Shown piece after piece: positions 1-44,947 of a stretch of DNA of 44,947 nucleotides (position 1 is the stretch's first letter; each line of letters opens with the position of its first letter). The notes below the pieces were generated by a model, which saw only the letters and a list, made by a program, of their open reading frames with translations, did not search any database and was not told the origin of the DNA. Made by a program: the position numbers and the translations under genes. This stretch comes from Planctomycetia bacterium (GTDB lineage Bacteria > Planctomycetota > Phycisphaerae > Phycisphaerales > SM1A02): positions 1 to 44,947 of the forward strand of contig SXUI01000014.1 in NCBI GenBank assembly GCA_005790605.1, written 5' to 3'.

Positions 1-756
1 GAAGTGCTGGAAGAGGACGGGATCGCCTCCCATGCCAGGATCGAAGATGCCGATGCCGAACGCGCGCTCAATGATGAGAAGCAACAGCGTGATACCGAGT
101 ACCGGTGTCGCGAGCACTTGAATCAGTGCCGTCGCGTACAGCGCCCACAAGAGCAGCGGCATCCGGAACCAAGTCATCCCCGGTGGACGAAGTTTGTGAA
201 TCGTCACGACGAAGTTCAGACCGGTGAAGATCGAACTAAAGCCGAGGACGAAGACGCCCATGACGACCGGAATCACGCCAGCGGTTTCGGTGCTCGTGCT
301 GTAGGGCGTGTAGAAAGTCCAACCTGTGTCGAATCCGCCGGCGAGCAGCGCATAGACCGAGAGCAGTGCGCCGGTGATCCAGAGGTAGTAACTGAAGAGA
401 TTGAGCCTTGGAAACGCGACATCCTTGGCGCCGAGCATGACGGGCAACACGAAGTTACCCAACGCGCCAGGGATGCTCGGAATGATCACGAGGAAGACCA
501 TGATCGCGCCGTGCAGCGTGAACGCTTGGTTGTACTGATCCGCGTCGATCCACGAGACTTCGCCTGGCGTCAACAGTTTGGTGCGCACAATGAGCGCGAA
601 CAGACCGCCGACGAAGAACGATGCCAGCACGGAAATCAGATACATCACGCCGATGCGCTTGTGATCGAGCGTAAACATCCACGACTTGATCCCACGCGTA
701 TAGGTGAGATAGTTGTCGGTCGATGCTGCGTGGCTTGAAGGAGTCAGCGTGGTCAT
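1..756 (-). CDS. coxA: cytochrome c oxidase subunit I (partial, 3' end beyond the window)
   Basis: Catalytic haem-copper subunit of the terminal oxidase, reducing oxygen to water and pumping protons across the inner membrane. 252 N-terminal residues are visible from an ATG at 756; the reading frame is still open at base 1, so about half of the usual 500-600 residues lie outside. The visible part shows the family start, with [15 protein letters not shown] before the first membrane helix, then [20 protein letters not shown], which holds the low-spin haem histidine in the HG motif, then [16 protein letters not shown] and [12 protein letters not shown]. It is the last visible gene of the act-SCO-cox operon, 81 bases after coxB, with no terminator seen between them. 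A GGA triplet lies about 12 bases before the ATG. The CuB and haem a3 ligands cannot be checked here. Family assignment is secure. Confidence 0.95.
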
Positions 757-837
757 GGCTTCGCGTCCGTCTGTCAATGGCTCTGTCGAGACTCTGTCCT
801 GCTCTGCACGGGTCCTGCGCCGCAAGCGCGCTCTGCG

Positions 838-1992
838 TTACTTCGCGGCGCCTGCGCCGCCGATGAACTTGCCCTTCGCGTCGAACTGATCGAGGTTCTT
901 CATCATGCCGATGATGGCATCGATCGCCCTGTCGTTGAGTTGACCCTTGAAGGTCGGCATCACGTTGCCGAAAGGCACAACGATGTGCTCGCCCGGATTC
1001 AAGATCGAGTTGCGAACATACGACTCGGGGTTTTCGAATGCCTTCCCTGGGCCGATGAGCGAGGCGTAAGTCTCGCGGCCGTTGTCGAGCTTGCCATCGG
1101 CGCCCGCCCCACCCGACACGCGCGCCCACAAGCCTTGCCAGGTCGGGCCCGTGCTCGAACCGCCATTGAGCGTGTGGCACGACGCGCAGCGTCCGAACAA
1201 CTTCGGGCCCGCAACTTGCCAGAGTTCGTCACCCTTGAGCTCGTCCATCCATCGACCCTGCTTGTCGAGCCAGAGATCAAAGTCTGCTTGCGGAAGCGCA
1301 AAGACCTTCGCGTGCATCTTCGAGTGATCCTTGCCGCAGTACTCCGCGCAGAACAAGTGGTGGAACTTCTGCTTCGATGGATCTGCGTCGTTCCACCCTT
1401 CGGTGACATGGTCGGTTTGGAACCACAGCGTGGAATACCGACCCGGAACGACATCCTTCTTCACTCGGAATGCGGGGATGTACACCGCGTGGAGCACATC
1501 CTCCGAACGCATCACGAGCTTGACCGGTCGGCCGACCGGCACATAGAGATTGGAATCCGCACTCGCCGCACCCGTTGGGTAGCGGAAGTTCCAGAACCAC
1601 TTCTGACCCGTCACATCGATTTGATAAGCGTTCTGCGGCGGCGTCGAAAGGTCGATGAACCCGCGGAACCCAAACCAGAACATGAAGACGCAGAGAATTG
1701 TGGGGATGATCGTCCAGCCGAGCTCGAGCATCGTGTGGTGCGCCGGACCGCGCGCGTAGACCTCACGCCCCTTCTGGCGATACTTGATCGCGAAGTAGAT
1801 CATGAGACCGATGACGAGCACGAAGAAGAAGTAGCTGATCCACGCGATGAACTGGAACGCAAAGTCGACCTGTGGAGCGGCCGTTGACGCGCCCTCGGGC
1901 AACCAAAAATCCGCGGGACTGATAGGCACACTCGTCGAGAGCGCAGCCTGACCTTGAGATTCGGAATTGGCCTGAAGCAGAAGGTGAATCAT
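838..1992 (-). CDS. coxB: cytochrome c oxidase subunit II with C-terminal cytochrome c domain (caa3 type)
   Basis: Electron entry subunit of the oxidase. From the ATG at 1992 it has 384 residues: an N-terminal stretch, two membrane helices (about 45-68 and 92-113), a CuA cupredoxin domain and a fused cytochrome c. CuA ligands are visible: His168 in VLHAVYIP, then CAEYCGKDHSKM with Cys215, Cys219, His223 and Met226. The haem-binding CASCH is at 269-273 and a candidate Met ligand lies in NVMPTFKG. The fusion marks a caa3-type enzyme that takes electrons from a cytochrome c or directly from the neighbouring complex. The frame also opens upstream with a TTG at 2025 overlapping the SCO stop. I prefer the ATG because the 11 extra residues resemble no family sequence, but neither start has a good ribosome binding site. 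Confidence 0.95.
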   Translation of the reverse strand: MIHLLLQANSESQGQAALSTSVPISPADFWLPEGASTAAPQVDFAFQFIAWISYFFFVLVIGLMIYFAIKYRQKGREVYARGPAHHTMLELGWTIIPTILCVFMFWFGFRGFIDLSTPPQNAYQIDVTGQKWFWNFRYPTGAASADSNLYVPVGRPVKLVMRSEDVLHAVYIPAFRVKKDVVPGRYSTLWFQTDHVTEGWNDADPSKQKFHHLFCAEYCGKDHSKMHAKVFALPQADFDLWLDKQGRWMDELKGDELWQVAGPKLFGRCASCHTLNGGSSTGPTWQGLWARVSGGAGADGKLDNGRETYASLIGPGKAFENPESYVRNSILNPGEHIVVPFGNVMPTFKGQLNDRAIDAIIGMMKNLDQFDAKGKFIGGAGAAK

Positions 1993-2021
1993 GGATCGAC
2001 TCGGTTCAAACTGAATGACAA

Positions 2022-2891
2022 TCAAACAGACGCGTGCGCAGTTGAGTGTGGCTCGACCGCGCGACCCTGACCTTGCAATCGCTCACGACGCCAGAAGTAC
2101 ACAAGACCGCTCGCGACAACAACGAGCGTGAGCGCGCCTGCAAGCTGCATGACACGCATGGCCCCCACCACATAGCTTCCCGCGTTCGGGTCATAGACAT
2201 GGCACCAGAGGATGAATCGGTCGAGCGTCGAACCGATCTTTCCTTCGGATGCCTCAAGCAGCGCCATTCGGAGCTGCGGTGGATCAAACTTCGTTCCGTA
2301 GATATAGCGACCGACCCGCCCATCCGGCGTGATCACGAAGATCGCGGCCGCATGCGCGTAGTCACCATTCTCTTGCCGGCGATACTCAAAGCCGACTGCG
2401 TCTGCGATCGCCTTTGAGGACTTCGCACTTCCGGTGAGGAAATGGAACCCTTGCGCCGCGCCAGGCCGCCCGTACTCCGCGACATAGCCTTCCTTCTTCG
2501 CGCGAGCAAGGTCAGCGGTCTCGCTCGGATCGATCGACAGGCAGATGACCTCGTACTCGTTGCCGATGCTCCAATCGAGCTCAGTGAACGCATCGACCGC
2601 GCCATTGAGTACAAGCCCGCAGAGCATCGGGCACTTCATGTATCCAATCTGGAGAACAACCGGTCGCTCTCGCTTGAAGTAGTCCGCCAAGCGCACGCTC
2701 TCGCCCGCCTCATTGGTCAGCGCAGTCTCGAGGGGGAGCGTGGCATCGAGATGCTCCACGATGTCCACGCCCTTCAGCTCGGCAGGAACATCGCCGTTCA
2801 GCTGTGCCTCAGCCCCATTGACAAGGCACAACGCCGCGCCCAAGGCGACGATCGAAGTGCATTGCGTGAAGATGGAACGAGAAACGAACAT
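2022..2891 (-). CDS. SCO1/SenC-family copper chaperone
   Basis: Thioredoxin-fold protein that delivers copper to, or keeps reduced, the CuA site of oxidase subunit II; it acts outside the inner membrane. 289 residues from an ATG at 2891. An N-terminal hydrophobic stretch (about 10-29, ending in NGAEAQ) looks like a signal peptide. The copper motif is CPMLC (Cys87, Cys91), with the partner His180 in DYAHAAAIF. A C-terminal membrane helix at about 246-267 followed by WRRERLQ anchors it, which is less usual than the N-terminal anchor of mitochondrial Sco1. It lies between a small membrane protein (10 bases upstream) and coxB, as expected for a dedicated CuA assembly factor. The family is certain; copper delivery is inferred from the family and the context. 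Confidence 0.92.
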   Translation of the reverse strand: MFVSRSIFTQCTSIVALGAALCLVNGAEAQLNGDVPAELKGVDIVEHLDATLPLETALTNEAGESVRLADYFKRERPVVLQIGYMKCPMLCGLVLNGAVDAFTELDWSIGNEYEVICLSIDPSETADLARAKKEGYVAEYGRPGAAQGFHFLTGSAKSSKAIADAVGFEYRRQENGDYAHAAAIFVITPDGRVGRYIYGTKFDPPQLRMALLEASEGKIGSTLDRFILWCHVYDPNAGSYVVGAMRVMQLAGALTLVVVASGLVYFWRRERLQGQGRAVEPHSTAHASV

Positions 2892-2901
2892 GGCTTCGGC
2901 G

Positions 2902-3246
2902 TTACTTTGTGGCTCGCTTAGCTGCTGCGTCGGCGACGAGCAACTTCATCGCCTGGTCGATCGGAATGTGAATGCGCTCGGTGGACTTGTCGTCACTGTC
3001 GATTTCGATGAAACGACCGTACTGCGCGATGCGCGCCTTTTGCGCATTCGCAAGTTCAAATGACTCTTGGGGCAATTCTTCAATCACGCGCGTCTGCGTG
3101 AAGGAATCCTGCATTCCAAAGAACATCACACAGGTCGCAATCACGAGTGCTGCAAACCCAACGGTTCCTGCGAGCGACAGAAACCAGGTCATGCCCGGCT
3201 CTGGGTCATCCGTGAGTGTGACATGGGGAGGAAGTTCTTGACTCAT
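2902..3246 (-). CDS. small single-span membrane protein of the act-cox operon, function unknown
   Basis: 114 residues from an ATG at 3246. A soluble N-terminus with VTLTDDPEPGMTW is followed by one membrane helix at about 21-44. A polar region of about 70 residues comes next, with a charged patch EIDSDDKSTER and the amphipathic end IPIDQAMKLLVADAAA. There is no cysteine or CxxCH motif to bind haem or metal apart from one Cys inside the helix. It sits 24 bases after actF and 10 bases before the SCO gene, so it is co-transcribed with the respiratory genes. I do not recognise the family. Its size and topology suit an accessory subunit of alternative complex III or of the oxidase, or an assembly factor. 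That is inference from position only. Confidence 0.7.
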   Translation of the reverse strand: MSQELPPHVTLTDDPEPGMTWFLSLAGTVGFAALVIATCVMFFGMQDSFTQTRVIEELPQESFELANAQKARIAQYGRFIEIDSDDKSTERIHIPIDQAMKLLVADAAAKRATK

Positions 3247-3270
3247 AGCAATCGCTTTCTCAGAGACGCA

Positions 3271-4623
3271 TCAGGCGTTTTCAAACGAGAGTGATTCATG
3301 CAGACGAGGATCGCGCGCTGGAACGAGCGAGCGACCCTGGAGGTACGCAACCGATCCCGCAACGACGAGGCTGAGGACCCCGAACGAGAGGAGGTAATTC
3401 AAAGGATTGTCGAGGCCATTCGATTGCGTGCCATACTTCGCGACGAGGTCGCCATAGGTCGCGAACGAACCAATGTCGCTTGGAATCTCAGGCATCACGA
3501 GCCAGTACAGATCGATCCAGTGACAGCAGAGCATCCACGCCGCGGCGATCGCGAGTGAGACTCCGTATCGCTTTGGCCATCGGCTGATCATGCCCACGAA
3601 TGGGATGACGAAGTGCCCGAAGAGGAGCATGAGAGTGACGGGGAGCCAACCGCCGACTTGGCGCGTGAGGAACCAACCGGTTTCTTCTGGGAGATTCGCG
3701 TACCAAATCAGCATGTACTGGCTGAATCCGATGTAGGCCCAGAACACCATGCCGAAGGCGAAAAGCAGTTTGCCCAAGTCTTGAAGGTGCTCGCCGCTCA
3801 CGATGCCGGAGAGGAACCCCCAGCGCTTCAATCGAACGGTGATGAGTGCCAACGATGCGTACCCGCCTGTCACGCAACCAGTGAAGAAGTACACGCCGAA
3901 CATTGTGGAGAACCACGCGGGCGAGAGCGACATGATCCAGTCAACGGCCGCGAAGGTAGTCGTGAGTCCAAACGCGATCGCCGCCGGGCCAGACCATTTC
4001 TGCATGGCGTAGGTACGGCACATCGCTCCGTCTTGATCTTGCTTCGTGCTCTGGTTCGTGAAGAACCACGCGAGCAGTCCCCACGCGGCGAAGTACACCA
4101 CTGCACGAATGAGGAAGAAATTCGCATTCAAGAATGCGACCTTCTTCTCGACCACATGCGCCATGCCTGGGTCATTCGCCTCAAGAGTGGCCATGTCAGC
4201 CCAAGGGAAGAGCGTTCCCGCCGTGCCGTTGAAGAACATCCACAGCACTGGGATGAAGAGCAGCCAAATCCACTTCAGGTTCGATGCGAGCGCTTCGGCC
4301 GGACGACGCACGGCGACACTCCAGCCTGCGCGTGTCAGGAACTGAATGATGACGAAGAACAAACCACCAAGGCAGATCGTGAGCCCAAAGAGGAAACTCA
4401 CGAGATACATCTTCCAGAAGGTCCGCGCATCGGTCTCAAACGCGCCGGTCTTTCCGAGGTAGACGCCTGCGCCAAGGCAGACAATCCCGATGCCGACCGC
4501 CGCATTGCGGAGCGTGAGGCTACCAGGACCCAGTTGGGTGTTCTTGGGAGAGAGATCTGCGTGCGAAGCGTGACTCATGAAATCAGTCTTTCGTTTGAAG
4601 CGCGCCCAACGGTGCGCTTCCAT
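3271..4623 (-). CDS. actF: alternative complex III quinone-binding membrane subunit ActF
   Basis: Large integral membrane subunit of quinol:cytochrome c reductase (ACIII), paralogous to ActC/NrfD proteins and proposed to take part in quinol binding or proton movement. 450 residues from an ATG at 4623. A second ATG at 4578 (MSHASHADLSP) would give 435 residues and leaves out a basic, non-family N-terminus, so it may be the true start. About ten hydrophobic segments are visible, starting with LRNAAVGIGIVCLGAGVYLG, with family-like stretches such as FFNGTAGTLFPWADMA, CHWIDLYWLVMPEIP and FGHFVIPFVGMISRWPK. It follows actE by 11 bases (or 56 with the later start). No cofactor motif is expected and none is seen. 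Confidence 0.9.
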   Translation of the reverse strand: MEAHRWARFKRKTDFMSHASHADLSPKNTQLGPGSLTLRNAAVGIGIVCLGAGVYLGKTGAFETDARTFWKMYLVSFLFGLTICLGGLFFVIIQFLTRAGWSVAVRRPAEALASNLKWIWLLFIPVLWMFFNGTAGTLFPWADMATLEANDPGMAHVVEKKVAFLNANFFLIRAVVYFAAWGLLAWFFTNQSTKQDQDGAMCRTYAMQKWSGPAAIAFGLTTTFAAVDWIMSLSPAWFSTMFGVYFFTGCVTGGYASLALITVRLKRWGFLSGIVSGEHLQDLGKLLFAFGMVFWAYIGFSQYMLIWYANLPEETGWFLTRQVGGWLPVTLMLLFGHFVIPFVGMISRWPKRYGVSLAIAAAWMLCCHWIDLYWLVMPEIPSDIGSFATYGDLVAKYGTQSNGLDNPLNYLLSFGVLSLVVAGSVAYLQGRSLVPARDPRLHESLSFENA

Positions 4624-4634
4624 TCAAGCGTGGC

Positions 4635-5318
4635 TTACTTCAGAAGTGGAAGATCCTTGCGACGTTCCGGTGGCACATCTTGGGTGGTCGCGTTCTGTGA
4701 TCGTTGCAGCGCCTGCACATAACAGGCGATTGCCCATCGATCGTCGGTCGTAATCTGTCCTTGATATCCCGCCATGTTGCGGATGCCATTCGTCGCGACA
4801 TTGAAAATCATGCCGAGTCGATGTTCGCGAATCAGTGGGTCATGCAAGCTCTTCGCCGCAACCCACTTGGTTCCCATGACTGGACCATTGGTGTTCGACA
4901 TCAGCGCCATGGCGCGTTGGTTCACAATCCCATCGCCGTAGCCCGCGTAACCGTGGCATGCCGAGCAATAGATGTTGTACCGCTGCTGACCGCGAGCAAT
5001 GAATGCGTCGGTCAGCTGCAACTGCGACGGCAAACTGTCGGCCCAATCACCTTGCACCGCGCCTTCCCAGTAATGCGTGTCATCGTAGGTTTCGCCACGA
5101 GCCACGCTTCCTTCGACAGCCGGCCGCATCGCGCGATGATCTGCGAAGAGGGGATTCTTCGTCTGCGTCTTGAACTTCGGTTGGAAGTCCATGTCTTGAA
5201 AGATATGCACGGCGCGATTTGCATCCGGCGTCGCACGAACACGTGCGATGATGGTGAATGGCAAGACCGCGGCGACGGTCGCGAGAAGAGCTAGAAATAC
5301 GAGCCAGCGTGGGGGCAT
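4635..5318 (-). CDS. actE: alternative complex III monohaem cytochrome c subunit ActE
   Basis: Monohaem cytochrome c of ACIII that passes electrons from the pentahaem/Fe-S part towards the oxidase. 227 residues from the ATG at 5318, which has a strong ribosome binding site (GGAGG, six bases upstream) inside the end of actD; the frame also opens at a GTG at 5351, which lacks such a site. An N-terminal helix (about 5-25) anchors or exports it. The haem motif is CSACH at 118-122, followed by GYAGYGDG. A Met in NGIRNMAGY is a plausible sixth ligand. It starts 2 bases after the actD stop, so the two are translationally coupled. Confidence 0.93.
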   Translation of the reverse strand: MPPRWLVFLALLATVAAVLPFTIIARVRATPDANRAVHIFQDMDFQPKFKTQTKNPLFADHRAMRPAVEGSVARGETYDDTHYWEGAVQGDWADSLPSQLQLTDAFIARGQQRYNIYCSACHGYAGYGDGIVNQRAMALMSNTNGPVMGTKWVAAKSLHDPLIREHRLGMIFNVATNGIRNMAGYQGQITTDDRWAIACYVQALQRSQNATTQDVPPERRKDLPLLK

Positions 5319-5319
5319 G

Positions 5320-5919
5320 TCAGTCCTCCACCGCTTCGACCGCACTTGCACCGAGGGTACGAAGGAAAGCCTCCGTAGAGCCGCGCAAGAATTTTGGGTC
5401 GCGTGCCTCGATCACAACGAAGAAACGATCGTTCGTTGCTCGACGGAAGCGGTTGTTCTGTAGGAGTGGGTGGTAGAGCCGAGGAAGTCCGTTGAAGAGG
5501 AACATCAACCCCACACAGGAGAGTGCGGAGAAGAGCACCGTCAACTCGAACATCACCGGGATAAACGCCGGCAAACTCATCATCGGCTTGCCGGAGATCA
5601 GGTACGGGTAACCAGTCACCTTCACGAGAGCCCAGGCAGGGAACCCAAACGAGTTGGTGAAAGTCTGCAACGCGAATGCGGCGGCAGTGCCCGTCGCGCC
5701 CGCGCCGAACACGAAGAAGGGAAGCCAAGTGCGCTTCACGCCCATCGCTTTATCGAGTCCGTGCACAGGGAAAGGCGTACAGCAGTCCCACCAAATGAAT
5801 CCAGCATCGCGCACCTTCTCGGCGGCGTGCATGAGGTCGTGCGTATTCTCAAACTCCGCGATGAGTCCGTAGACCGGACGGCGCGAGGCAGGAGACGGTG
5901 CATGCGAAACGGCGGACAT
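5320..5919 (-). CDS. actD: alternative complex III membrane subunit ActD (DUF3341)
   Basis: Two-helix membrane subunit of ACIII. 199 residues. The N-terminal soluble part has the family pattern YGLIAEFENTHDLMHAAEKV and the conserved TPFPVHGLDKAMG at 48-60. Two membrane helices follow at about 66-87 and 117-142 and pack against ActC/ActF in the known complexes. The ATG at 5919 overlaps the actC stop (TGATG), so translation is coupled. No cofactor motif is seen or expected. Confidence 0.92.
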   Translation of the reverse strand: MSAVSHAPSPASRRPVYGLIAEFENTHDLMHAAEKVRDAGFIWWDCCTPFPVHGLDKAMGVKRTWLPFFVFGAGATGTAAAFALQTFTNSFGFPAWALVKVTGYPYLISGKPMMSLPAFIPVMFELTVLFSALSCVGLMFLFNGLPRLYHPLLQNNRFRRATNDRFFVVIEARDPKFLRGSTEAFLRTLGASAVEAVED

Positions 5920-7376
5920 CAGTGTGCGCTCCCATGCTTGGCGTGACCATGCGCATGCGCGTGATCAGGGTTGTGCGGATCTGCTGCGGGCATGACGGCC
6001 TTCACTTCAGCCATCGCAATCATCGGAAGGAAACGGCAGAACAAGAGGAACAGCGTGAAGAACAGCCCGAATGCGCCGAGCATCGTGCCGATGTCGACCC
6101 AAGTCGGCGTGAACTGATCCCACGAACTCGGGAGGAAGTCGTTCGCAAGGCTCGTCACGATGATGACGAATCGCTCAAACCACATGCCGACATTCACGAC
6201 GATCGAGAGGACGAACATCATCGGGATGCTGGTGCGCATCTTCTTAAACCAGAAGAGCTGCGGCGTGATCACATTGCAGCTCACCATGATCCAGTATGCC
6301 CACCAGTACTGACCGAAGGCGCGATTCACAAATGCGAACTTCTCGAAGGCTGCGCCGGAGTACCACGCGACGAAGAACTCCATCGAGTACGCATAACCCA
6401 CCATGCAACCGGTCGCGAGAATGACCTTGTTCATGTTGTCGAGGTGGCGCAGCGTGATGAGATCCTTGAGTCCGAAGAGCTCGCGCGCAGGAACCGCAAG
6501 GGTCAACACCATCGCGAATCCGCTGAAGATGGCGCCCGCGACGAAGTACGGCGGGAAGATGGTCGTGTGCCAACCGGGAAGTTGGGATGTGGCGAAGTCG
6601 AACGAAACGACCGAGTGCACCGAAAGCACGAGCGGAGTCGAGAGCGCTGCGAGGATGAGGTATGCGCGCTCGTAACGATGCCAGTGTCGATTCGAACCGC
6701 GCCATCCGAGGGCGAAGAGCCCGTACGCGAACTGCTGCAGTTTGCCCTTCGCGCGATCGCGAAGCGTTGCGAGATCTGGAATCATGCCCGTGTACCAGAA
6801 CACGAGCGAAACAGTGAAGTAGGTACTCACTGCGAAAACGTCCCAGAGCAATGGCGAGCGGAACTGCGGCCACATGTCCATCTGGTTGGGAATCGGGAAG
6901 AGCCAGTACGCGAACCACACGCGACCGACATGGATACCTGGGAACAGACCGGCGCAGATGACTGCGAAGATCGTCATCGCTTCCGCGAATCGATTGATGC
7001 CGGTGCGCCACTTCTGGCGGAAGAGGAACAAGATCGCGCTAATGAGCGTTCCTGCGTGACCGATACCGACCCAGAACACGAAGTTCGTGATGTCGAACGC
7101 CCACATGACAGGGTTGTTGAGGCCCCAAACACCGACACCGGTGAAGATGAGGTAGGAGACGCAGAATCCGAGGAATCCGAGTACTGCGAGCGACAATGCG
7201 AAGGCGATGTACCACGCCTTCGGAGCGCGACGCGCTTCCGCGACACGACACACTGTCGTGGTGACCTCCGCGAAGGTCGTGAGATTCAAGACCAACGGCG
7301 CGCGTGTTCCTGGCTCTTCGACAGTGTTGTCGATGACTTCAGCGGCGTGCGTGTGAGAAACGGGAAGCGTGCTCAT
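5919..7376 (-). CDS. actC: alternative complex III quinone-binding membrane subunit ActC (NrfD family)
   Basis: Integral membrane subunit of the NrfD/PsrC type that holds the quinol site next to the Fe-S protein ActB. 485 residues from an ATG at 7376 that overlaps the actB stop (ATGA). About ten hydrophobic segments are visible; family stretches include [57 protein letters not shown] and [18 protein letters not shown]. The C-terminus is His-rich ([17 protein letters not shown]), which may bind metal loosely but is not a known functional motif. It lies between actB and actD, the usual order. Confidence 0.94.
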
Positions 7377-10300
7377 GAATGCGCCTCGTGCGAAGCCGCT
7401 GAACTATGCGAGTCAGTCGAGTCATGGCCTGTGCCATGGCCATGATCATGTGCGTCGGCGCCATGCTCGATCGCTGGATTCCAAACGCGCGCGAGATACT
7501 TCAAGCGCGGCTTCGTATTGAGTTCATCAAGAAGTCCATAGCTGCGCGGGCCCTTCTGAGCCGCGGCTACTTCGCTCGTCTTCACATTGAGATCGCCAAA
7601 CACGATCGCGCCAGTCGGGCATGCCTCTTGGCACGCGGTCTGGACGGTGCCATCAGCAATCGCCCACTCAGGCGCGCCTTCCACACCGCCCTGCTTCGCC
7701 CACGCATTCTTCGTGTTGATGCGGGCGTCTTGGATGCGCTGCACGCAGAAGGTGCATTTCTCCATGACGCCGCGCGTGCGCACAGTGACATCAGGATTGA
7801 ACTGCATGCGTGGCCACTCGTTGGGACCTTCGGAGGTGTAGTACTCGGGCTTGGTCATGAAGACGCCGCCCTCTCGCACTGGCTCGCGTCGATGCCAATC
7901 GAAGAAGTTGAAGCGACGAACCTTGTATGGGCAGTTGTTGCTGCAGTAACGGGTACCGATGCAACGGTTGTAGACCATCGCGTTGAGCCCTTGCTCATCA
8001 TGCACCGTTGCCGCGACGGGGCAAACTTGTTCGCACGGCGCGTTCTCGCAATGCATGCACGCGATCGGCTGCACCGCAAAGCCGCTTGGCTTGGCCGGAT
8101 CCGATCCGCGGAAGTAGCGATCAACACGAATCCAGTGCATCTCTCGACCGCGAGCGACTTGATCCTTACCCACGATCGGCGTGTTGTTTTCAGCTTGACA
8201 TGCTGTCACGCACGCGCTGCAGCCGGTGCACGAGGCCAAGTCAATCGACATCGCCCAGCGGAACTTCGCGCCCGCGAGATTCGATTCATCCCACAACGAG
8301 AGCGTGTGCGGGACATGGTTCGCATGCGCTGCAAATCCAGGCTCGTGCTGGTATGTCGCGAGCGACGCGCTACGCACGAGCGCAGGCAGACGCTCCTGAA
8401 TGCCAGACTCTGGAACCTTCGGATCGAGTGCATCAATCGCACCGTGATCTTGTGTGTGCGCGAAGGCGTAGCGCTCGGAGGTCTTCGTGATGCCAGCAGT
8501 ACGGGTGAAGTAGGGCTCGGTCGACGACTGCAATTGATACGAGTTGAAGCCCGCATCAGCAGCAATCTTGCCCGCAACCGCAGATCGTCCATACCCAAAT
8601 GCAATCGAGGCGCAGTCATCGGGATGACCAGGCACGATCCAAGCAGCAACCTTCAAGTCACCGCCCGCGACCTTGACTTCAAGCACATCGCCGTTTGCCC
8701 AACCCTTTGCGCTCGCGGTCGTCGGCGAGACGAGAAGCGCATTGTCCCAAGTGATCTTGGTGATTGGATCGGGCAACTCCTGCATCCATGCCATGTTGGC
8801 GAGACGCCCATCGACCATCTTGTTGTCGAAGAAGAAACTCACTTCGAATCCATCACCAACGCGCGACGCTGCTTGTGCGATTGTCGATGCAACTGGTGCT
8901 GCAGCAATCGTCGCAGTCGCCGTCGATGGCACGAAGCCCGCGTCGAGATTCGTGCGCCAGTACTTCTCAAACTCCGCGCCCGACAGCCCGCACATCGCGG
9001 TATGCGTGCGACGGACGATCGAGTACGCATCCTTGAGCGCGTCACCGGTGAGTTCGGCGAGCAATTCAACGGCGTTCTTGCCGCCCTGCGCTTCATCCAT
9101 CATCGGAAGAATCGTCGGCTGCCCCAGCACGATCGAACCATCCCACGCGCGGCCGTCGAACCAATTCTCGAGCGCATGGCACGCGGGAATGTGCCACGAA
9201 CTGAGCGCGGTCGTTTCATTCGCGTAGAAGGAGAGGTGAACAACCTCGGTGGCCTTCTTGATCTTCGCACCAAAGCCGAGATCTGCCGGCGCGTCATACG
9301 CAGGATTGCTCCCGAGGATCACAAGCGTCGAGACCTTGCCATCGCCAAGTGCACTCGCGAGTGACGCAAGCTGCGTCGTCACCGGCGCGCCGGTCGAGCT
9401 CGCACGGTACGCCGCGGCTGCGCTCTGCAATTTCGCATTGATTGATGCGGCAATCGCGTGGCATGCAGGATCCGCAGTGCGGCCCGCAAACACAAGCGCG
9501 CCCGCGCCAGCCTTCGCAAGATCCTTTGCCAACTCGGCAAAGACTTCTTTGCCGTGCGCGTCCAAGATGTGGTCCGCAGCACTGCCCGAAAGAAGTGCAT
9601 CCGCGCCCGACACACCAAGTTCCTTCGCGACCATCGCCGCAAAGACTGCGACTTCGCTCGGGCGCATCGTGAATCGCTCATCCGCACTCAGCCCAGTCAC
9701 GCTCAGTGTGCTCTCCGCAACATAGAGGCGACTCATCTCTTGCTTGGACGGATCAGTGTTCGCGATCCTGCGACCCTTCGCCCAATCACCGGCGAACTTC
9801 ACACCCATCGCGGCGTCATTGAGCGGATCTCCGTCGAGCACGAGCATGACGCTCGCCTTCGAAAAATCAGGTGTCGCGACCGCGCCTGTTCCGGCAATCG
9901 AAGCGTCGTCATTCGCCGCGCCCCACCAGGTCCAAGTCGCCTTCGGATACGCCGTCGCGAAACGCGACTTCATGTCGGCAAGGGTTGGCGATGCAGAGAG
10001 ATCGCAAAGCACTGCGAGGCCCTCACCGCCGTTGCCGCTCCAAGTCGCGCGGTTCGTGGCGCACCACTCCGCGAATGCTGCGTAGTTCGACGGTGCCTGC
10101 CCGCGACTCGCGCTTCGGCTGCGATCGGTGTCATACAACTCAAGGATGCGCGCCTGCGTGGAAGGCATCGACGCGCCTGCGCCTGCGAAGAGACGGTTGC
10201 CGTCGAGCTTGACTGGACGACCATCAAAGGTCTTCGCAACCGCGGGCTGCGCCACACCCCAAGTTTCGACCATCGTGGCGTAAGGGACGGGGACCCCCGC

Positions 10301-10600
10301 CGTACGGTTCTTCTGCGCAGCGGCAAATGGAACAATCTTCGCCTCTGGAATGCGGCGGCACGCAGCCAAGCCAGCAAGCGCGAAGCTCGCGCCCATCACC
10401 TTAATAAACGTGCGTCGATCATCGCCGGCAGCAAGCTCCGCAGCACCTGGCGAGAACTCGCGCGCCATGAGTTGCTGAAACTCCTCGGCGTGCGAAAACT
10501 CTTCGAGGCTGCGCCAGAACTCTGGAGCGGCGGTGCGCGCATGCGCATCGAGAGTCGTGCCTTGGGGAGCGCATCCTGTGTCGTTCTTCTGCATCGGCAT
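7373..10600 (-). CDS. actB: alternative complex III iron-sulfur subunit ActB (Mo-oxidoreductase-like domain fused to ferredoxin domain)
   Basis: Peripheral Fe-S subunit of quinol:cytochrome c reductase. 1075 residues from the ATG at 10600; the frame also opens upstream at a TTG (10687) that overlaps actA. A twin-arginine signal is visible ([10 protein letters not shown], Arg62-Arg63) with a lipobox at LAGLAAC (Cys81), so the protein is probably Tat-exported and lipid-anchored. The large middle part (about 110-750) resembles the molybdopterin oxidoreductase fold, which in this family carries no molybdenum cofactor. From about 785 there are four cysteine clusters: [35 protein letters not shown] and CTFC...CQEAC. 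These match the [3Fe-4S]/[4Fe-4S] set of NrfC-like proteins. ActB1 and ActB2 are fused here, as in many ACIII operons. Confidence 0.95.
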
Positions 10601-10665
10601 TCCGTTTCGTCTGATCAGTTCGTGTTCGGTGGCGCGCGATGAGGCGCGCGGCTTGGGATTCGCGC

Positions 10666-11319
10666 TCAGCGGTGGCAGGTCGTGCAATTCTCACTCGGCG
10701 CGATTTGGAATTTCGCTTCGAGTTGGGTTTGTGCGTCGAGCCCCAAGTCCTTCGCTGGATCGAGGCGCATGTTCGTGACATCTGCGGGCGATCGGAGATT
10801 CGTGACTGGATCGCGATGGCACTCCAAGCACCAACCCATCGAGAGTGGTGCGTGTTGGTAGACAACTTCCATCTTGTCGATGCGTCCGTGGCATGTGGCG
10901 CAACCAACGCCACGCGTGACATGCGCCGCATGATTAAAGAAGGCAAAATCAGGCAGTTTGTGGATGCGCGTCCACTCCACCGGCATACCCGTCAGATTGC
11001 TGTCATTCAGCTTCGCGAGCTTCGGCGACTCGGGGCGAATCGTCGTGTGGCAGTTCATGCAAGTCTGCGTGACGGGAATCGAAGCGCTCGCGCCCCGATC
11101 AACGCCGATGTGGCAATAGCGGCAATCGAGTCCAAGTTGTCCCGCGTGCAACGCGTGGCTGAACGGAATGGGTTGCGTTGGCTGATAGCCCGCATCGAGC
11201 GTCTTGGGGCTGAATCCGTACGCGACAAAGTACGCCGCGTAAAGCGGCATCGTCGCGCCAACAAGGATGATCACCGGCAGAAGAAGATTGGACCAGCGAG
11301 GGAAGGAGAACCTACTCAT
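10666..11319 (-). CDS. actA: alternative complex III pentahaem cytochrome c subunit ActA
   Basis: Pentahaem cytochrome c, first gene of the operon. 217 residues from an ATG at 11319 with GGAG-like purines just upstream (TCTCCTTCC on the plus strand). One N-terminal helix at about 10-32 exports and anchors it. Five CxxCH motifs are visible: CRYCH (66-70), CMNCH (87-91), CATCH (140-144), CLECH (164-168) and CTTCH (212-216). Extra histidines in FSHALHAG and FNHAAHV are likely bis-His partners. The protein forms the electron wire between ActB and ActE. Its start is 120 bases from the palindrome in the divergent control region. Confidence 0.95.
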   Translation of the reverse strand: MSRFSFPRWSNLLLPVIILVGATMPLYAAYFVAYGFSPKTLDAGYQPTQPIPFSHALHAGQLGLDCRYCHIGVDRGASASIPVTQTCMNCHTTIRPESPKLAKLNDSNLTGMPVEWTRIHKLPDFAFFNHAAHVTRGVGCATCHGRIDKMEVVYQHAPLSMGWCLECHRDPVTNLRSPADVTNMRLDPAKDLGLDAQTQLEAKFQIAPSENCTTCHR

Positions 11320-11577
11320 GCGAGATCAACTCGAGGGGATGCAAGCGGAATCCAAACACCATCGCGCGCGCGACGCTGACGCAAACGCACTCGGCTTCGC
11401 GCAGAAAAATATGTCCGCGACGCAGCCAACAACACAAGTTCGTGAAATATTTCACGAATTCGATCGCGACAGTCTAAATGCACAAGCGCCATCGGTCAAC
11501 GGGGGAAACAATCCTGATGAGTTGTCGGAGGTTACCACCACGAACGCGTGCGAGTGATCGGCTAATCTCGGCCCGCC
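11320..11577. other. divergent control region between actA and tatD
   Basis: 258 bases without a gene. It should hold the promoters of the respiratory operon (minus) and of tatD-tatC (plus). Visible signals are a perfect 20-bp palindrome at 11439-11458 and, on the minus strand, an AT-rich CATATT/TATTTT box at about 11406-11413. A weak TTGTGT lies 18 bases before that box at 11433-11438. If that box is the -10, transcription would start near 11400 and leave a leader of about 80 bases before actA. No riboswitch-like fold was recognised. The promoter boxes are inferred by eye. Confidence 0.5.
11439..11458. promoter_or_regulatory. perfect 20-bp palindrome, probable regulator operator of CRP/FNR geometry
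   Basis: The left arm TTCGTGAAAT is followed directly by its exact reverse complement, giving 10+10 bases without a loop. The core reads GTGA-N6-TCAC, the spacing recognised by CRP/FNR-superfamily dimers (TGTGA-N6-TCACA). The centre is 130 bases upstream of the actA start and 129 bases upstream of the tatD start. Relative to the candidate actA promoter it would lie near -45, close to a class II activator position. The symmetry is seen directly; the regulator family is inferred, and no CRP-type gene lies in the window. Confidence 0.65.
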
Positions 11578-12369
11578 GTGACCGACTCCGTCGACCTCAT
11601 CGATACACATTGCCACCTCACCTTTCCGGAATTCAGCGGGCGTGTCGGAGAGGTCCTCGCGAACGCTTCGAGAGTTGGAATCCGTGGCGCGATCACGATC
11701 TCTACCTCGACCTCGAATGCACGGGAGTGCTTAGCGCTTGCGAAGTCCCACGACAACCTCTGGTGCTCCGCCGGAGTGCACCCTCTCTACTGCGACGAAC
11801 CCTGCGAGTGGAGCGCTCTTGGCGAGGTTGGACGGGATGCGAAGTGCATCGCTTGGGGGGAGCTGGGACTCGATGCGTTCCACTCCAAACCTCCTATAGA
11901 ACAACAACTTACGGTGCTTGAGGACCAACTCGCCGTGCTCGAGGGACTCCGTGGGGATGGGCTCGAAAAGCCCGTGGTGATTCACTGCCGCGACGCGTTC
12001 GATCGACTCATTCCGATCCTTCGGGCCTGCACCCTACCGGCCCCGAGATTCGTCTTTCACTGCTTCACGGGTGGGCCTTCCGAAATGCGCGCCCTTCTCG
12101 ACTTCGGTGCGATGGTGAGTTTCACTGGCGTCCTTACCTATAAGAACGCGAGGGCGACGCAAGAGGCGGCCCTCCTTCCACCGGCGGATCGGATCATGGT
12201 GGAAACCGACTCCCCATTCCTCTCGCCAGAACCGCATCGACTGATCCGGCCGAATGAACCTCGATATGTCACTCATGTCGCTGACAAACTGGCTGACCTC
12301 CGTGGCGTTAAGCACGGAGTGATGCGTGCGCAGCTTGCTGCGAACTGCAAACGATTCTTCGGAATCTGA
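11578..12369 (+). CDS. tatD: TatD-family metal-dependent DNase
   Basis: TIM-barrel metallohydrolase of the TatD family, known as a 3'-5' DNA/RNA exonuclease and deoxyribonuclease in the cytoplasm. 263 residues, close to the usual 260. Metal and active-site residues are in place: His11 and His13 in DTHCHL, Glu95 in GELGLD, His136 in VIHCRDA, His161 in HCFTG and Asp211 in ETDSPFL. GVHP at 66-69 is also present. The start is a GTG directly before TDSVDLIDTHCHL; no ATG is available nearby. It lies 63 bases before tatC. The classical tatABCD grouping explains the name only; TatD is not needed for Tat export. Confidence 0.93.
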   Translation: MTDSVDLIDTHCHLTFPEFSGRVGEVLANASRVGIRGAITISTSTSNARECLALAKSHDNLWCSAGVHPLYCDEPCEWSALGEVGRDAKCIAWGELGLDAFHSKPPIEQQLTVLEDQLAVLEGLRGDGLEKPVVIHCRDAFDRLIPILRACTLPAPRFVFHCFTGGPSEMRALLDFGAMVSFTGVLTYKNARATQEAALLPPADRIMVETDSPFLSPEPHRLIRPNEPRYVTHVADKLADLRGVKHGVMRAQLAANCKRFFGI

Positions 12370-12432
12370 CGATCCGTCGCGCGGCGGCAATCCTCGTACC
12401 CTTCCCCTCCCCCGTCTCCTCCCTCATTCCTC

Positions 12433-13710
12433 ATGCCGCTCGACCAGAAGCAATCCGACACACACAGCATGAGCTTCGGGGATCACCTCGAAGAACTTCG
12501 CTCGCGAGTGTTTAAGGCGGTCGCGGTACTGATCCCGCTCGCGATTCTGCTGTTCTTCCTCGCGCCCTACCTTCGCGAAGCGCTCTGCCAGCCGCTGTTT
12601 GATGCGCTGCGCGCCAACGGCCAACCGGCGCAAGTCCAATCGATCGCACCCGCCGAGACGCTGATGGTCGAGTTCAAACTCTCGATCATTGGCGCCATCG
12701 TCGTCGGCGCACCTTGGATCCTGTTTCAGATTTGGAAGTTCATCTCTCCGGGTCTCTACTCACATGAGAAGCGATTCGTGCACTTCCTCGTTCCAGCGAG
12801 TTGCGTGCTCACCGCAATCGGCGTGAGCCTCTTCTACTTCATCATGCTCCCATTCACGCTGATGTTCCTCGTGGGATGGGGAGCACCGGTGCCGCTTGTC
12901 GTGGACGGATCGATCGCGGGCGAAATCGCCGGTGGCCCAAACCTGCCAATTCTCGCGGCAAACCCGCAGTTCCCACAGGCTGGGCAGATGTGGGTTCGCA
13001 TGCCAGAGCAAGTGCTCTGCATCGCGGTTCCCAACGAGTTGGTCGCGCAACCACTCACAAGCAAGATCGTGAAGGGAACGGAATCCGCGGTGCAATCCGC
13101 GCTCGACGCGGTGGTAAGTTCCGCAAGCACACCTGCGCCTGCGAGCGAGACGGCACCCGCAACACCGCCTCGCGCTCCGATGCGCGTGCTTGAGATTGCG
13201 CTTGGGCAAGCAGGTGGAGTGCAGCCGAACTTTCGGCTTGAGGACTACACCGATTTCGCGCTTCTCTTGCTCGCCGGAGTTGTTGTCGCGTTCCAAATGC
13301 CGCTCGCGATCCTCTTGCTTGGATGGATCGGGCTTGTTGATGTCGCACTCCTTCGAAAGAAACGAAAGATCGCGCTCTTCGTCATGGCGATCATCGCGGC
13401 AGTCGTCACTCCACCCGACGCGACAAGTATGTTCATCATGCTTGTGCCGCTCTACGCGCTCTACGAGCTCGGCATCCTCCTGTTGATCTACCTCCCTGCC
13501 TCTCGCGTGCGCGAGGGATCGCTCTTCCGCTTCAATTTCAGCAAGAAACGCGCGTCCGGCACCGATAACGCGTCTCGTCAGCCCGCACAGACGGAACGGT
13601 CGTCGCAGCAGGATCAATCCGTGCGTCCCGCATCAAGTGAACAGAGCACCGAGGGCGATCGCGACGCGAGACGAACCGATGAGGGTGAGGACCGGGGCGT
13701 CAAACGGTGA
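12433..13710 (+). CDS. tatC: twin-arginine translocase subunit TatC with a long periplasmic insertion
   Basis: Core receptor of the Tat pathway, which exports folded proteins. 425 residues against about 250 in most bacteria. The N-terminal HLEELRSR (18-25) is the family signature for signal recognition. Six membrane helices are visible (about 27-48, 80-100, 118-145, 272-297, 305-328 and 332-354). Between helices 3 and 4, where about 20 residues are normal, lie some 120 residues (about 148-268) with a polar low-complexity part rich in Ala, Pro and Thr. The C-terminus adds about 65 charged residues (Gln, Ser, Arg, Asp). Planctomycete TatC proteins are known to be enlarged at this loop. The substrate ActB is encoded just across the divergent promoter, and tatA is at 39031. 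Confidence 0.93.
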   Translation: MPLDQKQSDTHSMSFGDHLEELRSRVFKAVAVLIPLAILLFFLAPYLREALCQPLFDALRANGQPAQVQSIAPAETLMVEFKLSIIGAIVVGAPWILFQIWKFISPGLYSHEKRFVHFLVPASCVLTAIGVSLFYFIMLPFTLMFLVGWGAPVPLVVDGSIAGEIAGGPNLPILAANPQFPQAGQMWVRMPEQVLCIAVPNELVAQPLTSKIVKGTESAVQSALDAVVSSASTPAPASETAPATPPRAPMRVLEIALGQAGGVQPNFRLEDYTDFALLLLAGVVVAFQMPLAILLLGWIGLVDVALLRKKRKIALFVMAIIAAVVTPPDATSMFIMLVPLYALYELGILLLIYLPASRVREGSLFRFNFSKKRASGTDNASRQPAQTERSSQQDQSVRPASSEQSTEGDRDARRTDEGEDRGVKR

Positions 13711-13799
13711 GCCCCCGGCATGAACGCGGAGCCCTTTCCCGCGGACTCGATGGTCGATCTCTCTGGATCGATCGAGTTCGGCGGAGAAGGAGGAGAGTG

Positions 13800-14342
13800 A
13801 TGCAGCAGGTAGGAAGCGCGCAACGCGCCGACAACGGGGTGACATCCACTGATGTCGCAATGATGCAGCGAGCCATCACGCTCGCGCGAAGGGCCGCGGC
13901 CGAAGGCGAAATCCCTGTCGGGGCCGTGATCTATCGCGGAACCGAGATCATCGCGGAAGCAGCGAACAATCGAGAGTTCCGCGCCGATCCAACCGGTCAC
14001 GCTGAACTCGTTGCCATTCGTGAAGCGGGGCGCGTCCTCGGCGAATGGCGCCTCTCGGATTGCTCACTCGCAGTCACACTCGAACCTTGCCCCATGTGCG
14101 CGGGCGCCATCGTCAACGCGCGCGTCGGTCGTGTCATCTTTGGAGCGACGGATCCAAAAGCTGGCGCGTGCACCACGCTCTACGGCATCTGCACGGATTC
14201 TCGGTTGAATCATCGCGTCGAGTTGCACGCAGGAGTGCTCTCCACGCATTGCGGCGAACTGCTTCGCGTTTTCTTCCGCGAACGCCGAGAGGCAAAGCGG
14301 CTTGAGAAACTAGTTACGCGCGTTCCACCCGCCGCAGCTTGA
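13800..14342 (+). CDS. tadA: tRNA-specific adenosine deaminase TadA
   Basis: Deaminates A34 to inosine in tRNA-Arg(ACG). 180 residues from the ATG at 13800, chosen because AGGAGG lies about seven bases upstream; an in-frame GTG at 13707 overlapping the tatC stop would add 31 arginine-rich, non-family residues. Zinc and catalytic residues are visible: His67 and Glu69 in TGHAEL, and Cys97 and Cys100 in EPCPMCAGA. GEIPVGAVI (36-44) and FGATDPKAGAC are typical of TadA. The tail ERREAKRLEKL is slightly longer than average. It probably belongs to the tatD-tatC transcription unit. Confidence 0.94.
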   Translation: MQQVGSAQRADNGVTSTDVAMMQRAITLARRAAAEGEIPVGAVIYRGTEIIAEAANNREFRADPTGHAELVAIREAGRVLGEWRLSDCSLAVTLEPCPMCAGAIVNARVGRVIFGATDPKAGACTTLYGICTDSRLNHRVELHAGVLSTHCGELLRVFFRERREAKRLEKLVTRVPPAAA

Positions 14343-14361
14343 CGCCATCTATCCCCTCCTT

Positions 14362-14997
14362 ATGCATACTCGTCAACCGAAGATCGCGTGCTTTGACCTC
14401 GGCGGTGTCGTCGTCCGGATCAGGCGTACCTACCCCGAGATGTTTGCCGCCGCAGGCATTGATGATGATCGCCTCGCAGCGACCGACTTTGAGGCTCTGG
14501 CGAAAGCAGCGACTGCTCTTGGTCGCCAACATCAGCGCGGCGAACTCAATGGCGCGATTTATCTCGACAAGCTCGCGAGTCTCTGCGAAGGGCTCGCGAG
14601 TGCGGATGAACTTGCTCGCGCGCATCAATCGGTGATCGTCGCTGAGTATCCAGGCATCACCGACGAAATCTCCCGACTTCGAAGCGCCGGCTGGATCACC
14701 GCCTGCCTCTCGAACACAAATGATCTGCATTGGAAGAGCCTGCTCGAAATGCCCGCGCTTCAAGCAATGGACGCAAGACACGCTTCCCATCTCTTCGGAC
14801 TCGAAAAGCCGAACCCCGAGATCTTCCGCGCGTTCGAACGCGCCCTTGACGCGAAGCCCGAAGACATCGTCCTCTTCGACGATCTCGCGGAAAATTGCGC
14901 GGCGGCCATCGCCTGCGGGTGGAACGCAGTGCGCATCGATCACGAGGGCGACACGGCGGCGCAAGTCCGCCACGCCTGCCACGACGCAAAGATTTGA
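14362..14997 (+). CDS. HAD-superfamily hydrolase (YihX/subfamily IA-like)
   Basis: 211 residues. The nucleophile motif is FDLGGVVV with Asp12. The second acidic residue of the classical DxD is Gly, as in the YihX-like and epoxide-hydrolase-N-terminal branches. Motif II is CLSNTND, motif III the Lys in FGLEKPNPEIF, and motif IV VLFDDLAEN. A helical cap lies between motif I and motif II (about 30-100). Such proteins dephosphorylate small sugar phosphates or related metabolites; the substrate cannot be read from the sequence. It follows tadA by 19 bases and may be co-transcribed. Confidence 0.85.
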   Translation: MHTRQPKIACFDLGGVVVRIRRTYPEMFAAAGIDDDRLAATDFEALAKAATALGRQHQRGELNGAIYLDKLASLCEGLASADELARAHQSVIVAEYPGITDEISRLRSAGWITACLSNTNDLHWKSLLEMPALQAMDARHASHLFGLEKPNPEIFRAFERALDAKPEDIVLFDDLAENCAAAIACGWNAVRIDHEGDTAAQVRHACHDAKI

Positions 14998-15175
14998 GCG
15001 GGAGCGCGGAATTCTGCCGCGCGTGGTTTGAGCGCTCGCGACTTGCGGCGCGTTGGGATGTACGCGATGGAGAAAATGTAGCCGCGGCGCGACGAGCAAC
15101 GGTGTTTCGCGATAGGTCGCAAAGTAAGGGAAGCACTGGCTGTTACTGTGCACTCCAACCAAGGAGCCCTCACCC
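14998..15175. other. intergenic stretch, no gene recognised
   Basis: 178 bases between the HAD gene and the small membrane protein. No convincing reading frame, tRNA or strong hairpin is seen. Its right end supplies an AAGGAG ribosome binding site nine bases before the next ATG. A promoter for the following gene may lie here but I cannot point to clear boxes. Confidence 0.5.
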
Positions 15176-15637
15176 ATGCCATCTCCCGCGCCGAGCACGC
15201 TAAACCTCAATACATTTCAAGTCCTTCTCCGAGGATTCCTCGGTTTCGTGCTCGGCATGATCCTCGGTGGATGCGTGAACATGGGCATTCTCATCGTGGG
15301 CGGGAAACTTGTTCCGATGCCCGCTGGCGTCGACATCAACGACATCGAAACCATCAAAGCCCACATCAATGAGTACAGCGTGCTTCAACTGTCCGTCCCC
15401 TTCGCTGCGCACGCTGGAGGAACGCTCGTAGGAGCGTTCGTCGCAGCGCTCCTCGCGATCACACGGCATTCTCGGATCGCGCTCTGTTCGCTGATTGGAC
15501 TGCTCTTCCTCGCTGGCGGGACCCTGGCAGTGATCATGATTCCGGCACCGACTTGGTTCAATACGATCGACCTCGTCTGCGCGTATCTCCCGATGGCGTG
15601 GCTTGGATACACACTTGCTAGGCTCTTGCGTCGTTGA
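15176..15637 (+). CDS. small four-helix membrane protein, function unknown
   Basis: 153 residues from an ATG with AAGGAG nine bases upstream. Four hydrophobic segments are visible: about 16-43 (glycine-rich, LLRGFLGFVLGMILGG), 74-94, 100-121 and 130-149. The pattern of Gly/Ala-rich helices resembles small uncharacterised membrane proteins found in many phyla, but there is no motif that assigns a function. It is followed by three hairpins, so it probably ends a transcription unit. Confidence 0.7.
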   Translation: MPSPAPSTLNLNTFQVLLRGFLGFVLGMILGGCVNMGILIVGGKLVPMPAGVDINDIETIKAHINEYSVLQLSVPFAAHAGGTLVGAFVAALLAITRHSRIALCSLIGLLFLAGGTLAVIMIPAPTWFNTIDLVCAYLPMAWLGYTLARLLRR

Positions 15638-15651
15638 GCGGGTGTGCCCGC
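15638..15651. terminator. short GC hairpin directly after the stop codon
   Basis: GCGGG, loop TGTG, CCCGC; it starts at the base after the TGA stop at 15635-15637. There is no U-tract, so it is a weak terminator by itself. It is the first of three consecutive hairpins between convergent genes. Confidence 0.4.
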
Positions 15652-15679
15652 AGGCGTTGTTCGACGGACTGAGTTCGCC

Positions 15680-15713
15680 CTCCGGCGGTGCCGATTCATT
15701 CGGCCCGCCGGAG
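15680..15713. terminator. strong hairpin between convergent genes
   Basis: CTCCGGCGG pairs with CCGCCGGAG (9 bp), and inside it GCCGA pairs with TCGGC around the loop TTCAT. Only one base (T at 15689) is unpaired. It is symmetric, so it can act on transcripts from both sides. There is no U-tract in either direction. Confidence 0.5.
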
Positions 15714-15726
15714 TCCAAAGGGAGTG

Positions 15727-15765
15727 CAGGTTTTTGCCGCTGGCCTTGCAGCGGCAAGAAACCTG
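15727..15765. terminator. strong hairpin between convergent genes, likely bidirectional terminator
   Basis: The outer arms CAGGTTT and AAACCTG continue into TTGCCGCTG and CAGCGGCAA around a six-base loop, giving 16 pairs with a single bulged G. Short A/T runs lie within the stem on both sides. It is 24 bases after the truD stop codon as read on the minus strand. Confidence 0.55.
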
Positions 15766-15788
15766 ACACGACCGCTCAAGGAATGCGA

Positions 15789-17174
15789 TCAAGATTGCTC
15801 GGTATCGATCGCTCGACCATCGATCGAAGCGACGGTCGCACCCAGCAATTCGCGCATCATGACGGTGGCGAACGACCCCTTCGGAAGATCAAAGACGCAG
15901 CGAATGAATGCGCCGTGCTCATCCACGCCGCCTTCCACTTCCCAATTCGAAAAGAACACGCGTAAAGGTCGTCGCGCGCCTGTGAACTCCGTCGCACATG
16001 GAGCCGTCATCGCCTCAAGCGTCACGCCGCAGGCAGAGAGCGCATCTTGTTCCATCGCAGCTGCACGGCTCGTTGGAGGCAACATGCCCTTCCCGTGCAA
16101 CGGTCCGGTCGGGGAAATCTCCGCAAGCCGCAATCGTTCATCGAGTTCAGTCGCAGCGGCGTCGCTCGCCTGAAAGCATGCGCCGGAATCGTGCTTGAAC
16201 ATGATGTCGCCCTCGACATGTCCTGCATAGGACCCTTCACGGACTCGTGTATCAAGTTGCACATTGAAGATCGCGCTCTGCAACGCACTCACCCAAAAAG
16301 ACTTCATGTACTCGGGCAGCGCCCGCACTGCACCGGCGGCATCGCGTCCTCGAGCAAGCGCTTGCAGCGCGATGCGCTCCGAGCGATCGTTGCGCCCCCA
16401 TCCCTCCAGCGCCTCAGTGAACTTCCCCTCTTCATAAAGGCGGCGCATTTTCAGTTGCCGAGGAGGAAATGGCGTCCCCTTCGATCCAAGCAATTCGTCA
16501 AGCAACATCTTGGGCTGTGCGAGCACGACGCTCAGTCCGCACAGATGGTTGTTCCGGCGATATCCAAAGCGCTGATCACCGAAGTAGGCGGGCACGCCTA
16601 CGCGCTCAAGGGCTTGCATCGATCGATAGACCTGTCGCACACCAAGCGGGTCAACACCGCGCACGCGAATCGAAAAACGATTCCCCTTGAGGTGACCTCT
16701 GCGCAACTTATTGAGGTGCCGCTTCGACCAAAGAATCTGCATGCGACCATGCTCTAGCGGCGCGAAGGCGCCCGTCAGTTCTGCTGTGCGACCGGGAAGA
16801 TGAATGGAGACGGACTGCCGCGTCACCGCAACGCGATCTTTCATTCCGGCGAATCCGATCGCGCTCTCGTCCACTTTGAAGTGCCGCGCAAGCACGGCCA
16901 TCATCTCGCCGTGCGGCATGTCGCTCTTCTGCACACCAAGATAAAGATGCTCGCCATCACCGACAGGGTCGTAGGAAGGAATCTCATCCACAAGAAAATC
17001 TTCGACCCGCTCCTTCAGCGTGCCGCCGAGAGGTTGCTCATTCGACGCGCGTTGACCTGGACCGACCTCGCGCCGAGTGACTCCTTCGCCGTCAGTCACC
17101 CACGCTTCGGGCTGGGGCGGCGTGTGTGCCGCTGTGTCGAGTGCATCAACCGGAACAGAAGGCGCATCAGTCAT
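15789..17174 (-). CDS. truD: tRNA pseudouridine synthase TruD
   Basis: Makes pseudouridine in tRNA (position 13 in E. coli). 461 residues from the ATG at 17174, which has GAGG nine bases upstream and overlaps the end of the preceding gene; the open frame reaches a further 47 arginine-rich residues upstream that are not family-like. The catalytic Asp113 is in GFAGMKDRVAVTRQ. Other family motifs are NRFSIRVRGV, VPAYFGDQRFGYRRNNHLCG, SALQSAIFNVQLDTRV and TGPLHGKGM. E. coli TruD has 349 residues; here the N-terminal extension (about 1-50, low complexity) and a larger insertion domain account for the difference. It is translationally coupled to the DUF151 gene. Confidence 0.93.
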   Translation of the reverse strand: MTDAPSVPVDALDTAAHTPPQPEAWVTDGEGVTRREVGPGQRASNEQPLGGTLKERVEDFLVDEIPSYDPVGDGEHLYLGVQKSDMPHGEMMAVLARHFKVDESAIGFAGMKDRVAVTRQSVSIHLPGRTAELTGAFAPLEHGRMQILWSKRHLNKLRRGHLKGNRFSIRVRGVDPLGVRQVYRSMQALERVGVPAYFGDQRFGYRRNNHLCGLSVVLAQPKMLLDELLGSKGTPFPPRQLKMRRLYEEGKFTEALEGWGRNDRSERIALQALARGRDAAGAVRALPEYMKSFWVSALQSAIFNVQLDTRVREGSYAGHVEGDIMFKHDSGACFQASDAAATELDERLRLAEISPTGPLHGKGMLPPTSRAAAMEQDALSACGVTLEAMTAPCATEFTGARRPLRVFFSNWEVEGGVDEHGAFIRCVFDLPKGSFATVMMRELLGATVASIDGRAIDTEQS

Positions 17175-17655
17175 CTTCGTCATCCTCAGGATCAAACGCA
17201 GGCGGTTCGACTTGGGCTTCCGCTTCGCTGGCCGCCTCGAGCACGGATTCGGTCGCGAACAACGGAACCATGAGCCCGACCGCGAGCGCGATGGCGTCGC
17301 TCGGTCGTGCGTCAAGCGTGATCACTTCGTCCTCGCCTTCGCGAACAAGGTGAATGTCAGCGAAAAAGGTCCCCTCTTCGAGCGTGTGAATCTCGACGCT
17401 CTTCACCTTGGCGCCAAGTGCTTGAATCGCAGTCGCGAGTAAGTCATGCGTCTGGGGCCGAGGCACTGGCAAACCGCGAAGCCTGCGTTCGATCGCAATC
17501 GCTTCGGGCGTGCCAATCTTGATCGAAAAAACTCGCCGCGGCGCGGTCGACGAGCGAGCGTCAGTCGCGCCTGATGGTCGCTCGCGCAATTGAATGAACT
17601 GCTCGCTCGCTGCGTCGAGAATCAGCACGCGCTCAAGTTCGATCGCGATGGACAT
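17167..17655 (-). CDS. bifunctional nuclease family protein (DUF151)
   Basis: 162 residues from an ATG at 17655. The DUF151 signatures are clear: PRPQTHDLLATAIQALGA, then VEIHTLEEGTFFADIHL and LDARPSDAIALAV. Plant and bacterial members have been reported to have DNase/RNase activity, but the physiological role is poorly known. The C-terminus is very acidic (DPEDDEDD). It overlaps the truD start by eight bases, so the two are probably translated together. Confidence 0.88.
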   Translation of the reverse strand: MSIAIELERVLILDAASEQFIQLRERPSGATDARSSTAPRRVFSIKIGTPEAIAIERRLRGLPVPRPQTHDLLATAIQALGAKVKSVEIHTLEEGTFFADIHLVREGEDEVITLDARPSDAIALAVGLMVPLFATESVLEAASEAEAQVEPPAFDPEDDEDD

Positions 17656-17721
17656 GCCGCAAGTGTAGGCGAGGAAGCACTTCCGCCCCTCAGGCGCGAC
17701 GAGCCCAGGCAGCAGTCAGGC

Positions 17722-19233
17722 CTACCCATTCCAATGCGAAAGAAGAATAGTGAGGTCTGGCGAATCGACGATGCAGTTCCCGTCAAGATCCGCCACGCAC
17801 GCATCGCAATCCACGCACGCGCCCCAACTCTGCAGGAAGATACTGAGGTCTTGTGCGTTCACGATTCCATCATGGTTGAAGTCGGCAATGTCATAGGTTG
17901 GCATCGCCGCCGCAACAGCCGCCCCTGCGTTGATGCGACCGGCACCAGTCCACTGATCTGTGCCGACAGGCAAGATGTCGTGCGCTGTCGCAGCGAGAAT
18001 TGCGCGCACCTCCGCGAGCGAGATCGTTGGATTCACAGTCCGCATCAGAGCGATGGTCCCAGTCACATGCGGGACCGCCTGACTCGTTCCGTTCTTCTGC
18101 GTGTACCCATTCGTCGAGATCGTTGACCAGATGCCAACGCCAGGGGCCGCAACATCCACCGTGACACCGTAGTTCGAAAACGATGCACGAGCATCGCGAT
18201 TGTCCGTCGCAGCAACGGCGATCGTTTCGTCCCATCGCGCTGGAAACGCAACCGTGCCATTCCCATTGTTTCCAGTCGCGGCGACCACGATTCCGCCTTG
18301 ATTCACGGCGTAAATCACTGCGTCATGTAGGAGCGTCGTGCCCGTGTAGTACTGCAAACTCATATTGATCAGACGCGAGCCTTGGTCGATCGCCCAAATC
18401 ACACCTTCGGCCGCGTCACTCTCAAACCCAGTACATCCATTCACGACAACCCCTGGAAGGATGCGCGCGTTCCACGCGATGCCCGCGATGCCGGTTGCGT
18501 TGTTGCCCTTTGCGGCGAGAATCCCCGCAACATGCGTGCCGTGCGAACACTCATCAATCGTCGTGGTCGTGTTGTCAGGAAAGTTGTAGCCCGGCAAGAG
18601 TCGGCTCGCGATCTCCGGATGCGCATCGACGCCGGAGTCCAAGACCGCGATGATCACATCGTTGCCCGTCGTCAGGTCCCATGCTTCAGTCACACCGATG
18701 TCAGCGTTCACGATTCCTGCTTGACCACTAATGGTCTGACCCGTGTTCTGCAGGGCGTACTGGAACCAAAAGTCCGTGTCGTTTGGTGTCAAGGCCGTCG
18801 AACCAACGCCGTCAACCTCCGCACACTCCACGAGACCGCGAAGCCCAGCGAGCGCACGCACGCATTGAAGCGCATCGCTTCGCTCTGGAATCGTGACGCG
18901 CATCCAGCGCGTGAGACCGAGTGACGCGGCAAGCGCGGCATCCTTGGGAATCTGTTCAACCGCCGGAGCGATGTTTGAGGCGCCGATGCTCTTCAAGACG
19001 CGCGCGCTCGCGCCTTCCATCGTGCGCAGCGATGCTCGCAACGATGTGAACTTCCATTCGCCGCCCTTCCCCTGCCCAACTCGAACTCCAGGGGCAAGTT
19101 TCACGAGGACATGGCCCGTCGCATGCTCAGGCAACTGCTCGGTTACGCCCTGCACGAAGGGCGGTGCTCCCCCTACCACAACGGGCGGCGGCGCAAGGAG
19201 GAGCGAACAGAAAACGGCTGCAAGCAATGGCAT
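17722..19233 (-). CDS. secreted subtilisin-family (S8) serine protease with dockerin-like C-terminal tail
   Basis: 503 residues from the ATG at 19233, chosen because a signal peptide starts there (MPLLAAVFCSLLLAPPPVVV); the frame stays open 46 residues further up without a plausible start. A propeptide-like part (about 30-140) precedes the catalytic domain. The triad is visible: Asp199 in VLDSGVDAHPE, His231 in CSHGTHVAGILA, and Ser384 in NGTSQAVPHV, where Gln replaces the usual Met. The oxyanion Asn is in AATGNNGN. Residues 450-503 carry two EF-hand/dockerin-like repeats (DFNHDGIVNAQDLSIFLQSW and DLDGNCIVDSPDLTILLSHW) with four cysteines between them. This is the tail type seen on many planctomycete exported proteins, presumably for calcium-dependent surface attachment. 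Confidence 0.92.
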   Translation of the reverse strand: MPLLAAVFCSLLLAPPPVVVGGAPPFVQGVTEQLPEHATGHVLVKLAPGVRVGQGKGGEWKFTSLRASLRTMEGASARVLKSIGASNIAPAVEQIPKDAALAASLGLTRWMRVTIPERSDALQCVRALAGLRGLVECAEVDGVGSTALTPNDTDFWFQYALQNTGQTISGQAGIVNADIGVTEAWDLTTGNDVIIAVLDSGVDAHPEIASRLLPGYNFPDNTTTTIDECSHGTHVAGILAAKGNNATGIAGIAWNARILPGVVVNGCTGFESDAAEGVIWAIDQGSRLINMSLQYYTGTTLLHDAVIYAVNQGGIVVAATGNNGNGTVAFPARWDETIAVAATDNRDARASFSNYGVTVDVAAPGVGIWSTISTNGYTQKNGTSQAVPHVTGTIALMRTVNPTISLAEVRAILAATAHDILPVGTDQWTGAGRINAGAAVAAAMPTYDIADFNHDGIVNAQDLSIFLQSWGACVDCDACVADLDGNCIVDSPDLTILLSHWNG

Positions 19234-19495
19234 TGGGTCGGATCTGGAGTATCTGCGTGTGTGCGTGCGTAAGCGCGGGCTCGCTCTGAATCTACTCCGT
19301 GAATGACCTCTCGGTTCCCTGCCGAGGGAAAATGACAATCTGTGCAACATTTCTGTGCCGACTGTGCGCATTGCAGGGGCGAAAGGGGCTCCTTGGCTAT
19401 CATCACCCCCCTTCCCGCCACGCGAGGGCGCCTTCGCGTGCGCAAGCGGCGCCAGCAGTTTCGATCATCGATTTCCGACTCTAGGATCATCACTC
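19234..19495. other. divergent region between the subtilase gene and metK
   Basis: 262 bases without a gene, which should carry promoters for both directions. A small hairpin (CTCGG/CCGAG, loop TTCCCTG) lies near 19312-19328. I looked for a SAM riboswitch before metK and found no recognisable SAM-I, SAM-II or SAM-IV core. AGGA at about 19484-19487 is the ribosome binding site of metK. Confidence 0.45.
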
Positions 19496-20761
19496 GTGTC
19501 CAATCGCTACCTCTTCACGTCTGAAAGCGTTTCCATGGGTCACCCCGACAAGGTGGCCGACCAAATCTCTGATGCGATCCTCGATCTCATCCTCACGCAC
19601 GACGCGAGCGGTCGCTGTGCATGCGAGACCTTGGTCACCACCGCGCAGGTCGTTGTCGCGGGTGAAATCAAGTTCAATCACAATCACAAGAAGCCGTTCG
19701 ATGTGCAGCAGACTGTGCGCGATGCGATCGCTCGCATTGGCTACAACGATGCGGCGATGGGTTTCGATGCGCGCGGTTGCGGCGTGCTCAACCTCCTGCA
19801 CGAGCAGTCCGCCGACATCGCGCGCGGCGTCGTGCGCAAGTCGAAGAAGGCGCAAGGCGCTGGCGATCAAGGCATGATGTTCGGTTTCGCGTGCCGCGAG
19901 AGCGAACGCCTCATGCCACTGCCGATCGACTTCGCCCATCGCCTCGTCGAGCGACAAGCCACGGCTCGCGAACAAGGCACCATTGAAGGGCTCCGTCCTG
20001 ACGCGAAGAGCCAAGTGACCTTCGAGTATGAAGGCATCGAACCCAAGCGCGTCGAAACCGTTGTGCTTTCCACGCAACATGCACCCATGTGGAATGGCGA
20101 AGTGCGACAGGCTGCGCTCAAAGCCGCGATCACGGAACATGTCATCAAGCCGGTCCTCGGAAGTTGGTGGCACTCCGGCGTGAAGGTCTTTGTGAATCCA
20201 ACCGGTCAGTTTGAGATCGGTGGACCACACGGCGATTGTGGACTCACCGGCCGCAAGATCATCGTGGATACCTACGGAGGTCGCGGTCGACATGGCGGCG
20301 GCGCGTTTAGCGGCAAGGATCCATCGAAAGTCGATCGCAGTGCTGCGTACATGGCGCGCTATATCGCGAAAAACATCGTTGCTGCGAAGCTCGCCGCAGT
20401 GTGTGAAGTGCAACTCGCGTACGCAATCGGTGTTGCGGAACCAGTCTCGGTGCTCGTTGACACGCAAGGCACTGGCACGGCCGACGACGCGATCCTGAGC
20501 AAGATCGTCCGCGATCACTTCGATCTCACCCCCTTCGGCCTCATCGAACAACTCAAGTTGCGAGCACCGATCTACTCCCCCACCGCAAGGCATGGTCACT
20601 TCGGCCGTGAACCAGGCGAAGGCGGCAAGGGCACCTTCTCATGGGAACGCACCGACCTCGCAACCGCGCTTGCCAAGTCGGCCCGATCCGCGAATGGAGC
20701 GAGCAAGGCTGCTGGAAGTACCGCGTCAAAGTCGAAGAAGCGTTCGCTCATCGCCGTCTAA
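19496..20761 (+). CDS. metK: S-adenosylmethionine synthetase
   Basis: Makes SAM from methionine and ATP. 421 residues from a GTG at 19496 with AGGA upstream; homologues start exactly here ([21 protein letters not shown]), and the upstream part of the open frame is not family-like. Visible motifs are HPDK (16-19, ATP/Mg site), [30 protein letters not shown], and [19 protein letters not shown] (phosphate/K+ site). The last 30 or so residues are Ala/Ser/Lys-rich (ending SKKRSLIAV) and extend beyond the usual end. Transcription is probably from its own promoter in the divergent region. Confidence 0.95.
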
Positions 20762-20767
20762 ATCGCA

Positions 20768-22249
20768 GTGTCGCGCCCTGATCAACATCGCGCTCGCGAG
20801 TCGAACGCTCGACCTCCCCACGCTCGCGGCCGCTCGAATAGCGCCCGTGAGGTGTTCGTTCCAAGAGACGCACGCGCGGCGGCACTCGATCGACTTCTCG
20901 TGCACGCTCGGCGCTTCCCCGATCTGCCACTTGGTGGACCAGATGTCGCCGAGCTTGACGCGCGCGATGCAGCATTCGCGCGCGCGATCGAACTCACGGC
21001 GATTCGTCGATGGACCACGATTACCGCATGTATTCGGCCGCATCTATCGAAGGCGTGGCACCTTCTCGAGAAACCAATCCAAGCTGCGCTCGTGGGTGGC
21101 ACTGCGCAACTCCTCTTCATGTCCGTGCCACCACATGCTGCGGTGGACGGAAGTGTGGAGTGGGTCAAGCGGGCGTTACGACCGGGCGCCGCTGCGTTTG
21201 TCAACGCGGTGCTGCGAAAAGTCGCGGACAACATTGCAGAGGAACTCCCAGTCGGCGCGAGCGAGATCCTCGATCGAAAGCGTCGCGACCTCATTCCCCT
21301 CTCGAACGGCGGTGCGATTCGCCTGAAGTCCGAAGTCTTCAGCGAAGAACACGCGACGCGCCTCGCCGAGCAGACTTCCGTTGGCCGCGAACTGTTGTTG
21401 CAATGGATCGCGCAGTTTGGATGGGATGCGGCGGTGGCGTGCGCGCTGCACACGCTCGTGGAGCCTCCAATCGTTGTGACGCCGAGCGGGAACGCATCGA
21501 CGAATCCACATATGCGTCCGCACAGCAAAGAAGGGTTTGCACTGTGGACCGGTCCACACGACGCGATGCTGCAGTGGCTTGCGGATGACTCCACCCTGGC
21601 GCGCCGCGTGCAAGACTCCACGAGCGCGGAGAGCGTTGCGATGGCAGCTCGCCATCTCTTCCAAGCGCCACGACTGATCGTGGATCTCTGTGCGGGCCGT
21701 GGGACAAAGACGCGACAGCTTGCAGCGCTCTATCCAAGCGCGACAGTCTTAGCGACCGATCCAGATCCTGTTCGCTTCGCCTCACTCTGTGAACTTGCGC
21801 AGGGGCATCCGTCGATCCGCGCGCTCGATCCTGAAGCCCTGCTTCGCGAGGCCGCGGGGCGCACGGACCTCCTTGTACTCGATGTGCCATGTTCCAACAC
21901 CGGCGTGCTCGCTCGACGCGCCGAAGCGCGATATCGATTTGCGAAGAAGCGTCTCGATAGCGTGTTAGGAAAGCAGCGCGAGATTGCCGACCCAGCAGTT
22001 GGCCTGCTCCAAGCCGGAGGCATGTTGCTCTACACGACTTGTTCCATCGAGACCGCGGAGAACACTCGGCAAGCCAAGCGTCTGGCGAAAGTGCATGATC
22101 TCTCTCTCATCGTCGACCGACTCGTTCTTCCGTCGGGAGTTCCAGGCGAAGCACCTGAGGCCTACGCAGATGGCGGATACCACGCGCTCCTTGTGAAACA
22201 CTCGGGCGGCGCGATACGCGCAGCATCCACACAAGACGACTCGCGATAG
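20768..22249 (+). CDS. RsmB/NOP2/Sun-family RNA (cytosine-5) methyltransferase
   Basis: 493 residues from a GTG seven bases after metK. The N-terminal half (about 30-170) matches the NusB-like RNA-binding domain of RsmB: short helices, then AQLLFMSVPPHAAVDGSVEWVKR and AAFVNAVLRKVADN. The C-terminal half is the SAM-dependent methyltransferase: LIVDLCAGRGTKTRQLA for SAM binding, VLDVPCSNTGVLARR (motif IV, about residue 374) and LLYTTCSIETAEN (motif VI, catalytic Cys near 423). The usual target is C967 of 16S rRNA, but the sequence is divergent enough that another rRNA or tRNA position cannot be excluded. The position behind metK puts SAM production next to a SAM user. Confidence 0.85.
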   Translation: MSRPDQHRARESNARPPHARGRSNSAREVFVPRDARAAALDRLLVHARRFPDLPLGGPDVAELDARDAAFARAIELTAIRRWTTITACIRPHLSKAWHLLEKPIQAALVGGTAQLLFMSVPPHAAVDGSVEWVKRALRPGAAAFVNAVLRKVADNIAEELPVGASEILDRKRRDLIPLSNGGAIRLKSEVFSEEHATRLAEQTSVGRELLLQWIAQFGWDAAVACALHTLVEPPIVVTPSGNASTNPHMRPHSKEGFALWTGPHDAMLQWLADDSTLARRVQDSTSAESVAMAARHLFQAPRLIVDLCAGRGTKTRQLAALYPSATVLATDPDPVRFASLCELAQGHPSIRALDPEALLREAAGRTDLLVLDVPCSNTGVLARRAEARYRFAKKRLDSVLGKQREIADPAVGLLQAGGMLLYTTCSIETAENTRQAKRLAKVHDLSLIVDRLVLPSGVPGEAPEAYADGGYHALLVKHSGGAIRAASTQDDSR

Positions 22250-22283
22250 TATTTCCCGTTCGCTCTCGACTCACTCCTGCCCC

Positions 22284-22739
22284 ATGCGCCTTGCTGATCT
22301 TCTCAATCCGAATGCAGTTCGCACGCCCCTTGCGGTCGGTGATAAGCAGGCGGCGATCAACGAACTCGTCGATGCCATCGCAGCATGTGGCGGCTGCACC
22401 GACAGCGATGAAGTGAAGCGTGCGGTTTGGGAGCGCGAGTCACAACGATCCACGGGTATTGGCGAAGGGCTCGCGATCCCACATGGCAAGTGTCCGTCCG
22501 TGCAGAGTCTCGCCCTCGCGATCGGAAAGCCCGCGCGTCCCATGGAGTTTGGATCGATCGACAAGAAGCCGGTGCAACTGATCGTGCTCTTGCTCTCCCG
22601 ACCCGAGAAAAAGGATGAGCACATTCAGGCGCTCGGCAAAATCTCCAAGATCATGTCGAGCCCGCAATTCCGAATCCACGCATACAACGCGACGACGCCG
22701 GCGGAGTTGTACGACCTCTTCATGCGCGCTGACAGCTAG
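22284..22739 (+). CDS. PTS IIA component, PtsN/fructose type
   Basis: 151 residues of the phosphotransferase IIA fold (mannitol/fructose/Ntr type). The phosphorylated histidine is His67 in EGLAIPHGKC. VQLIVLLLSRPEKKDEHIQALGKISKIM is typical of the family. No EIIB, EIIC, HPr or EI gene lies nearby, so it more likely serves a regulatory PTS than sugar uptake; that is inference. It is 34 bases after the RsmB-type gene and convergent with the next gene, with 19 bases between the stops. Confidence 0.88.
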   Translation: MRLADLLNPNAVRTPLAVGDKQAAINELVDAIAACGGCTDSDEVKRAVWERESQRSTGIGEGLAIPHGKCPSVQSLALAIGKPARPMEFGSIDKKPVQLIVLLLSRPEKKDEHIQALGKISKIMSSPQFRIHAYNATTPAELYDLFMRADS

Positions 22740-22758
22740 TCACGCGCGCGCAATGCAA

Positions 22759-24771
22759 CTACTTGCCGTGCAACCGCAGTTCGCCTGCCTGCTTGAGAAT
22801 CGGCGCAGCTTCTCTCACTTTGTCAACGCTCATTAAGAATTGACCTAGCGTGTCGAGCACGATGGAACTGTCCGGCGCGAGTTCCGCAGCCTTGCGTAAG
22901 TCTGCCTCGGCCCGCGCGAAGTCTTGTCCAACTTGAAACGCGCGTCCACGCGCGACATACGCAAACGCGTTGTTGGGCGCGATTTCGAGAGTTCGGTCGA
23001 TGATCGCGATGCCCTCGAGGCGCTGCGCGTCATCTCCACTCTCGCACAAGAGCAACGACAAGCGACGGAGCAGCGCGAGTGAATCTGGCTTTCGCGCCAC
23101 AGCGTCACGCATGAGCGCGATGGCGTCCGCGCCTCGCCCATCGTCACGAAGCCACACGCTGACGGAATCCACGAAGCCATCCCACTCTGGATGCGCCGCG
23201 CATTGTTCAAGACCCCACGCAGTCGCAAGGTCGAGCCGACCTCTTCCCTTCATGGTCTGACCGATACCCGTCGCGATCGCTTCGCTCCAACCATCGCGCG
23301 CCGCCGCTGCTCGCAGCATCGCCTCGGCGCCGTCAAAGTCTCCGAGCACGCAGCGCAAGTACGCAACGCGACTCTCCACTCCGATGAGCCATGGTCCCTC
23401 GATGCCGTATCCGACTGGCCCTGGCAGCGCGAATGAATACAGAGCAATCGCGCGGCGTGCGGCAGCAGTTTCAACATCCGTCGGTGTCAGCGGCGATCCC
23501 GAGAACACCACCTCCGCCGGCGTGACGACTGCGTCACTCGCCCGCTCTGCGAGTGCGATCGAAGCATTGAGCAGGCCCACATAGAGAAATGCCGCCATCA
23601 CGCACGCCGTGATTCCCGAGAACACCCAACCACTCAAGCGTATGGAGCCAGCAAGTTTCAATTGCCATCGGTGAAAACGCACGGATGGCGTCGTCAGCAT
23701 CGACCATACTTTCCATGTCATGAAGACCGCGATTGCGGCGACACCCGAAGCAAAGAGCAGTGGCAGCGCGATGGTGCCTCGCACGGCGAAGAAGGTGATG
23801 AGCGCCACGACCGCCAGCGCGATCTCCTCGCGCATCGACAGATCCCAAAGCGCACTAAGTTTCGCATCGGTGCGCGGCTTGGTGAGAAATGCCGGCGCTC
23901 CGATGCCAAAGTAGAGCGCTTCCTTTGGACACGCGCTGACACAGTCAAGACACTTCATGCACCCGGCCGACACCACCGCGCCAAAGTCGCGCACCTCTCG
24001 GTGCACTTCAACATTGGAGGTGCACACCGCTGTGCAGTGTCCGCACTGATCGCACGCATCCGTCACACGAATGCGCATCGGTGCGATTTCATCGAGAGGC
24101 GCGAAGAATCCACCGTACGGACATCCGTAGGTGCAATAGCCCTTCGAACCAAGCATGTACACGGTGAGAAACCCGCATACGAGCAGGAATGGAATCGCCA
24201 TGACAATGCCAGGAAAAGTCGCCCAGAAATTCGTCACGGTCAGTTCGAAAGAAAGCGTGGGCGCGGCAAGCTCCGGCATCGTCCAAGGCGCAATCGCGAG
24301 TCGATAGAAGAGCGGCCACAAGAACATGTAAATCGCAAGGCACAGCGGCAAGAACAGCAGCAGTCGCGATCGGAATGCGTGCGGGCGAATACCGATCTTC
24401 TTCATCATCCATCCACACAGGTCCTGAAGCATGACGATGTGGCAACCCCAACCGCAAAACCACCGGCCGAGTATCGCGGTTGAAAGAAGCGCGAGCGCGA
24501 GGAACAAGAATCCCGCCGTCACAACGCCGTCCTTCAGGGTCTTCATGCCTTCGCTCGGCTCCACGGGCGCGAGCGTCTCGCCACTGATCATGTACTGGAC
24601 GACATGTGCGACCATGAGAAGTTGCACGACGCCGAGCACGATCGCACGCTTCCAACCCATCGAGGAGTGCGGCGCCGCGCCGACGCCCGTCGCGCGGCCC
24701 GCTGCAGGCAGCACCGGCAAGGAAACATCGGACTTCGAAACGCGGTTCTCGCTCTTCGACGGGCAACTCAT
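22759..24771 (-). CDS. NapH/CcoG-like polyferredoxin membrane protein with C-terminal TPR domain
   Basis: 670 residues from an ATG at 24771. The N-terminal half has membrane helices (about 41-61, 83-101, 138-160, 184-207) with two CxxxC motifs at their ends, CGWGC (106-110) and CTYGC (213-217), as in NapH, NosR and CcoG. Two [4Fe-4S] sites follow: CDQCGHCTAVC (240-250) and CMKCLDCVSAC (271-281). Two or three more helices (about 315-355 and 385-410) lead to a TPR-rich part from about 440 to the end (for example AFAYVARGRAFQVGQDFARA). The Fe-S motifs face the cytoplasm in relatives and move electrons from the quinol pool or to a periplasmic partner. The fusion to a long TPR part is unusual. The partner is not visible. 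Confidence 0.85.
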   Translation of the reverse strand: MSCPSKSENRVSKSDVSLPVLPAAGRATGVGAAPHSSMGWKRAIVLGVVQLLMVAHVVQYMISGETLAPVEPSEGMKTLKDGVVTAGFLFLALALLSTAILGRWFCGWGCHIVMLQDLCGWMMKKIGIRPHAFRSRLLLFLPLCLAIYMFLWPLFYRLAIAPWTMPELAAPTLSFELTVTNFWATFPGIVMAIPFLLVCGFLTVYMLGSKGYCTYGCPYGGFFAPLDEIAPMRIRVTDACDQCGHCTAVCTSNVEVHREVRDFGAVVSAGCMKCLDCVSACPKEALYFGIGAPAFLTKPRTDAKLSALWDLSMREEIALAVVALITFFAVRGTIALPLLFASGVAAIAVFMTWKVWSMLTTPSVRFHRWQLKLAGSIRLSGWVFSGITACVMAAFLYVGLLNASIALAERASDAVVTPAEVVFSGSPLTPTDVETAAARRAIALYSFALPGPVGYGIEGPWLIGVESRVAYLRCVLGDFDGAEAMLRAAAARDGWSEAIATGIGQTMKGRGRLDLATAWGLEQCAAHPEWDGFVDSVSVWLRDDGRGADAIALMRDAVARKPDSLALLRRLSLLLCESGDDAQRLEGIAIIDRTLEIAPNNAFAYVARGRAFQVGQDFARAEADLRKAAELAPDSSIVLDTLGQFLMSVDKVREAAPILKQAGELRLHGK

Positions 24772-24813
24772 GACTGCAGTCTAAGCGTTGACCGCTTTCA
24801 CGCGAGTCGCTCC

Positions 24814-24819
24814 TATACT
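24814..24819 (+). promoter_or_regulatory. -10 box TATACT of the DnaJ-class gene
   Basis: TATACT ends 12 bases before the ATG, so transcription would start about six bases before the start codon. A TTGACC at 24788-24793 is 20 bases upstream, longer than the ideal 17. The same TATACT followed by a GTCGCT-like stretch is seen before tatA. Confidence 0.45.
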
Positions 24820-24831
24820 GTCGCTTCTCCC

Positions 24832-25743
24832 ATGGCGTCACGATCTCACTACGAAGTGCTCGGGGTTAGCAAGACTGCATCTGCGAATGAGATTCGGTCT
24901 GCCCACCGCAAACTCGCGAGGCAGCATCACCCCGATCTCAATAAGGCACCCGACGCGGCCAAGCGATTCGCCGAGATCCAAGAGGCCTACGACATTCTGT
25001 CCGACGCAGAGAAGCGCCGAAAATACGACGAGTTCCAACGGCTCGGCGGCGACTCCCCGTTTGGAGGAACGGGCGCCGCTCGCGGAGGCAGTGCAACCGG
25101 TCGCAGCTGGGGCAGCGCGGATCCTTCAAGCTTCGATGACATTTTCGCGGAAGCGTTCGGTCAGCGTGGCCCCTTCGGTGCGACTTCGACCGGCCGCGCA
25201 TCTCGCAGCGCGCCACAGGGTGCGCGTCGACAGAGTGCGTATGAACTTGAAGTCACCGTCCCATTCGACCTCGCCATCAAGGGTGGGAAGTGGAGCGTCC
25301 TTCTTGACGATGGTGCACGCGCGGAGTTCGTGGTTCCAAAGGGCGCGAATGACGGCGAGCTCGTGCATCCGATTGAGCGGATCGATTTCATCGTAAAACT
25401 CGTGGTCGGCACGCACGCATGGTTTACGCGCGACGGTCTCGATCTCTCCGTGCATGTACCCGTCTCGATCATCGAGGCGACACTCGGTGCAAAGATTGAA
25501 GTCCCGACGCTCAGCGGTGTCGCAACCGTCTCGATTCCTGCCGGAACCGCGAGCGGGAAGCGCATCCGATTGAAGGGTCAAGGCGTCGAACCTGAAGGTC
25601 GCGCGCGCGGCGACCTCTACGCGGTCGTCGACATCATTCCGCCCGACTCGCTCACCGATCTTGATCGCCAGTTGCTCGGCGAGATTGGGAAACGGCTTCC
25701 CAACCCACGCGCTCGCGCGGCTTGGGCGAAACGCGAAAACTAA
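24832..25743 (+). CDS. DnaJ-class co-chaperone without zinc finger (CbpA/type II-like)
   Basis: 303 residues from the ATG at 24832. The J domain (about 5-70) contains the HPD triad at 33-35 (RQHHPDLNK) that stimulates DnaK ATPase. A Gly/Ser/Phe-rich linker follows (about 72-135, GGDSPFGGTGAARGG). Then come two C-terminal substrate-binding beta domains, with YELEVTVPFDLAIKGG, SIIEATLGAKIEVPTLSG and KRIRLKGQGVEPEGRARGDL. The CxxCxGxG zinc repeats of DnaJ itself are absent, so it is of the CbpA/type II class. It is transcribed divergently from the polyferredoxin gene with 60 bases between the starts and is almost leaderless. Confidence 0.9.
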   Translation: MASRSHYEVLGVSKTASANEIRSAHRKLARQHHPDLNKAPDAAKRFAEIQEAYDILSDAEKRRKYDEFQRLGGDSPFGGTGAARGGSATGRSWGSADPSSFDDIFAEAFGQRGPFGATSTGRASRSAPQGARRQSAYELEVTVPFDLAIKGGKWSVLLDDGARAEFVVPKGANDGELVHPIERIDFIVKLVVGTHAWFTRDGLDLSVHVPVSIIEATLGAKIEVPTLSGVATVSIPAGTASGKRIRLKGQGVEPEGRARGDLYAVVDIIPPDSLTDLDRQLLGEIGKRLPNPRARAAWAKREN

Positions 25744-25746
25744 CAC

Positions 25747-26343
25747 TCATCGGCGTTTGCCGTAACGCTCGATCGCCTCGAGCACTGTGCGATGCACCTC
25801 AAACGGGCGACGCACCGTTTCCCAGATGGCGATGAATGTGTCACTGCCGGCGGTCGCAAAGCCGATCGTGCCCAAACCGAGCACGCGCTCCGCGACGGAC
25901 TGCACGACGATGGAGTGCTGCAGTTTAGAGAGCGGAGCTTCAAAGAGCCGCACGCTCAGCACACCTCGACGAATGAGGATGCGGCGATCGGTCAACACGA
26001 ACCAACGCATGGACCACTCCAAACTCGACCACGCGAGTCGCATGCCGCACAAGCCAAGTCCAACGATCGCGGCTTGGATATCACTCCATCCGATGAGTCC
26101 CTGCGGCAACGGCAGCCTCGGAATCCACATGAACAAGATGGTGAACGCCAAGATCCATCCAAGTGGCGCAAGGGCATTGAGCACGATCAGCCACGCACTT
26201 GGTCGAATGAGCAAGATGATGACTTCGTCGCCTTGGAGCGTTTCAAGTATGGAAATCGGAGCGACCGCTGGAGCAGAGAGTGGAAGCACCGCCTGCGGGA
26301 TTCGACTCCCATCGATGGCGACTGGCAGTTGCACGCGAGTCAT
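25747..26343 (-). CDS. membrane protein with bacterial PH domain
   Basis: 198 residues from the ATG at 26343, two bases after the hpt stop (TGA-GC-ATG); an in-frame GTG at 26349 overlaps hpt and would add two residues. Two membrane helices at about 51-72 and 88-107 are followed by the bPH2 pattern: WFVLTDRRILIRRGVLSVRL, then LSKLQHSIVVQSVAERVLGLGTIGFATAG. This is the YdbS/YdbT (DUF304) type of domain; its function in bacteria is not established. The coupling to hpt is seen only in the gene order. Confidence 0.82.
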   Translation of the reverse strand: MTRVQLPVAIDGSRIPQAVLPLSAPAVAPISILETLQGDEVIILLIRPSAWLIVLNALAPLGWILAFTILFMWIPRLPLPQGLIGWSDIQAAIVGLGLCGMRLAWSSLEWSMRWFVLTDRRILIRRGVLSVRLFEAPLSKLQHSIVVQSVAERVLGLGTIGFATAGSDTFIAIWETVRRPFEVHRTVLEAIERYGKRR

Positions 26344-26345
26344 GC

Positions 26346-26936
26346 TCACGACGCGCGCACCTCTGTCAGTGGCGGCGGCGTTGCGGTCCGCGCGTGCATC
26401 GCGAGCGTGCCCACATACGGCAGATTCCGATACAGCCCGTCAAAGTCGAGCCCATACCCAACGACGAACTCATCCGGGATGTCAAATCCGACATAGTCGC
26501 ACTTCGTCTGCGCCGCGCCTGCCGTGGGCTTTCGAAGCAACACACAGGAACGCGAACTCGCTGCCCCCCGTCGCAAAATCTCCGCTTGCAACAAACGAAG
26601 CGTTCCGCCGGTGTCAAGAATGTCATCGACGACGAGCACATGCTTGCCTTCGAGTGTGGGCGGAAGCGCGCCAATGAGTTGCGCGCCACGGCTCGTCATG
26701 TTGGTGCCGCCGTAACTCGAAACCGTCACTACCTCGATGCGCACTCGACGCTGCGGAAGATGGCGAACGAGATCCGCGACGATGATGAAACCGCCGGTCA
26801 TCACCGGAACGATGACCAGTTGACCGTCGGCGCCTGCGAGGTCACGCCCCACTTCCGCGCCAAGTTCCGCCACACGCGCCGCGATTGCATCGGCAGTGAG
26901 CAGAATGTGGTCGATGTCAGGGTGCGGCGAGGCCAT
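26346..26936 (-). CDS. hpt: hypoxanthine phosphoribosyltransferase
   Basis: Purine salvage: hypoxanthine or guanine plus PRPP gives IMP or GMP. 196 residues, a little longer than the usual 180. The PRPP loop is VLVVDDILDTGGTL (101-113). The flexible catalytic loop contains SSYGGTNMTS, and the purine end is marked by DYVGFDIPDEFVVGYGLDFD followed by YRNLPYVG. It lies 12 bases downstream of gatB and directly before the PH-domain gene. Confidence 0.94.
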   Translation of the reverse strand: MASPHPDIDHILLTADAIAARVAELGAEVGRDLAGADGQLVIVPVMTGGFIIVADLVRHLPQRRVRIEVVTVSSYGGTNMTSRGAQLIGALPPTLEGKHVLVVDDILDTGGTLRLLQAEILRRGAASSRSCVLLRKPTAGAAQTKCDYVGFDIPDEFVVGYGLDFDGLYRNLPYVGTLAMHARTATPPPLTEVRAS

Positions 26937-26948
26937 GATGTGTTGATC

Positions 26949-28487
26949 CTAACTCAGGCGCTTCCGCAGCATGTCATTGACGCTCTGCGCCTCGGCCTTA
27001 CCGCCAGAGAGTTTCATGACCGCACCGACGAGCCGTCCGATTGCCGCCATCTTTCCGGCGCGAACATCGGCCGCAGGCTGCGGATTCGCGGCGATCGCTT
27101 CGTCACACCACTTCTCAAGCGCGCCGGAGTCTCGAACCTGCACAAGACCGTTGCGCTCGGCGACGACCGCAGCGTCTTCCTTCGACTCACACAGCAATCC
27201 AAACAGCGCATCAGCCGCCTGTGGGCCGATCGTGCCTGCTTCGCGAAGCGCGAGGACTTCGGCCACTTGGCCTGCGTCGATGCCAAGTTCCTGCACCATG
27301 CAACCGCGCTCATTCGCGCGCTTCGCTCCTGCGTTGAGCAGCATCTTGCCCGTCGCGTAACCGGCGTCGGTGCGTTGACCGAAGCAGCCCTTTGCGTTCG
27401 TCGCTGCCACGCACGATTCATAGAACGCGCAGAGGTCTGCGTCATCGGTCAGCACGCGCGCATCGACTTCGCTCAAGCGAAACTGCTCGCGATATCGCGC
27501 GCGTCGCGCCATGGGCAATTCTGGAAGCGACGCGCGAACGCGTGCGCGCCACTCCTCACTCACAACGACAGGCACAAGATCGGGATCTGGGAAATATCGA
27601 TAGTCATGCGCATCTTCCTTCTCACGCTGCACGAAAGTCTGGCCCTTGAGGTCATCCCAACCGCGCGTGATCTTCATGCCCTTCCCCATGACGCGGCCGT
27701 CCGCGCGCCACGCGTCGACTTGTCGCTTCGCCTCAAACTCAATCGCGCCCTTGACTGCTTTGAAACTGTTGAGATTCTTGATCTCGACGATCGGCGTCTT
27801 GACGATGCTGCCATCCTCGAGCGTCATGACGACGTTCACATTCGGCTCAAAGCGCATGTGCCCGCGCTGCATGATCCCGCCCGTCACGCCAAGAAACCGA
27901 CAAATGTTGCGGAGCTCCTGCCCGAAGGTCACTACATCATCCGCGCAGTCGAAGTCGGGCGCCGTCACCACCTCAAGCAGCGGCGTTCCCGCGCGATTGA
28001 GATCGACCAGTGAGCCCGCGTACGCGCCTCCACCCGGAAGTTCGTGACTTAGTTTCCCCGTGTCTTCTTCGAGATGCGCGCGGATGATGCCAATCGTGCG
28101 GGAGCCGCCCGCCGCAGCAGGAATCTCCACGGCGCCGTTGACGCAAAGCGGCAAGTCGTACTGCGAAATCTGATACGCCTTCGGAAGATCGGGATAGAAG
28201 TAATTCTTGCGATCCCACTTCGAGAATGAAGCGATCTCACAACCGAGCGCGAGGCCAACCTGCATCGACATCTCGACTGCGGCGAGATTCATGACCGGAA
28301 GGCTTCCCGGCAGCGCAAGCACGACGGGATCCACGAGCGAGTTGGGCGCGCAGTCGTAGTGATCGGGATGGGCTGGATTGGGCGCGCGCGTAAACATCTT
28401 CGAGCGCGTCGCAAGCTCAATGTGAATCTCAAGCCCAACCATAAGTTGGGTGCGGACAATCTTGGCACTCGAATGGGTCGCAGACAT
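26949..28487 (-). CDS. gatB: aspartyl/glutamyl-tRNA(Asn/Gln) amidotransferase subunit B
   Basis: Subunit of GatCAB that converts Asp-tRNA(Asn) or Glu-tRNA(Gln) to the amide form. 512 residues from an ATG at 28487. Visible family stretches are VGLEIHIELATRSKMFTRAPNP, the metal and kinase-like part SKWDRKNYFYPDLPKAYQISQ, IGIIRAHLEEDTGKLSHE, DYRYFPDPDLVPV, and the helical tRNA-binding C-terminal tail (YqeY-like) ending in VNDMLRKRLS. gatA and gatC are not in the window. The gene is divergent from the cyclophilin gene, with 112 bases between the starts. Confidence 0.95.
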   Translation of the reverse strand: MSATHSSAKIVRTQLMVGLEIHIELATRSKMFTRAPNPAHPDHYDCAPNSLVDPVVLALPGSLPVMNLAAVEMSMQVGLALGCEIASFSKWDRKNYFYPDLPKAYQISQYDLPLCVNGAVEIPAAAGGSRTIGIIRAHLEEDTGKLSHELPGGGAYAGSLVDLNRAGTPLLEVVTAPDFDCADDVVTFGQELRNICRFLGVTGGIMQRGHMRFEPNVNVVMTLEDGSIVKTPIVEIKNLNSFKAVKGAIEFEAKRQVDAWRADGRVMGKGMKITRGWDDLKGQTFVQREKEDAHDYRYFPDPDLVPVVVSEEWRARVRASLPELPMARRARYREQFRLSEVDARVLTDDADLCAFYESCVAATNAKGCFGQRTDAGYATGKMLLNAGAKRANERGCMVQELGIDAGQVAEVLALREAGTIGPQAADALFGLLCESKEDAAVVAERNGLVQVRDSGALEKWCDEAIAANPQPAADVRAGKMAAIGRLVGAVMKLSGGKAEAQSVNDMLRKRLS

Positions 28488-28599
28488 GCGACGAATCGTA
28501 TCGCGGAAACTGCCATTTCTGATTGCCTCAGGTCACGGCGAATCCGTTTCGAAAGCGCGTTCCACACTTCCCGCCAAAGTGCGACAATGGCACGACCCT

Positions 28600-29697
28600 A
28601 TGCGAACGCTCAGCAACTCGACCATCCCCCTCTGCGCTGCAGCGATGGCCGCGCACGCCGCAATCGGAAGCACTGGACTGACACCGGTGAGTTCCTTTGC
28701 GAAACCAAATGCACCCTTGAAGGCGCGCGTCGACTGCGACGCTGGACACACCGTAGAACTTGTCGCGCTCGACTCTAGCGCGAAGGAAGTTGGGCGCGCG
28801 TCTGTCACGGCTGGCGAAGTCGACCTCGTTGCGATGCTGCCGAGCATTGCGGCGCCCATGCAGGCGCTTCGCGTGCAACTGCTCGTCGACGGCACGGCGC
28901 TCGCGGCTCCATTGCTCATCACGCCGCTCCACGGTCGTCCCACCATCCGATTGGCAAGTGCTTTGCGTGCGGATGGCAAGACCGCCTACACACGCGTGAT
29001 CGGCTGGGGTGATCGGCTTCTCGACGAGTCGAATGCGGAGTACCAGAAGTTGAAACTCTCTTGGTCAGACGCAGACCCCGCGCCGTTTTCGGGACTTCGA
29101 CTTTCGCTCGATGAAGATGTCGTCTTCGACACAACCGCTGGCGAAATCCGCATCCGAATGAGACCTGACGAAGCCCCCAACACCGCGCACAACTTTGTCG
29201 AATTGGCGAGATGCGGCTTCTACGACGGCACGCCGTTTCACCGCGTCGTTCCGCTTGACCGCGAAGGCCGCCCCTTCGTGATTCAAGGCGGAGATCCGAT
29301 CGGCACCGGCGACGGTGGCCCGGGGTACGACATCATGCTTGAGCCGTCGAAGCTCCCGCATGACTTCGGCGTGATCTCCATCGCTCGCAACGATTGGCCG
29401 GATTCAGGAGGCAGTCAGTTCTTCTTCTGCCTCTCGCGCGAAGGCACCGCGCGACTTGACGGACAGTATTGCGCGTTTGGTGAAGCAACCGCGGGCGCCG
29501 AAGCGATTCTCAAAGTCGCCGATGTTGAGATCGCAGACATCGCCACTGGCAAGCCAAAGCAGTTGCACTTCGTGACGAGCGCGAAAGTGGTTCCTGCGCT
29601 TCCTTGGACGCCAGGAGTTGGCCGTGACGACGCGCGTGTGCAGATTCCGCCGCGCGCCACCGCGCCCAAGAGTGCCGCAACTGTGGACGACCGATGA
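28600..29697 (+). CDS. exported cyclophilin-type peptidyl-prolyl isomerase
   Basis: 365 residues from the ATG at 28600; the frame continues 50 residues upstream into the gatB promoter region without a family match. A signal peptide-like start (about 1-22, IPLCAAAMAAHAAIG) is followed by a domain of unknown type (about 30-165). The cyclophilin domain lies at about 172-340: NTAHNFVELARCGFYDGTPF, HRVV, FVIQGGDPIGTGDGGPGYDI and GGSQFFFC, with the catalytic Arg replaced by His in FHRVV as a position to check. It should fold proline-containing proteins outside the cytoplasm. It is coupled to the next gene by an ATGA overlap. Confidence 0.87.
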   Translation: MRTLSNSTIPLCAAAMAAHAAIGSTGLTPVSSFAKPNAPLKARVDCDAGHTVELVALDSSAKEVGRASVTAGEVDLVAMLPSIAAPMQALRVQLLVDGTALAAPLLITPLHGRPTIRLASALRADGKTAYTRVIGWGDRLLDESNAEYQKLKLSWSDADPAPFSGLRLSLDEDVVFDTTAGEIRIRMRPDEAPNTAHNFVELARCGFYDGTPFHRVVPLDREGRPFVIQGGDPIGTGDGGPGYDIMLEPSKLPHDFGVISIARNDWPDSGGSQFFFCLSREGTARLDGQYCAFGEATAGAEAILKVADVEIADIATGKPKQLHFVTSAKVVPALPWTPGVGRDDARVQIPPRATAPKSAATVDDR

Positions 29698-30956
29698 AAC
29701 CTCGCGCGCGACTTTGGAACCTCGGCTTCCTCTCGCTTCTCGCGACGCAGTTTTTCGAAGCCGCGAGTGACAATCTCGTCAAAGGCGCCATCGGATACGC
29801 CATCGCGGTCGGCGGTCCATGGGAGTCGTTCTTCGGCGCTGGCGGAAACGGACTCGTTGCGCTCGCGTTTGCGTTCCCGTTCATCCTGCTCAGCGCATTT
29901 GGCGGACGCATTGCCGATCGCCACTCGAAGTCACGCATCACCATCCTACTGAAGTCCATCTCCTTCATCGTCGCTGGTATCGCTTGCCTCGGCTTCGCCT
30001 CTGGATCACCGATCGTCGCGCTGACTGCGCTCATCCTCTTCGCCATCGTGAGCGCGTTCTTTGGACCCGTGAAGTACGGCATGATCGCGGAGCTCGTCGC
30101 GTCCGACAAACTCGTTCGTGCCAACGGCGTGATCAATATGGCGACGAATGTCGCGGTGATCAGCGGCGGCCTGCTCGCCGGACTCGTCTCGGTGCATTGG
30201 AAGGACTCGGTCGTCGACGGCGTGCCGACTGGTGTTGGCGCGTACGCACCTGGTGTCGCGATCGTTGCGCTCGTGCTGTGCGGATTCCTCACCTGTCTCA
30301 CGCTTCCGAAGCTCGCGCCGCAAGATCCAGATCTCCCCGTCAATCTCGATCCGTTCTCGACCTACATCACGACAATCCGCGAGATGCGGCAAACGCCGCT
30401 TCTTGCGACCTGTTTGGCGTGGACCTACTTCTACTTCGTCGCGGCGATCGTGCTCGTCATTCTGCCCGACTACTCCGCGTTCCTCTCCATCAGTGACGAG
30501 TGGAACTCCTACCTGATGGCTGCGATGGGTGCATCCATCGGCGTGGGATGTTTAAGCGCCGCGTATCTTGATAAAGCCGCGTGGCGCGGGCGTTTCGTCG
30601 CGCTCGGCGCGTTCGGACTTGGCGTTGTGTTTCTCGCGCTCGGTCTCGCGCCCCCAGACTACACCTTGACAATGATCCTGCTCATTACGATGGGCCTCGT
30701 TGCAGGCTTCTACATCATTCCGTTGCAATCGATGCTCCAAATGCACGCGCCCGACCGATCGCGCGGTCGCGTCCTTGGCACCGCCAACGGCATGTCATTC
30801 GCGATGGGCGCGCTCGGCGGCGTGCTCTTCTTCGCACTCAGAAGTCTCGGCATGCCATCGAATCGTGTGTTCCTTGTTGTTGGCGCGATGACTCTTGGTG
30901 TCTGCGTCTTGGTCATCATGTGGAATCGACGGCATGCCGCACAGGAGAGCCGCTAA
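29694..30956 (+). CDS. MFS transporter of the LplT (lysophospholipid flippase) type
   Basis: 420 residues with about 12 membrane helices. FLSLLATQFFEAASDNLVKGAI at the start, GGRIADRHSKSRI in the first cytoplasmic loop and AFFGPVKYGMIAELV are characteristic of the LplT branch, which moves lysophospholipids or related lipids across the inner membrane. The acyltransferase partner Aas is not next to it here, so the substrate remains open. The ATG overlaps the cyclophilin stop (ATGA), and the 3' end overlaps or abuts truB. Confidence 0.8.
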   Translation: MKPRARLWNLGFLSLLATQFFEAASDNLVKGAIGYAIAVGGPWESFFGAGGNGLVALAFAFPFILLSAFGGRIADRHSKSRITILLKSISFIVAGIACLGFASGSPIVALTALILFAIVSAFFGPVKYGMIAELVASDKLVRANGVINMATNVAVISGGLLAGLVSVHWKDSVVDGVPTGVGAYAPGVAIVALVLCGFLTCLTLPKLAPQDPDLPVNLDPFSTYITTIREMRQTPLLATCLAWTYFYFVAAIVLVILPDYSAFLSISDEWNSYLMAAMGASIGVGCLSAAYLDKAAWRGRFVALGAFGLGVVFLALGLAPPDYTLTMILLITMGLVAGFYIIPLQSMLQMHAPDRSRGRVLGTANGMSFAMGALGGVLFFALRSLGMPSNRVFLVVGAMTLGVCVLVIMWNRRHAAQESR

Positions 30957-31654
30957 TCCGCAAGCGCGACCCGAATCTTCCGCCTCTCGATGGCGTGCTC
31001 GTCATCGACAAACCGCTTGGCATGTCGAGTTCGCGCGTGGTGGAGATTGTTCGTCGACACGCGCAGCACGCGCGAACAGGTCATGCCGGAACGCTTGATC
31101 CACTCGCGACGGGCGTGCTCGTCCTCGCGCTTGGCGGAGCGACGAAAGGCATCGAAGGCATGATGGCGACGGAGAAGCGATACGAAACCGAGCTCGACCT
31201 GAGCGCGTTCACTTCGACCGATGACCGGGAAGGCGAGCGAACGGAAGTGACGGTTCATACACCGCCAACGCGTGAGCAGGTGACCGAGGCGCTGGAGCGG
31301 TTTCTTGGCACGCACGCACAGACACCGCCCGCATTTTCCGCAGTGCACATCAATGGTCGCCGCGCCTACGCACTCGCGAGAAGTGGCAACGCGATACAAC
31401 CGCCGCCGCGAGATGTCACGCTGCTTGAAGGCGTGCTTCTTGATTACACATTCCCCATCGCTCGCGTGACACTTCGCACGGGAAAGGGCTTCTATGTGCG
31501 GAGTCTCGCACGCGACTTAGGCCGCGCGCTTGGAACTGGCGGGCATTGCGCATCGCTTCGCCGTACTGCGGTCGGGTCCTTCACCTTAGATCAAGCATGG
31601 AAACTCGATCAGCTTCCCAATCCGATCGATGGCTCACACCTGTTGCTTGTCTAG
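30920..31654 (+). CDS. truB: tRNA pseudouridine-55 synthase TruB (start codon uncertain)
   Basis: Makes pseudouridine 55 in the T-loop of tRNAs. Coding evidence is clear from DGVLVIDKPLGMSSS; the catalytic Asp is in HAGTLDPLATGVLVL, followed by KRYETELDLSAFTSTDD, PPAFSAVHINGRRAYALAR and GKGFYVRSLARDLG. The start is not clear. The coordinate given uses the in-frame GTG at 30920, which overlaps the MFS gene by 37 bases and has no ribosome binding site. A good site (AGGAG, 30943-30947) points to an ATC at 30956 that overlaps the MFS stop as TAATC; a GTG at 30995 is a third option. The short C-terminus lacks the PUA domain of longer TruB proteins. The 3' end overlaps lspA tail to tail by 21 bases. 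Confidence 0.9.
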   Translation: MESTACRTGEPLIRKRDPNLPPLDGVLVIDKPLGMSSSRVVEIVRRHAQHARTGHAGTLDPLATGVLVLALGGATKGIEGMMATEKRYETELDLSAFTSTDDREGERTEVTVHTPPTREQVTEALERFLGTHAQTPPAFSAVHINGRRAYALARSGNAIQPPPRDVTLLEGVLLDYTFPIARVTLRTGKGFYVRSLARDLGRALGTGGHCASLRRTAVGSFTLDQAWKLDQLPNPIDGSHLLLV

Positions 31655-32314
31655 CGAAGCGGCCTTCTTGTCACTCTTCCAGGACGCGAACAGGAAGAGT
31701 GCCATACCAGTGAGCAGTGAAACATCCGCGATGTTAAAGATCCACGGGAACACTTCACTCGTTTCACAACCCGGCCATTGCCAACCCATGGGAAGGTTCC
31801 ATCCGGGCAACATGTGCAGGAAGTCTCGAACGGCGCCGTACTGCATTCGATCGCAGAGGTTTCCGAGTCCACCGGCGAGAATGAGCGCGATGGCGCAGTG
31901 CGCGAGTCGCATGGAGGCTCGCGTGCCTCGCGCAAACAGAAGCAGTGCGGCAGTTGTGGCGGCAATCGTGAAGAGAATGAAGGTCATTCGACTCCCCTGC
32001 CCGATGCCAAAGACGGCGCCATGATTCAGGACCAGTCGAAGATCAAGCAATCCCCACGGGAGAACTTCAACGCCTTCGTGATACGGCAGGCGAAAGGTCG
32101 GATCGTGAAGGATCGTCTCTCGATCGAGTTCAACAGGCATCGGAGCGACCGATCGAAATGCCCATGCCTTCGTGAAGAGATCCAGCAACATCACCGGGAC
32201 AAACACGCCGATCAGCCGCGACCACGCCGCGCATGACTTCCACGCAGGAAGATCAACCGACCCGCTCGTCGGCGACGGGGCGCATGAATCAACTTGCTGC
32301 GATGCGTGTGCCAT
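31634..32314 (-). CDS. lspA: lipoprotein signal peptidase (signal peptidase II)
   Basis: Cleaves prolipoproteins after lipid attachment, in the inner membrane. 226 residues against about 165 normally; the extra length is a 30-residue N-terminus and loops around 60-90 and 168-188. Four helices are visible. The catalytic aspartates are Asp155 in GGLGNLCDRMQYGAVRDFLH and Asp197 in FNIADVSLLTG; NHGAVFG (97-103) is the family's N-x-G motif. Likely substrates in this window are ActB (LAGLAAC) and MltA (LTAC). The end overlaps truB by 21 bases. Confidence 0.93.
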   Translation of the reverse strand: MAHASQQVDSCAPSPTSGSVDLPAWKSCAAWSRLIGVFVPVMLLDLFTKAWAFRSVAPMPVELDRETILHDPTFRLPYHEGVEVLPWGLLDLRLVLNHGAVFGIGQGSRMTFILFTIAATTAALLLFARGTRASMRLAHCAIALILAGGLGNLCDRMQYGAVRDFLHMLPGWNLPMGWQWPGCETSEVFPWIFNIADVSLLTGMALFLFASWKSDKKAASLDKQQV

Positions 32315-32332
32315 CGATGAACTGAGGGCGAC

Positions 32333-33373
32333 TCAGCGCTGCGCGTTTGACTCTGCGATGCGCTCTGCTTCAATGGAGTACTTCGCCCATGGCTTCGCGT
32401 CGAGTCGAGCCTTCGTGATGGGCTTCCCCGTCATCTGGCAGATTCCAAAGGTCTTTTGCGCGATGCGAGTCAGCGCGGCGTCGATCTCGGCGAGCAGCTC
32501 ACGCTCGTTCGCCACCATGCCGAGGTTGAATTCTTGTTCATAAACATCGCTCCCCATATCCGCCATGTGCACGGGCATGTTGGAGAGGTTCCCACCAGGG
32601 CTTCGGAGTGCTTCATCCTCAAGACCCGTGAGCATCGAAACAAGACTCTTGCGCTTGAGCAGAAGTCGATCGCGATACTCCGCCAACTCAGCTGCGGTCA
32701 TCTTTGTGCGAATCTCTTCGATCTGCGACTGCGTTGGCGGCTCGACCGCTGCAGAACTTGATCCGCGCGCCTTCTTCGGAAGGACGATGTTCTTCGTCGA
32801 AATCGCGCGCACGCGCCGACCGTTGATGATGAGGTATCCGCTCGAATCGCCTCGACCCTGCAACACGGAGACGGCCATCGCCGACACCGACTTATGCGTG
32901 CCGAGTTCAAGCGGTCCCTTACGAGACACCTTGAGATCGATGACCTCAGGGACGGTTGGCATTTTTCCAGTAGGCTTGGGCGGCACGGGGACCACGAGGG
33001 GTTTGCCGTTCTTTCCAACGGCAACCGGGACAACCGCTTTCCCAGCGGCACCCTTTCCAACAACTGCGGGTTTTCCTGCGACGACTTTCGCGGCTGACTT
33101 TCCGGTTGGGGCGGGAGCGCCCTTCTTTCCAGGTGCAACCGCTGGCGCGTTCTTCGCCGGCGACTTCGCGGGCGCTTTGCTCGGCGCTTTCGCGCTCGAG
33201 GTTTTCTCCTTCACCACAGCCTTTGAAGCAGGTGCCTTCGCCGACTTGGCGGCTGGCTTCACAACCGGCGCTTTCTTCGCAACCTTCGCCGCGGACTTTG
33301 CGGCGGGCTTGCTATTGGGTTTCTTGGCAGAAGGCTTGCTCGGTGCAGGCTTCGACGACTTTTTTGCGGCCAA
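32333..33373 (-). CDS. DksA/TraR-family protein with long Ala/Lys/Pro-rich (histone H1-like) N-terminal region
   Basis: 346 residues from a TTG at 33373 that has GAGG eight bases upstream; the frame is open to a TTG at 33481, and no ATG is available. Residues 1 to about 160 consist mostly of Ala, Lys, Pro and Ser in KPAAKSAAK-like repeats, as in bacterial H1-like proteins. A middle part (about 165-230, PTVPEVIDLKVSRKGPLELG) is unassigned. The C-terminal part (about 240-346) is DksA/YteA-like: a coiled coil, HMADMGSDVYEQEFN at the tip, and FGICQMTGKPITKARLDAKP. The zinc finger is degenerate: only one cysteine remains and the last pair reads KYSIEAE. DksA proteins bind the RNA polymerase secondary channel; the basic tail suggests added nucleic-acid binding. 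The two roles together are inference. Confidence 0.8.
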   Translation of the reverse strand: MAAKKSSKPAPSKPSAKKPNSKPAAKSAAKVAKKAPVVKPAAKSAKAPASKAVVKEKTSSAKAPSKAPAKSPAKNAPAVAPGKKGAPAPTGKSAAKVVAGKPAVVGKGAAGKAVVPVAVGKNGKPLVVPVPPKPTGKMPTVPEVIDLKVSRKGPLELGTHKSVSAMAVSVLQGRGDSSGYLIINGRRVRAISTKNIVLPKKARGSSSAAVEPPTQSQIEEIRTKMTAAELAEYRDRLLLKRKSLVSMLTGLEDEALRSPGGNLSNMPVHMADMGSDVYEQEFNLGMVANERELLAEIDAALTRIAQKTFGICQMTGKPITKARLDAKPWAKYSIEAERIAESNAQR

Positions 33374-33577
33374 AGATCGATCCTCGTCTGTGATGCGGCC
33401 TTCATCAGGCCCAAGTGGTCCCCTCAACGCAACTGTCTCATGTGCCTCGCGCTTTGAGCACCGCCTTTCAGCGTTGCGCAATCGCGATATCCAATGTGCG
33501 CCTCAGGGGGAAGGGGGCGCAGTCTATCGACTTCGTGGAAATGCGTCAAAACTACGCAAGTTGCAAGCGTAGGAGAC

Positions 33578-34573
33578 CTATCCGATCGACGCAGCGGCTT
33601 CTTCCTCAAATGCGCCCATCCCGCGAAACTTCTCGAATCGCTGCGCAATGAGCACATCGGAGTTCACGCGAACGAGCTCTTGCAATCGATCCACGATCCA
33701 GGTCTGCACCGTTTCGGCAGCCTTCGCGTGGTCACGATGGGCACCACCAAGAGGTTCCGCGAGCACTTCGTCGACAAGGCCGTTCTCGAGATTGCGCTTG
33801 GCCGTGAGCGCGAGGCTCTGCGCCGCAATCGTGTTGGTTTGCTCGTTGGCTTCCTTGAACAAGATCGCCGCGCAGCCTTCTGGGCTAATGACGGAGTACC
33901 ACGAGTGTTCAAGCATCGCCACTCGATCGGACACAGCAATGCCGAGCGCGCCGCCAGATCCACCTTCACCGATCACAACCGACACGATGGGCGAACGAAG
34001 ACGACTCATCTCCATCAGATTGACCGCGATCGCCTGCGCTTGCCCCCGCTGCTCGCTCCCGATGCCGGGATATGCGCCTGGAGTATCAATCAGTGTCACG
34101 ATGGGAAGGCGCAGCTTCTCGGCGAGACGCATTTTGAGGAGAGCCTTGCGATACCCCTCAGGTTGCGCGCAACCGAAATTTGCCGCGACCTTCTCCTGCA
34201 CGGTCTTGCCCTTGTGGTGACCGACAATGAGCACCTTGAATGGACCGATCCGCGCAAATCCAACCTTGATGGCTGGATCATCACCAAACGCGCGGTCGCC
34301 GTGCAACTCGCAGAAGTCGCGACAGATGAGTGAAATGTAATCAGAGGTGTGAGGGCGCAATGGGTGGCGCGCGATACGCACCGACTGCCACGGCGTGAGG
34401 TTCCCGTAGATCTTGCGCAAGAACGAGTCGCGGGTCTCGCGAAGCTTCCTGAGTTCGTCGCCAAAGCTCGCTGCATTCGGATTCGCTTCGAGCGCCTCGA
34501 TCTGCTCCTCGATCTCATTGACCGGGTTCTCGAAATCGAGTTGATACAACGGACTAAAACCAGCTCGCGCCAT
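33578..34573 (-). CDS. accA: acetyl-CoA carboxylase carboxyltransferase subunit alpha
   Basis: Transfers the carboxyl group from biotin to acetyl-CoA in fatty acid synthesis, together with AccD. 331 residues, normal length. Visible motifs are NPVNEIEEQIEALEAN, RHPLRPHTSDYI, ELHGDRAFGDDPAI, VGHHKGKTVQEKVAANFG, TLIDTPGAYPGIGSEQRGQ, GEGGSGGALGI, and MLEHSWYSVISPEGCAAILF. These include the oxyanion-hole glycines. The start ATG at 34573 is divergent from proC with 45 bases between the start codons, so both promoters overlap. accD is not in the window. Confidence 0.96.
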   Translation of the reverse strand: MARAGFSPLYQLDFENPVNEIEEQIEALEANPNAASFGDELRKLRETRDSFLRKIYGNLTPWQSVRIARHPLRPHTSDYISLICRDFCELHGDRAFGDDPAIKVGFARIGPFKVLIVGHHKGKTVQEKVAANFGCAQPEGYRKALLKMRLAEKLRLPIVTLIDTPGAYPGIGSEQRGQAQAIAVNLMEMSRLRSPIVSVVIGEGGSGGALGIAVSDRVAMLEHSWYSVISPEGCAAILFKEANEQTNTIAAQSLALTAKRNLENGLVDEVLAEPLGGAHRDHAKAAETVQTWIVDRLQELVRVNSDVLIAQRFEKFRGMGAFEEEAAASIG

Positions 34574-34606
34574 GCGTCAAGTGTAGCCGCCCACACTCCC
34601 CCTCGA

Positions 34607-34612
34607 TACAGT
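34607..34612 (+). promoter_or_regulatory. -10 box TACAGT directly before proC
   Basis: TACAGT (or GATACA two bases earlier) ends six bases before the proC ATG at 34619. The expected transcription start therefore falls on or next to the start codon, so the mRNA may be leaderless. Inferred by eye. Confidence 0.4.
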
Positions 34613-34618
34613 GTGCGC

Positions 34619-35431
34619 ATGACGATGGAACTTGCGATTGTTGGATTCGGCTCACTTGGTCGATCCATCGCGCACGGCGCAGTGCAAGCGAAGTTCCTCC
34701 TCCCAGCGCAAATTTGCGTCATTCCAGAGCCCGGCGCTGCGGGAGAAGAAAGCCGAACGCACGCTCGCGATTGCGGCATGCAGTTGGCGACGCACGATGG
34801 ACTTCGTGACGCCAAAGTCATCATGCTTTCCGTCAAACCACAGTCCTTCCGAGAAGTCGCCGCGGCGATCGGCGAGATCCCGCATGACGGCCCACTCGTC
34901 GTCAGCATCATGGCAGGCATCAGCAGCGCGCAGATTCAAACTGCGCTCGGGGGAAAAGCTCGCGTGTGCCGCGTCATGCCAAACATGGCAGCATCCGTAC
35001 GACGGGCGGTCACTGCGATAGCGCTTGATGCGCAGATCACCGACGCAGATTTCAAACGCGTGGAAGGTCTCTGTGGAAGCATCGGGGCGAGCGTGCGCGT
35101 TCCTGAATCACTCTTCGACGCCGTCACTGCGGCGAGCGGTTCAGGCCCAGCGTTTCTCTACCGCTTTCTTGAAAGCTGGGAACGAGCAGGCGAGCACATC
35201 GGGCTACCAAAAGATGTCGCGCAAACGCTCGCGCGCGAGACGCTCTTTGGAGCCGCGGAATTGTTGCGCGTGAGTGGCGCATCGCCGCGCACACTCCGTG
35301 CAAAGGTGACAAGCAAGGGCGGCACGACTGCTGCGGGCATGGCGCACCTCGACGCAGGACTTGATGTGATGGTGGAACAGACGCTTACTTCCGCGCGCGA
35401 CCGTAGCACTGAACTCAGCCGAGACGGTTGA
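34619..35431 (+). CDS. proC: pyrroline-5-carboxylate reductase
   Basis: Last step of proline synthesis, NAD(P)H-dependent. 270 residues from ATG 34619 (a second ATG at 34625 is two codons later). The nucleotide-binding loop is VGFGSLGRSI (Gly9, Gly11, Gly14). LSVKPQSF and VVSIMAGISSAQIQTALG are typical of the N-terminal domain. The dimer domain has AASGSGPAFLY and VTSKGGTTAAGMAHLDAG, which holds the proline-binding residues. It converges on the ABC permease gene with four bases between the stops. Confidence 0.95.
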   Translation: MTMELAIVGFGSLGRSIAHGAVQAKFLLPAQICVIPEPGAAGEESRTHARDCGMQLATHDGLRDAKVIMLSVKPQSFREVAAAIGEIPHDGPLVVSIMAGISSAQIQTALGGKARVCRVMPNMAASVRRAVTAIALDAQITDADFKRVEGLCGSIGASVRVPESLFDAVTAASGSGPAFLYRFLESWERAGEHIGLPKDVAQTLARETLFGAAELLRVSGASPRTLRAKVTSKGGTTAAGMAHLDAGLDVMVEQTLTSARDRSTELSRDG

Positions 35432-35435
35432 GCAC

Positions 35436-36515
35436 TCAGAAGTCGCGTCGAGAAAATCGCCACGCGCCAAATCCGAGCAACGCCGCTTCAAACATGAGGC
35501 TTGTACCGACGATCCACCAAACGGGTCTCGCGGTCATATCTCGTTCGACCGCCGCTTGCACATCGCGGCGGCGCGCGTACTTCGATCCAAGAAATCCACG
35601 ACCAGCCACGGCGCCATCGCCCATTTCGTCCTCATCGATCGTCGGCACATCTGCAACTTGTTTCAATGAACGATTGAGAAGTTGAATCGTTTCACTCGCC
35701 TTGGGAAGCGCGGTCTTGAGCGCGAAGAGTGAAAGGTGAATCGGGCGCCACACCGCGAGCGAATCCTTCGCTTCGCTCAGATCAACTTCAAGTGGCGCGC
35801 GGCCATCAACCGTTTGTGCCTGCTCGAGTCGCTTTTCAATCGCGGCAATCTCCACGCGCTGCACCGTTTCACCAAGCAAGGTGAACTGTTCGCCAAGGTG
35901 TGCAACCCACACGAAGACCCAGAAGAGCAGCGTCACGATGACCGACGCGATCACGGATCGCGTCAGGCTTCCCACAACCGCCATCACACAGTAGAGATAG
36001 CTGTAGAAGATGAGCATGATCGGCACCGCGACGAACAGTCCAATGCTCCACACGCCTCCGCGAATGCCGAGAACGAAAAATGACAGCGTTGTAAACACCA
36101 GCACTTGGGCGAGCGTAAAAAGCAATCCAGTCGCGAACTTCGTGAGGAAGAGACGGGGTCGAGAGATCGGCTTGGAAACAAGCGTGTCAACGCCACCGGT
36201 CACAAGTTCAGGAAATATGGTGGCGGTCGAGAGCAGCGCGAGAATTGTGGAAATCCAAGCCAGCCAGAAGCCCACACCAAACGACGCAAAGAGCGTGTGA
36301 TAGAACTGTTCAGGCGGAAAGAGTGCCGAAGTCACGCCTTGAATGTCTAAGTGCCAAACGATGATCGTGACACCCTTCTCGTCAATGCCAAGGGCACCAA
36401 TGACCGCAACGACAAGCGCATTGAGCACAAGCGCGATCCAGAAAAGTTTGCGCGCATTGAGCTCGCGATACGCATCGACAAGCAGCGCCCATGTTTGCAT
36501 CCACACGATGTTCAT
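35436..36515 (-). CDS. ABC transporter permease (ABC-2-like)
   Basis: 359 residues from an ATG at 36515 that overlaps the ATPase stop (ATGA). Helices are visible at about 22-43, 76-100, 125-150, 155-178, 183-209 and near 335-355. After the fourth or fifth helix lies a soluble part of about 120 residues (about 215-330) with ETVQRVEIAAIEKRLEQAQ and a long polar stretch, between the last two helices. TGGVDTLVSKPISRPRLFLTKF is typical of ABC-2 exporters of the NosY/Nat type. The exported substrate is unknown. Confidence 0.82.
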   Translation of the reverse strand: MNIVWMQTWALLVDAYRELNARKLFWIALVLNALVVAVIGALGIDEKGVTIIVWHLDIQGVTSALFPPEQFYHTLFASFGVGFWLAWISTILALLSTATIFPELVTGGVDTLVSKPISRPRLFLTKFATGLLFTLAQVLVFTTLSFFVLGIRGGVWSIGLFVAVPIMLIFYSYLYCVMAVVGSLTRSVIASVIVTLLFWVFVWVAHLGEQFTLLGETVQRVEIAAIEKRLEQAQTVDGRAPLEVDLSEAKDSLAVWRPIHLSLFALKTALPKASETIQLLNRSLKQVADVPTIDEDEMGDGAVAGRGFLGSKYARRRDVQAAVERDMTARPVWWIVGTSLMFEAALLGFGAWRFSRRDF

Positions 36516-37474
36516 CGCCCAGCCTCCGCGCCGATGGGCCGCGCGCGCCCGCTTGTTGGATCAGTCACTTCACGCATGAACACAGCCTCAAGGGACTCGC
36601 GGGTTTCCGCAAACGAGTGCAGCGTGCGGCCTTCGCTGCGGAGTCTGTCGAGAATCGGCTGCACGCTCTCGCTCGACGCTTTCGGAAAGTCCAGCGCATG
36701 GAATCCGCGATCCATCGCAGCGACTCCGCCGACTTCGGCTGCCCACGCTGGCGAGGCACCAGAAAACACCACGCGCATGCAATGACTGTCTCGAGTGAGT
36801 TCCTCAATGCTGCCCTGCTTCGCGACACGGCCCTGCACCATGATCGCGACACGATCGCATACAAGTTCGATTTCGCTCAAGAGATGGCTGTTCAGGAACA
36901 CTGTTGTGCCGCGCGCACGAATCTGTAGCAAGACATCACGAATCTCTCGCCTTCCAACCGGATCGACGCCATCGGTTGGCTCATCAAGAATGACAAGTTC
37001 AGGATCGTTCACCATCGCCGATGCGATACCAATGCGCTGCTGCATGCCTTTGGAGTACGAGCCGATTCGCTTGTCGGCCCACACAAGCATGCCGACCGTG
37101 TCAAGAAGTTCGTTCGCGCGGCGCCTCCGTTGTCGCTTCTCCACGCCCGTCATCGCGCCGAAAAACTCCACACACTGGCGACCAGTCAAGTAGGCCGGAA
37201 ATCGATGGTGCTCGGGGAGATACCCAATGCGACCGAGTGTCGGAATGTGCCCAACGGGATGACCGAGGACCGTCCCCTCCACGCGCGTGGGTCGAACGAT
37301 CGTCGTCACGACTTTGACGAGCGTCGATTTTCCTGCGCCATTGGGACCGAGCAGTCCGAAGATCTCGCCTTTCGATACGCGCATCGCGATCGATCGCAGG
37401 GCGTGCACTCCACCCGCGTAGATCTTGTCGACGAGTGTGAGGTGCAGCGCGTGAGATGCGTCGGCTTCAACCAT
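36512..37474 (-). CDS. ABC transporter ATP-binding protein
   Basis: 320 residues from the ATG at 37474 (an in-frame GTG at 37522 would add 16). Walker A is LLGPNGAGKS (about 41-50), the signature is SYSKGMQQR, Walker B is LVILDEPTDGVDP and the H-loop is LNSHLLSE. The C-terminal 90 residues (from about 235) resemble the DUF4162-type tail of ABC-2 exporter ATPases. It drives the permease encoded immediately downstream. It is separated from mltA by 75 bases without a visible terminator. Confidence 0.92.
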   Translation of the reverse strand: MVEADASHALHLTLVDKIYAGGVHALRSIAMRVSKGEIFGLLGPNGAGKSTLVKVVTTIVRPTRVEGTVLGHPVGHIPTLGRIGYLPEHHRFPAYLTGRQCVEFFGAMTGVEKRQRRRRANELLDTVGMLVWADKRIGSYSKGMQQRIGIASAMVNDPELVILDEPTDGVDPVGRREIRDVLLQIRARGTTVFLNSHLLSEIELVCDRVAIMVQGRVAKQGSIEELTRDSHCMRVVFSGASPAWAAEVGGVAAMDRGFHALDFPKASSESVQPILDRLRSEGRTLHSFAETRESLEAVFMREVTDPTSGRARPIGAEAGR

Positions 37475-37549
37475 GAGGCGAAAGGGTACCTGTCGCGCCT
37501 GCGTGCGTTGCGCAGCTGGCACCTGATTCAGAGGGGCAAGTTGAAATAC

Positions 37550-38842
37550 TCAGCCCTTCGTCGGCCGTGGCGCGATTGGTGGCGCGACCTTGGCAACTTC
37601 CGGAAGCGGATACTGCGAGACGAACTCTGGCTTCAGGAAGAAGTAGAAAAGTTTGCCGTTCGCGTATTGACCGCCTGCGAGCAACTCAGCAGCAGGACCC
37701 GAACCCATGTAGAGGTCGGCGCGACCCGCAGCGCGAATGGCGCCGCCCGTGTCTTGGTCGAGCATGAAGTTCACGAACTCGATGTTCTCGCGCGCGAAAG
37801 TCTGCGCAAGTGTGTCCACCATCGTAAGCCCACCTCGGGGGAAGATCGTCTTGTCTGTTGCGATCGACGCATCCTCGCTCACCCGCACGCCCAGTGAGCC
37901 CTTCGGCCACTGGCCTTCGGGATACTCAGTGAAAAACACATACGACTCATTCTTTGCGATGAGCGCGTCGACGGTCGAGGGGTCCTTCTCCCACGCACGA
38001 CGAATGGAGGAGAGTGAGAGTTGTGATTTCCGCAGCAAACCCGCGTCAACCATCGCGCGTCCGAGTCCGAAGTACGGTCGATCCGTCTTTCCGGCGTAAC
38101 CCACATACATCACGGAGTTGTCGGGCATCAAGAGTTTCGCACTGCCATTGACTTGCACGATGTACACATCGAGTGGGCTCTCGAGGTAGACGAGTTCGCT
38201 TCCCTTCAGCATGCCACTCGCTTCAATCTCTGAACGCGTGGGATAAGGCTCGACGCTTCCATCGGCGGCGCGGCGACCTTTGGGTTGACCAGTGAGCGGA
38301 TCCGTCACGAGGTCTGCCGGTCGACGATAGAGCGCGTGTTGAAACTGATCGGTGGGCGTCGCGCTCGCATGAAAGATCGGAGAGAAGTACCCGGTGAAGA
38401 GCACTTCGCGTTCCTCATTCCATCCAACGCTCTGCCAGACATCAAACATCGAAAGGAAGCGCGACTTGAACTCCTCAGCGTCCTTACTCGTCGCGAGGAG
38501 ATCTTTGAACGCGATCAAACTTGACGCTGCCTGCTCATGCGTGCAGACCTCTTCGCCGCTCCCTTGATTCTTGAAGGGATACCACTGCTTACTCGATGGC
38601 TTCTGAAACCAACCGATGCTCTGATCGAGTGACCGATCGAGGTAGAAACTCTTGCGCGCGTACGCCTTCGCGACTTCGGGTTGCGCATCGTTGGGCCCAA
38701 GCTTGATGAGCGCCGGACCATTCGTTTCCATATCTGCAGTGCGACCCGCGATAGCCTTCCCGTTCTGACATGCAGTCAGACCGAGCGTCAGTGCGGGAGC
38801 GAACGCGAAGAAAAGGACGGCCGAGGCGACTTTTGATTGCAT
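37550..38842 (-). CDS. mltA: membrane-bound lytic murein transglycosylase A (3D domain)
   Basis: Cleaves peptidoglycan with formation of 1,6-anhydro-MurNAc. 430 residues from an ATG at 38842. A signal peptide with lipobox LTAC (lipid-modified Cys25) marks a lipoprotein. The MltA domain (about 125-300) has VLFTGYFSPIFHAS and SPLDVYIVQVNGSAKL. The C-terminal 3D domain has NFMLDQDTGGAIRAAGRADL and YMGSGPAAELLAG, which contain the catalytic Asp region. Its presence shows that this organism makes and remodels peptidoglycan, which agrees with current views of Phycisphaerae. Confidence 0.92.
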   Translation of the reverse strand: MQSKVASAVLFFAFAPALTLGLTACQNGKAIAGRTADMETNGPALIKLGPNDAQPEVAKAYARKSFYLDRSLDQSIGWFQKPSSKQWYPFKNQGSGEEVCTHEQAASSLIAFKDLLATSKDAEEFKSRFLSMFDVWQSVGWNEEREVLFTGYFSPIFHASATPTDQFQHALYRRPADLVTDPLTGQPKGRRAADGSVEPYPTRSEIEASGMLKGSELVYLESPLDVYIVQVNGSAKLLMPDNSVMYVGYAGKTDRPYFGLGRAMVDAGLLRKSQLSLSSIRRAWEKDPSTVDALIAKNESYVFFTEYPEGQWPKGSLGVRVSEDASIATDKTIFPRGGLTMVDTLAQTFARENIEFVNFMLDQDTGGAIRAAGRADLYMGSGPAAELLAGGQYANGKLFYFFLKPEFVSQYPLPEVAKVAPPIAPRPTKG

Positions 38843-38901
38843 GGCGGAAGTGCGGTGCGAGGGTGCAAAAACTGGATTTCTTGACGGGTTGAAGAGGGTC
38901 C

Positions 38902-38924
38902 CCGCTGATCGGCAATTTCAGCGG
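38902..38924. repeat. inverted repeat upstream of mltA
   Basis: CCGCTGA and TCAGCGG, seven perfect pairs with a nine-base spacer, 60-82 bases upstream of the mltA start and 107-129 bases upstream of tatA. It could be an operator or a leader hairpin; nothing decides which. Confidence 0.35.
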
Positions 38925-38992
38925 TTTCGCCACAATCTCCCGCGATCACAGGCGTTTGGTCGAAGCACACATGCACCGGCGGTGCCGAGGGC

Positions 38993-38998
38993 TATACT
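38993..38998 (+). promoter_or_regulatory. -10 box TATACT of tatA
   Basis: TATACT followed by CGTCGCT, 32 bases before the tatA ATG, so a leader of about 25 bases that includes the AGGA ribosome binding site at 39022-39025. No good -35 box is seen 17 bases upstream. Confidence 0.4.
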
Positions 38999-39030
38999 CG
39001 TCGCTCCCGCGTACAGGATTTAGGACACCC

Positions 39031-39336
39031 ATGAACCTCGACTCGATCACCACTGCAAGCGCCGACCTCTCCACCTCGATCCTGGCATTCTCAATGCCAA
39101 GCGGCATGGAATGGCTCGTGGTGCTCGCCATCGGTCTACTGCTGTTCGGCAAGCGCCTGCCTGAAGTCGGTCGCTCGCTTGGTCAGGGCATCAACGAGTT
39201 CAAGAAGGGCCTGAAGGATGTCGACAACGGCGCGAAGGATGGCGCGGGCTCGAGCCAAGCGCGGACGCCTGAGCTGCCTTCAAGCAGCGCGCAGTCGAGC
39301 CAATCTTCGCAGCGCTCAGAGTCGACGACGCACTGA
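39031..39336 (+). CDS. tatA: twin-arginine translocase subunit TatA/TatE
   Basis: Forms the protein-conducting assembly of the Tat pathway. 101 residues from the ATG at 39031 with AGGA six bases upstream. A 25-residue N-terminal extension (MNLDSITTASADLSTS) precedes the usual start MEWLVVLAIGLLLFGKRLPE. Then come the hinge FG at 39-40 and the amphipathic helix EVGRSLGQGINEFKKGL. The C-terminus is Ser/Gln-rich. The gene is separate from tatC (12433); no tatB-like gene is seen, so this may be a minimal TatAC system or another tatA copy lies elsewhere. Confidence 0.94.
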   Translation: MNLDSITTASADLSTSILAFSMPSGMEWLVVLAIGLLLFGKRLPEVGRSLGQGINEFKKGLKDVDNGAKDGAGSSQARTPELPSSSAQSSQSSQRSESTTH

Positions 39337-39361
39337 GTCGCGAGGCGTCCCCCCAAAAACT

Positions 39362-39395
39362 CGAACTCATGCACGGGCAGTCCGCGTGGAGTTCG
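39362..39395. terminator. hairpin between tatA and rmuC
   Basis: CGAACTC pairs with GAGTTCG (7 bp) and, after a three-base bulge, CACG pairs with CGTG around a nine-base loop. It lies between two convergent genes, so it could end both. No U-tract is seen. Confidence 0.4.
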
Positions 39396-39478
39396 TCTCG
39401 GTCCGCCTTCGGCTGATCCCTGAACCGTAAGTACTCCGTTTCGGCGCCGCAAGGAAGGCGGCCGCTGCGCTGTTTCTC

Positions 39479-41035
39479 TCAATCCTGCTTCGATCGATCG
39501 GGGAGCGCCCTGCCCTGCAACTCGCGCAGTTCTTCTCCTGCGGGCGAAAGTTCCGCTGGGATCAATGTGAGCTCGCCTGCAAGCTCGGCGGTACTTCGAG
39601 CACTCGGTAGGAGGCGCGAATTGAAACTCCCCACGGCCTTGTTGTAACCCTTCGAAGCCGCGTTGATGCCTGCGCCGACGCTCTCGAGATGCTCAGCGAA
39701 TGTCTGAATGCGCTCAAGCAGTTCCTTCGCGTTCTCACCAATCTTGCGCGCATTCTCATTGAGTTTCGACTGCTGCCACTGCATCGCGCATGTGCGCAAC
39801 AAGCACAGCAGCGTTGACGCGGTCGTGATGATGATTCGCTTATCTAATGCCTCGCGATAGATGGTCGCATCCTCTTCAAGTGCGGCGATGAGTCCGCTCT
39901 CGAGTGGCACAAAGAGCACAGTGATCTCCACGCCTTCGCCCATCGCCTTCGCGTACTCGCGGGACGCAAGCATCCGGACATGGTTCCTCAATGCTTGCGC
40001 ATGGTCGCTTCGACGCGCCGCGCGCTCTGCATCCGAGTGCGCAGGCTCAAGCGAGTCGAGGTAGGCATTCATCGGAACCTTGGCATCGATAGGGACGAAT
40101 CGTCCGCCTGGAAGACGCACGGTCATGTCGGGTCGAAGCCGATTTCCTTCCTCGTCGTCGACGCTCGTTTGCTCCGTGAAGTCGACATTTTCAACGAGTC
40201 CAGCCATCTCCGCGATGTTGTGGAGCGAAACCTCGCCCCACTGGCCTCGTTGGCGATTGTCGCGAAGCGCACTCGAAAGCGTTTGCGCGGCTGTCGACGC
40301 ACGCTGCTGGAGTTCTGCGATCTGGCGCAATTGCTCAGCGAGCGTCCGCGTGTCACCCTCGCGCTTTTCGCCAAGCGACTTCATCAGTTCTTCCTGCTTG
40401 ACCAACTGTTCACGCAATGGATCCAGAGTCGCGGTGATGGACTTCTGCCGTGATTCAAGCTCTTGCGCAGAGAGCTTGCTCTGTCCTTCGAACTGCTCCT
40501 TCGCCTGCTTGACGAGTGATTCCCCCGTCGCCTTCAGTAACTCCGCGCCGGTTGCGGCAAAGGTATCGCGCAGCGTCTCGCGCGACTGTTCAACAACCTT
40601 GCGCATCTCCTCAATCGATCGTTCCCGCTCGGCGAGTTGCTTCTCCATCGCCGACTCGCGCTCTGTGATGCGTGCTTGCATCTCCCGAAGTTCGGCCTGC
40701 GCTTGAGAGTGACGCGCGGCGATCTCCTCAGCGCGAGTTCGCTCACTGTCCACGCGAGTCTGAAGCGCGATAGATGATGCACGCGATTCTTCGAGCAACG
40801 CCTTCGCTGCGGACGCATCGCGCGCAGTGGTAGCGCCCTCGACGCGAAGCGTGTCGCGTTCGGTTCGAAGCGAAACCACCTCAGCCGCACGCGCGGCGCT
40901 CGCAGCGTCGTCGATGGCAGTGAGCGAGCGAGCCTTGTTCATCGCGAACCAGTACCCGACGGCGGCAAAAACGCCGCCACCGAGCGCGATTCCCACAAGC
41001 AATGAGATTCCATCCATGGCCCGCATCGTATCCAT
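39479..41035 (-). CDS. rmuC: RmuC-family DNA recombination protein
   Basis: 518 residues from an ATG at 41035; the ATG at 41017 (MDGISLLVG) fits the family start equally well. An N-terminal membrane helix (about 8-30) is followed by a long coiled coil (about 40-240, rich in Arg, Glu and Ala). The RmuC domain starts at about 255: DNRQRGQWGEVSLHNIAEM, then RLRPDMTVRLPGGRFVPIDA, KVPMNAYLD and LFVPLESGLIAALEEDATI. The family is nuclease-like (PD-(D/E)xK relatives) and limits inversions at short repeats in E. coli. It is divergent from tRNA-Val. Confidence 0.93.
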   Translation of the reverse strand: MDTMRAMDGISLLVGIALGGGVFAAVGYWFAMNKARSLTAIDDAASAARAAEVVSLRTERDTLRVEGATTARDASAAKALLEESRASSIALQTRVDSERTRAEEIAARHSQAQAELREMQARITERESAMEKQLAERERSIEEMRKVVEQSRETLRDTFAATGAELLKATGESLVKQAKEQFEGQSKLSAQELESRQKSITATLDPLREQLVKQEELMKSLGEKREGDTRTLAEQLRQIAELQQRASTAAQTLSSALRDNRQRGQWGEVSLHNIAEMAGLVENVDFTEQTSVDDEEGNRLRPDMTVRLPGGRFVPIDAKVPMNAYLDSLEPAHSDAERAARRSDHAQALRNHVRMLASREYAKAMGEGVEITVLFVPLESGLIAALEEDATIYREALDKRIIITTASTLLCLLRTCAMQWQQSKLNENARKIGENAKELLERIQTFAEHLESVGAGINAASKGYNKAVGSFNSRLLPSARSTAELAGELTLIPAELSPAGEELRELQGRALPDRSKQD

Positions 41036-41055
41036 CAGCAGCCGCGATGGCGTGC

Positions 41056-41061
41056 TACACT
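41056..41061 (+). promoter_or_regulatory. -10 box TACACT of tRNA-Val
   Basis: TACACT ends 11 bases before the first base of the tRNA, so transcription would start about five bases before the mature 5' end. No -35 box stands out. The position relative to the tRNA is the main support. Confidence 0.4.
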
Positions 41062-41072
41062 CTCCGCCGTTC

Positions 41073-41146
41073 GGGCGATTAGCTCAGCTGGTTAGAGCAC
41101 ACGCATCACACGCGTGGGGTCGTAGGTTCGAATCCTATATCGCCCA
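41073..41146 (+). tRNA. tRNA-Val (anticodon CAC)
   Basis: Complete cloverleaf in 74 bases. The acceptor arms GGGCGAT and ATCGCCC pair fully, with discriminator A. The D arm is GCTC/GAGC, and the anticodon stem CACGC/GCGTG encloses the loop ATCACAC with CAC at 41107-41109, which reads GUG (Val). The T arm GTAGG/CCTAT has one G-U pair around TTCGAAT. CCA is not encoded (TTA follows) and must be added. Confidence 0.95.
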
Positions 41147-41153
41147 TTACAGG

Positions 41154-41200
41154 CAGTTGCGCGAGGTTGCACTGGTTCGCAAGGAGCAGCGCAACCTCGT
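41154..41200. repeat. inverted repeat just downstream of tRNA-Val
   Basis: CGAGGTTGC and GCAACCTCG (nine perfect pairs, with GC-rich flanks that partly pair) are separated by a loop of about 20 bases. It may be the terminator of the tRNA transcript. It is also the last recognisable structure before the apparent 5' break of the TlpA-like gene. Confidence 0.45.
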
Positions 41201-41226
41201 CGCGTTTCTGGGTTTATCGATGATGA

Positions 41227-42219
41227 GTGCGAAGTGGTGCGAGTTGGTGCGGCTGCCTGCTGCGCCGCATTTTCACCAGCCCATACTTGAACGCATGGTT
41301 CGACCGCGAAGGCGTGCGGCCGCTGCTGCAGGTCTATCAACGCGCTCCAGGGGGCATGCTCGCGCCGTACAAAGATGTGATTCTCGCGATGGAGAGTCGC
41401 TTCAAGCCAACCATTGAAGGCACCGATGGAATCGCACTCTACATGATGATGCTGACCGCGCTCGGTGACGCGGTCCCCGCCGAACAACGCGAGGCCGTGC
41501 GCGTGCATCTCGTGGATTTCGCAACGCAAGCACTCGCCGCAGCGCGAACAGCAAACGATGGACGGGCCATCGGCCGCCTCGAGCGCGCTCTGGGAATTCT
41601 TGACAGCAGTGCCAGCAAGGGCGAGTTCCTCAATCACGAAGCCCCCGACATCGAGTTTCTCTGGGCAGCGGATCAAAATGGGCTATTGGAGTTCAAGACG
41701 CTCGACGATCTCAAAGGCAAGATCGTGGTGCTCGACTTCTGGGCCACTTGGTGTGGACCTTGCATCGCGAGCTTCCCAAAGCTGAAGGAACTCTGCGCGC
41801 ACTATGCACCGACCGACGTCGTGGTAATCGGCGTCACGAGCTGTCACGACCACCACTATCCGAAGGCCAAACCAGCGGTTGACACCAAAGGTAATCCCGC
41901 GCTCGAGCATACGCTGATGGCTGAGTACATCAAGGATGTCGGCATCACATGGCCGATCGCCTTCAGTAAGGCTGATGTCATCAATCCGTCGTACGAAGTG
42001 ATGGGCATTCCACACATCGCGATCATTGATGCGAAAGGCGTGCTGCGTCACAACGGCCTTCACCCAAGCATGCCATTTGCGCAGAAGACAAAGCTCATCG
42101 ACGCGCTTCTCGTCGAGCAAGGGAAGACGCCGCCACCCGCGCCTCTAGCGCCGGCGCAGGCCGAACCAGCACCGAAGCGTGAGACCGTCACGGCTCCAAG
42201 CGCCCCTGTCAGCAAATGA
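41227..42219 (+). CDS. TlpA/ResA-like thioredoxin-fold protein, apparently lacking its 5' end
   Basis: 330 residues from a GTG at 41227; a stop codon lies directly before it in the same frame. A helical part (about 20-135) precedes the thioredoxin domain: LKGKIVVLDFWATWCGPC with the active-site Cys176 and Cys179 and the cis-Pro in MGIPHIAIID (Pro262). Such proteins are normally exported and reduce disulfides, for example in cytochrome c maturation. Here no signal peptide is present; the first 18 residues are Cys/Arg-rich and not family-like, while coding quality is good from about LNAWFDREGVRP. The C-terminal 30 residues are Pro/Ala-rich. The gene probably lost its export signal and start next to tRNA-Val; an alternative is a real start at the ATG of residue 44. 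Confidence 0.75.
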   Translation: MRSGASWCGCLLRRIFTSPYLNAWFDREGVRPLLQVYQRAPGGMLAPYKDVILAMESRFKPTIEGTDGIALYMMMLTALGDAVPAEQREAVRVHLVDFATQALAAARTANDGRAIGRLERALGILDSSASKGEFLNHEAPDIEFLWAADQNGLLEFKTLDDLKGKIVVLDFWATWCGPCIASFPKLKELCAHYAPTDVVVIGVTSCHDHHYPKAKPAVDTKGNPALEHTLMAEYIKDVGITWPIAFSKADVINPSYEVMGIPHIAIIDAKGVLRHNGLHPSMPFAQKTKLIDALLVEQGKTPPPAPLAPAQAEPAPKRETVTAPSAPVSK

Positions 42220-42231
42220 TCCAATTGCGCA

Positions 42232-42247
42232 CGCGAACCTCTTCGCG
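42232..42247. terminator. short hairpin between convergent genes
   Basis: CGCGAA, loop CCTC, TTCGCG, 12 bases after the TlpA-like stop. There is no U-tract. The rest of the 141-base gap (42220-42360) contains nothing else I can support. Confidence 0.35.
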
Positions 42248-42360
42248 CGCCTGTCCAGTTGCGTGATGAATCAATCGCGCGACGATCACTGTTGTCGTTG
42301 ATCACTCACGACGCGGCTGCTGATTTGCGAAACATGGGCGCGTTGAACGCTCGCGCGCCT

Positions 42361-43572
42361 TCACGGGCACTGCCCCCACTCTCCGAGGAGCTGACCTAAG
42401 TCCGCGCCATCCACAGCGCCGTCTCCATTCACATCGCCATCACAACTTCCGCCTCCGCCTGCACCAGCCGCGCGCGGAAGCAGCGCAACGCGAAATCCAC
42501 CGAACGCTCGCGTATTCCCCAACACTTGGGAATACGGATCGCTGGCGCCTGTTGCGGACATCCAAAGTTGCCACGCGCCAGCTGCGGAAATGCCGCCGTG
42601 CATCTGGCGCCAGATCGGCATGCCTTGCGGGTTTGGAGCTCCAGCAATCGGCGGCACTACCGTGTCTGTCCATTCGACGACATTGCCTCCCTGATCGAAG
42701 GTGCCCCATGGACTCGGAGAATGACATTCGCCGACGCCCACGAGATTGCCAACGAAGACAGCATCGGGGCAAGTCGATGTCTCACCATTAGCACACGACG
42801 CAGGACACCAGTTTGCAATGTCGTTGTAGCACGCGAGCGGTTGGGTAGAAGCGTTCGTCACATGGCCACATGGGTCGCAAGTTGCTGCGGTCGGCGTTTC
42901 GTCGGTTCGCTCTGGATATCGCCAATAGTGTCGGCCCGCTGGCGTCAACACGGGCGTGTAGTACGCCGCCTTGATCCACTCATCCTGACTCGGCAAAACA
43001 AATCCCTCGACCACACCACGCGTCGCGTAGGAGCCGAATGTGTTTTGGTTCCGAAGGTCATATGCGCCAGTTTCCGTTTGCGGCGAGAACTCACAGTGAT
43101 AGTGAACCGCGCCATCCGCGCCAACTTCACGCGAGTGTTTCCCATTGTGCAGCGCATTGATAAAGCGTGCGGCGCGAAAGAAATCAATGAAGCCGATCGG
43201 CTTGTTCTCCCACACTGGAAATGCAACGCGGAAGTGATCGCCCACGGGTGCATCCGAGACGCGACGGACGGAGCCGTACTTTGGATTCGTCGAAGGATCC
43301 ATCAGCGGATCCCACAATTGCCGCGCGTTCGATCCTTCAGGATCGACAGCATTGAGGAACTGCACATACTGCGCCACGGTCACTTCAAAGCGACCGATCT
43401 CATACTCGTATGCGACGGCCCCAACAAACTCGTCAGCGGCCTTGGGCGTGGGAAATGTCGGATTGAAGTTGTCGATCGGCAGCGCTGCGTTTCCAGGATC
43501 ACCGACACGCACAAGCGTGAACTCGGTCGACGGCGTAAAGCAAAGCGCAAGCAGCACAACGATAGGATTCAC
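42361..43572 (-). CDS. exported SUMF1/formylglycine-generating-enzyme-like protein with dockerin-like tail
   Basis: 403 residues from the GTG at 43572, chosen because AGGAG lies about eight bases upstream and a signal peptide starts there (NPIVVLLALCFTPS); the frame is open 48 residues further up without a plausible protein. The SUMF1 domain (about 45-360) is shown by YEYEIGRFEVTVAQYVQFLN, FVLPSQDEWIKAAYY, WGTFDQGGNVVEWTD and GNTRAFGGFRVALL. The catalytic Cys pair of true formylglycine enzymes is not evident, so it is more likely a binding or surface protein than a sulfatase activator. Residues 380-403 are one EF-hand/dockerin-like repeat, GDVNGDGAVDGADLGQLL followed by GEWG, as on the subtilase at 17722. 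Confidence 0.85.
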   Translation of the reverse strand: MNPIVVLLALCFTPSTEFTLVRVGDPGNAALPIDNFNPTFPTPKAADEFVGAVAYEYEIGRFEVTVAQYVQFLNAVDPEGSNARQLWDPLMDPSTNPKYGSVRRVSDAPVGDHFRVAFPVWENKPIGFIDFFRAARFINALHNGKHSREVGADGAVHYHCEFSPQTETGAYDLRNQNTFGSYATRGVVEGFVLPSQDEWIKAAYYTPVLTPAGRHYWRYPERTDETPTAATCDPCGHVTNASTQPLACYNDIANWCPASCANGETSTCPDAVFVGNLVGVGECHSPSPWGTFDQGGNVVEWTDTVVPPIAGAPNPQGMPIWRQMHGGISAAGAWQLWMSATGASDPYSQVLGNTRAFGGFRVALLPRAAGAGGGGSCDGDVNGDGAVDGADLGQLLGEWGQCP

Positions 43573-43723
43573 GAAAACGCTCCTGTATCCATGCTTCCAC
43601 GGGATGCGACCGACCAACGACGGGCGGGGTATCAAAGAGCGATTGCGTGACTCCCGGTTTCGGGGACAGCTTCCTCCTGGGATTAAACAGGCTGACAAGT
43701 CCTCGTAACGGGACATCCACCCT
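43573..43723 (-). other. leader region of the SUMF1-like gene
   Basis: About 150 bases before the GTG. On the minus strand it contains CCCG-AAAC-CGGG and a GGAC/GTCC pair enclosing AATCCCAGGAGGAAGC, with a good AGGAG ribosome binding site at its end. It looks folded, but I cannot match it to a known riboswitch class. Confidence 0.35.
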
Positions 43724-43774
43724 GCATCCTCGGTCTCCCTGCGCGCAGTGAACCGCGAATGGTCTCCCGGATGC
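43724..43774. repeat. symmetric structured element with two GGTCTCCC copies
   Basis: The outer arms GCATCC (43724-43729) and GGATGC (43769-43774) pair, and inner CGCG (43742-43745) pairs with CGCG (43754-43757). The two strands of the internal loop each carry the same octamer GGTCTCCC (43732-43739 and 43761-43768), 29 bases apart. It lies between the truncated photolyase and the SUMF1-like gene. Confidence 0.45.
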
Positions 43775-43783
43775 GCGGTCGCG

Positions 43784-43797
43784 CGTCACGCATGACG
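43784..43797. terminator. small hairpin just past the broken photolyase end
   Basis: CGTCA, loop CGCA, TGACG, 11 bases beyond the photolyase stop codon on the minus strand. It may end that transcript. Confidence 0.3.
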
Positions 43798-43808
43798 ATT
43801 TTCGAATG

Positions 43809-44792
43809 TCAAGCGCGCGAACGAGCAAAGTGGTCCGCGTTTTCATTCCACCGAATGTGATTTGTGGAAGGCTTAAACGCTCGATGCATGGACACCCTTG
43901 GAAAGCCAACAAGGATGTGTTGGTAAAACTCGCGCCAAATGAGCTCGCTTATCCACTGCGCGGCGCCGCCATTGCCCGCGTTGTGTTCCTCATACCTTCC
44001 GCCGTTCGCGCGGCATGCGGTAACGAAACACTGCCGCGGCGACAAGACTCCAGCGGCGAGGTACGGCGACAAGGAGCTCGTGCCATCTATCGCGGGTGCA
44101 TCGCGATCGCGGCTATAAGTGACGATACTGCTCTCAACAAACACTCTGAGTCGGTCAATGGCCGCACGCTCTCCCGCCGGCCATTGATCAGCATCCGCGG
44201 GTACGTCCCAACCCTCAATTCGCGCGGGAATCGACGTCGCCTGCACCTCAATCGGGCTCTGGCACTTTGGCTCAGGAAGCAGCTCGACGCTTTGTTCCTT
44301 GAGCCGCTGTAGCGCGCGGCGTTTGAATGGCGTAAACACCGAATAAAACCGCCCTTCGTCAGTCCGGATGGAACCGGGCGCAAAGATGACGCGATCATGG
44401 AATCCGCTCACGCGGAGTCCCTCGGATTCTAGTCTTCGCGCAACCACTTCATCTCTCCGCCGTTCGTTCACTTCGTACTCATGGTTGTAGACAAGCGAGT
44501 CACAGTGTGCTGCGCGTGCTACAGCCAGCAGACAATCGCCAATCTGCTTCGTGCCCTCTGCGCGCACGACGAGCAGCGGAATATGCAGACGCGCCAACGC
44601 CGTGGAGAGTTCGCGGAGATTTCGTAGCCAGAAATCAATCTTGATGCTCGCATCATCATGTTTGCGCCACATCTCGGAGCAGATCACGTACGCACCGACA
44701 ACTCCGCGAGTCGCGGTCATACTCGCACCATGCAACGCAGCGTTGTCGTGCGTGCGGAGATCTCGACGGAACCAAACGAGTGGGCGGCTCAT
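43809..44792 (-). pseudogene. phr: deoxyribodipyrimidine photolyase truncated at the C-terminus
   Basis: 327 residues from the ATG at 44792 (MSRPLVWFRRDLRTHDNAAL, the usual start); the frame reaches a further 40 non-family residues upstream. The N-terminal alpha/beta domain is intact, and the first part of the FAD domain is present (SSLSPYLAAGVLSPRQC, then WISELIWREFYQHILVGFP). The sequence follows the family up to NHIRWNENADHFARSRA and then stops. Photolyases run to about 470 residues; the missing part holds the TGYPxVDA, NxxR and WQW regions that bind FAD and the lesion. No other frame downstream continues the protein, so this is a deletion and not a frameshift. It is probably inactive. An AT-rich TAGATT box lies 10 bases before the ATG. 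Confidence 0.85.
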
Positions 44793-44947
44793 GCGTTCGT
44801 TTAATCTACCGCCCCGCGTGCCAACTCCGCCGCCAAGTCGCAGCCTGTCGACGCGAACTTCGCCGCCACGCACCAGTTGCCTGTAACGCACAAGCGCAAA
44901 AGTTCTGCGCATGGCACCTGCCTGCTGAAAGTTTATGCACTGCGCAC
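44793..44947. other. region upstream of the photolyase to the window edge
   Basis: 155 bases. It contains the candidate -10 TAGATT (44803-44808, minus strand) of the photolyase gene. No further gene can be supported before the window ends. Confidence 0.4.

Follow-up and report, generated by a model that had tools for sequence, protein, structure and literature searches.

Operators of the repressor Rex are the closest described counterparts of the site analysed here. Passages of the Streptomyces avermitilis study (PMC5355995) place Rex operators (ROP) at cydA1, nuoA1 and atpI and report that Rex protects positions -3 to +25 at cydA1. The consensus TTGTGAANNNNTTCACAA is given in excerpts of PMC5317091 and PMC5355995. 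According to sections of PMC8836258 and PMC5355995, NAD+-bound Rex sits on the DNA and is released by NADH. For Thermotoga maritima Rex, sections of PMC8836258 assign the roles of the DNA-contact and sensor residues and state that E34, S52 and R60 vary within the family, whereas K43 does not. ACIII replaces the bc1 complex in many bacteria, as the abstract of PMC8552683 also states. Rex and ACIII are both mentioned in PMC5317091, whose passages on Rex discuss it for a hydrogenase cluster. Among the titles and abstract openings listed in our literature searches, we found none that ties Rex, or any regulator, to an ACIII operon.

Here we report a palindrome upstream of a planctomycete ACIII-oxidase operon that is very probably a Rex operator, through which the operon would be repressed at high NAD+/NADH. 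The computed basis comprises the symmetry, uniqueness and conservation of the palindrome, its spacing from the promoter, the presence of a complete Rex, the failure to find a CRP/FNR protein, co-occurrence of the site with rex, further respiratory targets in relatives, and joint variation of operator and protein. Rex operators are already known as a kind; the ACIII-oxidase operon is a predicted new target.

The actA-tatD intergenic region

The window, by which we mean the whole stretch of 44,947 nucleotides analysed, carries the ACIII-oxidase operon and, divergent from it, tatD (Table 1). The operon proteins are relatives of Qrc and Dsr subunits, mostly under the cut-offs of those models. The name actA rests on the initial annotation and on gene order, and gene order is also what we take as the basis for naming actD, actE and actF; among NCBIfam models, actE has weak cytochrome c matches, and actD and actF have none. 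At the midpoint of the 258-base gap between actA (ATG at 11319, minus strand) and tatD (GTG at 11578) lies TTCGTGAAATATTTCACGAA, which, as the initial annotation had described it, consists of two exact 10-base arms with the core GTGA-N6-TCAC. No other perfect palindrome of 20 bp or longer occurs in the window. In 40 first-order Markov simulations, such palindromes averaged 0.05 per window, and 2 of the 40 contained one. By this measure a 3-Mb genome should hold about 3, so symmetry cannot settle the matter on its own.

Table 1. Features of the ACIII-oxidase operon and its upstream region (minus, -; plus, +; no strand,.)
Feature	Position	Strand	Basis
coxB, cytochrome c oxidase subunit II	838-2025	-	TIGR02866 over cut-off for 841-2025
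SCO1-like gene	2022-2891	-	by eye
actD (5320-5919), actE (4635-5351), actF (3271-4623)	3271-5919	-	open frames
actC, DsrP-like membrane subunit	5919-7376	-	below cut-off
actB, molybdopterin-type and iron-sulfur subunit	7373-10687	-	QrcB/QrcC-like below cut-off; TAT-variant molybdopterin domain over cut-off
actA, multiheme cytochrome c that opens the ACIII operon	10666-11319	-	QrcA-like, below model cut-off
Rex operator (predicted)	11439-11458; 24-bp motif 11437-11460	.	palindrome TTCGTGAAATATTTCACGAA, motif, conservation, matrix score
ACIII-operon promoter (predicted)	11471-11499	-	TTGACC (11499-11494), 17-base spacer, TAGACT (11476-11471)
tatD, divergent	11578-12369	+	TatD-family match, just below subfamily cut-off

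Elsewhere in the assembly, which totals 3.03 Mb in 80 contigs and is 99% complete, the 20-mer has no match at up to 3 mismatches. When the window's genome was aligned with three genomes of the same genus, the palindrome and the promoter stood out as conserved blocks, whereas the rest of the intergenic region had diverged; in G002 one central base of the palindrome differs. This conservation is stronger evidence for the palindrome than its symmetry. Both the genome-wide search and the alignment of actA upstream regions had been proposed in the initial annotation, and the outcome, a single-copy 20-mer conserved in relatives, is the reverse of the two findings that it had named as speaking against an operator: lack of conservation and copies scattered through the genome.

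The predicted promoter ends at 11471, 12 bases from the palindrome. Promoter-like pairs numbered 1 against 0.1 expected in shuffles, and the promoter is kept in four genomes of the same genus, G002 having TAGAAT. The usual distance from a -10 box to the start is 7 bases. Transcription of actA would start near 11464, which would place the operator at about +7 to +26.

A shared motif, the Rex protein and their joint variation

ActA was found in 137 of the 151 genomes of the order. Upstream stretches were taken for 110 of the 137 and not for 27, and after G063 and G043 had been dropped (contig end), 108 regions were analysed. Expectation-maximisation from random 24-mer seeds yielded ACTTTGTGAAAAAANGCACAAANT or shifted versions of it, also written TTTGTGAAAAAANGCACAAA, with an estimated 68% of the regions occupied. 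Using a symmetrised matrix trained on the same 108 regions that it scored, 73 of the 108 reached a score of at least 15; with the unsymmetrised matrix, the maximum in shuffled regions (one mononucleotide shuffle each) was 13.2. The palindrome scored 33.7, as compared to 6.3 at the next best place in the window. Named loci gave a similar picture (80 fetched, 79 with usable upstream sequence), 60 of the 79 scoring at least 15, but the named and unnamed sets share some contigs and their counts are not independent. The motif was absent from the loci titled Myxococcales, Omnitrophota or Acidobacteria (L396, L402-L404). By sequence comparison, the actA motif is close to the published Rex consensus. 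The consensus of 42 sites is ACTTTGTGAAAAATTTCACAAAGT, from which the window's site departs by T to C in each arm; passages of PMC5355995 show the same C variant in the S. avermitilis hppA site, TCGTGAATCAATTCACGA.

A promoter-like match was detected for 66 of the 73 sites (110 bases before and 90 after were searched). In 63 of these 66, counted without a shuffled control, the best match has 17-25 bases, most commonly 22, between the end of its -10 box and the operator centre downstream. With the usual 7-base distance, this spacing has the operators cover about +5 to +25, a location typical of repressors. Between operator centre and start codon, the sites have 14 to 233 bases. Judged by the predicted promoters, the operator follows the promoter of a respiratory operon, as is expected of a Rex operator.

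The initial annotation had also raised shared control of tatC. Of the 80 named loci, 40 have a tatD match upstream of actA, two of these matches being partial at contig ends; 18 point in the same direction as actA and 22 are divergent. The site (score at least 15) is present in 15 of the 18 and in 20 of the 22, respectively. Control of tatC is thus unlikely, since the site keeps upstream of actA whichever way tatD points, and we rejected tatD and tatC as targets. The tatD-actA linkage itself (40 of the 80 named loci, L329-L408, in either orientation) is conserved for no obvious reason.

The Rex DNA-binding domain, PF06971, is encoded in 94 of the 151 genomes of the order, with one copy in the window's genome. 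The latter protein matches PF06971 and PF02629 over cut-off and NCBIfam NF003995 with 238.6 bits (cut-off 126), and is a complete Rex repressor. Its gene lies in G000:C46 near 67.5 kb, away from the act operon. The protein matches eight distinct solved Rex sequences, the best being T. maritima Rex (4.7e-48, residues 3-203). Of the 12 DNA-contact residues of T. maritima Rex, R12, S33, Q46, R48, K49, G58, G61 and Y64 are kept and four are changed (E34 to R, K43 to T, S52 to G, R60 to P). The sensor residues Y100 and D191 are kept as well; K120 of the NAD pocket is V. No site scoring at least 15 was found in the 31 rex loci scanned for autoregulation (94 genomes have rex), and among the rex loci looked at, G120 is the sole case with a site before rex (L263). 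The own rex gene (L002:1414-2139) and a long minus-strand frame that is in part metF-like (named by eye) diverge and overlap where the latter begins, and there is no Rex site near rex.

The presence of the site follows that of rex: 70 of 78 genomes with rex have the site, compared with 3 of 30 without (Fisher 3e-15). Within the family of the window's genome the counts are 67 of 72 and 2 of 8, and at genus level 39 of 46 and 2 of 20 (majority rule, ties counted as present). These tests, like those of covariation below, treat genomes and genera without tree correction. A site in the absence of a detected rex is clear in G013 (74% complete) and G054 (88%) and borderline in G132 (score 15.0); rex without the site occurs in G020, G021, G022, G023, G056, G102, G106 and G120.

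Operator and protein also vary together. Operator base 5, which precedes GTG, is T or C in the family of the window's genome; at the equivalent place of the operator, sections of PMC8836258 describe a contact of the T. maritima wing residue Arg60 with Thy4. In the 67 readable genomes, Rex with P60 and no R62 goes with C in 9 genomes and T in 38, as compared to C in 16 and T in 4 when residue 60 is not P or residue 62 is R. This association gave p 4e-6 by genome and 3e-4 by genus (C in 7 of 8 against 4 of 28 genera), for a grouping, not P at 60 or R at 62, that was picked after the data had been seen; the genome test skipped G044, G071 and G074 and the genus test the tied genera g25 and g36. 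The 6 genomes with R62 belong to two genera, and all of them pair C in one arm with G in the opposite arm, as do 9 of the 61 others. Within g35 and within g36 the change is joint, S60 or A60 standing with C and P60 with T. Exceptions are g14 (G053) and g39 (G069), where T accompanies S60, and also g25 and g34, in which the operator base changes and residue 60 is constant.

Proposed repression by Rex and alternative readings

If the palindrome is a Rex operator, each winged helix of a Rex dimer would hold one half-site in the transcribed stretch immediately downstream of the actABCDEF-SCO-coxB promoter, and the bound protein would keep RNA polymerase from initiating or from escaping. A rise of NADH relative to NAD+, through too few terminal acceptors or excess reductant, would release Rex in its NADH-bound form, and the quinol:cytochrome c oxidoreductase and the oxidase would be made. 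Binding, repression and the NADH response at this palindrome are what we infer from the Rex family.

Another dimeric repressor co-inherited with Rex, of Rrf2, MarR or TetR type, might bind the palindrome instead. Many partial HTH matches fall in frames of about 140-180 amino acids, the size of Rrf2 proteins, and the site at L163 lies before an Rrf2-like gene (named by eye). However, the consensus is that of Rex, the operator varies along with the wing residues of Rex, and nuo and atp are known Rex targets elsewhere, as sections of PMC5355995 indicate. We consider such a repressor improbable.

A CRP/FNR-family activator binding GTGA-N6-TCAC was the reading of the initial annotation. This core is common to CRP sites, and PF13545 is matched at E <= 0.001 in 133 of the 151 genomes, 56 of them over cut-off, most of the matches listed being partial. 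In the window's genome, however, PF00027 has 0 matches (11 of 14 control genomes were positive) and PF13545 has two at E <= 0.001, the best of which (24.0 bits, 27-61 of 70) is partial and under cut-off. Matches to PF13545 above 45 bits, covering nearly the whole domain, occur in 10 of the 151 genomes, two of which belong to the window genome's family. CRP/FNR proteins activate from centres near -41.5 or -61.5, whereas the predicted geometry puts the operator centre at about +15, downstream of the promoter and in a repressor-type position. Because no cNMP-binding domain was found in the window's genome and its best CRP-type HTH is partial and below cut-off, a CRP/FNR activator is very unlikely, and together with the position of the site this led us to reject it.

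An RNA hairpin in the 5' leader, serving as attenuator or stability element, is conceivable because the palindrome lies within the predicted transcript, whose start puts it in the leader; it is also flagged as terminator-like on the minus strand, and pairing covariation was 0.168 against 0.143 in shuffles (reached by 32 of 500). We nevertheless hold a hairpin or terminator to be highly improbable. Terminator-like sites number 1, with 0.6 expected. In the 42 of 73 sites tested for pairing, 88.9% of cells are paired against 88.0% in shuffles, pairs changed on both sides number 1 against 1.3, and 20 of the 42 break pair 9-16. A symmetric operator predicts equal slight covariation, and base identity is what stays constant.

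For a Rex operator, a broader proposal can be made, which in our judgement could fall either way: in the Phycisphaerales family of the window's genome, Rex would now be the switch of the ACIII-oxidase operon, this operon would be its chief or only strong target in the window's genus, operator and wing would have co-evolved (T to C with P60 to A or S, or with R62), and one redox sensor would set the aerobic chain by NADH demand. The question of ACIII regulation becomes testable through a repressor that can be named, an exactly placed operator, the geometry of the promoter and a position in the protein that varies with the operator. The results suggest that planctomycetes of this group may set the amount of their oxidase chain by the NADH/NAD+ ratio.

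Further sites and comparison with known systems

The initial annotation had linked the palindrome to the ACIII-oxidase operon and to respiratory genes in general. The first link is borne out by the conservation of the site across relatives, and the second by motifs before nuo, atp and cta genes of relatives, which were searched by exact pattern and by profile, with at most 87 first-look candidates scored per genome. The motif precedes nuoD (L173, Pfam-confirmed; L182 and L238, by eye), nuoG (L250, Pfam-confirmed) and the pair nuoJK, which ends in nuoK (L237, Pfam-confirmed). It also precedes an atpI-like ATPase gene 1 homologue (L233, Pfam-confirmed; L258, L264 and L266, by eye) and atpD (L220, Pfam-confirmed; L227 and L176, by eye). 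Furthermore, it adjoins a ctaA-like gene (L254) and a ctaB-like gene of the UbiA family (L240), both Pfam-confirmed, and lies between oxidase genes near cox3 in L262 (Pfam-confirmed). A ResB-like reading at L268 had no Pfam confirmation. Chance may account for several of the relatives' sites, which fall within open frames or beside unrelated genes. A phylum-wide profile search, in which at most 32 candidates were scored per genome, picked out 10 of 246 genomes at E <= 0.02, the window's genome and G098 included. Three of the 11 phylum loci read (L410, L411 and L412), from other families, have the motif between nuo-like and nadA-like genes (by eye), an arrangement that would tie NADH use to NAD synthesis.

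In the window's genome, the profile search returned the actA site (E 9e-4) and a weak match at C39:32426 (E 0.15), and no further strong site among the 150 of 451 candidates scored. Classical targets therefore give no support there, and since the profile searches scored part of the candidates, this absence is not proof. At up to 1 mismatch, GTGAANNNNTTCAC has 131 matches in this genome against 80 for the reversed control; exact matches occur at seven places, of which one is the palindrome and the other six score at most 6.5. At up to 2 mismatches, TTYGTGANNNNNNTCACRAA has 57 matches against 29; those examined were four other 1-mismatch places.

Several other sites were observed. The weak match (L251, G000:C39:32426-32445) is the Rex-like site TGTTTGTGAATCATTGCACGATCC before an elongation-factor-G-like gene, and its counterpart in G003 (L252), one base different, precedes the same type of gene; an exact match to the search pattern stands at C81:28109 of G003 as well. 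In the window's genome, CATTCGTGCCATTTGTCACAAACC (L189, G000:C59:18414-18433; matrix score 22.8), absent from the profile-search report, directly follows an fbp-like gene and precedes a further frame on the minus strand (names by eye). Two species of one genus have Rex-like sites before a prepilin-type (FTIVELL) gene (L232 in G004, score 32.2; L222 in G048, score 26.2). In G071, ACTTTGTGATTTTTTTCACAAAGT (L162, C27:19796-19815; score 35.3) lies away from actA.

We compared the locus with three described systems. The menaquinone reductase Qrc of Desulfovibrio (cited in PMC4215793) is a relative of ACIII, and its subunits are related to those encoded here, which fall below the Qrc cut-offs. T. 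maritima Rex (PDB 5zz5 and 7wb3; sections of PMC8836258) resembles the Rex of the window's genome in having both domains, in 89 of 202 identical alignment columns, in 8 of the 12 contact residues and in Y100 and D191; it differs in that the protein described here has R for E34, T for K43, G for S52, P for R60 and R for V62. The Streptomyces ROP, as described in passages of PMC5355995, share with the sites found here the consensus TTGTGAANNNNTTCACAA, respiratory operons as targets and, at cydA1, protection from -3 to +25. In contrast to them, there is no rex autoregulation here in the 31 rex loci scanned, outer AC..GT is common, the second half-site is often GCAC, and the target is the ACIII-oxidase operon.
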